A stretch of 40,818 nucleotides of DNA from contig CAMBPQ010000025.1 of the NCBI GenBank assembly GCA_945869735.1, positions 1-40,818 of the forward strand, read 5' to 3'. The translations under genes and the position numbers were made by a program. This document shows, one piece after another, positions 1 through 40,818 of this stretch. This DNA is from Planctomicrobium piriforme (lineage in GTDB: Bacteria > Planctomycetota > Planctomycetia > Pirellulales > UBA1268). The notes below the pieces were generated by a model. That model saw only the letters and a program-made list of their open reading frames with translations. It did not search any database and was not told the origin of the DNA. Every line of letters starts with the position of its first letter. The first letter of the stretch is position 1.

Positions 1-79
1 CCGTGGGTATCTCACGTGCGGGCTGCTCTGTTTCGGATTCGCCCACGCGGCCTGCACGGGCTGCGGTCCGGTCACGAGG

Positions 80-885
80 ACTTTTCTCTCTGGAGATCGT
101 GCGACTGCTCTGTGCTGAGCGCCTCGTCTGCTCTGAGCGAATCGTCTGCACGGCGGTAGGCACGTCGCATGACGCAGACTCACCAGCGACCGCTCGTCCA
201 CGCCTCGGCGCCATCTCCTTCCTCCACCGCTTTGGCTTGGGGCTCAACCGCCACGCACATGTGCGGGACTCAAGTCACCGACGGCGTCTTCATGCCGGGC
301 TCGGATAGCCCGGACGGGCCACCGGCGTTCCTGCCGACCCGACCGATCACCCAGGCCGATCTGGTTACGCTCACCGAGCAGGTCCGCCGTCCCGCGATCC
401 GCTGGTTCAAGCGTCAGGGCTTCCTCGATTCGCAAGCCGCTACCGACCTGCTCGCCTGGGAGAAGAGTGGGTTTTCGATAGACGCGAGTGTCCGCATCAC
501 ACTCATCGACCGTGACTTTTTCCCGACAGGATGCCCCAATCGCGAGCGCGGGGTAGACGTCCGCCACCCCAACCCGCTCCGTACCACGCCCACGCGTGCC
601 GATCTCATCCCGCCGGCTGCGGCGACGACATCCGGTTGGTTGCGTGTATCACCGAGCCCTTGCCCGATTCATACGACGACCGCCGGCAGGAGCCGGCCCA
701 CTTCGAACCGGAGGTTCGCAAGCGGGCGAAGGCCAGGATGGCTTCGCCCGCGTAAAGCAGAACCGCCGCCGGTCTCTTCCGCTCGCGGGCCGCCGACCGA
801 CTGGGCCGAACTCGTCCAGGCCCATGACGATCGCGACATCTTTCAGGTGACGGATAGACGAGCTGCCTGTAATCGACATCCACGC
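80..885 (+). pseudogene. IS91-family (Y2) transposase, degraded copy A
   Basis: Broken remains of an IS91-type rolling-circle transposase. About 195-255 encodes the motif ISFLHRFG.GLNRHAH. After a frameshift near 255 the next frame carries TDGVF, then a stretch ending in SGFSIDASVRITLIDRD (to ~530), matching the middle of Y2 transposases. A weak match to the preceding helix (FSLEIVRLL) starts near 85. The body is then interrupted by a REP-like repeat (538-596) and unrecognised sequence. A tail reading PPTDWAELVQAHD resumes near 780 and ends, after another frameshift, in ELPVIDIHAL and a stop at ~883. Copy B at 38.6-39.2 kb has the same head and tail. That the tail belongs to this transposase is inferred from its position in both copies. 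Inactive. Confidence 0.7.
538..596 (+). repeat. REP-like repeat, copy a
   Basis: GCCCCAATCGCGAGCGCGGG followed by a CACCCCAACCCGCTCC tail. Same family as copies at 8.6, 8.8, 26.5, 34.9 and 37.2 kb. It interrupts the IS91-type pseudogene between LIDRD and the tail, so it arrived after, or along with, the decay of that element. Confidence 0.6.
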
Positions 886-1070
886 GCTGTAAGGGCTGGC
901 GTAATCAGCCGGCCGATGGCCCGACCGGGGAAGGGTCTGCGCCGAGTGCGAAAAAAGGCTCTCGGGAGGGGGGGCGAGGCGGCCCGCCCAGACTGAATTC
1001 TGTGGCCGTAAGCGCCCACAGCCGGGCACACCCTCGCTCATCGGCCGTTCACCGACTGGAAGACGCTGGC

Positions 1071-1096
1071 GGAAGTGCCCTTGGCCGTCCTATCCT
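1071..1096 (+). promoter_or_regulatory. GGAAGTGCC..CTATCC box, copy 1
   Basis: The box GGAAGTGCC-N10-CTATCC ends 7 bases before the ATG of the gene at 1103. Related boxes lie at 2496-2520 and 39423-39447, each downstream of IS91-type debris. It may be a promoter (GGAAG and TATCCT resemble sigma-factor recognition elements) or part of the IS terminus. The spacing is shorter than in usual ECF promoters, so the role is open. Confidence 0.3.
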
Positions 1097-1102
1097 CTGA
1101 GC

Positions 1103-2113
1103 ATGGCACGATTCCGGTTCAAGTCCCTGTTCCGTCGCCGGGATCGCGGCAGTCCGATCAGCGTCGAGCACGTCGGCGGCAACGGCTCGCGGCTGGCGAG
1201 CGCGGCCTGCCCTGACCGCTTCATTGCCGAGTATCACAACGCCTGTCTCGGACTCGTGCGCGAGGCGCTTGCCGAAGTCGATATCCTGCTCGACGTCTGC
1301 TTTGGCGACGTGCCACCGCCGGCATCTTTTGACGCGAGCCGAACCCTCCGCATTGGACTGCAATGCGAGCATACGCTGGTGAAGCCTGGGGGCCGCGACT
1401 GCGGGGCAGCTCCGGCCGGTGGGATTCCAATTCCCGGGTGCGATGCGACCTACCTCGTGCGGATCGCCGGCTACGAGCAGCTTCGCGGATTTGACTGTGT
1501 GTTCGAGTACAGTCTGCCGAACCTGGCAAACATCGGCTCGTGTCCGCAGTTCACCGACTACCTGGTGAGAACGGTGTACGTGGCTCCTCTCATCGTTCCG
1601 CGGGGCGGGCCAGCGGGCGGGCGGCGGAGCGGCGCCGTGACGACGTTCCATGATTCTCACCAGCCGCGGCGGAAGGCGATTCTCGACCGCTGCCAACGGC
1701 AGAAGGTGCGCGTTCGCAACGTCACCGGTATCTTTGACGCCCAGAGGCTGGAGCGGCTCTACGGCAGCGTGCAGGTGCTTGTGAACGTTCACCAGACCGA
1801 CCACCACGACACGCTCGAGGAGCTACGGGTGTTGCCCGCGTTGCTGTGTGGGGCAGTCATCGTCAGTGAAGACGTGCCCCTGCGGACGGCCGTTCCCTAC
1901 CACCGCTTCGTCATCTGGGCCGACTACGACGGGATTCCAGAGGCGGTGCGGGCTACCCTTGCCGACTACGAAGCGCACCGGCGTCGAATCTTTGGCGATC
2001 CGGAGTTCGGCCCGACGCTGGCCGCTATGGACCGTAACAACAGGACCACCGTGACCACCGTGATCCGGAAGCTCGCGACGGCGATCGCGACCGGGGTACG
2101 GCAGCCCAACTGA
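1103..2113 (+). CDS. glycosyltransferase-like protein (GT1-type C-terminal half)
   Basis: A 336-residue soluble protein without signal peptide. The C-terminal third (roughly residues 225-290) contains LVNVHQTDHHDTLEELRVLP, then GAVIVSEDVPLRTAVPYH and FVIWADYDGIPE. This is the pattern of the nucleotide-sugar-binding half of family-1-like glycosyltransferases seen in cyanobacterial and planctomycete surface-polysaccharide loci (recalled, not searched). The N-terminal half is not recognised. The ATG at 1103 follows the GGAAGTGCC..CTATCC box with no clear Shine-Dalgarno. It stands alone between IS91 debris and a tRNA-Leu fragment, with no other sugar genes nearby, which suggests acquisition with a mobile islet. 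Acceptor and donor cannot be told. Confidence 0.6.
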   Translation: MARFRFKSLFRRRDRGSPISVEHVGGNGSRLASAACPDRFIAEYHNACLGLVREALAEVDILLDVCFGDVPPPASFDASRTLRIGLQCEHTLVKPGGRDCGAAPAGGIPIPGCDATYLVRIAGYEQLRGFDCVFEYSLPNLANIGSCPQFTDYLVRTVYVAPLIVPRGGPAGGRRSGAVTTFHDSHQPRRKAILDRCQRQKVRVRNVTGIFDAQRLERLYGSVQVLVNVHQTDHHDTLEELRVLPALLCGAVIVSEDVPLRTAVPYHRFVIWADYDGIPEAVRATLADYEAHRRRIFGDPEFGPTLAAMDRNNRTTVTTVIRKLATAIATGVRQPN

Positions 2114-2134
2114 CCCGCCCCTTGAATCCAAGAG

Positions 2135-2186
2135 TGCCGGGGGTGGGACTTGAACCCACACGCCCTTACGGGCAACGGATTTTGAA
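2135..2186 (-). pseudogene. 3' fragment of tRNA-Leu (CAA anticodon loop to discriminator)
   Basis: On the minus strand the sequence runs from an anticodon loop TTCAAAA, through the long variable arm GCCCGTAAGGGC, a T arm with loop GTTCAAGTCC, to an acceptor 3' strand ending CCCCGGCA. This is the 3' half of a class II tRNA-Leu. Upstream of the loop the expected 5' anticodon strand (ACGGA) is TCGCA, and no D arm or 5' acceptor strand (TGCCGGGG-like) follows. The break at the anticodon loop is typical of the segment left by integration at a tRNA gene. Not a functional tRNA. Confidence 0.75.
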
Positions 2187-2309
2187 TGCGATCAGAACCG
2201 TTGGTCGTGTCGCACTCGCGTCACGATTATGGAAATTTCTCCAGAACGGCGCATGTCGCTCGGCGCGAGAATCTTGACCTTCACGGACGCGCAGGCCTGC
2301 GTACAGCGG

Positions 2310-2366
2310 CAACGCCGCCTGTCTCGCCTGCCCGTGGGCCGCCGACCGACTGGGCCGGACTCGGAG
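2310..2366 (+). pseudogene. IS91-type transposase tail fragment
   Basis: Encodes PPVSPARGPPTDWAGL, matching the tail of copy A (PPVSSARGPPTDWAEL) and the fragment at 36.0 kb. It diverges soon after, and the terminal PVIDIHSL is absent. Sequence between the tRNA fragment and here (2187-2309) was not recognised. Confidence 0.5.
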
Positions 2367-2458
2367 GCCGGCAGCGCCGACCCAGCAAAATCTTCACCAC
2401 CGGGTGGGTGAGGCGGGCTTCCGTGTTCAGCTCGGCACGGTCGGGAAAGCCTATCCAG

Positions 2459-2520
2459 CGGCTCACGAGATGCTCATCATTCCGAACATGGTTACGGAAG
2501 TGCCATTGACCAGGCTATCC
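2459..2520 (+). repeat. IS-associated 62-bp repeat with GGAAGTGCC box, copy 2
   Basis: GCGGCTCACGAG, TCCG.ACATG and GGAAGTGCCATTGACC..CTATCC align with 39385-39447 over about 62 bp. As in the other copies it lies a little downstream of IS91 tail sequence. It abuts the first base of the 162-bp element at 2521. Confidence 0.55.
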
Positions 2521-2682
2521 CTCGAGCGCATCTGCCTTTGGTGGAGCGGCGAGATGGCAGCTTGGAGGAGGGAGGCAAGGGGGTCGGCGAACGCTCGAGG
2601 AGCCTTGGGCGTATCCTCGCCCCGGCGACGAGACTTTTGCCGCCCCCGAGCCGGCGTTCCACCAAAGTCGAATGCGGTCGAG
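2521..2682. repeat. 162-bp CTAG-class element, copy 1
   Basis: The best-preserved copy. Its ends form an inverted repeat of 27 bp with 22 matches (2521-2547 and 2656-2682, sharing CTCGA.CGCAT and CTTTGGTGGA). The core holds GGGGGTCGGC pairing with GCCGCCCCC and an inner hairpin GGGCG/CGCCC. The core is virtually identical to copies 2 and 3. This copy starts CTCGAG rather than CTAGAG and does not abut a recognisable gene on its left. The small size, inverted ends and lack of coding capacity suggest a non-autonomous MITE-like element. Confidence 0.7.
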
Positions 2683-2705
2683 AGCACTTCACCCGCGGCG
2701 GGCAC

Positions 2706-3779
2706 CTACCAACGGGCTTCCAGGCCCACGTTCGCACCGTGGAGGAACACGCCTCCGGCGTCTTGAACGCCGGTGCCACTGGTGGGAGTGTCGGTGAAGT
2801 CCCACTGGTTAGGGGCGAGCGCCACGCCGCTGAGCCAGGCAAGGTTGTAGCCCAGCCGCAGTCCCCACACGTCGGTGAACCGGTAGGCCATCGAGAGGTT
2901 CATGCTCGAGAGGAAGCCCAGGCCGGTGTCGGCCGCCTCGCGGCCCGGCCGCCATTCGAAGTCGGACGAGAGCGAACTGGTGATCGGTGACGCCGACTGC
3001 GAGAGCCACGCACCACCCAGACCGGCCTTCAGCGCCCCTTCCAGGGAGAAGCGATCCCATGTCCTCCTGCCCCGCATGCCCAGTTGCCCGCCGAAGAGAT
3101 TCGAGCTCGTCGCCACCCGATAGGCCGTGGTCGGCTCGCCCGCCGCCACCGTGACCCGTAGCGCAGCCTGTTCGTCGAGGCCCGCCCAGAACAGGCCGCC
3201 GATCCAGTCAAACTCCGTCTCCTGCCGGCAGCGCAGCGTCGGCCACCGCGAACGGGGATCGCAACGCCCAGAAAAATCACTTTGCAGGAGGTTCAGCTCG
3301 ACCACGTTGAGCGATGACGACCACCCGGTCCGCACCGTGCTGGCCTGGTTCCAGCCCGGCACCGCTAAGCCTAGGTCGCCGGGCACGGCGAGTCCGCCGA
3401 CGAGGTCGGCCTGCGCGTCGCCGTACCAGCCGTAGGCGCTCCAGTAGCCGATTTCCCAGCCGGTCTGGTCACAGTCATGGCGGCCCACGAAAAGCCGCAT
3501 GCCGGGGGCAGTCGTGGGCGTCATGCTCCGCGTGGTGAGGACTGTGCCGCCGGCCCCAGGGACGTTCGGTCCCTCGACGAGGGTCGGCTGGTTGTTCGTC
3601 GCGTTGTCACGATCGAGGAAGAGGACATCGAAGACGACATAGTCCCGCACATTTTCCATCGCCGCCACTTCGCCGGCCACCACCGGAAACGAATCGGCCG
3701 GGAGGGGATCGCCCACGATCTCCTGGGCCACGGCCACCGACCACGGCAGGAGCATGCACGCAAGCAGTCGAACGATCAT
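2706..3779 (-). CDS. BBP7 family outer membrane beta-barrel protein
   Basis: A 357-residue exported protein from the ATG at 3779, which follows a GAGGGGGAA ribosome-binding sequence. It begins with a signal peptide (MIVRLLACMLLPWSVAVAQ). The mature part has the layout of the planctomycete BBP7 family (PF07585): a VFDVLFLDRDNATNN start, glycine/aromatic alternating strands (GMRLFVGRHD, GWEIGYWSAYGW), FDWIGGLFWAGLD, a long central region, and a last strand ending in LEARW with a terminal aromatic, as expected for outer-membrane insertion. The molecular role of the family is not established. The gene is divergent from the STAS gene, sharing a 279-bp upstream region. Longer in-frame starts exist but would place the signal peptide internally. 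Confidence 0.8.
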   Translation of the reverse strand: MIVRLLACMLLPWSVAVAQEIVGDPLPADSFPVVAGEVAAMENVRDYVVFDVLFLDRDNATNNQPTLVEGPNVPGAGGTVLTTRSMTPTTAPGMRLFVGRHDCDQTGWEIGYWSAYGWYGDAQADLVGGLAVPGDLGLAVPGWNQASTVRTGWSSSLNVVELNLLQSDFSGRCDPRSRWPTLRCRQETEFDWIGGLFWAGLDEQAALRVTVAAGEPTTAYRVATSSNLFGGQLGMRGRRTWDRFSLEGALKAGLGGAWLSQSASPITSSLSSDFEWRPGREAADTGLGFLSSMNLSMAYRFTDVWGLRLGYNLAWLSGVALAPNQWDFTDTPTSGTGVQDAGGVFLHGANVGLEARW

Positions 3780-4058
3780 GCTTTCCCCCTCGGCAGCCTC
3801 ATGGCGGCCACCGACATCGGCACGCCCCCTCCAACCGCCACAATCCCTACCTGTGGAGCGATCGGACTTTTTGAAGCCGCTCATGAGAAGAATCGTTGCC
3901 ACGGGACGAGTCGGTGCGACAGCGGGCAAACTGCGGCGGCTCTGCGGCCCGCCGCCCCTGCGGCCCGACTGCTGGCAGGGCCTGTCTCAAAACGCTACGC
4001 TCTTGCCTACGGATGGCACATCTTGCCCCGCTTTACACCCTTGCCTGAGTAAACATCT

Positions 4059-4415
4059 ATGGACCAGTTCCGTCGCATCCAGACTGGGAAAAAGGGGGAC
4101 ATCCATCTCGTCCTCCTCAAGGACAAGAAAATCCTCGATGACACCGTCCTCGATGAGATTCGCACGGAAGTGACGCAACTCATCGGCAAGGCTACGGGGC
4201 CTGACATGCTGATCGATTTCGCCAATGTTGAGTTCATGTCGAGTGCGATGCTCGGCCTCCTCGGGCAGTTGCATCGCAAGATTTCGAAAGGCCAGGGTCG
4301 GCTAAAGATGTGCGGGATTCGTCCGGAGATCCTCACGGTCTTCAAGATCACGAATCTCGATAAGCTCTTCAGCATCCACAAGGATGCCCCGACGGCCCTC
4401 GCCACGTTCACCTGA
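4059..4415 (+). CDS. STAS-domain anti-sigma factor antagonist
   Basis: A 118-residue protein consisting of one STAS domain. The helix-capping motif VEFMSSAMLGLL places the phosphorylatable serine at Ser61 or Ser62, as in SpoIIAA/RsbV. In the unphosphorylated state such proteins bind an anti-sigma factor or a kinase of the RsbW type. The next gene, starting 14 bases downstream, is a receiver/PP2C phosphatase of the class that dephosphorylates STAS antagonists, so the two probably form a switch. No RsbW-type kinase or sigma factor is in the window. No clear Shine-Dalgarno precedes the ATG. Confidence 0.88.
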   Translation: MDQFRRIQTGKKGDIHLVLLKDKKILDDTVLDEIRTEVTQLIGKATGPDMLIDFANVEFMSSAMLGLLGQLHRKISKGQGRLKMCGIRPEILTVFKITNLDKLFSIHKDAPTALATFT

Positions 4416-4429
4416 CGCGGGCGAAGCAT

Positions 4430-5854
4430 GTGGCACAGGAACCAGACGGCGGTGCGGCTGTGAATCCGACTGGCGTCGACGTGCTGATTGCCGAAGACAG
4501 CCGCATGCAGGCGAAGATGCTGCAGCGGCGGCTCCTGGACGCCGGCCACACGGTCCGCTGGGGGGAAAACGGCGCGCTGGCGTTGGCCATGGCCCGGGAG
4601 CGGCGGCCCGACATCATCGTCTCCGACATCGAGATGCCGGAGATGACCGGCTACGAGTTCTGTAAGGCGGTGAAGACCGACCCCGCGCTCCGAACGGTAC
4701 CGTTCATCCTTCTGTCGACTCTCTCGGATTCGATCGACATCATCCGCGGGTTGGACGCCGGGGCCGACAACTACGTCACCAAGCCCTACGAGCCCGACTA
4801 CCTGTTGGCCCGCATGCAGTCGCTGCTCGCCACACCGCTCACCGCTGCCGATGACTCGGGCGACGAGATGCTCGAGGTCACGCTCGCCGGGCAGAAGTTC
4901 CGGGTGCGTGCCGGCCGCCAGCAGGTGCTCAACCTCCTCGTCTCGACGTTCGAAAACGCCGTCTCGAAGAACCAAGAGCTCGTGGTGGCCAACCAAGAAC
5001 TCTCAGTGGCCCGCGACGGGCTGCAGAAATCGAACGGGGAGCTGACCGCGCTCAACACCGAGATCTCGCGGATCAACGCCCACATGGTCCGCGACCTCAA
5101 GGCCGCCGCCAAGGTACAGCGGTCGCTCCTCCCCGCCGAAGACATTGAGATCCCCGGCACGAGCATCTCCTGGAAATACGTCCCCTGCCAAAGCCTCGCT
5201 GGCGACTTCCTCAACGTCTTCCTGCTCGACGACGAGCATGCGGGGCTCTTCGTGGTCGACGTCAGTGGCCACGGCGTACCCTCGTCGCTGATGGCCGTCA
5301 CGGTCGGCCGCTTCCTCACGCCCAAGGTCTCCGACCAGTCGCTGCTGGTGCGACAGGGAGCGGATGGCCGCGTGGCCGTCGTACCGCCGGCCGAGGTGGC
5401 CACGCAGCTCAACAAGCTCTTCCAGGCCGACGAGTTCTCCGGCCTCTACTTCACGATGCTCTACGGCGTGCTCCACCTGCCCAGCGGCCGGTTCGACTAC
5501 TGCTCGGGCGGCCATCCGGCCCTCGTGCGGGTGCCCGCCTCCGGCGGCGACGTCGAGTTCCACACGACTGAGAGTTTCCCGATCGCATTCGTGCCCGACG
5601 TCGAGTATTCGCAGAGCACGCTACAACTCGCTCCCGGCGACCGGCTCTTCCTCTACTCCGACGGCGTGCCGGAGGCGATGGACAAAGACCGTAACCCGTA
5701 CGGCGACGACGCCATGGCCGCGTGCATCGCAGCCTCCCGAGGGGCGGCGATCGACACGGGCGTGTCGACCCTGCTCGAGGCCGTCGAGACGTGGTGCGTG
5801 CCCAACGGCCCACTCGACGACGTTTCGATCCTCGGCGTCGAGTGGCGGCCGTAG
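4430..5854 (+). CDS. response regulator with PP2C-type (SpoIIE/RsbU) phosphatase domain
   Basis: A 474-residue protein. Residues ~16-130 are a receiver domain: acidic pair Glu22/Asp23, phospho-acceptor Asp66 in SDIEMPEMTG, Ser96 and Lys118 in TKPYEP. A coiled-coil linker (about 165-225, rich in NQEL and EISR) leads to a SpoIIE-type PP2C domain with SLAGDFLNV, VVDVSGHGVPSSL, SGGHPALV, LFLYSDGVPEA and a final LDDVSIL, so all metal-binding aspartates appear present. It should dephosphorylate a phospho-STAS protein, most simply its neighbour 14 bases upstream, when Asp66 is phosphorylated. The frame opens with GTG at 4430; another GTG at 4460 is possible. An ATG at 4428 is in the wrong frame. Confidence 0.9.
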   Translation: MAQEPDGGAAVNPTGVDVLIAEDSRMQAKMLQRRLLDAGHTVRWGENGALALAMARERRPDIIVSDIEMPEMTGYEFCKAVKTDPALRTVPFILLSTLSDSIDIIRGLDAGADNYVTKPYEPDYLLARMQSLLATPLTAADDSGDEMLEVTLAGQKFRVRAGRQQVLNLLVSTFENAVSKNQELVVANQELSVARDGLQKSNGELTALNTEISRINAHMVRDLKAAAKVQRSLLPAEDIEIPGTSISWKYVPCQSLAGDFLNVFLLDDEHAGLFVVDVSGHGVPSSLMAVTVGRFLTPKVSDQSLLVRQGADGRVAVVPPAEVATQLNKLFQADEFSGLYFTMLYGVLHLPSGRFDYCSGGHPALVRVPASGGDVEFHTTESFPIAFVPDVEYSQSTLQLAPGDRLFLYSDGVPEAMDKDRNPYGDDAMAACIAASRGAAIDTGVSTLLEAVETWCVPNGPLDDVSILGVEWRP

Positions 5855-5899
5855 CTGTTCTTTTGCCGTAGCACACTCTGCGAGGAGCCCCGGGCAGCA

Positions 5900-6011
5900 C
5901 CTGCCTTGGAGCCGGGCTCGACGGCCAACGGAGCCAGGATGGCGAAACGCAAACGGCGTGCAATGAGCGGAGGCCAGGATGGCCAAAGTGAACGACCGGC
6001 ACCGGGGCAGG
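5900..6011. repeat. Inverted-end element R2, copy 1
   Basis: The 90-bp core 5911-6000 aligns without gaps with 7565-7654 (shared AACG.AGCC, GGATGGCG, TGAGCGGAGG, GAACG.CCGGC). The flanks pair with each other: CCTGCCTTGGAGCCGG (5900-5915) against the complement of 5996-6011, 13 of 16 matching. The flank sequence differs from copy 2, yet both copies self-pair. It lies in the 267-bp space between two convergent genes, which otherwise holds nothing recognised. Confidence 0.55.
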
Positions 6012-6121
6012 GGCGGGACGGCGAACTCACTACCGCGGCCTGGGCTTGGAGTAGCCGCAAACCGCCGGACGTCACCCGCTCCCAACCATCGTCGCCAGCC
6101 TGAGCAGCCGCAGAGGGCGAT

Positions 6122-7381
6122 TCAGGCAGGTTTTCCGGCACTCGCCACACTGGCAGCATCATCCATCGAGGCATTCATCAGGGGCCAGAGGGCGTCGATG
6201 CCGTCCTTGAAGAAGTCACCGATCAGGATGTCGGTGATCAGTTGCTTCGACTCGCCGTGTTGCTTGACGAGTTGGCCGAAGTTGAGGCCGTCGTAGAAGC
6301 CGCACACGAGCTTTCGCATCCGATCCATGCCGGCGACGTAGTCCGGACCCCACGTGCCCAGTCGGTCTTCGGACGTATCGCCCTGCTCGAGCCCGGCGAC
6401 GATCGCGTCAGCCGCCAGCGCTCCACTTTTGAGTGCTAGGAGAATCCCAGAAGAGTAAAGCGGATCGAGAAATCCGAAGGCATCGCCCACCAGCACCCAG
6501 CCGTCACCGGCAACCTTCGTGGAGCGGTAAGAGTATTCCTTGGCCGCACGGAAGGGAGCGACTCGTTCGGCGGCTGCGATCCGCGGCTGCACACCAGGAC
6601 AGCGGACCACTTCCTCGCCGTAGATTATCTCGAGGTCTTTCGAGTCGCGGTTCTTGAAGAGGTGATCGTACGGAGCAACCACGCCGACACTGACCATGTC
6701 GTCAGCCAGCGGGATGTACCAGAACCAGCCGATCTTACCCGCCGTCTGCATCACGAGCGTGGCGCCCGCGTCGCGGCCGGTCTCCCGCATCGCCCCCTTC
6801 CAGTAGGTCCAGATCGCGGCCTTCTTCAGAACCGGATCCCACTGGCGGAGCCCCAGCCGGTCGAGGATCAATCCGCTCTGCCCGGCGGCATCGACGACGA
6901 CCTGGCAGCGAATCACCTGCTCGACACCCGAATCGTCGACCGCCCGCACGCCCACCGCCCGCTCTCCCTCGAAGAGCACCTCAAGGACACGCACCCCTTC
7001 CTGCACGTCGACTCCATGCCGACGGGCGTTGTCGAGCAAGAGCTGATCGAACTCCTGCCGCGACACCTGCCAGGTGCGCGAACTCTCATGCTCCTTGTAA
7101 TCGGCGAAGTAAAACGGCTCCGACACGCGGCCCTGCTCGGACACGAACTGCACGCTGTGCTTCTCGACGAAGGGGCCGCCGCGCAGCGTCGGCAGGATGC
7201 CAAGCCGACCGAGCACCCAAAACGTCTCCGGGATCAGCGATTCCCCAACGTGATACCGGGGGAACCGCTCCCGCTCGAGCAGCCGCACCGTTCGGCCCTG
7301 CTGTGCCAAGAGCGTGGCCGTGGTGGACCCGGCCGGCCCACCGCCGATAACAACCACCTCGGGGCTGCCTGCTGCAATCAT
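6122..7381 (-). CDS. flavin-dependent halogenase-like FAD oxidoreductase
   Basis: A 419-residue protein from the ATG at 7381 (MIAAGSPEVVVIGGGPAGS). It has the marks of FADH2-dependent halogenases (PF04820): GGGPAG at 13-18, FPRYHVGESLIP at 40-51, Lys74 in FVEK at the position of the catalytic lysine, the WxWxIP signature as WFWYIP at 219-224, and FLDPLYSSG at 304-312 corresponding to Fx.Px.Sx.G. The family oxidises chloride or bromide to a hypohalous acid that the lysine steers to an electron-rich substrate. Some planctomycete relatives may instead be reductases of the geranylgeranyl-reductase type. No flavin reductase, carrier protein or biosynthetic cluster is adjacent, so the substrate is unknown. 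A longer in-frame start (7477) lacks family similarity. Confidence 0.75.
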   Translation of the reverse strand: MIAAGSPEVVVIGGGPAGSTTATLLAQQGRTVRLLERERFPRYHVGESLIPETFWVLGRLGILPTLRGGPFVEKHSVQFVSEQGRVSEPFYFADYKEHESSRTWQVSRQEFDQLLLDNARRHGVDVQEGVRVLEVLFEGERAVGVRAVDDSGVEQVIRCQVVVDAAGQSGLILDRLGLRQWDPVLKKAAIWTYWKGAMRETGRDAGATLVMQTAGKIGWFWYIPLADDMVSVGVVAPYDHLFKNRDSKDLEIIYGEEVVRCPGVQPRIAAAERVAPFRAAKEYSYRSTKVAGDGWVLVGDAFGFLDPLYSSGILLALKSGALAADAIVAGLEQGDTSEDRLGTWGPDYVAGMDRMRKLVCGFYDGLNFGQLVKQHGESKQLITDILIGDFFKDGIDALWPLMNASMDDAASVASAGKPA

Positions 7382-7412
7382 GTCTCTGTTTCCAGTCGCA
7401 ACGGTCAAAACC

Positions 7413-7424
7413 GAAACACGTTTC
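7413..7424. promoter_or_regulatory. GAAACACGTTTC palindrome, candidate operator
   Basis: A perfect 5-bp inverted repeat (GAAAC-AC-GTTTC), 31 bases upstream of the halogenase-like start. Position suits an operator, but no regulator gene is adjacent and a 12-bp palindrome can arise by chance. Confidence 0.25.
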
Positions 7425-7545
7425 AAAACTCTAGGCGCAACCTCCGCCACCGACAACACGACCTCCACTCCCGGCATGTTGCCCGAAACTGAGGGCCCCT
7501 GGATCCTTTTTCCCTGCCTCCTGTGTCCCTGATCGCCGTGGACCG

Positions 7546-7673
7546 GAATTGCCCCCGCCGTGACGCCGGGCTTGCTGGCCAGCGAAGCCTGGATGGCGGA
7601 GCGCAGGCAGCATGCAGTGAGCGGAGGGCAGAATGCCCGCAGAGAACGTCCGGCGACACGGCGGGGGCAATCC
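7546..7673. repeat. Inverted-end element R2, copy 2
   Basis: A 128-bp unit bounded by a 24-bp inverted repeat with 22 matches (7546-7569 and 7650-7673; ends GAATTGCCCCC and GGGGGCAATCC). The core 7565-7654 matches copy 1 at 5911-6000. No coding capacity. It occupies much of the ~390-bp gap (7382-7774) between the halogenase-like gene and the small basic-protein gene; no other feature apart from the palindrome at 7413 was recognised there. Confidence 0.65.
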
Positions 7674-7774
7674 CATGCGGTGTCGATCCGGACGGCACGT
7701 GGTGCATCACTGCTGACAACTGCGCTCAGAAAAAGTGCTTACAAAACTCCTCCAGCCAAACTTGAGCAAACCGC

Positions 7775-8203
7775 TCAGCCCTCGAACTGGCGGAGCGCCT
7801 CGAGTGCGGCTATCGCGCGATCCAGCCCGCCCAGCCGCCCCACGGCCTTCTTGGCGGCCACGAGATCCTCGATCGAGATCTTCGACTTCGACTTGGACTT
7901 CACGCCCTTGCTGGCCGCCGCGACCACAGCCGAGAGGTCGCCGCTTTTGCGACGCTTCCGTGGCCGAAAGCCCATGCGCTTGAGCACCATGCTCACCTGC
8001 GGTGACGAGACCACGACGCCCTGCTTCTTAAGGATCGCGATGATGGCCACGGGCCGGGGCTTCTCCCCCTTGGCCTTCATCAACGTGGCGATCTTGCGGA
8101 TCTCCTCGGACTTGTTGACATCTTTCGGCGATTTCTTTTCAGTAGCTTTCTCGACCATCGCTTCCGCACCCACTTTCTCAGTTTGTATTACAATCTCGTT
8201 CAC
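7775..8203 (-). CDS. small basic HTH-like protein, function unknown
   Basis: A 142-residue protein, rich in Lys and Arg. Residues ~30-85 look like a helical DNA-binding region (NKSEEIRKIATLMKAKG, then VAIIAILKKQGVVVSSPQVS and MVLKRMGFRPRKRRK), resembling a winged helix with a basic tail. Residues ~108-142 form another helical segment (IEDLVAAKKAVGRLGG). Similar proteins are recalled from other Pirellulales, without known function. The frame opens with GTG at 8203, preceded by GAGGT at about 10 bases; an internal ATG at 8158 is an alternative. Upstream TTATTATT could be part of a promoter. It stands alone. Confidence 0.65.
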   Translation of the reverse strand: MNEIVIQTEKVGAEAMVEKATEKKSPKDVNKSEEIRKIATLMKAKGEKPRPVAIIAILKKQGVVVSSPQVSMVLKRMGFRPRKRRKSGDLSAVVAAASKGVKSKSKSKISIEDLVAAKKAVGRLGGLDRAIAALEALRQFEG

Positions 8204-8610
8204 AATCGACTGACCTCAATAATAAGTGCGCCGCGTCGCTCCCGCAAGAGTTGTGACTTTCAGTCAGGTCCAGGCCTCCATCAGCCAGCTGTTCTGAATC
8301 CACCACAATCATGCCGCACCCCCGAACGGGGTGGTCCTGGAGCGAAATGAGCCTCCTGCTCGACATCGGGCTACGCGCCATGTTTGTGGCGTTGTGCGCC
8401 GCGGCGCCGAGCGCGAGCGACAGCAGGCCGAATGGAGGCCAGGAGCTCGTGCGCACGCTCATGGGAGGCGATCCGACAGGGGATCGCGCCGCTGCGACGA
8501 CCGGTGAATAACGGGAAAAATAAGGTGCCGCTCACCGGTTGGCAGCCAAAACACTGCTGCTTTTCACACACGATTCACTATGAAACCTTGCCGTTTGAGT
8601 CGGAACCACC

Positions 8611-8668
8611 GCCAGGAAGCCCCCAGCGCGAGCGCAGGGAATACGACCACTACCCCAACCCGCTCCCC
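8611..8668 (+). repeat. REP-like repeat, copy b
   Basis: CCAGGAAGCCCCCAGCGCGA followed by GCGCAGGGAAT and the tail ACTACCCCAACCCGCTCC. Nearly identical to copy c about 152 bp downstream in the same orientation, so the pair probably arose by local duplication. Confidence 0.7.
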
Positions 8669-8762
8669 GCGATCACCTCACTTGCCACCCGCTTTCCCAT
8701 CACTCGCGCTCCGGGCTTCTTGAGGACCCCCGACGCAACGCGTCCCGAGCCGCAACGCCTCC

Positions 8763-8821
8763 CGCCAGGAAGCCCCCAGCGCGAGCGCAGAGAATACGAC
8801 CACTACCCCAACCCGCTCCAC
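8763..8821 (+). repeat. REP-like repeat, copy c
   Basis: Same sequence as copy b over about 57 bp with one substitution (GCAGAGAAT for GCAGGGAAT). It ends 13 bases from the hemA stop codon and might form a structure at the 3' end of that transcript. Confidence 0.7.
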
Positions 8822-8833
8822 ACCCCCCGCTGC

Positions 8834-10108
8834 TCACTCCTTCAGATTGAAGAGCCGCCTGAGGGCCTCGAGTAGGCCGTGCGGCGAGCCGGAGTGGCTT
8901 TCGTTGCGAAGCGATGTCAGCGGCGGGTGGAGCATCTTCGCGGCATAGCGGTCGAAGGCCTGGCGGATCTCGGCACGATCGCTCTCGCGAAGATCCGGCA
9001 GCCGGCGGAAGAGACGGTCGAGTTCGGCCACACCCGTCTCGGTCCAGCCCGCCCGCAGCTGCTCGATCACCGGCGCCGTGGTGCGGTGGTGCATGTCGCC
9101 CATCAAGCGGCGGGTTTCCTCGTCGACGATCGCCAGCGCCTGCGGCAGTTGCCGCTGCCGGCTGTGGCGGTTGGTCTCGCACGCGGCGGCGAGGTCGTCG
9201 ATGCAATACAGCCACACCCCCGGCCGCTCGCCGATCCGCGGATCGAAATCACGGGGCACGGCGAGGTCGAGCACCACGAGTGGCCGTCCTTCGCGGCGGC
9301 CCTCGGCCCGCATGAAAAGGTCGAGCGGCACAACATGGTCGCTGGCACCGGTCGTGCTCACCACGAGATCAGCGGCCACCAGTTCGCGTACGAGGTTGTC
9401 GAACGCCGCCGGCCGCGCGTCGAGTCGTGCCGCGAGGTCGCTCGCCCGGGACGCAGTGCGATTGACGATCACGACGTCCCTCGCGCCCGCCGCCCGAAGA
9501 TACCGCAGCGTCTCCGCGGCCATCTTGCCGGCACCCACGAGCAGCACCCGCTTGTCGTCGAACCGCTCGAACACACCGCTGGCAAAATCGGCGACGGCCA
9601 CGCTCGGGATCGAGACCCGCTCACGGCCCAGCGCCGTCTCCGTCGCCACCCGCTTCGCCGTACGGAGCGCCGCCTGAAACATGCCGGCCGTGAGCGGACC
9701 GGAGGTCTGGCTGTCTTGGGCGATGGCCCACGCCTGCTTGACCTGCGCGAGGATCTGCGGCTCGCCGAGCACCATGCTGTCGAGGCCGGCCGCCACGCCA
9801 AACAGGTGCCGCACCACCGCCTCGTCGTGCTCCCGCGCGAGCAAGGGGGCCAGCGTGGCCGCATCGATTCCGCGGCATTCAGCCAGGAATGAGACCAGTT
9901 GCTCAGGAGGGGGTGCAGCCAGATCGTTCTCGCCTGCCGCGTAGAACTCGACCCGATTGCACGTCGAGAGCAGCACGCCTTCGCGGCCGGGGAAGCGGTC
10001 GCGAAACCGCGCCAGTGCCTCAGAAGCCTGCTCAGCCGAAAAGGCAAGACGTTCCCGCAGCGCGAGGGGCACGGTGCGATGGGTGCCTCCAACGAGGGCC
10101 AGCGTCAT
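8834..10108 (-). CDS. hemA: glutamyl-tRNA reductase
   Basis: A 424-residue cytoplasmic enzyme, close to the family norm. It reduces glutamyl-tRNA(Glu) with NADPH to glutamate-1-semialdehyde, the first step of the C5 route to tetrapyrroles. The catalytic cysteine is Cys50 in LLSTCNRVEFYA. Next comes GLDSMVLGEPQILAQVKQAW (substrate domain), then the NADPH domain with VLLVGAGKMAAETLRYL and IVNRTASRASDLA, and a C-terminal helical dimerisation segment. The ATG at 10108 overlaps the TGA of the upstream CcsA/HemX-like gene (ATGA), implying translational coupling. A longer in-frame start adds unrelated residues. hemE lies divergently about 1 kb away. Confidence 0.95.
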   Translation of the reverse strand: MTLALVGGTHRTVPLALRERLAFSAEQASEALARFRDRFPGREGVLLSTCNRVEFYAAGENDLAAPPPEQLVSFLAECRGIDAATLAPLLAREHDEAVVRHLFGVAAGLDSMVLGEPQILAQVKQAWAIAQDSQTSGPLTAGMFQAALRTAKRVATETALGRERVSIPSVAVADFASGVFERFDDKRVLLVGAGKMAAETLRYLRAAGARDVVIVNRTASRASDLAARLDARPAAFDNLVRELVAADLVVSTTGASDHVVPLDLFMRAEGRREGRPLVVLDLAVPRDFDPRIGERPGVWLYCIDDLAAACETNRHSRQRQLPQALAIVDEETRRLMGDMHHRTTAPVIEQLRAGWTETGVAELDRLFRRLPDLRESDRAEIRQAFDRYAAKMLHPPLTSLRNESHSGSPHGLLEALRRLFNLKE

Positions 10109-10989
10109 GGCGCAGCCTCGCTGGCGGCGGCGGGAACGGCCGCAGCGGGCTTGCCATGCCGCGTCGAGCCGAGCAGACCCCACGCGATCGAGCCGGCGAG
10201 CACGGCAAGGCTAACCAGCGCCAGCCAGGCATTCGTCCGAGCACCCTCGGGCCGCCGTCGCACGGTGGAGGCAATCCAGGCGGCTGCCACCAACCAGGCC
10301 ACGACGGCCGCTATCCGCAATACGACTGGGTCGGTCCAGGGCACGATCTCGATCAGCCCGCGGCGGTGGTTGACCGCGTTGAGCACGATGCCGGAGACGA
10401 AGCCCGCCGCGGCGGCCCACGCGGCGATCGCCGGTATGCGGGCCGTCACGTTGGCGAGTCGTTCGAGGCTCGGCATCCGAAAGCCGCGCAGGGGCGCCTG
10501 CTTTCTCGCCAGGCGGCCCGCCTGGATGAGCCACATCAGGCCAGCAATCGCGCCGAGCACCACACTCACGCTCCAGACGAGATGAAAGCCGCCGTGGATG
10601 CGGCCCCAGAATCGCGAGGCCGCATCGTGCAGGAAGGGCTCGCGGCTAGCGAGTGTCGCCGCACCGATGAGCGCCAGCACGATCGGCAGCAGGAACAGCC
10701 CGATCGGCGTCTTAGGGTTGGCGACGGTGAGCCAGAGGGAGCCGGCCGCCAGTAGCCAGGCGGCCAGGAGGTACCAGTCGAACGGGCTCGAGAGGGGCGC
10801 GGCCCCGGCGTCGACGGCCCGCCAAGTCAAAAACAGCGTGTGGGCGAAGAGTCCGGCCGCGGCGAAGAACACCATCGCGGCGCCGCGAACCCCCGAGCGA
10901 AAGACCAGCCGCGACGCCTCGCAGGCGAGCGCCACGGCATAACTCGCCGCAAAGCAGACGACGGAGATTCCGGAGAGGAAGGCGGCCAT
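10105..10989 (-). CDS. CcsA/HemX-like integral membrane protein
   Basis: A 294-residue inner-membrane protein with about eight hydrophobic helices, starting MAAFLSGISVVCFAASYAVA at 10989. The central WGRIHGGFHLVWSVSVVLG and the later FVSGIVLNAVNHRRG fit the cytochrome c assembly (CcsA/HemX) family, whose members handle haem at the membrane or, for HemX, influence glutamyl-tRNA reductase. The classical tryptophan-rich WD motif of CcsA is not evident, so HemX-like is the safer name. Its stop overlaps the hemA start, which supports a shared role in haem supply. The start is divergent from hemE across 89 bp. Confidence 0.75.
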   Translation of the reverse strand: MAAFLSGISVVCFAASYAVALACEASRLVFRSGVRGAAMVFFAAAGLFAHTLFLTWRAVDAGAAPLSSPFDWYLLAAWLLAAGSLWLTVANPKTPIGLFLLPIVLALIGAATLASREPFLHDAASRFWGRIHGGFHLVWSVSVVLGAIAGLMWLIQAGRLARKQAPLRGFRMPSLERLANVTARIPAIAAWAAAAGFVSGIVLNAVNHRRGLIEIVPWTDPVVLRIAAVVAWLVAAAWIASTVRRRPEGARTNAWLALVSLAVLAGSIAWGLLGSTRHGKPAAAVPAAASEAAP

Positions 10990-11078
10990 GCGAGATCCGT
11001 GCGGAGGGCGATTCAGATCATTGTAGTTGCGGAAGGCGCCCTGCCGATGCCCCGCGGCGGACATATACTTCTTCGGCG

Positions 11079-12134
11079 ATGAATCCATCCCCCTCCATCC
11101 AGCCGCCCGCCCAGTCGACCGATCCGCTCATGCTGCGGGCCTGTCGGTTGGAGCCGGTGGAGCGGACGCCCGTGTGGCTGATGCGGCAGGCGGGCCGCTA
11201 CCTGCCGGAATACCGGGCGATCCGCGACAAGGTGGGGTTCATGGAACTCTGCAAGACTCCGCGGCTGGCCGCGGAGGTGATGATCGCCACGGTGCATCGG
11301 CTGGGCGTCGACGCGGCGATTATCTTCAGTGATCTCCTCCCGATCCTCGAGCCGATGGGGCTCGATCTCGAGTTCGCCCAGGGGGAGGGGCCAGTGATCC
11401 ACAACCCCGTCCGCACGGCGGCCGACGTCGATCGCGTGCGCGAACTCACCGACATCGACTGCCTCGGCTTCGTGATGGACACGGTCCGCGCCACGCGTGC
11501 CGGTCTCGATGCGTCGATCCCGGTGATCGGCTTTGCGGGCGCCCCATTCACGCTCGCCGGCTACTGCATCGAAGGGGGCACGAGCAAGGCGTGGCTGCAC
11601 ACGAAGTCGCTGATGTACACCCATGAATCGGCCTGGCATGACCTCGCGGACAGGATCGCCCGCGCGGTGAGCAGGTATCTCGTCGCCCAGATCGACGCCG
11701 GCGCCCAAATCGTGCAGGTCTTCGACAGCTGGGTCGGCTGCCTCTCTCCCGACGACTACCGCCGCTACGTGCTGCCCCATAGTCGCACCGCCATCGCCGC
11801 GGCCGCGAAGCGGGTGCCGACGATCCACTTCGCCACGGGCAATCCGGCGCTGTTGCCACTGTTGCGCGAAGCAGGAGGCTCAGTGATCGGCGTCGACTGG
11901 CGGATCGACCTGGACGCAGCTTGGGCGATCGTGGGGCACGACAGGGCCGTGCAGGGTAACCTCGACCCCGCCGTGTTGTTCGCCGACCGTGACACGGTCC
12001 GGCGGCGCACCCAGGAGATCCTTGACAGCGTTGCCGGCCGTCCCGGCCATATCTTCAACCTCGGCCACGGCATCATGCCGCACACCCCGGTCGAGAACGT
12101 GCTGGAGCTGATCGCGACCGTGAAGGGGGTCTGA
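11079..12134 (+). CDS. hemE: uroporphyrinogen decarboxylase
   Basis: A 351-residue cytoplasmic enzyme that removes four carboxyl groups from uroporphyrinogen III to give coproporphyrinogen III. Signature segments are TPVWLMRQAGRYLPEYR (residues ~30-46), the acidic FSDLLPILEPMG, GFAGAPFTLAGYCIEGG, QVFDSWVGCLSP and the C-terminal FNLGHGIMPHTPVENV. It is divergent from the hemX-like/hemA pair, so the 89-bp spacer probably holds promoters for both. A TATACT at 11064 lies only 10 bases before the ATG and no Shine-Dalgarno is visible, which would fit a nearly leaderless transcript, though no convincing -35 was found. Confidence 0.95.
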   Translation: MNPSPSIQPPAQSTDPLMLRACRLEPVERTPVWLMRQAGRYLPEYRAIRDKVGFMELCKTPRLAAEVMIATVHRLGVDAAIIFSDLLPILEPMGLDLEFAQGEGPVIHNPVRTAADVDRVRELTDIDCLGFVMDTVRATRAGLDASIPVIGFAGAPFTLAGYCIEGGTSKAWLHTKSLMYTHESAWHDLADRIARAVSRYLVAQIDAGAQIVQVFDSWVGCLSPDDYRRYVLPHSRTAIAAAAKRVPTIHFATGNPALLPLLREAGGSVIGVDWRIDLDAAWAIVGHDRAVQGNLDPAVLFADRDTVRRRTQEILDSVAGRPGHIFNLGHGIMPHTPVENVLELIATVKGV

Positions 12135-12281
12135 TCTCGGGCCGCGTCGCTCGACAGTGCCGGGACTTCGAGATACGCCCTCGCCAACCGCCTGCCCGGC
12201 GTGGTAAACCAGCGTGTTGCGCGCCGGGAGGCCGCCGGCGTCGGTTCGTCGCGCAACACGTCGCCACCCCGAACCGGCAGC

Positions 12282-15200
12282 ATGAAGACTCTCGAGCAGC
12301 GTCTCTTCCATCTCTTCCCCGCGGCTGACGTCGCCCGGGCCCGCACGATCACCCCGGCATCGGTCGCCTGCCCGCGCGTGGGCCAGGTCAAGGCCACCGT
12401 CGTCGGCGACGACGGCGACGAGCACGAGGTGCGCCTCGAACTCTCTGCCCACCGCCGCGGTGGAATGACGCTCGAGACCACATGCTCGACGCCGGCCGGC
12501 AGGGAGGGACGACCATGCGCCGTGCTCGCGGCGGTGCTTCTGGAGGTCGACCGCCGCCGGCTACTCTCCGGCATCCACGACCAGACGCCGGTCACACTCG
12601 CCATCGTCGCCGAAGATCTGCCGGCACACGACGAAGCCGGAGATGACGCCCTCGACGACGCGGCCGATGACACTGGCGGAGAACCCGCCGGACGCGGAGC
12701 GGGCGAGCCTGCGCCTGCTTCATCGTGGACGCCCCCACCTTCCGCGCGACGCAACTCACAGCGGCTTCCTCCCTGGGCTGCCGAACTCGAGGAGCGCCGC
12801 CGGCTCGTCGAACCCGCCGTGCGGTCGCACGCCCTCGTGATCCCCGATCAACGCCGCGCCGGCGGCGCGCTGGTGTTCGTGCTCGACCTGGGCGCGTCGG
12901 CCGACGCGAGGGCCGCCGTGCTTGTACCCTCGCGGATGCAACTCGACGTCGCCGGCAACGCGACGGGTCGCCCGCGGCCGGTCGTGCTCGGTCCTGGCGA
13001 AGTCGAACTCGACCAGCTCGAGCCGCAAGAACGGTCAATCGTAGAGCAACTCGTGGGCGCTGCGGCGGCCGGCGACGGCGGCCTCCCCGAGTCGCCCGAA
13101 CGGCGAACGATTTCACGGGTTGTCGTCAGCCCGAAGTCGGCGGCCACGCACCTCGCGATGCTCTGTGAGGCCGGTCGGCTCGTTGTCCAGCCGGAGCCAC
13201 GGCGCGACCCGGAGCGGGTTGTACCGCTGACGTGGGACGGGGGCACACCCTGGGAGTTTGCCTTCGTGCTGGAGCCGGACGACGAGGACGTGCGGCCCGC
13301 AAAACCCCGCAGCCAGGCCGCCGTGGATGACGACGAACCGCTCCCCAGGCCCGCGAAGGCTACGCTCCGCGGCATGCTCGTGCGCGGCAGCCAGCGGAAG
13401 CCGCTCAACGAACCCAAGGCGATCCTCCGGGCGGGACTCGTCGTCTTCTCCGACCGCATTGCGCGGCTTCAGTCGACGGCCGATGCGGCTACGGCGGCGG
13501 TCTCCTCAGGCTGGATGGAGCAGTTCGAGCGCCGCGGACCGATCGAGATCGCCTCCACCCACGTCGACGGGCTGATCGAACGACTCGCGATGCTGTCCGA
13601 CGTGCCGCGGCTCGTGGTGCCGGCGTGGACGGGCTGGCGGATCGAGTCTGGGGTGCCCCAGCCCAAGCTCGTGCTCGACGACTCGCCCGCCGTGTCGCTC
13701 GACGAACCGGCGACGCCAGGCGGCCGGCGACGACAGCAGACCCGCGTGCAACTGGCGGGCCGGGTCTGGTTCGACTACGCCGGCATGATGATCGCTGCTG
13801 ACGATCCGGCCGGCGGCACCGCCGATGCAAGTCGCCGCATCTTCGTCCGCCGCGATCGGGTCGCAGAGCGGGAGGCCCTCGCGCTTCTGCCCCGGTACGG
13901 CGCGACCGCCCCTCGAGGGCAGGCACTCGACGACGCTGCTGCCACGCACCACGTGGAGATTCCACGTAACCGGCTCGACAGCTCGGTGTCGCAGCTCGCG
14001 GCGAGCGGATGGATGGTCGAGGTCGCGGGCCGTCGCTACCGCCCCGCAGGCAGCGTGGCCTGGAACGTCACCAGCGGCATCGACTGGTTCGAACTGTCCG
14101 CCGCCATCGACTTCGGCGGCGTCACTGCCGAACTCCCCGCGCTGCTCGAGGCGATCGCCCGCGGCAGCCGGTCGGTGGAACTCCCCGATGGCTCGATCGG
14201 GATCCTGCCCGACACGTTCGCACAGGAGTTCGAGCCAATGGCCGCGCTCGCCCAGCGACACGACGGCAGACTGCGGTTTGGCCGTATCCAGATGGCACTG
14301 CTCGATGCACTGCTCGCCGGCCAGCCGCAATCGCACGTCGACGCGGCGTTCGACAAACTACGGGAGCAGCTCGCGTCGGGCGAGCAGCCCGAGGCGGAAC
14401 CGGAGCCCCCCGGCTTTCAGGGCACGCTACGGCACTACCAGCGGGAAGGCCTCGGCTGGCTGGTGTTCCTCGAAAAACTCGGCATCGGTGGCTGCCTCGC
14501 CGACGACATGGGTCTGGGCAAGACGATCCAGGTCCTCGCCCTGCTGGCCCGGCGACAGGCCGATGTCCGCGCGGCGGGGCTTCCGCACCGGCCGTCGCTG
14601 GTCATCGTACCCCGCAGCCTCGTCTTCAACTGGATCGAGGAGGCGCGAAAGTTCGCGCCGGAACTGAAGGTCGTGAACCACACCGGCACGACCCGCGCCG
14701 ACGAGACCGGCACGCTCGACGATTGGGATATCGTGATTACGACCTACGGCACGCTGCGTCGCGACATTATCGCCCACCGCGAGACCGAGTTTGACTACGT
14801 CATTCTCGACGAGGCGCAGTCCATCAAAAATGCGGCGAGCCAGGCCGCGAAGGCCTGCCGCCTCCTCCGCGCCCGGCATCGGCTGGCGCTCACCGGCACG
14901 CCCGTGGAAAACCACATCGGTGAGCTGTGGAGCATCTTCGAGTTTTTGAATCCGGGGCAACTCGGCAGCGCGTCGCGGCTACGGAAGTTTCTGGCCGATG
15001 GCCGTGGCAGCACGGATATTGTGGCTCGTGCCGTTCGCCCTTACCTGCTTCGCAGGACCAAGGCGCAGGTGCTCTCCGACCTGCCGGAAAAGACTGAGCA
15101 GACGCTCTTCGTAGAGCTCGGCGAGACGCAACGAAAGGCCTACGACGAACTCCGTGAACACTTCCGCGCGGAACTCGCCGGGCGGATCGGCCGCATGGGC

Positions 15201-15806
15201 ATCGGCCGCTCGCGGATCGCGGTGCTCGAGGCGCTCCTGCGACTCCGGCAGACCGCCTGCCATCAGGGTCTCGTCGACCACTCCCGCGTCGACGAGTCGT
15301 GCGCCAAGCTCGACACGCTGCTCGAGCAGCTCGAAGAGGTCCTCGACGAGGGGCACAAGGTGCTCGTGTTCAGCCAGTTCACTAGTTTCCTGGCGATTCT
15401 TCGGCGGCGGCTCGACGAGAAGAAGACGGTCTACGAATACCTCGACGGTCGTACGACCGACCGGCAGGCGCGGGTCGTGCGCTTTCAGGAGGACCCCGAC
15501 TGCAGGCTGTTCCTCGTGAGCCTCAAGGCCGGCGGCCAGGGCCTCAACCTCACAGCGGCCGACTACATTTACATCCTCGACCCCTGGTGGAATCCGGCAG
15601 TAGAGGCCCAGGCTGTTGATCGCGCCCACCGCATCGGTCAGACACGGCGGGTCTTCGCCTACCGACTCATTGCCCGCGACACGGTCGAGGAAAAGATTCT
15701 AGCCCTCCAGGATCGCAAGCGGGAGCTGGCCGAGTCGATCGTGCGAGCCGACGAGACCATGATCGCCAGCCTCACACCAGAGGACGTCGAACTGCTGCTT
15801 TCCTAG
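12282..15806 (+). CDS. SNF2/RapA-family helicase with long N-terminal region
   Basis: A 1174-residue protein from the ATG at 12282 (MKTLEQRLFHLFP). The last ~460 residues are a complete SNF2 ATPase: Walker A DDMGLGKTIQ at ~741, DEAQ box (LDEAQSIKN) at ~843, LTGTPVENHIGELWSIFEFL, SQFTSFLAILRRRLDEK, and motifs V/VI in SLKAGGQGLNLTAADY and AVDRAHRIGQTRRVFAYRL. It probably remodels protein-DNA complexes or RNA polymerase. The ~700-residue N-terminal part is not recognised beyond a cysteine-poor region near residue 70 (CSTPAGREGRPCAVL) that may be a decayed SWIM zinc finger, and an acidic stretch at ~115-140. Its TAG stop lies in the first bases of a 162-bp element. Confidence 0.88.
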   Translation: MKTLEQRLFHLFPAADVARARTITPASVACPRVGQVKATVVGDDGDEHEVRLELSAHRRGGMTLETTCSTPAGREGRPCAVLAAVLLEVDRRRLLSGIHDQTPVTLAIVAEDLPAHDEAGDDALDDAADDTGGEPAGRGAGEPAPASSWTPPPSARRNSQRLPPWAAELEERRRLVEPAVRSHALVIPDQRRAGGALVFVLDLGASADARAAVLVPSRMQLDVAGNATGRPRPVVLGPGEVELDQLEPQERSIVEQLVGAAAAGDGGLPESPERRTISRVVVSPKSAATHLAMLCEAGRLVVQPEPRRDPERVVPLTWDGGTPWEFAFVLEPDDEDVRPAKPRSQAAVDDDEPLPRPAKATLRGMLVRGSQRKPLNEPKAILRAGLVVFSDRIARLQSTADAATAAVSSGWMEQFERRGPIEIASTHVDGLIERLAMLSDVPRLVVPAWTGWRIESGVPQPKLVLDDSPAVSLDEPATPGGRRRQQTRVQLAGRVWFDYAGMMIAADDPAGGTADASRRIFVRRDRVAEREALALLPRYGATAPRGQALDDAAATHHVEIPRNRLDSSVSQLAASGWMVEVAGRRYRPAGSVAWNVTSGIDWFELSAAIDFGGVTAELPALLEAIARGSRSVELPDGSIGILPDTFAQEFEPMAALAQRHDGRLRFGRIQMALLDALLAGQPQSHVDAAFDKLREQLASGEQPEAEPEPPGFQGTLRHYQREGLGWLVFLEKLGIGGCLADDMGLGKTIQVLALLARRQADVRAAGLPHRPSLVIVPRSLVFNWIEEARKFAPELKVVNHTGTTRADETGTLDDWDIVITTYGTLRRDIIAHRETEFDYVILDEAQSIKNAASQAAKACRLLRARHRLALTGTPVENHIGELWSIFEFLNPGQLGSASRLRKFLADGRGSTDIVARAVRPYLLRRTKAQVLSDLPEKTEQTLFVELGETQRKAYDELREHFRAELAGRIGRMGIGRSRIAVLEALLRLRQTACHQGLVDHSRVDESCAKLDTLLEQLEEVLDEGHKVLVFSQFTSFLAILRRRLDEKKTVYEYLDGRTTDRQARVVRFQEDPDCRLFLVSLKAGGQGLNLTAADYIYILDPWWNPAVEAQAVDRAHRIGQTRRVFAYRLIARDTVEEKILALQDRKRELAESIVRADETMIASLTPEDVELLLS

Positions 15807-15964
15807 AGCACATCTGCCGTTTGTCGAGCGGCGAGATGGTACCTTGGAGGAGGGAGGCAAGGGGGTCGGCGAACGCTCGAGGAGCCTTGGGCGTATCCTC
15901 GCCCCAGCGACGAGACTTTTGCCGCCCCCGAACCGGCGATCCACGTCGGTCGAATAGGGTCTCG
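15803..15964. repeat. 162-bp CTAG-class element, copy 2
   Basis: Exactly the length of copy 1. It begins CTAGAGCACATCTGCC, and this TAG is the stop codon of the SNF2 gene. The core from GGAGGAGGGAGGCAAGGGGG onward matches copy 1 almost base for base. The right end (to 15964) is more diverged and only partly complementary to the left end. It lies 59 bases upstream of the response-regulator start. Confidence 0.7.
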
Positions 15965-16023
15965 TCGCGCTCACGAAACTCTCACGTTTCGTTGACCTGG
16001 TCGGTGTCGACTATCCTTGCATC

Positions 16024-16803
16024 ATGTCAGCTCTGCATTCGATGAGCCTCGTCGACCACCAGACCCATGAGGAGTCGAACCTCGTGTCCTTGAAAAATCG
16101 CGGGACGCAGGAGCAGGTGAAGCCCCGGGTGCTCGTCGTCGACGACGAGGAGGATCTCCTCGAACTCGTCCGCTACAACCTCACCAAAGAGGGCTACGTC
16201 GTCGAGTGCGTAGGCAGTGGCGAGGAGGCGCTGAAGGCGGCCCGCAGGCAGCCCCCCGACCTGATCGTGCTCGACCTGATGCTGCCCGCGGTAGACGGCC
16301 TGGAGGTCTGCCGCAGGCTCAAGGCCGATCCGAAGACCCGTGAGGTTCCCATCGTCATGCTCACCGCCAAGAGTGAGGAGAGCGACATGGTCGCCGGCCT
16401 CGACCGCGGCGCCGACGACTATATCGCCAAGCCGTTCAGCCCCCGGGTGCTCACTGCCCGGATTAAGGCGATTCTGCGACGCGATGATTCTCGGCGACGC
16501 GAGGATCAGGAGACGACCATCGACGTCCACGACCTCTCGATTCATCCGGGCCGCCACGAGGTCACGCTCGCCGGCAGCCTCATCGAACTGACCTACACGG
16601 AGTTCGCCCTCCTGCAGTTCCTGGCGAAGCGGCCCGGGTGGGCCTACACTCGGACGCAGATCGTCGATGCCGTCAAAGGGGAGGACTACCCCGTGACCGA
16701 GCGGTCGGTCGACGTGCAGGTGGCGGGTCTGCGGCGAAAACTCGGCGATCAGGGGCGATATATCGAAACGGTGCGGGGCGTGGGCTACCGCTTTCGCAGC
16801 TGA
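16024..16803 (+). CDS. OmpR/PhoB-family response regulator
   Basis: A 259-residue DNA-binding regulator. The receiver spans ~35-150: acidic pair Asp40/Asp41, phospho-acceptor Asp84 in IVLDLMLP, MLTAKSEE, and KPFSPR. A winged-helix effector domain follows (~165-258): LTYTEFALLQFLAKRPG, the recognition region SVDVQVAGLRRKLGD and the closing IETVRGVGYRF. The N-terminal ~33 residues before the receiver are extra, and a GTG at 16084 could be the true start. The PhoR-like kinase gene begins 111 bases downstream, with a short CTGCGG/CCGCAG hairpin in between (16829-16847). PhoB is the nearest familiar relative but no phosphate genes are in the window. Confidence 0.9.
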   Translation: MSALHSMSLVDHQTHEESNLVSLKNRGTQEQVKPRVLVVDDEEDLLELVRYNLTKEGYVVECVGSGEEALKAARRQPPDLIVLDLMLPAVDGLEVCRRLKADPKTREVPIVMLTAKSEESDMVAGLDRGADDYIAKPFSPRVLTARIKAILRRDDSRRREDQETTIDVHDLSIHPGRHEVTLAGSLIELTYTEFALLQFLAKRPGWAYTRTQIVDAVKGEDYPVTERSVDVQVAGLRRKLGDQGRYIETVRGVGYRFRS

Positions 16804-16914
16804 TCGGCTCCGGCAACGATTCCGGCCGCTGCGGTCCTTTTCCGCAGCCTCTGCGGATGCGACACTTGCTGTTCGTCGCCTCCCATTCCCTCTCTGGCCC
16901 GGCCGCCTGAGTTC

Positions 16915-18699
16915 ATGCCGCGCACCCGACTCGTCTGGCATCTCTTCGCAGGCTGGTGTGCGCTCGTAACGATGACGCTGGCCGTCGGTTTCTGGATCGC
17001 GAGCGTCCAGTTGGCGGACATCGTCGATGAAGCCCAGCGGATGCGGATGATCGATTCGGCCAGGGCCATCGCCGCGGTGTTCGGCGACGGCGGCATGGCC
17101 GCCGACCCGGGGGCGTTCTCCGATTTCGCCCGTAGAAATCTGGCATCGACGCGGATCGACCTGCGGTTATTCACACCCGCAGGCGATCCACTCACCGCTC
17201 CCGCCGCAGCGTCGTCCCCCGCGGCCACGGGGAGCGACGACGGCCTGCTCGCCGCGGCGCGTGACGGCCGTGTGGCCAGCGCGAGCCATTACGACCTCGC
17301 CTCCGGTCGCCGGTCGCTCGCCGTCGCCGTACCCGTGGGCCCCGCCGGCCGGCCGACTGCGCTCATCATCGCGACGGCCGACACTGCCGAATCGGACCGC
17401 AGCCTGGCCGCCAGACAACGTCGATTGCTCGTCGGCTGCGCCGCCGCCGCAGCGGTCGCCTCGGCCGGCGGCTACGCGCTCGCCCGCCGGGTGGCCCGCC
17501 CCGTCGAGGAACTCGCCGGTGCCACGGCCCGGATGGCAGCCGGCGACATCACGGCACCGATCCCAACGGCAGACGTGGCGGAGATCGCCGATCTCTCCGC
17601 GGCCCTCACCCTGCTCCGCGAGCAGCTCGTGGAACGCGGTCTGACGATCGGACGGCAGGGCACTCAGCAGGAGGCGGTGCTCGGTAGCATGATCGAGGGG
17701 GTGCTGGCAATTGACGCCCGGCAGCGGATCGTCGGCATCAACCGCGCCGCCGCCGACCTGCTTGGCGTCGAGATCGAGCACGCCATCCGCCGTCCGCTCC
17801 AAGATGTGATCCGCAACCCGGACCTCCGGCGCTTCGCCCTCAAGGCCATCGATTGCCGTGAGCCCGTCGAGGACGATCTGGTGCTCGGCAACGCGCGAGA
17901 CCGCACAATCCGGCTCCGAGGAACGGCGCTTCGCGACGTTTCTGGCGACGGAGGAGCCGTGATCGTTCTCAACGACGTCACCGACGTGCAGCGGCTCGAG
18001 AACGTCCGCCGCGATTTCGTCGCCAATGTGTCGCATGAACTGAAGACACCCATCGCCTCGATTAAAGGCTTCGTGGAGACTCTCCTCGACGGTGCGATGG
18101 ACGATCCTGCCGATACCAGGCGGTTTCTCGGGATCGTCGCCCGGCAGGCCGACCGACTCGCGGCGATCATCGAGGACCTGCTGGCTCTGTCGCGGATCGA
18201 GCAGAGCGAGGGGGCGGGCAATCTCCCGGTAGAGACCGTGGCCGTCGCGGACGTGCTGGCAGCAGCCGTGGGTGACTGCGGCTTGCGGGCCGCCGACCGG
18301 AATCTCACGCTCGAGACATCCTGCCCCGACGAACTCAGCGCCGCCGTCAACGCACCGCTCCTCGAGCAGGCCGTCATAAACCTGATCGACAACGCGATCA
18401 AGTACACCGCCCCCGGCAAGGCGGTGTGGCTCTCGGCCAGCGCCGAGGAGACAGAGGCGGGGGCCAGCCACCTGACGATTCGCGTCCGCGACGAAGGCTG
18501 CGGCATCGCGGCCGAGCATCTCCCGCGGCTCTTCGAGCGATTCTACCGCGTCGACAAGGCCCGCAGTCGCAACCTGGGGGGCACGGGCCTCGGCCTTTCG
18601 ATCGTCAAGCATATCGTGCAGGCGCACGGTGGAACCGTTGCAGTGGAGAGCACGCCGGACGTGGGGACCACCTTCACGATCCGCCTGCCACGAGGCTAG
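16915..18699 (+). CDS. PhoR-like sensor histidine kinase
   Basis: A 594-residue membrane kinase. An N-terminal helix (LVWHLFAGWCALVTMTLAVGF), a ~145-residue periplasmic domain and a second helix near 180 (LLVGCAAAAAVASAGGYALA) lead to HAMP (RRVARPVEELAGATARMAAGD), a PAS-like domain (VLGSMIEGVLAIDARQRIVG), then HisKA with His374 in NVSHELKTPIASIKG and HATPase_c with LIDNAIKYTAPGK, RDEGCGIAAEHL, FERFYRVDKARS and GGTGLGLSIVKHI. It should phosphorylate the response regulator encoded just upstream. The signal is unknown. The TAG stop is part of the CTAG at the start of the third 162-bp element. Confidence 0.92.
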   Translation: MPRTRLVWHLFAGWCALVTMTLAVGFWIASVQLADIVDEAQRMRMIDSARAIAAVFGDGGMAADPGAFSDFARRNLASTRIDLRLFTPAGDPLTAPAAASSPAATGSDDGLLAAARDGRVASASHYDLASGRRSLAVAVPVGPAGRPTALIIATADTAESDRSLAARQRRLLVGCAAAAAVASAGGYALARRVARPVEELAGATARMAAGDITAPIPTADVAEIADLSAALTLLREQLVERGLTIGRQGTQQEAVLGSMIEGVLAIDARQRIVGINRAAADLLGVEIEHAIRRPLQDVIRNPDLRRFALKAIDCREPVEDDLVLGNARDRTIRLRGTALRDVSGDGGAVIVLNDVTDVQRLENVRRDFVANVSHELKTPIASIKGFVETLLDGAMDDPADTRRFLGIVARQADRLAAIIEDLLALSRIEQSEGAGNLPVETVAVADVLAAAVGDCGLRAADRNLTLETSCPDELSAAVNAPLLEQAVINLIDNAIKYTAPGKAVWLSASAEETEAGASHLTIRVRDEGCGIAAEHLPRLFERFYRVDKARSRNLGGTGLGLSIVKHIVQAHGGTVAVESTPDVGTTFTIRLPRG

Positions 18700-18846
18700 A
18701 GCGGCTCCGCTTTTGGCATAGCGGCGCGATGGCACCTCGGAGAGGGTAGCCGAGGGGGGTCGGCGAACGCTCGAGGAGCCTTGGGCGTATCCTCGCCCCG
18801 GCGACGAGACTTTTGCCGCCCCTGAGCTGGCGAGACACGCATCTAA
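18696..18846. repeat. 162-bp CTAG-class element, copy 3 (between convergent stops)
   Basis: Begins CTAGAGCGGC and ends ..CGCATCTAA. The left TAG stops the sensor kinase (plus strand); the TAG read from the right end stops the SDR gene (minus strand). The ~69-bp core is identical to copy 1. Its right end shows the GGCGAGACAC variant shared with copies 4 and 5. About 151 bp. It fills the whole space between the two genes and, with its G+C-rich hairpins, could act as a two-way terminator. Confidence 0.7.
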
Positions 18847-19562
18847 CCCACCGCCACACCGACCGGCAGACACACGGCGTTGACCGAGCCGTTGCCGATT
18901 AAAAATGCCACCGCTTCGGCGATGTCGGCCGCGACGATCGCGTCTCCCGGATGGGCGGCGCTCGTCAGGAGACCGTTGACCCGTACGCGGGGGTTACGGG
19001 CTGCGAACTCTGCGGCCAACGCCCCCACGAGCCCCGGCAGTGCGGCGGCGGCCGTGATCGCCCCCACGTGGCCGGGACGCGGTGGACCCGCCGTCGACGC
19101 CGCAAGCATGACGATACCCCCGCCGCTCTCCTGTCGCACCATGGTCGCACCCGCCTCCTGGGCCGTCACGAACGCGCCCATGCAGGAGACGAGGAAATGA
19201 TTTTGTAGGTCATCGGCGGTGGTCTCTTCGAGCGGGGCAGGGCGGTCGATGCCGGCGCAGGTCACCAGCGCGTCGATCCGTCCGAAATGGTCGGTGACGC
19301 GGTGGACCATCGTCCGCGTAGCCCCTTCGTCCCGCAGGTCTGCGGTCAGGGCGAGGCTCGGCAGGCCGGCGGCTACGAGCGACGCGGCGAGGTCCCGAGC
19401 TTCCCGTAGCGAGGCATGGCAGTGGATCGCTACTGCGAACCCACGGCCGGCGAGGCCACGGACCACCGCAGCGCCAATGCCCACTGCTCCACCCGTGACC
19501 AGGGCCACGCGACCGGTCGGTGGCGTCTTTCCAGGCAGGAACTCGTCTGACAGATGCATCAT
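18843..19562 (-). CDS. SDR-family protein lacking the catalytic Tyr/Lys
   Basis: A 239-residue Rossmann protein. The cofactor motif TGGAVGIG is at 23-30, TADLRD at ~73-78 and VTCAG at ~100-104 in place of NNAG. A serine remains in MLAASTAG, but where YxxxK is expected (about 165-175) the sequence is GHVGAITAAAALPGL, with neither Tyr nor Lys. The fold and perhaps nucleotide binding are kept, but normal SDR redox chemistry is unlikely. Start: two consecutive ATGs at 19562 and 19559; the first lies 4 bases after the stop of the LOG gene, indicating an operon. The stop overlaps the right end of element copy 3. A pteridine-reductase-like ancestry is possible but unproven. Confidence 0.78.
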   Translation of the reverse strand: MMHLSDEFLPGKTPPTGRVALVTGGAVGIGAAVVRGLAGRGFAVAIHCHASLREARDLAASLVAAGLPSLALTADLRDEGATRTMVHRVTDHFGRIDALVTCAGIDRPAPLEETTADDLQNHFLVSCMGAFVTAQEAGATMVRQESGGGIVMLAASTAGPPRPGHVGAITAAAALPGLVGALAAEFAARNPRVRVNGLLTSAAHPGDAIVAADIAEAVAFLIGNGSVNAVCLPVGVAVG

Positions 19563-19566
19563 GGCC

Positions 19567-20499
19567 TCAGGCCTGTCCGCCGCGCGGCTTTGGGGCGTGA
19601 AACTCCAGAATCTGCTGCCAGGCGTCCTCGGGGGATTCTGCGTAGCTGAAGAGGTCGAGGTGGGCGTCGGCAATCACACCGGTGTCGGCCAGGAAGCGGA
19701 AGTCGATCACCTTCGACCAGTATTCGCGGCCGTAGAGAATGATCGGTACGGGTTGCATGCGGTGGGTCTGCCGCAGCGTGAGCGTCTCAAACATCTCATC
19801 GAGCGTGCCAAAGCCACCGGGAAAAAGCACGACAGCCGCTGCGCGGAGGATGAAGTGAAACTTTCGCAGGGCAAAATATTTGAACTGAAAGCAGAGTTCG
19901 GGCGTGATGAATGGATTGGGCTGCTGCTCTGCAGGGAGCTTGATGTTCAGCCCAATCGACTTACAACCGACGTCGAAGGCGCCCCGGTTGGCGGCCTCCA
20001 TGATGCCTGGACCGCCGCCAGTGATGATCACGTAGTCCCGCTCATCCTCGCACTGGTTGTCGATCGAAACGATACGGGCGAACCGCCGCGCATCGTCATA
20101 GAAGCGGCTCATCGACAGAAGCGTCTCGGACCGCTCCAGTTCACGGGCGAGCCGGCGGTCGGTCGGCGCGGCCTGTGCCGCCTGCCGCGACTCCGAGAAC
20201 CGCCGCTCCGCCGCCTGGCGTTCGACGATCTGCGTACCACCGAACACGATCACCGTCGACTTGATATTGTCGGCCTGAAGCGCGATTTCCGGCTTACCGA
20301 GTTCGAGGAGCATCCGCACGCCTCGCATCTCCTCGCGGGTGAGGAGTTTGGGGTCGTCCTGCGCGAGCAGATAACTCGGTGAGCCGAGAATCCGCTCCAT
20401 GTTTTCGGCGACGAGTGCCACGTTGTCGCCGAGTGTGGTGTCGGGCAGCGTGCTGCACGGCTTGGTCGTCGGGGCGGCGGGCTGCGATTTCTTGGCCAT
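19567..20499 (-). CDS. TIGR00730/LOG-family nucleoside 5'-monophosphate phosphoribohydrolase
   Basis: A 310-residue cytoplasmic protein of the LOG (lysine-decarboxylase-like) family, which releases the base from nucleotides such as cytokinin or purine monophosphates. Diagnostic motifs are ITGGGPGIMEAANRGA (about 165-180) and LFPGGFGTLDEMFE (about 230-243), the PGGxGTxxE signature. An N-terminal extension of ~85 residues precedes the core, as in the longer members of the family. It sits 36 bases after the beta-CASP gene and 4 bases before the SDR gene, so the three are probably co-transcribed. The family is often misannotated as lysine decarboxylase. Confidence 0.88.
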   Translation of the reverse strand: MAKKSQPAAPTTKPCSTLPDTTLGDNVALVAENMERILGSPSYLLAQDDPKLLTREEMRGVRMLLELGKPEIALQADNIKSTVIVFGGTQIVERQAAERRFSESRQAAQAAPTDRRLARELERSETLLSMSRFYDDARRFARIVSIDNQCEDERDYVIITGGGPGIMEAANRGAFDVGCKSIGLNIKLPAEQQPNPFITPELCFQFKYFALRKFHFILRAAAVVLFPGGFGTLDEMFETLTLRQTHRMQPVPIILYGREYWSKVIDFRFLADTGVIADAHLDLFSYAESPEDAWQQILEFHAPKPRGGQA

Positions 20500-20535
20500 G
20501 GTGGCGGGCGACTCGTGGTTCGGGTTGTTCGGGGA

Positions 20536-21933
20536 TCAGGCGTCGAGGTCTACAGTCTCGCCGATCGTAGGCACGTGGACGTCCCAGCCACGACCCGACC
20601 TGAGAAACTCGGCCAGGCCGCGGGCCGCGGGCGGCTCGCCGTGCACGAGGAAGGTCCGCTTCGGGGCCGGCAACGTGCCGAGCCAGCGGTCAAGTTCGTG
20701 GCGGTCGGCATGGCCCGAGAGGGCGTCGACCTTTTTCACGACGGCCCGCACCGGGATGTCGCGGCCGTGGATTCGCAGAAACTCGGCGCCGTCGAGCAGG
20801 GTTCGGCCGCGGGTGCCCTTGGCCTGGAAGCCCGCCACGAGCACCGTCGTCTTCGGGTCGGGCAGCCGGCGGGCGAGGTGATGGAGGATCCGCCCGCCGT
20901 TCATCATGCCACTCGAGGCGATGACGATGCCGGGCCCGTGATGATTGTTGATAGCCTTCGACTCGTTGGCCGTCTTCGCCATCCGCACGAATGGACTGGC
21001 GAGCGACTCCGCCACGCCCTGCATTTTTGCCTCGCTGAAATCGTGTTCGCCACCGTGCTTCTTGAAGACCTCCATCGCATCGACGGCCATGGGCGAGTCG
21101 ACCCAGACCGGTGTCTCGGGCACCCGTCCCGCCGCCATCAGCGTCCTCAGAAGATACACGAGTTGTTGGCATCGGCCGATCGCAAACGACGCCACGAGCA
21201 TCATTCCCCCGCGGTGAAGCGCCTCGTTGGTGACGGCCTCTAGCTCATCCAGCGGCCGTGCCGGCGTGTGGTCACGGTCGCCATAGGTGCTCTCGCAGAC
21301 GAGGTAATCGCAGGGTGGCGGCGACACCGGATCCTTGTAGAGCGGCGCATTGAAGCGACCGACGTCGCCTGAGAAGACGATCCGCAGCGGGCTGCCTTCC
21401 CCCTCCCGCGCCAGTTCCATCTCAATAAACGAACTACCGAGCATGTGGCCGGCCTCATGGAACCGGCAGCGCACACCGGGGGCCGGGTCGAACCACACCT
21501 CCCGCGGCACTGGCCGCACGAGCCGCAGTGCCTGATCGACATCCCGCTCCTCGTAGAGCGGCAGCGCCGGGCTGTGCCGAGAATATCCCTTGCGATTGGC
21601 GTACACGGCGTCCTCCGCCTGGCATTTCGCCGAGTCGTAGAGGAGCAGCCCCAAGAGGTCGGCCGTGGCCGGCGATGTGAGGATCGGCCCCCTGAATCCC
21701 TCGCGGGCCAGCCGCGGCAAGAACCCGGAGTGGTCGATGTGCCCGTGCGTCAGCACCACGGCATCGATCGAGGCGGGCGGCACCAAGAATCGATCCCAAT
21801 TCCGCTCGCGAAGTTCCTTCTCCCCCTGGAAGAGTCCGCAGTCGATGAGGACGCGGTGGCCGCCGGCCTCGACGAGATGCCGAGAACCCGAGACCACACC
21901 CGCCGCCCCCAAGAATCGTAGTGTCGCCATCAA
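20536..21933 (-). CDS. beta-CASP metallo-beta-lactamase-fold ribonuclease-like hydrolase
   Basis: A 465-residue protein of the CPSF73/YSH1-like group of MBL-fold nucleases. It shows the metal motifs VLTHGHIDHSG (about 60-70), HEAGHMLGSS, FSGDVGRF and CESTYGDR, and the beta-CASP/RMMBL part with SSGMMNGGRILHHL, DALSGHADRHEL and FLVHGEPPAA. Members process or degrade RNA. It is the second gene of a short run (membrane protein, this, LOG, SDR) and lies ~0.9 kb downstream of csrA on the same strand, so an RNA-related role fits. Two adjacent ATGs (21933, 21930) are both possible starts. Confidence 0.9.
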   Translation of the reverse strand: MMATLRFLGAAGVVSGSRHLVEAGGHRVLIDCGLFQGEKELRERNWDRFLVPPASIDAVVLTHGHIDHSGFLPRLAREGFRGPILTSPATADLLGLLLYDSAKCQAEDAVYANRKGYSRHSPALPLYEERDVDQALRLVRPVPREVWFDPAPGVRCRFHEAGHMLGSSFIEMELAREGEGSPLRIVFSGDVGRFNAPLYKDPVSPPPCDYLVCESTYGDRDHTPARPLDELEAVTNEALHRGGMMLVASFAIGRCQQLVYLLRTLMAAGRVPETPVWVDSPMAVDAMEVFKKHGGEHDFSEAKMQGVAESLASPFVRMAKTANESKAINNHHGPGIVIASSGMMNGGRILHHLARRLPDPKTTVLVAGFQAKGTRGRTLLDGAEFLRIHGRDIPVRAVVKKVDALSGHADRHELDRWLGTLPAPKRTFLVHGEPPAARGLAEFLRSGRGWDVHVPTIGETVDLDA

Positions 21934-21984
21934 TCCTCCATGCCGCCCGCGGCGGCTCCTCCCGACCGTCCTGCCCCAGATCCT

Positions 21985-22767
21985 TCACCGCTCCGGCGGC
22001 CGTTCGCGGCCGCGAAACGTCCGCCCCGATCCCGCGATCGTACCTTCGCCGATCGCGAGCGATTCGAGCCAATGGCTCGTGCCGCCCTCCACGTACGTGG
22101 ACGGAATGTAGATCACAAGCACGTTGCGGCCGTCCAGCGGCCGCAACGCCGTCACCACCCCCAGCCGGCGGCATCGCGTCGCGATCTCGGCGAGGACCGG
22201 CCCACGCGGCAACGGCAGCCCTCCCAGCCGCACTTCGTCGAGGACGATCGCCAGTTGGTTCGGCTCACGCAGCCGAATCTCCGCTGTCATCCACGCGACC
22301 GCTGAGAGCGGGCCGACACCGAGCCGCAGGCCCGCCTCGATTCGTTTTGGCGACAGCCGTACGCGGGGCGCGGAGGCCAGGCCCGGGAGCAGCCGCTGGT
22401 GGTTCCGCGGCAGGTCTATGGCGAGCCAGGCGTTGATGTCGTCCTCGTCGATCGCGGCCTCCCAATCGCCATCCCGAGTGAAGGCCGCCTGCAGGGCCGA
22501 CAGATCGCTCAACAGCCGCCGTGCGGAGAGTTCCTGAAGCGGCTCTTCAGCGAAGACCATCCGTTGTCGATAGAACTCCGGCACGTGCCGCGTGACGACT
22601 GCCAGAGCGCAACCCAAGACCACCAGCGTCAGCGCGATCCCGCCCATGACTGTCCTGCCGACACGACCCCACGGGACGGCGGCCACGACATCGCCGCCGT
22701 CGGTCGCCGACAGGACTGCGGTGGAGTCTTCCACGGATGATTCGGTACGTTTGGCGGGGACTGGCAT
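21985..22767 (-). CDS. single-pass membrane protein, function unknown
   Basis: A 260-residue protein from the ATG at 22767 (MPVPAKRTESS). A polar N-terminus of ~45 residues precedes one membrane helix (VMGGIALTLVVLGCALAVVT), followed by an extracytoplasmic domain with DGDWEAAIDEDDINAWLAID, GLASAPRVRLSPKRIEAGLR and GGLPLPRGPVLAEI. The EDDINAWLA-like segment recurs in planctomycete membrane proteins of unknown role. It lies 102 bases after csrA and 51 before the beta-CASP gene, all on the minus strand. No catalytic motif was recognised. Confidence 0.72.
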   Translation of the reverse strand: MPVPAKRTESSVEDSTAVLSATDGGDVVAAVPWGRVGRTVMGGIALTLVVLGCALAVVTRHVPEFYRQRMVFAEEPLQELSARRLLSDLSALQAAFTRDGDWEAAIDEDDINAWLAIDLPRNHQRLLPGLASAPRVRLSPKRIEAGLRLGVGPLSAVAWMTAEIRLREPNQLAIVLDEVRLGGLPLPRGPVLAEIATRCRRLGVVTALRPLDGRNVLVIYIPSTYVEGGTSHWLESLAIGEGTIAGSGRTFRGRERPPER

Positions 22768-22869
22768 GACCCGATTCTGCGCCAACCCTTGGAAAACGGA
22801 CAGTTCCAGCCGGACCGGCCGCCGGGGCCGCATCCTGCGGCAGCCCCGGCGGCCCGAAATCCGAACGAT

Positions 22870-23091
22870 TCAGCCTGCGAAGCCCAGCAGGCGTGGAATG
22901 GGCAGCTCCACGCCGCCCTCGAGCGTGACGGTGCCGAGACTGTCGTCGTCGAGTTCGTCGCGGAGCACGCGGACGTTCGGCGGCGCCTCGATGCCAATCC
23001 GCACCTTGTCGCCGCTGACGCGGACCACCGTCACCACGACAGATTCCCCCACCCGAATCCGTTCGTTCTGCTTGCGTGAAAGCACGAGCAT
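22870..23091 (-). CDS. csrA: carbon storage regulator CsrA
   Basis: A 73-residue RNA-binding protein of the CsrA/RsmA family, beginning MLVLSRKQNERIRVGESVVV and carrying VRIGIEAPPNVRVLRDEL, so both RNA-contacting regions (the first strand and the VxVxR segment) are present. The dimer binds GGA motifs in mRNA leaders and changes translation or stability. Length is at the upper end for the family. A strong GGAGGGG Shine-Dalgarno sits a few bases before the ATG and itself contains GGA, so autoregulation is possible. No flagellar genes are nearby; downstream lies the membrane protein/beta-CASP series. Confidence 0.95.
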   Translation of the reverse strand: MLVLSRKQNERIRVGESVVVTVVRVSGDKVRIGIEAPPNVRVLRDELDDDSLGTVTLEGGVELPIPRLLGFAG

Positions 23092-23403
23092 TGAGCCCCT
23101 CCGTTGTGAATGCCTGAAGTCACTGGTTTGCTGAAATGTATCACATACGGTGTACAGATGTCACCTTACCGGCCGCGGCACCACCCGCGAGCACGATCCA
23201 CGTGTACCCCGGACCACCGCCCGAAGACGGCCCCCTTCCTTTCCGTTCGCATCCCGCCGCAGGCGTGCGTCGCGACGCGTTCGGTTAGGAAAGATGTGCG
23301 ACCCAGGAAATATCGACCGGTCGGGCAGAGTTTCTTGCCTACAGAGAAAACTCCTCCGCTCAGACCAGTCGTGCCGGCGCGGGATGGAGGCGCCCCACGT
23401 CGC
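23092..23403. other. csrA upstream region
   Basis: A 312-bp gap between csrA and the stop of the exported-protein gene, which reads toward it on the same strand. It must contain the csrA promoter; a AT-richer patch at ~23135-23160 is the best candidate region. No gene, RNA or repeat was recognised. Confidence 0.4.
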
Positions 23404-24297
23404 TCATGATCCGGGTGCTTCCGACCGAACGGGCTCGGGCTGATCGCGGCCTGCGAACGTCGCTAGGTCGACCGCTTCGGCGGTGGCGATCTGGGACTTC
23501 GCCTCCTCGATACGATCAAGATCGCCTGCGAGCAGTCGTGGATGCTGCTTATGGACGCACCGCAGTCGCGCGGTACGGACATCGAGTGGCGCGAGCTTGG
23601 AGTCGATTTCGAGGGTCACTTCGGTAGGGATCGCACCGGCATCCTCGAGGCGTTGATTGACAGCAAGCCTGGGAAACGGCGGGATGCCACCCGGGTGCAA
23701 CAGCGCCTTCAAGAGAATCGCCGTGTCGGCGAACCTCCGGTACGTGCCGGCGGCCTCCTTGGTCGGGGCCTCCTCATAGGCCACCGCATACTTCACCCGC
23801 GGGCCGACGAGTTCGAAACTTTCGGCCGTTTGCGTGAAACCACTGACGAAATCGGGGCCTCCGGCCCAGCGGACGAGGCGGTCATCGCTCGACCGTGCCC
23901 ACTTGGCGAGCGACACGCTCAGCCGCTCAAGATGGATTAATTCGACCTGCGTCTTGAGATGACGGACGGGATCGATCACGAGTACCCGCTCCCGCGCGGG
24001 ATCGTGCAGCACGATCTCGCCGAGGGCCATCCCACCCCGACGACTGGAGGGAAGTTCGAGAAAATCCCACGCGGCTCCCTCATGAAACAACGTCAGGCTG
24101 CGGGCGACGGGCTGATCCCCGTCGGCGGCGAAGAGTTCGCTCTCGACCCGCATTTCACACACCCGGCGTTCGTCTGCCGTGTCATCGGCCAGAAGCGGCG
24201 TGGCGACAAATGCCATGACTGCCATGACGAGCGTGACCGGCGTGAACGCCGCGCCGCTGGCGAGACGGCGACCCAAGCTGGCTGAAAATCGACGCAT
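23404..24297 (-). CDS. exported protein, function unknown
   Basis: A 297-residue protein from the ATG at 24297 (MRRFSASLGRRLASG). A long signal peptide ends near LLADDTADE. The mature part is mostly beta-strand with ESELFAADGDQPVARSLTLF and HDPARERVLVIDPVRHLKTQ, reminiscent of lipoprotein-carrier-like or DUF-type exported planctomycete proteins; no catalytic motif is seen. It is divergent from the KefB-type gene with 196 bp between the starts. A longer start (24351) would put 18 residues before the signal peptide. Confidence 0.65.
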   Translation of the reverse strand: MRRFSASLGRRLASGAAFTPVTLVMAVMAFVATPLLADDTADERRVCEMRVESELFAADGDQPVARSLTLFHEGAAWDFLELPSSRRGGMALGEIVLHDPARERVLVIDPVRHLKTQVELIHLERLSVSLAKWARSSDDRLVRWAGGPDFVSGFTQTAESFELVGPRVKYAVAYEEAPTKEAAGTYRRFADTAILLKALLHPGGIPPFPRLAVNQRLEDAGAIPTEVTLEIDSKLAPLDVRTARLRCVHKQHPRLLAGDLDRIEEAKSQIATAEAVDLATFAGRDQPEPVRSEAPGS

Positions 24298-24493
24298 ACA
24301 AGAGCCCTCCGAGGCGGGCGAGAGGCTAGCAGGCAACGGCGGCCCCCCCAAGACAGACTCCGGCCGCGAAACCGTGGCTTTTCCCCGCTGCCGGCGCTAC
24401 GCTCTGTTGAACCGTGGGCTCCTGGCAGGCTGTTTTTCCGAGCTTGCCGGACGACTGCCTCCGCCTTCCCTCCGACCCTATCCGGCTGGCACG

Positions 24494-26491
24494 ATGTTCC
24501 TCACCGATCTCGTTATCGTGTTCGCCGTCGCCGCGGCGGTCGTCTTCGCCTTCGGCCACGCGAAGGTTCCAAGCGTCGTCGGCCTGCTCGTCGCCGGCGT
24601 GCTCGTCGGCCCCTACGGGCTCTCGCTCGTCGCGGACGTCAAGGTCGTCGAGATGCTGGCCGAGATCGGTGTGGTCGTGCTGCTCTTCACGGTGGGTCTC
24701 GAGTTCTCGCTGTCACGGCTGCTCGTCATGCTGCCGCTGATGGGGCGGATCGGCCTACCGCAGATTGTCGGCACGACGGCGCTGGTGGCGGCGGCGACCT
24801 GCTGGTATCTCGGCACGCTACCCCAGGCTGTATTCGCCGGCATGCTCGTCGCCATGTCGAGCACCGCCATCGTGCTCAAGTTGCTGGCCGACCGCGGCGA
24901 AATGGCGACGCCCCACGGCCGGATCGCGATCGCCGTGCTCCTGCTCCAAGACCTCGTCGTCGTCGTCGCGATGCTCGCGGTGCCACTGCTGGCGAAGGCC
25001 GCCGGCGCGGTGCCGGCGGCCGGACAGGCTCCTGAGGTCGCTGCACACCACCCGGCGCAGCTCTTCCAGGATCCGATCGCATCGGTGGTGGCTGGACTGG
25101 CCGTCGTGGCCGCGGTGCTCCTCGTGGGCCGGTACGCCGTGCCGCGAATACTGCACGCGGTGGTGCGACAGCGCAACCGCGAGCTCTTCCTGATGACGAT
25201 CGTGCTGGTCTGCCTGGGCACGGCAGCGATCACCGCGCAGGCCGGCCTCTCGCTGGCCCTGGGCGCGTTTCTTGCGGGGCTGATGCTTTCCGAGAGCGAA
25301 TATGGCCACCAGGCGTTCACGGAAGTGCTGCCGTTTCGCGATACGCTCGCAAGCCTGTTCTTCGTGTCGGTCGGAATGCTCCTCGACATCCGCTTTCTGA
25401 TGGAGCATGCGACCCTCGTCGCGGTCACAGTGGCCGCGATCCTGCTCGCTAAGACCGCCGCCACGGCGGTGCCGGCCATGCTCGCGGGATTCCCGCCTCG
25501 GACAAGCCTGCTGGCGGGGGCCACGCTCGCGCAGATCGGTGAGTTTTCCTTCGTACTCGGGTCCCGTGGGGCGGAGGCCGGCCTGCTCACCCGCAACGAC
25601 TACCAGACCTTCCTCGCCGCGGCCGTGATCACCATGGCCACCACGCCGCTCGTGGCCGCGGCGCTGCCTGGGTGGCTCGATCGGCTGTCCCGCACCCGTT
25701 GGTGCGGCCGCTGGCTGGCCGACGCCGCCCCTGCCGACGATCGACCGCAGCTCACCAACCACGTGATCATCGCCGGCTTCGGACTCAATGGCCACAACCT
25801 CGCCGCGGCCCTCGCCGAGTTTGGCGTGCCGCACGTCGTCCTCGAACTGAACCCGGAGACTGTCCGCCGCGAACGGTCGTTCGGGCTCGATATCCACTAC
25901 GGCGACTGCACGCGGGCCGCCATTCTCGACCACGTCGGGATCACTCGGGCGCGGGCGTATGTGATCGCGATTTCCGATGCGGCAAATAGCCGCCGCAGTG
26001 TCTGCGTGGCCCGCGAACTCTCCCCGACGGTGCGGATCTTCGTGCGCACCGAATACGTGCTGGAGGTTGAAGAGCTCAAGGCCCTGGGTGCCGACGAGGT
26101 GATCCCTGCCGAGTTCGAGACGGCCCTCTCGCTCTTCGACCGGGTGCTCTCGATCTACGACGTCCCGGAGGAGACGATCGACGACCTCGTCAACCGCATG
26201 CGGCTGGCAAACTACGGCGTCCTCCGCGCGACCCCCGGGCTCCATGCCCACGCCAGCAGGCTTTCAAACGTGCAGGCCTGCCGAATCCCCGAGGCGAGCC
26301 ACGCCGTAGGACGTTCGATCGGCCAACTGCAGGTCCGTTCCACGACCGGCGCGACGGTGATAGCCGTGCGCCGCGGCGGCCGCACAGTCCCGAGTCCAGG
26401 CCCCGATTTCATCGTGGCGACGGGCGACGAGGTGACCGTCGTGGGCACGTCCGAGCAGCAGGCGGCCGCCCGACGGCTGCTTTCCAGCTAG
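24494..26491 (+). CDS. KefB-type CPA2 monovalent cation:proton antiporter with RCK domains
   Basis: A 665-residue inner-membrane transporter from the ATG at 24494 (MFLTDLVIVFAVAAAVVF). About twelve helices make up the CPA2 exchanger (VPSVVGLLVAGVLVGPYGL, LLFTVGLEFSLSRL, FLAGLMLSESEYGHQ, SLFFVSVGMLLDIRFL). A cytoplasmic RCK_N domain follows near 420 (HVIIAGFGLNGHNLAAALAE with a GxGxxG-like loop and HYGDCTRAAIL), then an RCK_C domain (~580-660: AVGRSIGQLQVRSTTGATVI). Such proteins exchange K+ or Na+ for H+, gated by a nucleotide. In-frame sequence upstream of 24494 has no membrane character. The TAG stop lies in the CTAG that begins element copy 4. Confidence 0.92.
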   Translation: MFLTDLVIVFAVAAAVVFAFGHAKVPSVVGLLVAGVLVGPYGLSLVADVKVVEMLAEIGVVVLLFTVGLEFSLSRLLVMLPLMGRIGLPQIVGTTALVAAATCWYLGTLPQAVFAGMLVAMSSTAIVLKLLADRGEMATPHGRIAIAVLLLQDLVVVVAMLAVPLLAKAAGAVPAAGQAPEVAAHHPAQLFQDPIASVVAGLAVVAAVLLVGRYAVPRILHAVVRQRNRELFLMTIVLVCLGTAAITAQAGLSLALGAFLAGLMLSESEYGHQAFTEVLPFRDTLASLFFVSVGMLLDIRFLMEHATLVAVTVAAILLAKTAATAVPAMLAGFPPRTSLLAGATLAQIGEFSFVLGSRGAEAGLLTRNDYQTFLAAAVITMATTPLVAAALPGWLDRLSRTRWCGRWLADAAPADDRPQLTNHVIIAGFGLNGHNLAAALAEFGVPHVVLELNPETVRRERSFGLDIHYGDCTRAAILDHVGITRARAYVIAISDAANSRRSVCVARELSPTVRIFVRTEYVLEVEELKALGADEVIPAEFETALSLFDRVLSIYDVPEETIDDLVNRMRLANYGVLRATPGLHAHASRLSNVQACRIPEASHAVGRSIGQLQVRSTTGATVIAVRRGGRTVPSPGPDFIVATGDEVTVVGTSEQQAAARRLLSS

Positions 26492-26680
26492 ATCGCATCT
26501 GCCCTAGGTGGAGCGGGGCGGGGTGCTACCCGCATTCCCCGCGCTTGCGATTGGGGCTTCCTGACGGGAGGCGAGGGGTCGGCGAACGATTGAGGAGCCT
26601 TGGTCGTATCCTCGCCCCGGCGACGATCCGCAAGACCGAGCAGCGGCGACTTTTGACGCTCCCGAGCCGGCGAGACACCT
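26488..26680. repeat. 162-bp CTAG-class element, copy 4 (interrupted)
   Basis: Begins CTAGATCGCATCTGCC, supplying the TAG stop of the KefB-type gene. After GGTGGAGCGG it is interrupted by a REP-like repeat in reverse orientation (26534-26569), then resumes GGCGAGGGGTCGGCGAACG and runs through the core. A second short insertion near 26625-26648 splits GACGA from GACTTTTG. The right side carries GAGCCGGCGAGACACC as in copies 3 and 5; its exact end is unclear. The most degraded copy. Confidence 0.6.
26534..26569 (-). repeat. REP-like repeat, copy d, nested in element copy 4
   Basis: The reverse complement reads CAGGAAGCCCCAATCGCAAG then CGCGGGGAAT, matching the head of the other copies. It sits inside the fourth 162-bp element, so it inserted there later. 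Confidence 0.65.
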
Positions 26681-26851
26681 GCCTTTCCCCTTTGAGAGTA
26701 GCGGGCCAGGAGGACAGGCCATGGAGAACCACAGGATGTTGGGAACCCAAGAGGTGCCGCCGGGGCGTGAGGGAGAGGTGGACCCCGTTTTTCGCACGCC
26801 CTGATAAGGTGACGTTTCCCGGGTGGGAGGCACCCCATCCGGAGCAGGAAC

Positions 26852-26905
26852 ATGGCTGGAAAGCGACGAGTGTATGGGGCCCCGTTCAAGGGCAAGGTAG
26901 CAATC
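26852..26905 (+). pseudogene. IS3-type orfA N-terminal fragment
   Basis: Encodes MAGKRRVYGAPFKGKVA, closely resembling the first residues of IS3-family OrfA proteins (KRR.Y...FKAKVA). Similarity stops after ~20 codons and no helix-turn-helix or orfB follows. The frame stays open without a stop to the DUF4139 gene at 27122, but the intervening residues look non-coding. Together with 26681-26851, where nothing else was recognised, it is probably the remnant of one IS end. Confidence 0.5.
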
Positions 26906-27121
26906 CTGTTCGGCACGACACGTGCTCCCTGCCCGGGACAGGCTTTGCTTCTACGGCTTCATGATCTCGAGGCGTTGGCGTGGGTCGGGGTTACCCGCAC
27001 TCCGATTTGCCCCGGTGCTGACGCCGTGGGATTATTTCCCTCCCGCACGGTGACGGCTGTCACGAGTTCGTTTTTTCGCCGTTATCAGGGTGGCCACCCA
27101 CCTCCTTCCGGAGTCCGATCC

Positions 27122-29230
27122 ATGCAGGTTTCCCGTACCGCGATTGCCGCGTCTCTGCTGGCTGTCGTTAGCGCCGTCTCTTCTCGCGCAGCCGAGCCCG
27201 CGCTACCGCTGGAGAAGGTCGTCTTGTTCACGTCCGGCGTCGGCTTCTTCCAGCACGGAGGGAAGGTGGATGGCGACGCACAGGTGGAGATGGCGTTCAA
27301 GAGCGAGCAAATCAACGACCTCCTCAAGAGCATGGTGCTCGAGGATCGCGACGGCGGCACCGTCGCAGCGGTGAGCTACGCCTCTCGCGACCCGATCACG
27401 AAGACGCTCGGCACGTTTGCCGTGAACCTCACCGACAATCCCTCGATCGGCCAGATCCTCGGCCGCCTGCGGGGCGCCCGGATCGAGGTCGCGGCCGCGC
27501 CGCCCGCCAGTGGCACGATCGTGGGCGTGGAGAAGCGGACGGTGCCCGTGGGCGACGACCAGACGGTCGAGAAGGAGTTTGTCACGATCCTCACGAAGGA
27601 GGGCCTGCGGACGCTCGCCCTCGACACCATCACGAGATTGAAACTCCTCGACGAGCGGCTCCAGGGGGAACTGGAGAAGGCGCTCGCCGTGCTCGCGCTC
27701 GGCACCGACAACGATCGCAAGAGCGTGACGCTCGACTTCGCGGGCAAGGGCGCGCGCCGCGTGCGCGTGGGCTACGTGCAGGAGGCGCCGGTGTGGAAGA
27801 CGAGCTACCGCGTGGTGCTCGGGGCCGAAGACGGGAAGGCCGCCGAAAAGGACAAGGACAAGAAGCAGGAAAAGGCTCTGCTCCAGGGCTGGGCGATCGT
27901 CGAGAACACAACCGACCAAGATTGGAAGGACGTGCGGATGTCGCTCGTCAGCGGTCGACCGATCTCGTTTCGTATGGATCTCTACCAGCCGCTCTACGTG
28001 CCCCGCCCCGAGGTTCGCCAGGAGCTCTACGCGTCGCTGTTGCCGCAGCAATACGGCCAGGATCTGGCCAAGCGCGACCGCGAGTTCGCGGCCGCTGGTG
28101 AACGCCAGGGCAGAATACAGCTTGCCAGGCCGGAGAAGGCTGCTTCCGGCCTCCGGGGAGCGGCCGCGGCGGACGCCCCGGCGGAAAGCAGCGTGGTTGG
28201 GGACGGAAAAGCCCTTTCCCTCGACATGGCTGCGAACGCCGGGTCGATCCAGAGCGTCGCCCAAGGGGCCACGCTCGGCGAGCTCTTCCGCTACGAGATC
28301 GCCAAGCCGGTCTCGATCGCCCGCCAGCGGTCGGCGATGCTGCCGATCGTCTCGGAACAGATCGAGGCCGAGAAGGTGTCGATCTACGACGACCGGGTCC
28401 TCGCCAAGCATCCGCTCGCCGGCCTGCGGCTCGTCAACTCGACGAAGCTGAACCTCATGCAGGGGCCGGTCACGGTGTACGACGGCGACGTCTACGCCGG
28501 CGACGCCCGGGTTGAAGACCTCGTCCCCGGCAGCGAGCGGCTCGTGAGCTACGCTGTGGACCTCGACGTCGAGGTGGCACCGCGGACGGAGCCCCGTCCT
28601 GAGGAGATCGTGAGCGTGAAGCTCGCGAAGGGCACGCTCGTCGTCACACGCAAGCTCGCGCGGCGCAAGATCTTCGAGATCAAGAATTCGGGCGCCGACG
28701 CAGTCAAGCTCCTCGTCGAGCATCCGCGTGAGGAGCCCTGGAAGCTCGTGGCGCTTGAAAAGCCGGCCGAGACCACGCGGGACCGCTACCGGTTTGCCGT
28801 CACGGCCGAGCCCGGCAAGCCCGTGACGCTCGAGGTGGCCGAGGAGCAGCAGACGCTCCAGCAACTCGCGCTTGTGAACACCGACGACAGCACGATCCTG
28901 TTCTTCACCAACGCGAAGCAGACGAGCCCGGCCGTGAAAGAGGCGCTCACCGCAGTCATCGAGCGGAAGCGCGAGATCGAGCGGTTTGTGCAGGAGCGGG
29001 CCAAGCGGGAGCAGGAGGTGAACGTCGTCGGCCAGGAGCAGGAGCGGATTCGACAGAACATGGCGCAGCTTGAGCGGACGAGCGACCTCTACACGCGCTA
29101 CGTGCAGAAATTCGCCGTCCAGGAGGACCGCGTGGAGACGCTCCGCAAGGAGGTCGCCGACCTCCAGGCCAAGGAGCTGGAAGCGCGCCGAGCACTCGAC
29201 GACTATCTTCAGCAGCTGGAGCTGAACTGA
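27122..29230 (+). CDS. exported DUF4139-domain protein
   Basis: A 702-residue protein from the ATG at 27122, after CCGGAG. A signal peptide (MQVSRTAIAASLLAVVSAVS, cut near SRAAEP) is followed by LEKVVLFTSGVGFFQHGG and a beta-rich first half. DUF4139-like features are VGYVQEAPVWKTSYRVVL, LQGWAIVENTTDQDWKDVRM and MSLVSGRPISFRMDLYQPLY. A lysine-rich loop sits near 243-252. The last ~100 residues form a charged coiled coil (VIERKREIERFVQERAKREQ). The biochemical role of the family is unknown; a structural periplasmic or surface role is inferred. The serpin gene starts 60 bases downstream, so the two are probably co-transcribed. Confidence 0.82.
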   Translation: MQVSRTAIAASLLAVVSAVSSRAAEPALPLEKVVLFTSGVGFFQHGGKVDGDAQVEMAFKSEQINDLLKSMVLEDRDGGTVAAVSYASRDPITKTLGTFAVNLTDNPSIGQILGRLRGARIEVAAAPPASGTIVGVEKRTVPVGDDQTVEKEFVTILTKEGLRTLALDTITRLKLLDERLQGELEKALAVLALGTDNDRKSVTLDFAGKGARRVRVGYVQEAPVWKTSYRVVLGAEDGKAAEKDKDKKQEKALLQGWAIVENTTDQDWKDVRMSLVSGRPISFRMDLYQPLYVPRPEVRQELYASLLPQQYGQDLAKRDREFAAAGERQGRIQLARPEKAASGLRGAAAADAPAESSVVGDGKALSLDMAANAGSIQSVAQGATLGELFRYEIAKPVSIARQRSAMLPIVSEQIEAEKVSIYDDRVLAKHPLAGLRLVNSTKLNLMQGPVTVYDGDVYAGDARVEDLVPGSERLVSYAVDLDVEVAPRTEPRPEEIVSVKLAKGTLVVTRKLARRKIFEIKNSGADAVKLLVEHPREEPWKLVALEKPAETTRDRYRFAVTAEPGKPVTLEVAEEQQTLQQLALVNTDDSTILFFTNAKQTSPAVKEALTAVIERKREIERFVQERAKREQEVNVVGQEQERIRQNMAQLERTSDLYTRYVQKFAVQEDRVETLRKEVADLQAKELEARRALDDYLQQLELN

Positions 29231-29240
29231 GGGTCGCGTC

Positions 29241-29254
29241 GGCCGATGTCGGCC
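29241..29254 (+). promoter_or_regulatory. GGCCGA/TCGGCC hairpin between DUF4139 and serpin genes
   Basis: A perfect 6-bp stem with a 2-base spacer in the 60-bp gap between the two genes. No T-run follows, so it is more likely an mRNA-stabilising or attenuating structure than a full terminator, or it may be chance. Confidence 0.3.
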
Positions 29255-29290
29255 GGCAGGGTACGGAAGGATTCACACGGGACGGCTGAC

Positions 29291-30508
29291 ATGCTCCGCG
29301 AGGTCACGGTGGCGGTGCTGGTGGCGGGCGCGGCCGTGGTGACCGGCGGCGCCCGGGGCGCGGAGGGAGTGGCGCAGGCCACCGCCGGCGTGGGCGGGAT
29401 GGCATGGGACCTCGTCCGCGCGAGCGGCGCGGGCAACGCGATCGTGTCGCCGGTGAGCGTATGGGAGGCGCTGGCCATGACCCACGCGGGCGCCCGCGGC
29501 GAGACGGCCGCCCAGATGGCGCATGTACTCGGCATGCCGGACGACCGGGCCGCGATCGCGGCCGCCTCAGCGGCCCTGCGAAAGCTGTTCGCCGAGGCAA
29601 AGGGGGGGAAGCTCGCGCTCGACGTCGCCAATCGGATCTGGGTGCAGAAGGACACGAAGCTCGAGGCCGCGTTTACGGCGCTCCTCGAGGCCAGGTTCGG
29701 CGCCGGGGCGGGAATCGTGGACTTCGTCGGTGCCACGGAGCCCGCGCGGGGCGAGATCAACGCCTGGGTCAGTGACCACACGGCCAACGAGATCGACGAA
29801 CTGTTGAAGGTGGGCACGATCACGCCGCTGACCCGGCTCGTGCTCACGAACGCCGTCTCTATGAAAGCCCCGTGGGCGACGAAGTTTGAGAAGGCCGGCA
29901 CGCGGCCGGAGCCGTTCAACCTCATGGCCGACACGCAGGCCGCCGTTCCGTTCATGCACCAGTCGGGCAAGTTCGTGGCGGGAAAGGTGGGCGCGGGGCC
30001 GAAGGCCGCGACCGTCTGCGAGATTCCCTACGAGGGCGGACGGCTGGCGATGCTCGTGATCGTGCCCGACGCGGTGGACGGGCTGGCGGCCGTGCTCGCC
30101 GGGTTCCATGGAGAGTCGCTCGCGGGCTGGAAAGCCGGTGGACTGAAACCCCGGCAGGTGAATCTGGCCCTCCCCAAGTGGACGGCCCGCAAGCCGCTCC
30201 GCCTCAATGAGGCGCTCGGCGCGATGGGAATGAAGCAGGCCTTTCAGCAAGGCGTCGCCGATTTCTCAGGCATGGACGGCACCCGCGATCTCTTCGTGTC
30301 GGCCGTGGTCCACGAGGGCTTCGTGGAAGTGACGGAGGAGGGGACCGAGGCCGCCGCCGCCACGGGCGTGGTGATAACGAAGCGGGCCATGATCCGTGAG
30401 CCCGAGGAGACGCTTGACGTCCGCGTCGACCGCCCGTTCGCCTGGGCCGTCATTGAGCGCGGCACGAGCACGATCCTGTTCGCAGGCGTCGTCGCCGATC
30501 CGCGGTGA
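29291..30508 (+). CDS. exported serpin, probably inhibitory
   Basis: A 405-residue serine-protease-inhibitor fold protein. The ATG at 29291 opens a signal peptide (MLREVTVAVLVAGAAVV, ending near GARGAEG). Serpin features include NAIVSPVSVWEALAMTHAGA, ANRIWVQKD, LVLTNAVSMKAPWATKF and EIPYEGGRLAMLVIVP. The reactive loop runs VTEEGTEAAAATGVVITKR. The hinge with Gly at P15 and Ala at P12-P9 is the pattern of inhibitory serpins; counting from it places Arg at P1 and Ala at P1', suggesting a trypsin-like target. The C-terminus RPFAWAVIERGTSTILFAGVVADP is typical. Cell-surface or secreted defence against proteases is the likely role. Confidence 0.92.
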   Translation: MLREVTVAVLVAGAAVVTGGARGAEGVAQATAGVGGMAWDLVRASGAGNAIVSPVSVWEALAMTHAGARGETAAQMAHVLGMPDDRAAIAAASAALRKLFAEAKGGKLALDVANRIWVQKDTKLEAAFTALLEARFGAGAGIVDFVGATEPARGEINAWVSDHTANEIDELLKVGTITPLTRLVLTNAVSMKAPWATKFEKAGTRPEPFNLMADTQAAVPFMHQSGKFVAGKVGAGPKAATVCEIPYEGGRLAMLVIVPDAVDGLAAVLAGFHGESLAGWKAGGLKPRQVNLALPKWTARKPLRLNEALGAMGMKQAFQQGVADFSGMDGTRDLFVSAVVHEGFVEVTEEGTEAAAATGVVITKRAMIREPEETLDVRVDRPFAWAVIERGTSTILFAGVVADPR

Positions 30509-30522
30509 TCTGCTCGTCTCGC

Positions 30523-30727
30523 GCGGCAAACGATCCGCCCTTTGGAGAACTTCCACTTGCGGCTGCACACGGGAGATGACCGTGGCCAGATCACGGAGGC
30601 GGACCACGAGAAGGGTCGTGTTACCATCGGCGGACAGGACCATTCCGCGCACGGCCGGGTGCGCCAACGCGCGTTCCACGGCCCGCCAAAGCCCTTCTTC
30701 GTTCTGCGTTCCCGGCACGGGCGGCAT
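30523..30727 (-). pseudogene. RND/MMPL transporter fragment
   Basis: On the minus strand, LWRAVERALAHPAVRGMVLS then ADGNTTLLVVRLRD and LATVISRVQPQVEVLQ resembles part of the periplasmic region of MMPL/RND exporters. No membrane segments flank it, and the frame runs into the 3' end of the serpin gene on the other strand. A gene fossil, identified with moderate certainty. Confidence 0.4.
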
Positions 30728-30888
30728 TGGCGGGCAGGCCGCTCACCGATTTTCTGCTCGCCGAGATCCGCCGGGTGGCCGAACTGCCAACGCCCGAAGA
30801 ACTCGCCGCAAGGCTCGTGAGTCGCGAACAGCCCCGGCTGCGCACCGCGCCTGCGAAAGCTGTCCGGGCCGAGCGCGATCGTCGATGA
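30721..30888 (+). pseudogene. VapB-type antitoxin, 5'-truncated
   Basis: The frame encodes RPLTDFLLAEIRRVAELPTP, EELAARLVSREQPRL and AVRAERDRR before a TGA at 30886. This matches the C-terminal half of VapB-like antitoxins. The N-terminal DNA-binding part is missing. The stop overlaps the ATG of the toxin fragment (ATGA), the usual arrangement in vapBC operons. Confidence 0.55.
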
Positions 30889-30968
30889 TCGTCCTCGATG
30901 CGTCGGCCGTGCTCGAACTCCTGTTGTCTTGCTCCCGTCGGACCTGGAATCTTTGTGGACAAGGGTGA
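30885..30968 (+). pseudogene. VapC (PIN domain) toxin, truncated after ~15 residues
   Basis: Starts MIVLDASAVLELLL, the first strand of PIN-domain ribonucleases with the conserved Asp5. The family sequence ends at about residue 15 and the frame closes after 27 codons. The rest of the PIN domain, with the other acidic residues, is absent, so no toxin activity is possible. Confidence 0.6.
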
Positions 30969-31035
30969 GCCTCTAGCCAAGCAGATCCTCGCCTGGATCG
31001 GATTACCCACAGGCAAGTTCCCCCTGGAAGGCTAG
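30946..31035 (+). pseudogene. unidentified C-terminal gene fragment
   Basis: A frame reading FVDKGEPLAKQILAWIGLPT and GKFPLEG ends in the TAG of element copy 5. The residues look protein-like but were not assigned to a family. The fragment follows directly on the broken VapC sequence, marking a deletion joint near 30930-30945. Confidence 0.3.
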
Positions 31036-31193
31036 AGCGCATCCGCTTTTGGCGGAGCGGCGAGATGGCGCCTTGGGAGAGGGAGGCAAGGGGGTCGGCG
31101 AACGCTTGAGGAGCGTTGGGCCGCCGCGGCCCACAGCAACGAGCCTTTTGCCGCCCCCAAGCCAGCGAGACACGTACGTTGGATGAGCTCTCA
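31032..31193. repeat. 162-bp CTAG-class element, copy 5
   Basis: Begins CTAGAGCGCATCC and ends with the near complement GGATGAGCTCTCAG. The core keeps GAGGGAGGCAAGGGGGTCGG and CTTTTGCCGCCCCCAAG. Where copies 1-3 have the inner hairpin GGGCG/CGCCC, this copy has GGGCCGC/GCGGCCC: different bases, same fold. It lies just downstream of the HEAT-repeat gene stop on the opposite strand (TAG at 31214-31212). Confidence 0.65.
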
Positions 31194-31211
31194 GGCTATC
31201 CCCGCCGCGAT

Positions 31212-33107
31212 CTATCCCGCCGGCTTGGTGAGCGTGGCCTCGATTCCGGCGACGGCGGCTGTTGCCTCGGACTCGACGCCGGGCAGCGCGACGGCCTCCT
31301 TCGCCACGGCGAGCGTGGCGGCACTGGGATAGCGGACGAGGATTTTGATCACTGCCTTCCGGTCGGCTGGTTCGCCCGCTGCCGCGAGTGCCTTGCGACA
31401 CATCTCGGCCCGCTCGCCGTCGGGGAGCACGAACTGCCTGGCGATCCGGACGTAGCCCTTGAGGGCGCGGCCGCGGAACGCTCCGGAGGCATCGGACGTC
31501 GCGAGGTCGAGAAGCACGGGGGCAGCATCGGCCGTCATCCATTTGCCGAGCAGTCGCGTGGCCGTGTCCTGAAGTTCCACATCGCCCGACTTCGCCGCGG
31601 CGCCGACGGCCGCGAGTGCGCGGGCGCCCCCTACGTCGCCGAGTATCTCGAGCAGGACCGCCTTCGGCGCACCTGCAGCAGCCACCGCCGCGGTAATCTT
31701 TTCCGCGCAGGCGTCGCGATCGGCCATCCGTACGGCGGCCTCCTTGAGAGCGGCTGTGGCTGCAACACCCTCCGCTTCGTCGAGGGGCGCGGCGACCTTC
31801 CTCACCAAGACGTCGAGATTCGGCAGGTCGACGATCGCACCAAGGGCCTCGATCGCCGCCAGTCGCACGGCCGCGTCGCCGTGATCCACCAAGAGTACGA
31901 CGTCGGCCACCACTCCGATCCGCCGGTCGCCGACCAGGCTCACGAGCGTCGGCAGCGTGGTGGGATTGGCCGCCTTCAACCGCGTTATGATTTCGCGGTC
32001 GACCGCCTCCCCGGGCAGCACGCCAATCGCCTCACGGGCGGCGACGGCGAACTCTGGCTCGGGATCGGCCGCGATCGTGAGCAGTCGGGGCACCACCGCG
32101 GCATCGCCCACCCAGCCCAGCGCTCGGATCGCCGCGAGGCGGATCGGCTTTGCTCCCGCGGCCGCTGCATCCAGCATGGCCAACTGCACCACCTTGCCGG
32201 CACCGTCGCTGTTGCGATCGGCGAGCACGTCGATCATGAGCATCGCCCGTTCCGCACCCACCTCCGTGGGCTTCGCCGCCACCACTTCGCGGACCAGCGC
32301 CAGGTCCACGGCTTCGGCTAGCGTGGCGTCACGGCGGCCCGGGATTCCCACTTCCCGGGCCGTAAACAGCGCCATGTTGAAGAGCCGTTTCGACGGCGAC
32401 CTGAGGAGTTCGACGAGCAGGGGAATGCCCTCCCCGCCGCGGGCAAGCACCGCGAACCTCGCCCCCTCGGCCTGCCGCTGCTCCGATACGGCGGCGGTCC
32501 GAACCGCATCGGCGAGCGCCACGGCCTCGGTTCGCAGTCCGGCGGCAAGCAGTCCTTCGGCGCAGATCACGCACGCCTCCGCGACGGCGTCGCGGTCCGG
32601 CGTGCCGGTCGCCAGCGCCCGTGTCAGCCGCGCGGCCGACTCCGGCGTGCCGATTTTTCCCAGCGCGGCCGCGGCCGCAGTCGCTACGGCCGGATCGGTG
32701 TCGGCAAGCCTTTTGCCGAGCAGGCCGACCGCGGCCGCGTCACCTCGCACTCCGATCGAGTTGATCACACCGACGAGTAGTCGGCCGGCGAGCGACTCCG
32801 ACGCGTTCCGCAGGGCCGCATCCGCCTCGGGCCCCGGAATCGGCTCGAGGGCGATTCGCGCCCACGAGGCCAGCCGTTCGTTGCCGAGAAGTGCGGCGAG
32901 ATCGCCGACCGCGGCCGGCGAGCCGTAGATAGCGAGCAATTTGCAGGTGATGGCCTTCTCCGACTCCGGCGTCTCGGAACGGAGCACGGCGAGCAGTTCC
33001 TGCTCCCTGCTCTGAGTTGTCGCCACATCCTGCGACCGCGCGAAAGCCGCACCTCCGAGCAGGACGGCCGCCATCGCCAACCCGACCAGTTTTCGCTCAC
33101 GTCGCAT
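31212..33107 (-). CDS. exported HEAT-repeat protein
   Basis: A 631-residue protein with a signal peptide (MRRERKLVGLAMAAVLLGGA, cut near AFARSQD). The mature part is an array of ~30-residue helical HEAT/PBS-like repeats, for example DPAVATAAAAALGKIGTPES, KPIRLAAIRALGWVGDAAVV, DAAVRLAAIEALGAIVDLPN and AVLLEILGDVGGARALAAVG. Such solenoids serve protein binding; no enzyme motif is seen. The ATG at 33107 lies 2 bases after the stop of the Gfo/Idh/MocA gene; an in-frame ATG at 33122 would overlap it. Pairing of HEAT-repeat and Gfo/Idh/MocA genes is common in planctomycete carbohydrate loci (recalled), so the pair is likely an operon. Confidence 0.83.
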   Translation of the reverse strand: MRRERKLVGLAMAAVLLGGAAFARSQDVATTQSREQELLAVLRSETPESEKAITCKLLAIYGSPAAVGDLAALLGNERLASWARIALEPIPGPEADAALRNASESLAGRLLVGVINSIGVRGDAAAVGLLGKRLADTDPAVATAAAAALGKIGTPESAARLTRALATGTPDRDAVAEACVICAEGLLAAGLRTEAVALADAVRTAAVSEQRQAEGARFAVLARGGEGIPLLVELLRSPSKRLFNMALFTAREVGIPGRRDATLAEAVDLALVREVVAAKPTEVGAERAMLMIDVLADRNSDGAGKVVQLAMLDAAAAGAKPIRLAAIRALGWVGDAAVVPRLLTIAADPEPEFAVAAREAIGVLPGEAVDREIITRLKAANPTTLPTLVSLVGDRRIGVVADVVLLVDHGDAAVRLAAIEALGAIVDLPNLDVLVRKVAAPLDEAEGVAATAALKEAAVRMADRDACAEKITAAVAAAGAPKAVLLEILGDVGGARALAAVGAAAKSGDVELQDTATRLLGKWMTADAAPVLLDLATSDASGAFRGRALKGYVRIARQFVLPDGERAEMCRKALAAAGEPADRKAVIKILVRYPSAATLAVAKEAVALPGVESEATAAVAGIEATLTKPAG

Positions 33108-33109
33108 CG

Positions 33110-34399
33110 TCAGAGTCTCCATGGTTCACGCAGCGCCTCCGACCTCAGCCGGTTGGCTTGGTCGTCATCGATAAACCGCCACGTCTCGGTGTCGAGTTTC
33201 ACCGGTCTCCCGAGGAACAGGGCGATATTGGTGGCATGACAGGCGATGTGCGCGTTGCAGGCGGCGTCGGCGTTGCCCTTGGGCTTGCCTCTCGTCCGGC
33301 AGCAGTCGAGGAAGTCACGGACGTGGAACGTCGCGGGGTAGCCGCCGATCTCAGCGACTTTTCTCCCGGCCATGAGCTCGGGCGAACTGAGCACGATCTT
33401 GCCGCTGTCGCCCGCTTCGACCCAGCCGGTCTCACCTTCGAAGCGGACCGGGCACGATCCCAAGGGAATCCAGCCCTGCTCGCGGAAGACGAGTTCCGTG
33501 CCGTTGGCATACCGGCAGACGATCTCACCGTTGACCGGCGGGGCGTAGTCGACCGGCGGCGGACAGTCGTCGACCGCCCATTGGCAGAGGTCGACGCAAT
33601 GCGAGCCCCACTCGAGCACGCCTCCGCCGACGAGCCCGCCCCCCTTCTCGAAGTTAAAGCCGTCCTCGAGGGTCTTGGCATGGAACGGCCGCCAGGCGGC
33701 AGGGCCCAGGTACATGTCCCAGTCGGCCACGGCGGAATCTGGGGCCGGATCCTCAGGCAGCCAGCCGCTGGTCATGGCCCGCATCCCGGCGGGGTGCGCG
33801 TAGATCCGCTTCACCGCGCCGAGCCGGCCCGTCCGGGCCAGTTCGCAGGCGAACGCGAAGTGCGGCAGGTTCCGCCGCTGTGTCCCCGCCTGGAAGACCG
33901 TACCGCACCGCCGCATCGTGTCGCGGAGGACGAGACTCTCGGCGATGTTCTTGGTGCAGGGCTTCTCACAGTAGATGTCCTTGCCGGCCTTCGCGGCGAG
34001 CATCGCCATCAGGCCGTGCCAGTTGGGCCCGGTGGCGATCAGCACGGCGTCGATGTCGGCTTGGTCGAGGAGCTCGTGAAAATCTTGATACGTGTGGCAG
34101 TCGGCGGTGCCATGGTGCTTGTCGACGATCCCCTTGACCGCAGCGCGACGGTTTGCCTTGACGTCGCAGACGGCGACGAACTGCACGTCGGGCTGCTGGA
34201 GAAAACAGCCGAGGTCGTATTCACCCCGGCGGCCGATGCCGATGCCACCGACGCGAATCCGCTCACTCGGCGGCACCGCACCGTCGAGGCCCAAGGCCGA
34301 GGAGGGGATCACGACAGGGGCGACCGCGGCGGCGGCACCCGCGGCAAGTCCGCGCCCGAGAAACGCCCGCCGACGCAACTGGTTATTCGAAGCCTGCAT
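33110..34399 (-). CDS. Tat-exported Gfo/Idh/MocA family oxidoreductase
   Basis: A 429-residue NAD(P)-dependent oxidoreductase. The N-terminus LRRRAFLGRGLAAGAAAAVA is a twin-arginine signal, so it is exported folded with its cofactor. The Rossmann half has IRVGGIGIGRRGEYDLG and VCDVKANRR, then IATGPNWHGLMAMLAAKAGK and CEKP, the conserved lysine motif. The C-terminal half (GGGLVGGGVLEWGSHCVDLC) forms the substrate domain with a conserved HC.D region. It probably acts on a sugar or inositol derivative in the periplasm. The ATG at 34399 follows GGAGGG. The HEAT-repeat gene follows 2 bases later. Confidence 0.93.
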   Translation of the reverse strand: MQASNNQLRRRAFLGRGLAAGAAAAVAPVVIPSSALGLDGAVPPSERIRVGGIGIGRRGEYDLGCFLQQPDVQFVAVCDVKANRRAAVKGIVDKHHGTADCHTYQDFHELLDQADIDAVLIATGPNWHGLMAMLAAKAGKDIYCEKPCTKNIAESLVLRDTMRRCGTVFQAGTQRRNLPHFAFACELARTGRLGAVKRIYAHPAGMRAMTSGWLPEDPAPDSAVADWDMYLGPAAWRPFHAKTLEDGFNFEKGGGLVGGGVLEWGSHCVDLCQWAVDDCPPPVDYAPPVNGEIVCRYANGTELVFREQGWIPLGSCPVRFEGETGWVEAGDSGKIVLSSPELMAGRKVAEIGGYPATFHVRDFLDCCRTRGKPKGNADAACNAHIACHATNIALFLGRPVKLDTETWRFIDDDQANRLRSEALREPWRL

Positions 34400-34721
34400 G
34401 AATCCCTCCAGCGAAAACGGCCCGGGTCATCCTGCAATTCATTCAGTAGTGTATTCCCGATCGCCACCGCCTGCACAGTGTCCGCGAGCATGTTCGTGCC
34501 CTTTGCAGACGGGTCAAAACTCTGCTCGACGTTTCCGCACGGTCGCTGACGGGCCACGTGGCGTGTTTTGGGTGATCCATCGGCCGTCACTGCTGAGGGG
34601 ACTTTCCTCACGTGTGGGTGCAGAAGCTCATGGACGGTCGGCCTCCGCTTCGGCGCCGCGTTCATACCAATCCATCAGCGGCACCCGCAGGCGGAGCTTG
34701 TCGCCATCCGCTAGCGGTCGC

Positions 34722-34930
34722 AGGACAAGCTCGACCAGGTCAGGAATGCCTACGATGTCGAGCGCCGGTACACCGACTACGCCACGATGTCGATTGGGCG
34801 CTCGAGGTGGGTAAGCACGTGATGTGCACGGTGCCGATGGCGGCGAGTGTCGACGACTGCCGCAGAATCGTCGGACTGTCGGTAAAGACCGGCCTGAAGT
34901 ACCTGTTGGCCGAGACGGTGGTCTACGCCC
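34722..34930 (+). pseudogene. Gfo/Idh/MocA oxidoreductase fragment
   Basis: One frame gives DKLDQVRNAYDVERRYTDYA. A shifted frame joined at ~34795 gives DWALEVGKHVMCTVPMAASV, DDCRRIVGLSVKTGL and YLLAETVVYA, which correspond to consecutive parts of the N-terminal half of Gfo/Idh/MocA proteins with the middle deleted. It is on the opposite strand from, and not a simple duplicate of, the intact gene at 33.1-34.4 kb. The interval 34400-34721 contains the promoter side of that gene and nothing else recognised. Confidence 0.55.
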
Positions 34931-34938
34931 CGCCTCCC

Positions 34939-34993
34939 GGCAGGAAGCCCCAAGCGTGAGCATGGGGAATCCGTCCGCCACCCCGACCCGCGC
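34939..34993 (+). repeat. REP-like repeat, copy e
   Basis: CAGGAAGCCCCAAGCGTGAG then CATGGGGAAT and GCCACCCCGACCCGCGCC. It caps the 3' end of the oxidoreductase fossil. Confidence 0.65.
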
Positions 34994-35094
34994 CTCGCAC
35001 AATCGTGAGGTCACGTTGCGTCAGGATCTGGAACGAGCGGTGCTGAAAAACGAGAAAGAAACTCGGAAAAGCGCTGATTTACTCCGATTCATCT

Positions 35095-35513
35095 TTTCTC
35101 AAAAGCGCTCTGCCCGAACTCAAGACCACCAATCGGATCGTTCCCAAGTCATCACTCCACTTGAGGAATTGACAGGAAAGTTCGAGTTGATCGTCGAAGA
35201 ACTATGGTTTGGAGAAGATCAAGACGATCGGCGATGCGCTGATGGCGGCCAGCGGCCTCGTTTCCGGTGCGACCCGATCATGTTTTGCGAACCGTGCAAT
35301 GCAGATTTGCGATGCTCAAGGCCCCCTCATCGCTGGCCGTCCAGTGGAACCTTCGCATGGGAGTCCATGCCGGCCCGGTGGTCGCGGGGAAGCTCGGTAG
35401 AAAAAAATAGGTACGACGTCTGGGGAAAAACCGTCAACACTGCCTCGCAGATCGAGTCGGCAGCCCCGCCGGGATCCGTTGCCGTCAGTCACGCCGCGTG
35501 GACCGAGTGGTGA
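35095..35513 (+). pseudogene. class III adenylate/guanylate cyclase, broken
   Basis: Segments in changing frames follow the order of a cyclase catalytic domain: ELKTTNRIVPK, LEELTGKFELIVEEL, EKIKTIGDALMAASGLVSG, LRMGVHAGPVVAGKLGRKK and YDVWGKTVNTASQIESAAPP, ending SVAVSHAAWTEW before a TGA. At least three frameshifts and a deletion (the first metal-binding region is missing) make it inactive. An upstream coiled-coil-like stretch (35020-35090) may belong to it. Base composition is lower in G+C than in the neighbours. Confidence 0.65.
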
Positions 35514-35691
35514 AGCCCGCTTGCTGTGCGGCCGATCATGCATGGATCACGGCTTGCGGCGTAAAAGTGGTCTTCAGGATTCACCAACTATCGCATGCTT
35601 ACGTACCGCCGGATTGGTCCGCGACTTGATTGACTCCGCTGGTGGCATCGACTTCAACGACGACTTCTCCAATATCTGTCGTTCTCACACA

Positions 35692-35850
35692 TTCCACGGT
35701 TTGGCCAACATGCTGGTGCGCGAAGTGATGAATTTGAACGCCGTCCGGATTTCGCTGAACTCCACCATGCGCCAGGCCGCCGATTTGCTCTGCAATACGC
35801 AGACAAGCGACCTCATGGCCGTGGCTCAGGGAAAGCGTCGTATCAGGGAA
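35692..35850 (+). pseudogene. CBS-domain protein fragment
   Basis: HGLANMLVREVMNLNAVRIS followed by STMRQAADLLCNTQTSDLMA is the first half of a CBS motif (usually VRDVMNPNVVTISP..ATLREAADLL..). The second half is lost after VAQGKRRIRE. No other domain is attached. Confidence 0.5.
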
Positions 35851-36007
35851 CGAAAATCACTGGACGACGAGAGGCGGGACGATCAGGCAGGTGCGGCGCG
35901 GTGCCAGACCCCGTAGAAACACCGCCGAAATAGGACCGGCTCAATACTGGTGCCGATGGCGGTCGACATGAGTGCTGAACTGAGGTCGGCATGGGTAGTG
36001 ATCTCAA

Positions 36008-36138
36008 TGCTGCCGCCGGTCTCTCCCGCCCGCAAACCGCCCACCGACTGGGCCGAACTCGTCCAGATACATGACGAACGCGACGTGACTCAGGCGTCGC
36101 CCGACGAGTTCCCCGTGATCGACATCCACAGCCTGTGA
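36008..36138 (+). pseudogene. IS91-type transposase tail fragment (intact tail frame)
   Basis: Reads PPVSPARKPPTDWAELVQIH, DERDVTQASPDEFPVIDIHSL and a stop, in one frame without interruption. It shows what the frameshifted tails of copies A and B encoded. No head or catalytic region accompanies it. The ~180 bases after it, up to the methyltransferase stop at 36322, contain nothing recognised. Confidence 0.5.
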
Positions 36139-36321
36139 CGGGTTCCTCCAGGCAAAGGCCGCATCCAGCCTGACCAGCCCCGGCTCTTGCTTCGAGCGTT
36201 GCTCTCCGCCCAGCCGAGGCTTGCCGAAGTGCTGTTGGCCAACCTTTCCTTCGCGCCTCATACTCCGTAGGCGGCACCGGTGAAGCGAGCCGATCGTGAG
36301 CCCGGCAACGAGCCGCGGGGA

Positions 36322-37044
36322 TTACCGGCTGGCGCGGCAGGTTGCGTAGAGGAAATAGGCCGCCTCGTCCGGCCGTCGGCTGCTTGTCTCCCTTTCGCTC
36401 GTCACGCTGATCTCACCAAAGCCCGCCGCCTCGAGCAGGCCCACGAGTTCGTCCGCCGTGAAGTGGTGGGTCATGTAGAGGACCTCGCCACGCACGTCCC
36501 GCGAGTAATAGCTGTGGTATTCACCCGTCAGATGAACGTCTTCGGCGTACAGCCGGGCATACCCTGCGTTGATCGTGTCGGACACTCCTGAGGCCGACAC
36601 CGCAAGCCACCCGCCAGGACGGAGGTTGTCGTGCACGTGCCGCAGAAGATTCACCCGATGACGGGGAGCGCCGATGATCGAGATCACAAGTTGGCAGACG
36701 ACGATATCGAACGGGCCGGCGTCGAGCCGGGGGGATTGATCTGCGGCAAAGTCAGCCTCCTCGAACCGCAGCCAGTGGTCCGCGGTGTCGGCTGGCGTGG
36801 CCAGGCTTCGGGCGGCGCGAATTGCAGCCGGGCTGATATCGACGCCCAGCACGGAGAATCCCTGCCCCTGCATCCGTCTGCTCAGTCGCCCACCACCGCA
36901 CCCGACATCGAGTAGCGTGAGTGGCTTATCCGGGGTGGCCTGCCGTAGCGCCTCTAGGAATGTATCGAGATGGGGAGTCGATTCCTTGGTCGGAATCGAC
37001 TCGGCCTCGAATCGCCGCCAGTCCTCCGGTGCGTCGGGCGTCAT
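36322..37044 (-). CDS. class I SAM-dependent methyltransferase
   Basis: A 240-residue cytoplasmic enzyme. Motif I is LLDVGCGGGRLSRRM at about 43-57, the acidic end of strand 2 is VLGVDISPAAIRAARSLA, then FEEADFAAD and FDIVVCQLVISIIGAPRHRV. After the motif III region LRPGGWLAVSASGVSDTI it has a distinctive HSYYSRDVRGEVLYMTHHFT, followed by LLEAAGFGEISVTSE. The fold is clear but the acceptor is not; the tyrosine-rich segment may be substrate-specific. It is isolated, with IS debris on one side and a REP-like copy on the other. Confidence 0.85.
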   Translation of the reverse strand: MTPDAPEDWRRFEAESIPTKESTPHLDTFLEALRQATPDKPLTLLDVGCGGGRLSRRMQGQGFSVLGVDISPAAIRAARSLATPADTADHWLRFEEADFAADQSPRLDAGPFDIVVCQLVISIIGAPRHRVNLLRHVHDNLRPGGWLAVSASGVSDTINAGYARLYAEDVHLTGEYHSYYSRDVRGEVLYMTHHFTADELVGLLEAAGFGEISVTSERETSSRRPDEAAYFLYATCRASR

Positions 37045-37228
37045 TGGGATATGGGAATCAAGGGGACCACTTTCTGGCAGGGAGTCGATCGCAGGGAGAC
37101 GATACCTCTATCGGGAACCAACCAGGAAACTCTTGGAGCGCGGATTGGAAATGGTATCGAGGAAGGCCCCTGACACGCGCCGGCACCAGCGGCAGCAGCG
37201 ATCACGAGGATATTTCTAACTTGAATAA

Positions 37229-37285
37229 AAACCCCAAGCGCGAGCGCGGGGAATCCGCTCGCTACCACAATCCGCTCCGCACCAC
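37229..37285 (+). repeat. REP-like repeat, copy f
   Basis: AACCCCAAGCGCGAGCGCGG then GGAATCCGCTCGCTACCACA and ATCCGCTCC. It lies in the 386-bp gap between the methyltransferase and PEP-CTERM genes, just before a short IS91-type tail trace (37290-37325) encoding PTD.GELVQA. Nothing else was recognised in the gap, which must hold the PEP-CTERM promoter. Confidence 0.6.
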
Positions 37286-37430
37286 CCCCGCGCCCACGGA
37301 CTGAGGCGAGCTCGTGCAGGCCCTGCTCTCCAAGGATTATCCGCGTTGGGATGCAAGCGTATAAACTCAATCCGAAATAGACCCCGACAAGAGCACCACC
37401 CACAAACTTTCCAATGAGTGAAATCACATT

Positions 37431-38336
37431 ATGAGCTCGATTCAAGCCAACGTCTCGCGCATTCTGATCGGTATGCTGCTCGCCTCGTCGTGCAGCGGAC
37501 TAATTGCGGAGTCATTCTCCCTCTCCGTTGATTCCAAGGCCAATCTCTACGCGGCTGGCCAGACCCAGACGCCGCTCGTGGGTGGTGGCACGCTCCCATC
37601 CTCGGTCGTGCTACCCCCGGGAAACGGCCGGGTGCTCAGCTTGACGAGCGTGTCGGGCACGGTTTCGTACAACGACGTCGATGCTCCGCCCATCTACCTC
37701 GGACAGTACAACGGGCCGGATGGCGGCGCGGTGAACTTCCAAGACGCAAACTGGCCCAACAACTATCTGACAACATCGGGCACGCCCGGCCTGCTTCCTT
37801 CCTCGGCCGCGGGTGCGGCCACGACCTTCTACATGGACATGGCGAGCGCCGGTGGAGTGTCTGGGATGCTGCTCTACGAATCCGTTGCGGCCGCCCGTCG
37901 GGTGATGTTTTTGTCGGGTGTTTTCACGTCGGGAAGCGTGCCGCAATCACCGGCGCCCTCGATCCTCAACTTCAGCAGTAGCTTCGGCAGCAACCCGCTC
38001 TCCACATCGTTTACGCAACTCTCCCCGCTCCTGAATCAGTCGTTCTTCATCGGCGACGGACTCACCGGGACGGGCACTGGCGCGACACAGTCATTCTTCG
38101 TCCCCAATGGAGCCACCCACCTCTATCTCGGCATCGTCGACGGCAGCTACTTTGTCGGTGCTCCGGACTACTATGACAACAACAGCGGCAGCTTTTCTGT
38201 GCAAGGAGTGGTCGCCGTGCCTGAGCCGGCAACATGGTTCGCTCTGGCGACGGCTGCTGGAGCCGCCATCATCCCAGGGTGCCGACGGTGGCGGCGTGCC
38301 CGTGACCCAGTCAGGTCGCCGAGTCGTTTCTGGTGA
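37431..38336 (+). CDS. PEP-CTERM sorting-domain protein
   Basis: A 301-residue secreted protein. A signal peptide (ILIGMLLASSCSGLIAES) is followed by a Ser/Gly/Thr-rich, low-charge beta-type domain with no enzyme motif (for example TQLSPLLNQSFFIGDGLTG and HLYLGIVDGSYFVGAPDYY). The C-terminus VPEPATWFALATAAGAA then a hydrophobic helix and a basic tail (CRRWRRARD) is the tripartite PEP-CTERM signal, recognised by an exosortase and linked to surface display with exopolysaccharide. No exosortase is in the window. Some 10 residues after the basic cluster extend beyond the usual end, perhaps after loss of the original stop. Confidence 0.85.
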   Translation: MSSIQANVSRILIGMLLASSCSGLIAESFSLSVDSKANLYAAGQTQTPLVGGGTLPSSVVLPPGNGRVLSLTSVSGTVSYNDVDAPPIYLGQYNGPDGGAVNFQDANWPNNYLTTSGTPGLLPSSAAGAATTFYMDMASAGGVSGMLLYESVAAARRVMFLSGVFTSGSVPQSPAPSILNFSSSFGSNPLSTSFTQLSPLLNQSFFIGDGLTGTGTGATQSFFVPNGATHLYLGIVDGSYFVGAPDYYDNNSGSFSVQGVVAVPEPATWFALATAAGAAIIPGCRRWRRARDPVRSPSRFW

Positions 38337-38572
38337 GGCGACTTTCCAGAGAGAACCGCAACAGCCCTCACGGTCGGCAGATCACTGCGCCGCGGCGTTA
38401 GGGCGCGGATCTATTCGCCGCAGGTTCGTGTGCCAAGGCCCGGAGAAACTGCCGTGGGGCATGGTTTGCGGAGGGAAGTCGCGGGCGAAAGCATTGACAA
38501 CCCCGGGAATCCACCCCTACCACGTTCATCGTATGGCGTGTCGCTCCGACCGTAATCCGCCCCCCCTCGGTG

Positions 38573-39235
38573 CCGAAGCGGTGGCGGGTCTTTCTCACCG
38601 ACCGACCCCGAGCCGTCGCCTCGCTCACGAAGATCTTCCTGGCCGAGATCGAGCGGTTTCTGCTCGCGGCGGCAGGCGGGAACCCTGCTGCCGAGACGCC
38701 GAGAGCTTCCCGCCCGCGACTCGGCGGCATCTCATTCCTGCACCGCTTCGGCTCGGCGCTGAACCATCACGTGCGCCTGCACGCGTGCGTGACCGACGGC
38801 GTCTTCGTGCCGGCTGCTGCCGCACCGGCGTGTGACGCCCCGCCGGCGTTCATCCAAGCGCGGCCGGTCACTCAAGTCCACCTGGCCGCGCTCACCGAGC
38901 GGGTACGGCGCCGCGTGGTCCGGTGGTTCAGGCTCAACCGCCTGCTCGACGCCGCTGCCGCTGCCAACATGCTCGCCTGGGAGAACAGCGGGTTTTCAAT
39001 CGATGCTTTTCGTCCGGATCACGCTCCTCGACCGCGATGTGCCGAGCTATTTTCGAAGTCTCGACCACTTGCTGAGATACTGTGCACGGCCTCCCTTTGC
39101 GCTGGAACGGCTCTCCGTGATCCGCGGCCCGCCCACCGATTGCGGCGAGCTCGTGCAGATGCATGATGAGCGCGGCGTTTTTCAGGCGACGGAGAGACGA
39201 GCTGCCCGTGATCGACATCCACAGCCTCTGAGCCG
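38573..39235 (+). pseudogene. IS91-family (Y2) transposase, degraded copy B
   Basis: Better preserved than copy A. KRWRVFLTDRPRAV, LTKIFLAEIERFLLAAAGG, ISFLHRFGSALNHHVRLHAC, VTDGVFVPAAA and NSGFSIDA are in one frame. After a frameshift near 39003 comes VRITLLDRD and HLLRYCARPPFALERLS. The catalytic C-terminal third is deleted: ALERLSVI is joined directly to the tail RGPPTDCGELVQMHDERGVF, which is frameshifted and ends ELPVIDIHSL (stop ~39232). The upstream 38337-38572 interval was not recognised. Confidence 0.72.
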
Positions 39236-39384
39236 TGCCGGGCTTGAGGTCACGACGAAGCGCCCAGCCGGCCGGACTCGGAGAGACTCCGCGCTGACGC
39301 CAGAAAAATGCCACTCAAGGGAGGAAGACGGCCGCTCCGGGAAACGTTTTCTGGGATCTCCAAGACGGGACCAACCGGCTCCAC

Positions 39385-39448
39385 GCGGCTCACGAGTCGT
39401 TCAGCAGTCCGGCCATGCTTGTGGAAGTGCCATTGGCCGGCCTATCCT
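39385..39448 (+). repeat. IS-associated 62-bp repeat with GGAAGTGCC box, copy 3
   Basis: GCGGCTCACGAGTCGTTC, GTCCGGCCATG and GGAAGTGCCATTGGCC..CTATCC. It lies ~150 bases downstream of the IS91-type tail, like copies 1 and 2, so it is probably part of the IS right end. A six-codon frame follows it and means little. Confidence 0.5.
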
Positions 39449-39619
39449 TTTCATCATGACACTGCGCGCATCATGACTCTCTACGGCATGGCCGAAACCG
39501 GGCGTGCGTCGAGGCCGCATCTGGTCGATGGAGCGGGTTTGTTCGATTGCCGTCGAGCTGGTACGAAGCTCTACAAGCGTCCAATTCACTTCCTTGTCGT
39601 TCTCTGTCAGGGCGATCCC

Positions 39620-39840
39620 GTAGCCACGGTGCTTTTCGAAGACCAGGTCGAAATCCCGGGCAACGTGGCGACGCTCACAGCCTTTCGACACTGGTCGCTC
39701 TCCGAATCGTTTCCGAAGCGGGGGCGTATCGACTGGGTTAGGCTCACACCGAAAGCTGGGGGTGAGGCCAACCGTTTTGTCGAGCTCGAAGGGGGGCCGG
39801 AACTGGTGGTCGAGATCGTCAGCGATGCGGCGCTCACAGC
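39620..39840 (+). pseudogene. Uma2-family (restriction endonuclease fold) protein, internally deleted
   Basis: ATVLFEDQVEIPGNVATLTA, FRHWSLSESFPKRGRIDWV and, after a loss of ~50-60 residues, FVELEGGPELVVEIVSDAAL follow the order of planctomycete Uma2 proteins (DUF820). The expected start codon reads GTA. The C-terminal third is absent. The function of intact members is uncertain. Confidence 0.55.
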
Positions 39841-39997
39841 ACGTGGATGTCGATCACCGGTGTCGGACGCAAGGCACCGAAGCCCCGGGACCGGCGGACT
39901 GGGAGACGGTCTGCGCCGAGGTGAGAAAATCGCCCTCGCAGGGCGTGAGTGGCGTTTCGAGGAACCGCCTCCGGACGCCCAGGCCGCTCCTCCCGGG

Positions 39998-40031
39998 TAA
40001 AAGGTGTCTGCCACGTGGCTGACACCTTTTA
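39998..40031. terminator. perfect inverted repeat, bidirectional terminator or REP
   Basis: TAAAAGGTGTC at 39998-40008 pairs perfectly over 11 bp with GACACCTTTTA at 40021-40031. The loop contains its own palindrome GCCACGTGGC. It starts one base beyond the TSUP stop codon. Read on the minus strand the stem ends in a CCTTTTA run, so it can terminate that transcript. It also resembles widely dispersed AAAGGTGTC..GACACCTTT palindromes, of which this is the only copy noticed here. Confidence 0.65.
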
Positions 40032-40032
40032 C

Positions 40033-40818
40033 TCAGAGGCCGGTCAGAGTCTTGAAGATGATGAAGGCCGCGACGAGGACGATCGCCACGGCGAACACGT
40101 GGGCCAGCGTCGGGCCGGTGAGCCGGCGGCCGATCCACGAGCCGACGAAGAGGGCGGGCACGCTGCCACCCACGAAGCTGCCAGCGATGTCGAGGGGAAT
40201 CGTGCGTCCCTCGGCCACCTGGGAGGTGACGGCAGCCGCGCCCACGAGCGTCATCACGAACAGCGATGTGCCCACGGCCCGCGGCACGTTCATGGTGGCG
40301 AAGGCCACCAACGCCGGCACGATCAGAAACCCGCCCCCCACGCCAAACAGGCCCGACAAAAGCCCGACGACGAGCCCCACCAGCGCGAGGAGCAGGAAGC
40401 ACCGTGTCGTCATCCGCAGCTGCCCTTGGTCGTCGCGGCTGCAGGTGTGTGCGTCGCCCGCAGCAAACACCGTCGCCGGCATCCGCTCCCCCGTATCCGC
40501 CGCTTTCCGCCACATGCGAGCCGCGATCAACAGCATGAGTCCGGCAAAGGAGGTCATGAGCGTCTGGGGTGGCACCTTGCCGCCGAGCCAGCCGCCCACC
40601 GGCGTCGTGAGCATGCCCGCCACGGCGAACAGCAACCCCGTGCGAATCTCGACCTGCCCCAGCCGCCACCGCTCGATCGCGCCGACGACCGCCGTCGCCG
40701 CCACCGTGACGAGCGAGATGCTCACGGCCGTCCGCGGCTCGATGCCGATCCAGTAGACGAGCAGCGGGACGGCGAAGATCGCGCCGCCACCACCGGTGAG
40801 GCCGAGCGACAGCCCCAC
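40033..40818 (-). CDS. TSUP/TauE-SafE family membrane transporter (5' end outside window)
   Basis: At least 261 residues; the start is probably beyond the window edge because the visible sequence opens inside the first family motif (GLSLGLTGGGGAIFAVPLLV). The second half repeats it (GLLSGLFGVGGGFLIVPALV), the internal duplication typical of TauE/SafE (PF01925). About seven helices are visible, with a cytoplasmic loop near 105-135 containing TVFAAGDAHTCSRDDQG. Members export sulfite, sulfoacetate or related organic anions; the substrate here is unknown. The stop at 40033 is followed by the terminator-like palindrome. Confidence 0.88.
   Translation of the reverse strand: MGLSLGLTGGGGAIFAVPLLVYWIGIEPRTAVSISLVTVAATAVVGAIERWRLGQVEIRTGLLFAVAGMLTTPVGGWLGGKVPPQTLMTSFAGLMLLIAARMWRKAADTGERMPATVFAAGDAHTCSRDDQGQLRMTTRCFLLLALVGLVVGLLSGLFGVGGGFLIVPALVAFATMNVPRAVGTSLFVMTLVGAAAVTSQVAEGRTIPLDIAGSFVGGSVPALFVGSWIGRRLTGPTLAHVFAVAIVLVAAFIIFKTLTGL

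Follow-up and report, generated by a model that had tools for sequence, protein, structure and literature searches.

Attachment sites centred on the anticodon and displaced 3′ tRNA fragments are standard among elements integrated in tRNA genes, as three studies show (PMC4383910, PMC9897764, PMC2951348). Islander counts 3760 islands that have a 3′ fragment and 2083 whose site is centred on the anticodon (PMC4383910). The islands and prophages it describes combine a tyrosine integrase, a regenerated tRNA gene, a displaced 3′ fragment at the far end of the element and a crossover in the anticodon loop. The locus described here is of the same build but keeps the displaced end only: its attachment arm is truncated, and neither the element nor its integrase was found. 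Partial tRNA genes that arise in prokaryotes from partial duplication at integration are likewise a subject of PMC9897764, which, unlike our case, concerns archaea (Thermococcaceae) and about 9–23 kb of integrated viral DNA. A further parallel is the defective KplE1/CPS-53 prophage (10.2 kb; PMC2951348) in the tRNA gene argW, whose integrase has separate arm-type and core-type sites. It differs in its duplicated core of 16 bases and in an integrase promoter that overlaps attL, whereas in the relatives discussed below it is the end of the integrase gene that borders the tRNA. A literature search aimed at planctomycete elements returned no paper on this family of integrases and elements among the matches listed.

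We analyzed a contig of 40,818 nt from Planctomicrobium piriforme (hereafter the window; its genome is G000 among those compared). With high confidence, we interpret the feature studied as an attR scar, truncated and located at a synteny breakpoint, that was made by an element which a tyrosine recombinase inserted at the anticodon loop of tRNA-Leu(CAA) (Table 1). The scar is real but ordinary, of a known kind.

Table 1. Features of the window in and around the displaced tRNA-Leu(CAA) half.
Feature	Position	Strand	Evidence
IS91-type transposase C-terminus remnant, in pieces	615–889	plus	80% over 265 bp to C5:220-483; tblastn
Glycosyltransferase-like gene, on the downstream-flank side of the half	1103–2113	plus	of 71 genomes searched, detected in G000 alone
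Displaced 3′ part of tRNA-Leu(CAA), U33 to discriminator	2135–2185	minus	two mismatches in 51 bases against the intact gene
Probable truncated remnant of the attachment arm on the element side (attR arm)	2186–2276	minus	homology to sister scars; without the TGTTAGG pair
Junction stretch with IS91-type remnant (2297–2362) and dispersed repeats; gene-order breakpoint	2277–2705		tblastn, repeats, start of homology
Chromosomal cluster, not element genes	2706–5854	BBP7-type porin minus; STAS protein and response regulator-SpoIIE phosphatase plus	DNA identity, Pfam

Read on the minus strand from 2185 to 2135, the half comprises U33, the anticodon, the variable arm, the T arm and the 3′ strand of the acceptor up to the discriminator A, and aligns over its 51 bases with two substitutions relative to the intact gene. 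The original prediction of a segment that runs from the anticodon loop to the discriminator and has no 5′ half is thus confirmed, except that its length of 52 bases is one too many: base 2186 differs from tRNA-Leu(CAA), so the half ends at 2185. In a whole-genome search the match to the intact gene extended over 53 bp at 96% identity (E = 1.4e-18 in the own genome), far beyond chance. With the half as query, three places were detected in this genome: its own position, the intact gene and another half, at C106:6240-6327. The intact partner with a matching 3′ half, which had been proposed as a check, is therefore present elsewhere in the genome (C5:1297-1380, minus strand). It is the sole intact copy detected and, as it lies on a contig other than the window's, its spatial link to the half is unproven. 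ARAGORN called no tRNA in the window, and Rfam gave no match at E ≤ 1 in positions 1–8000; accordingly, neither a complete tRNA gene nor a group I intron was seen. When the tRNAs called by ARAGORN in the fetched loci (27 kinds by anticodon) were compared with the window by BLAST (E ≤ 1e-4), they matched at this half alone.

The homology continues beyond the tRNA. In a search of 146 genomes (our own and relatives) with the half and its flanks, the best matches ran 70–90 bases upstream of the tRNA part, in the sense of the tRNA, and matches to the whole unit of arm and 3′ half stopped between window positions 2255 and 2276. This unit is present on C106 of the same genome and in eight relatives (G008, G039, G053, G025, G009, G055, G024 and G016). 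Over 89 bp, the window arm was 70.8% identical to that of C106 (E = 3e-10) and 74.2% to that of G053 (E = 9e-13) in a comparison that used a small database and permissive 1/−1 scoring. With the G053 arm alone as query and default scoring, the window arm did not reach E ≤ 0.001 and C106 was the only match in our genome; the homology of the window arm therefore rests on the whole-unit search and the permissive comparison. An element-side arm common to other scars and elements is present, though weakly so for the arm by itself.

On re-alignment, the sister arms proved to be ∼100–130 bases long, and most carry two direct repeats, TGTTAGGC/TGTTAGG, 12 bp apart; the Leu arm of G009 has, by eye, a single copy. 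Paired repeats at this distance were found in all six sister arms tested and in 42 of 56 attL regions. Such arm-type pairs are a mark of this integrase clade, not of tRNA elements generally. The window contains no TGTTAG word, and its arm has no repeat with a 12-bp period. We read the missing pair as a loss, which would make the arm a remnant and not a working site.

Without its tRNA part, the G053 arm was detected at 16 places in 13 of the 146 genomes (E ≤ 0.001), several of them over short stretches only. BLAST of the collected tRNAs placed a displaced half behind 11 (Leu 8, Met 2, Lys 1), while four lie near an intact tRNA-Leu(CAA) (G002, G024, G025 and G048) and one (G030) is without any tRNA. 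A dispersed SINE-like repeat is unlikely given this rarity and the tRNA half or intact tRNA-Leu beside 15 of the 16 places. Two further tRNA-Met halves stand behind such an arm in G025:C149 and G009:C70. A tRNA-Lys 3′ piece behind the same arm type, at L144:1030-1128 (G004), represents a third tRNA target for it. In several scars a gene with a HEWAH motif, metallopeptidase-like by eye, ends just before the arm (e.g. L049:2380-3003); the G055 copy of its protein matched no Pfam or PHROG family.

We also compared intact genes and displaced halves at two positions, in the T stem (CCCAC or CCCTC) and at the acceptor end (GGCA or GGTA). The two forms were the same in 15 of 15 other genomes, counting genomes in which both forms were read and leaving out G079, G141, G009 and those with one form; this agreement is weak evidence, since shared ancestry would give the same. 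In our genome, the window half agrees with the intact gene at these positions and the C106 half, which the search pattern missed and which was read from the alignment, does not. The sequences suggest that the window and C106 scars may stem from different events. By eye, the intact tRNA-Leu(CAA) genes of G053, G025, G044, G024 and G051 have a U-U mismatch in the T stem (the CCCTC type) that also occurs in displaced halves; 3′ halves brought in by elements may have left this imprint. A scan of the relatives' loci revealed no empty site for the C106 scar, the FBPase gene that adjoins this scar standing beside tRNA-Leu only in G053. In that genome, the interval between the intact tRNA-Leu(CAA) and its half (L036:4494-6791) encodes a toxin of ParE type, has a second ORF that is ParE-like and shows no PF00589 match.

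Relatives hold complete elements with a consistent anatomy, in which an intact tRNA is followed by a convergent tyrosine integrase, ∼8.5–11.7 kb of DNA in all and then a displaced 3′ half that starts in the anticodon loop or stem, as the window half does at U33. In G044 and G025 the intact tRNA-Leu(CAA) has a tyrosine integrase gene (PF00589) immediately downstream that faces it; integrases of the same clade are convergent with this tRNA in G002 and G116 as well, and G003 has a fragmentary copy 611 bp from it. Near the integrase, an intact convergent tRNA was found at 17 of 30 loci in related genomes (none at 13) and at 56 of 74 testable loci in named genomes (the other 18 had none within 800 bp), the latter being the best 79 of 137 relatives less five with short flanks; the two sets overlap (they share, e.g., G044, G025 and G002), and related sequences do not count as independent. 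Among the named-genome loci the adjacent tRNAs were of 17 kinds by anticodon, and nearly all named records with relatives of the integrase are Planctomycetota by title.

The 12-bp spacing also marks the tRNA-side ends. Within 180 bases after the tRNAs, 42 of 56 loci had a best direct repeat whose period was exactly 12, compared to 39 of 1120 shuffled sequences, where the control consists of mononucleotide shuffles and related loci are not independent. A stricter script applied to shorter stretches scored the repeat above shuffles in 33 of 54. In the attL of G025, G002 and G024, CTGTTAGGC occurs twice, 12 bp apart, as in the scar arms of C106, G053 and G016, and CTGTTAGGCGCACTGTTAGGCGC after the tRNA in the same three attL genomes is the repeat word of the scar arms. 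Similarly, the tRNA-Met element of G014 carries CTGTTAGCAAAACTGTTAGCAAA, close to the tRNA-Met scars.

Among individual elements, that of G116 starts at tRNA-Leu(CAA) with the convergent integrase 87 bp away and extends over 11.7 kb to a displaced 3′ half that begins in the anticodon loop. In G125, the intact tRNA-Leu and the half are 6.5 kb apart, with an integrase between them ∼2.4 kb from the tRNA. Complete elements of 8.5–11.1 kb were also read at six loci of named genomes, two of them at tRNA-Lys and one each at tRNA-Cys, tRNA-Met, tRNA-Leu and tRNA-Arg; this size range is biased against longer elements because at most 10 kb of flank was fetched per locus. Repeats spaced by 12 bp, with the same or nearly the same word, occur at both ends of five of the eight complete elements (L192, L200, L203, L205 and G116); with the stretches used, L158, L191 and G125 showed no such pair at both ends. 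One gene of the G116 element (L121:3693-15462) matches phage head maturation proteases, and this element could be a small prophage or satellite. On the G044 contig, the integrase is accompanied by a gene for a family A DNA polymerase. Relatives of the integrase alignment are encoded on 45 IMG/VR contigs, and deposited phage records gave no match to the family.

An integrase between the two sites had been suggested as a further check of the footprint. None was found on the window contig, and the intact tRNA and the displaced half lie on different contigs. PF00589 matches in our genome fall on C7, C10, C3, C94 and C56, and neither the integrase nor the HEWAH-motif protein matched the window in tblastn at E ≤ 1, so that an integrase or element gene in the window was rejected. 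The integrase family was not detected in this genome at E ≤ 1e-30. A 30%-identical segment on C56 (E = 5.6e-20) shows that the genome holds a distant integrase; this segment belongs to another integrase. Pfam assigned some of the flanking genes to a porin, a STAS protein, a response regulator-phosphatase, a flavin-dependent oxidoreductase and a glutamyl-tRNA reductase.

The proposed course of events starts with an element whose tyrosine recombinase would have recombined it with the sole detected tRNA-Leu(CAA) gene at the anticodon loop. A copy of the tRNA 3′ half borne by the element would have rebuilt the gene at one end, and the original 3′ half would have been displaced to the far end, behind the attachment arm of the element. 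The displaced half (2135–2185) and about 90 bases of the arm (2186–2276) would be what remains in the window. Because of the polarity of the half, the lost element is placed to its right; there the rest of it would later have been deleted or torn away, and an IS91-type remnant and an unrelated chromosomal cluster are now found. We infer that the window copy was made by the same integrase clade as the complete elements, and likewise the order of deletion and rearrangement. No clean empty site could be shown for the window scar. The suggestion of a likely integration footprint at tRNA-Leu is nevertheless well supported by the intact partner gene, the break in the anticodon loop, the homology of the arm and the complete elements in relatives.

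To the right of the arm, the junction stretch matched the C-terminus of an IS91-type protein at 2297–2362 (tblastn, 70% over 23 residues, E = 2e-4) and gave repeat matches at 2295–2363, 2454–2520 and 2520–2679. The last of these belongs to a dispersed repeat of ∼140–160 bp with four copies in the window that are 80–90% identical (2520–2679, 15802–15961, 18696–18832 and 31032–31167). From ∼2705 on, the cluster (Pfam domains BBP7, STAS, SpoIIE and Response_reg) shows about 70–88% DNA identity to seven relatives. A gene for a 912-residue TPR protein adjoins it in six of the seven (not in G014) and is located on contig C73 in our genome. The neighbour group on the right-hand side is common to four of the five relatives with enough sequence (not G010) and includes, in G009 and by eye, CheB, CheR and a chemoreceptor; in our genome it is not beside the cluster, and CheB has a 40% match only. 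Since these neighbours typical of the relatives, the TPR gene and the right-hand group, do not adjoin the cluster here, the scar sits at a gene-order breakpoint. No island can be delimited, with the intact gene on another contig and a conserved chromosomal cluster soon following on the right.

The break in gene order between 2276 and 2705, together with the TPR gene on C73, the 40% match of CheB and the intact tRNA on C5, makes it about an even chance that the scar was moved here by rearrangement, out of either the tRNA locus or an element array at that site, although no junction sequence shows such a move directly. This possibility is compatible with the reading as an attR scar. Far less probable is an origin without site-specific integration, in which ordinary recombination or IS91-type insertion sequences close by duplicated part of tRNA-Leu. 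It would agree with the IS91-type remnants on both sides (618–889 and 2297–2362), the other repeats nearby and the contig's lack of an integrase, but is countered by homology that runs 70–90 bases past the tRNA part into an arm common to scars in eight relatives, by the same arm before Met and Lys halves and by a break at the point where the complete elements of the clade break. The anticodon loop, where this break lies, is also the site where group I introns and splits occur, but the chance that we are dealing with half of a split or intron-bearing tRNA gene, its 5′ half further away, is negligible, with no other tRNA piece or intron found near the half (ARAGORN, Rfam and BLAST of the collected tRNAs), an intact gene in the genome and an arm before the half that is common to scars of other tRNAs.

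Read as an attR scar, the displaced half with its remnant arm allows a vanished element to be recognized after its genes are lost, and the arm hints at the kind of element. The window scar alone changes little. Of most interest among the by-products is the wider family, in which a single integrase clade is found next to tRNA genes of 17 kinds and a single arm type stands ahead of Leu, Met and Lys halves. Tentatively, and with less than even confidence, the scar might stem from a lineage of integrative elements that spans the Planctomycetota and whose integrases, of a single clade, have moved between 17 or more kinds of tRNA gene. Such elements would break in the anticodon loop or stem wherever both ends are readable, would usually carry two arm sites at a spacing of exactly 12 bp, with a sequence that varies from one integrase to another, and would leave halves that persist as gene-order breakpoints. 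With arm sites that vary between integrases and many tRNA targets, the family is a natural data set for how integrases change their target tRNA and arm sites.

On the left, the glycosyltransferase-like gene and the IS debris had been taken to mark the island. By the polarity of the half, both are on the side downstream of the tRNA, and the element would have lain to the right (>2186). The gene at 1103–2113 has relatives, 34–39% identical, on 12 AT-rich IMG/VR contigs of 36–190 kb; from their composition and span, our guess is that these contigs are giant-virus DNA. Pfam yielded nothing for its protein at E ≤ 5. Its predicted model (mean pLDDT 77.9) gave only weak matches, some of them to unrelated proteins; the best were to accessory secretion protein 1 and to SenB, a glycosyltransferase (TM 0.42–0.44), a weak match to a GT-B-like fold. 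On this structural prediction, the glycosyltransferase label is plausible, not proven. The debris at 618–889 was matched by the L047:7299-7820 protein (tblastn, E = 1.5e-14), which in turn matches plasmid genes named IS91 family transposase. C-terminal remnants of this type occur in the window at 618–889, 2297–2362, 36013–36135 and 38886–39228, and because they recur at the last two positions, the copy at 618–889 is no evidence for this particular boundary. A similar IS91-type remnant is found ∼0.8 kb from the intact tRNA-Leu on C5.
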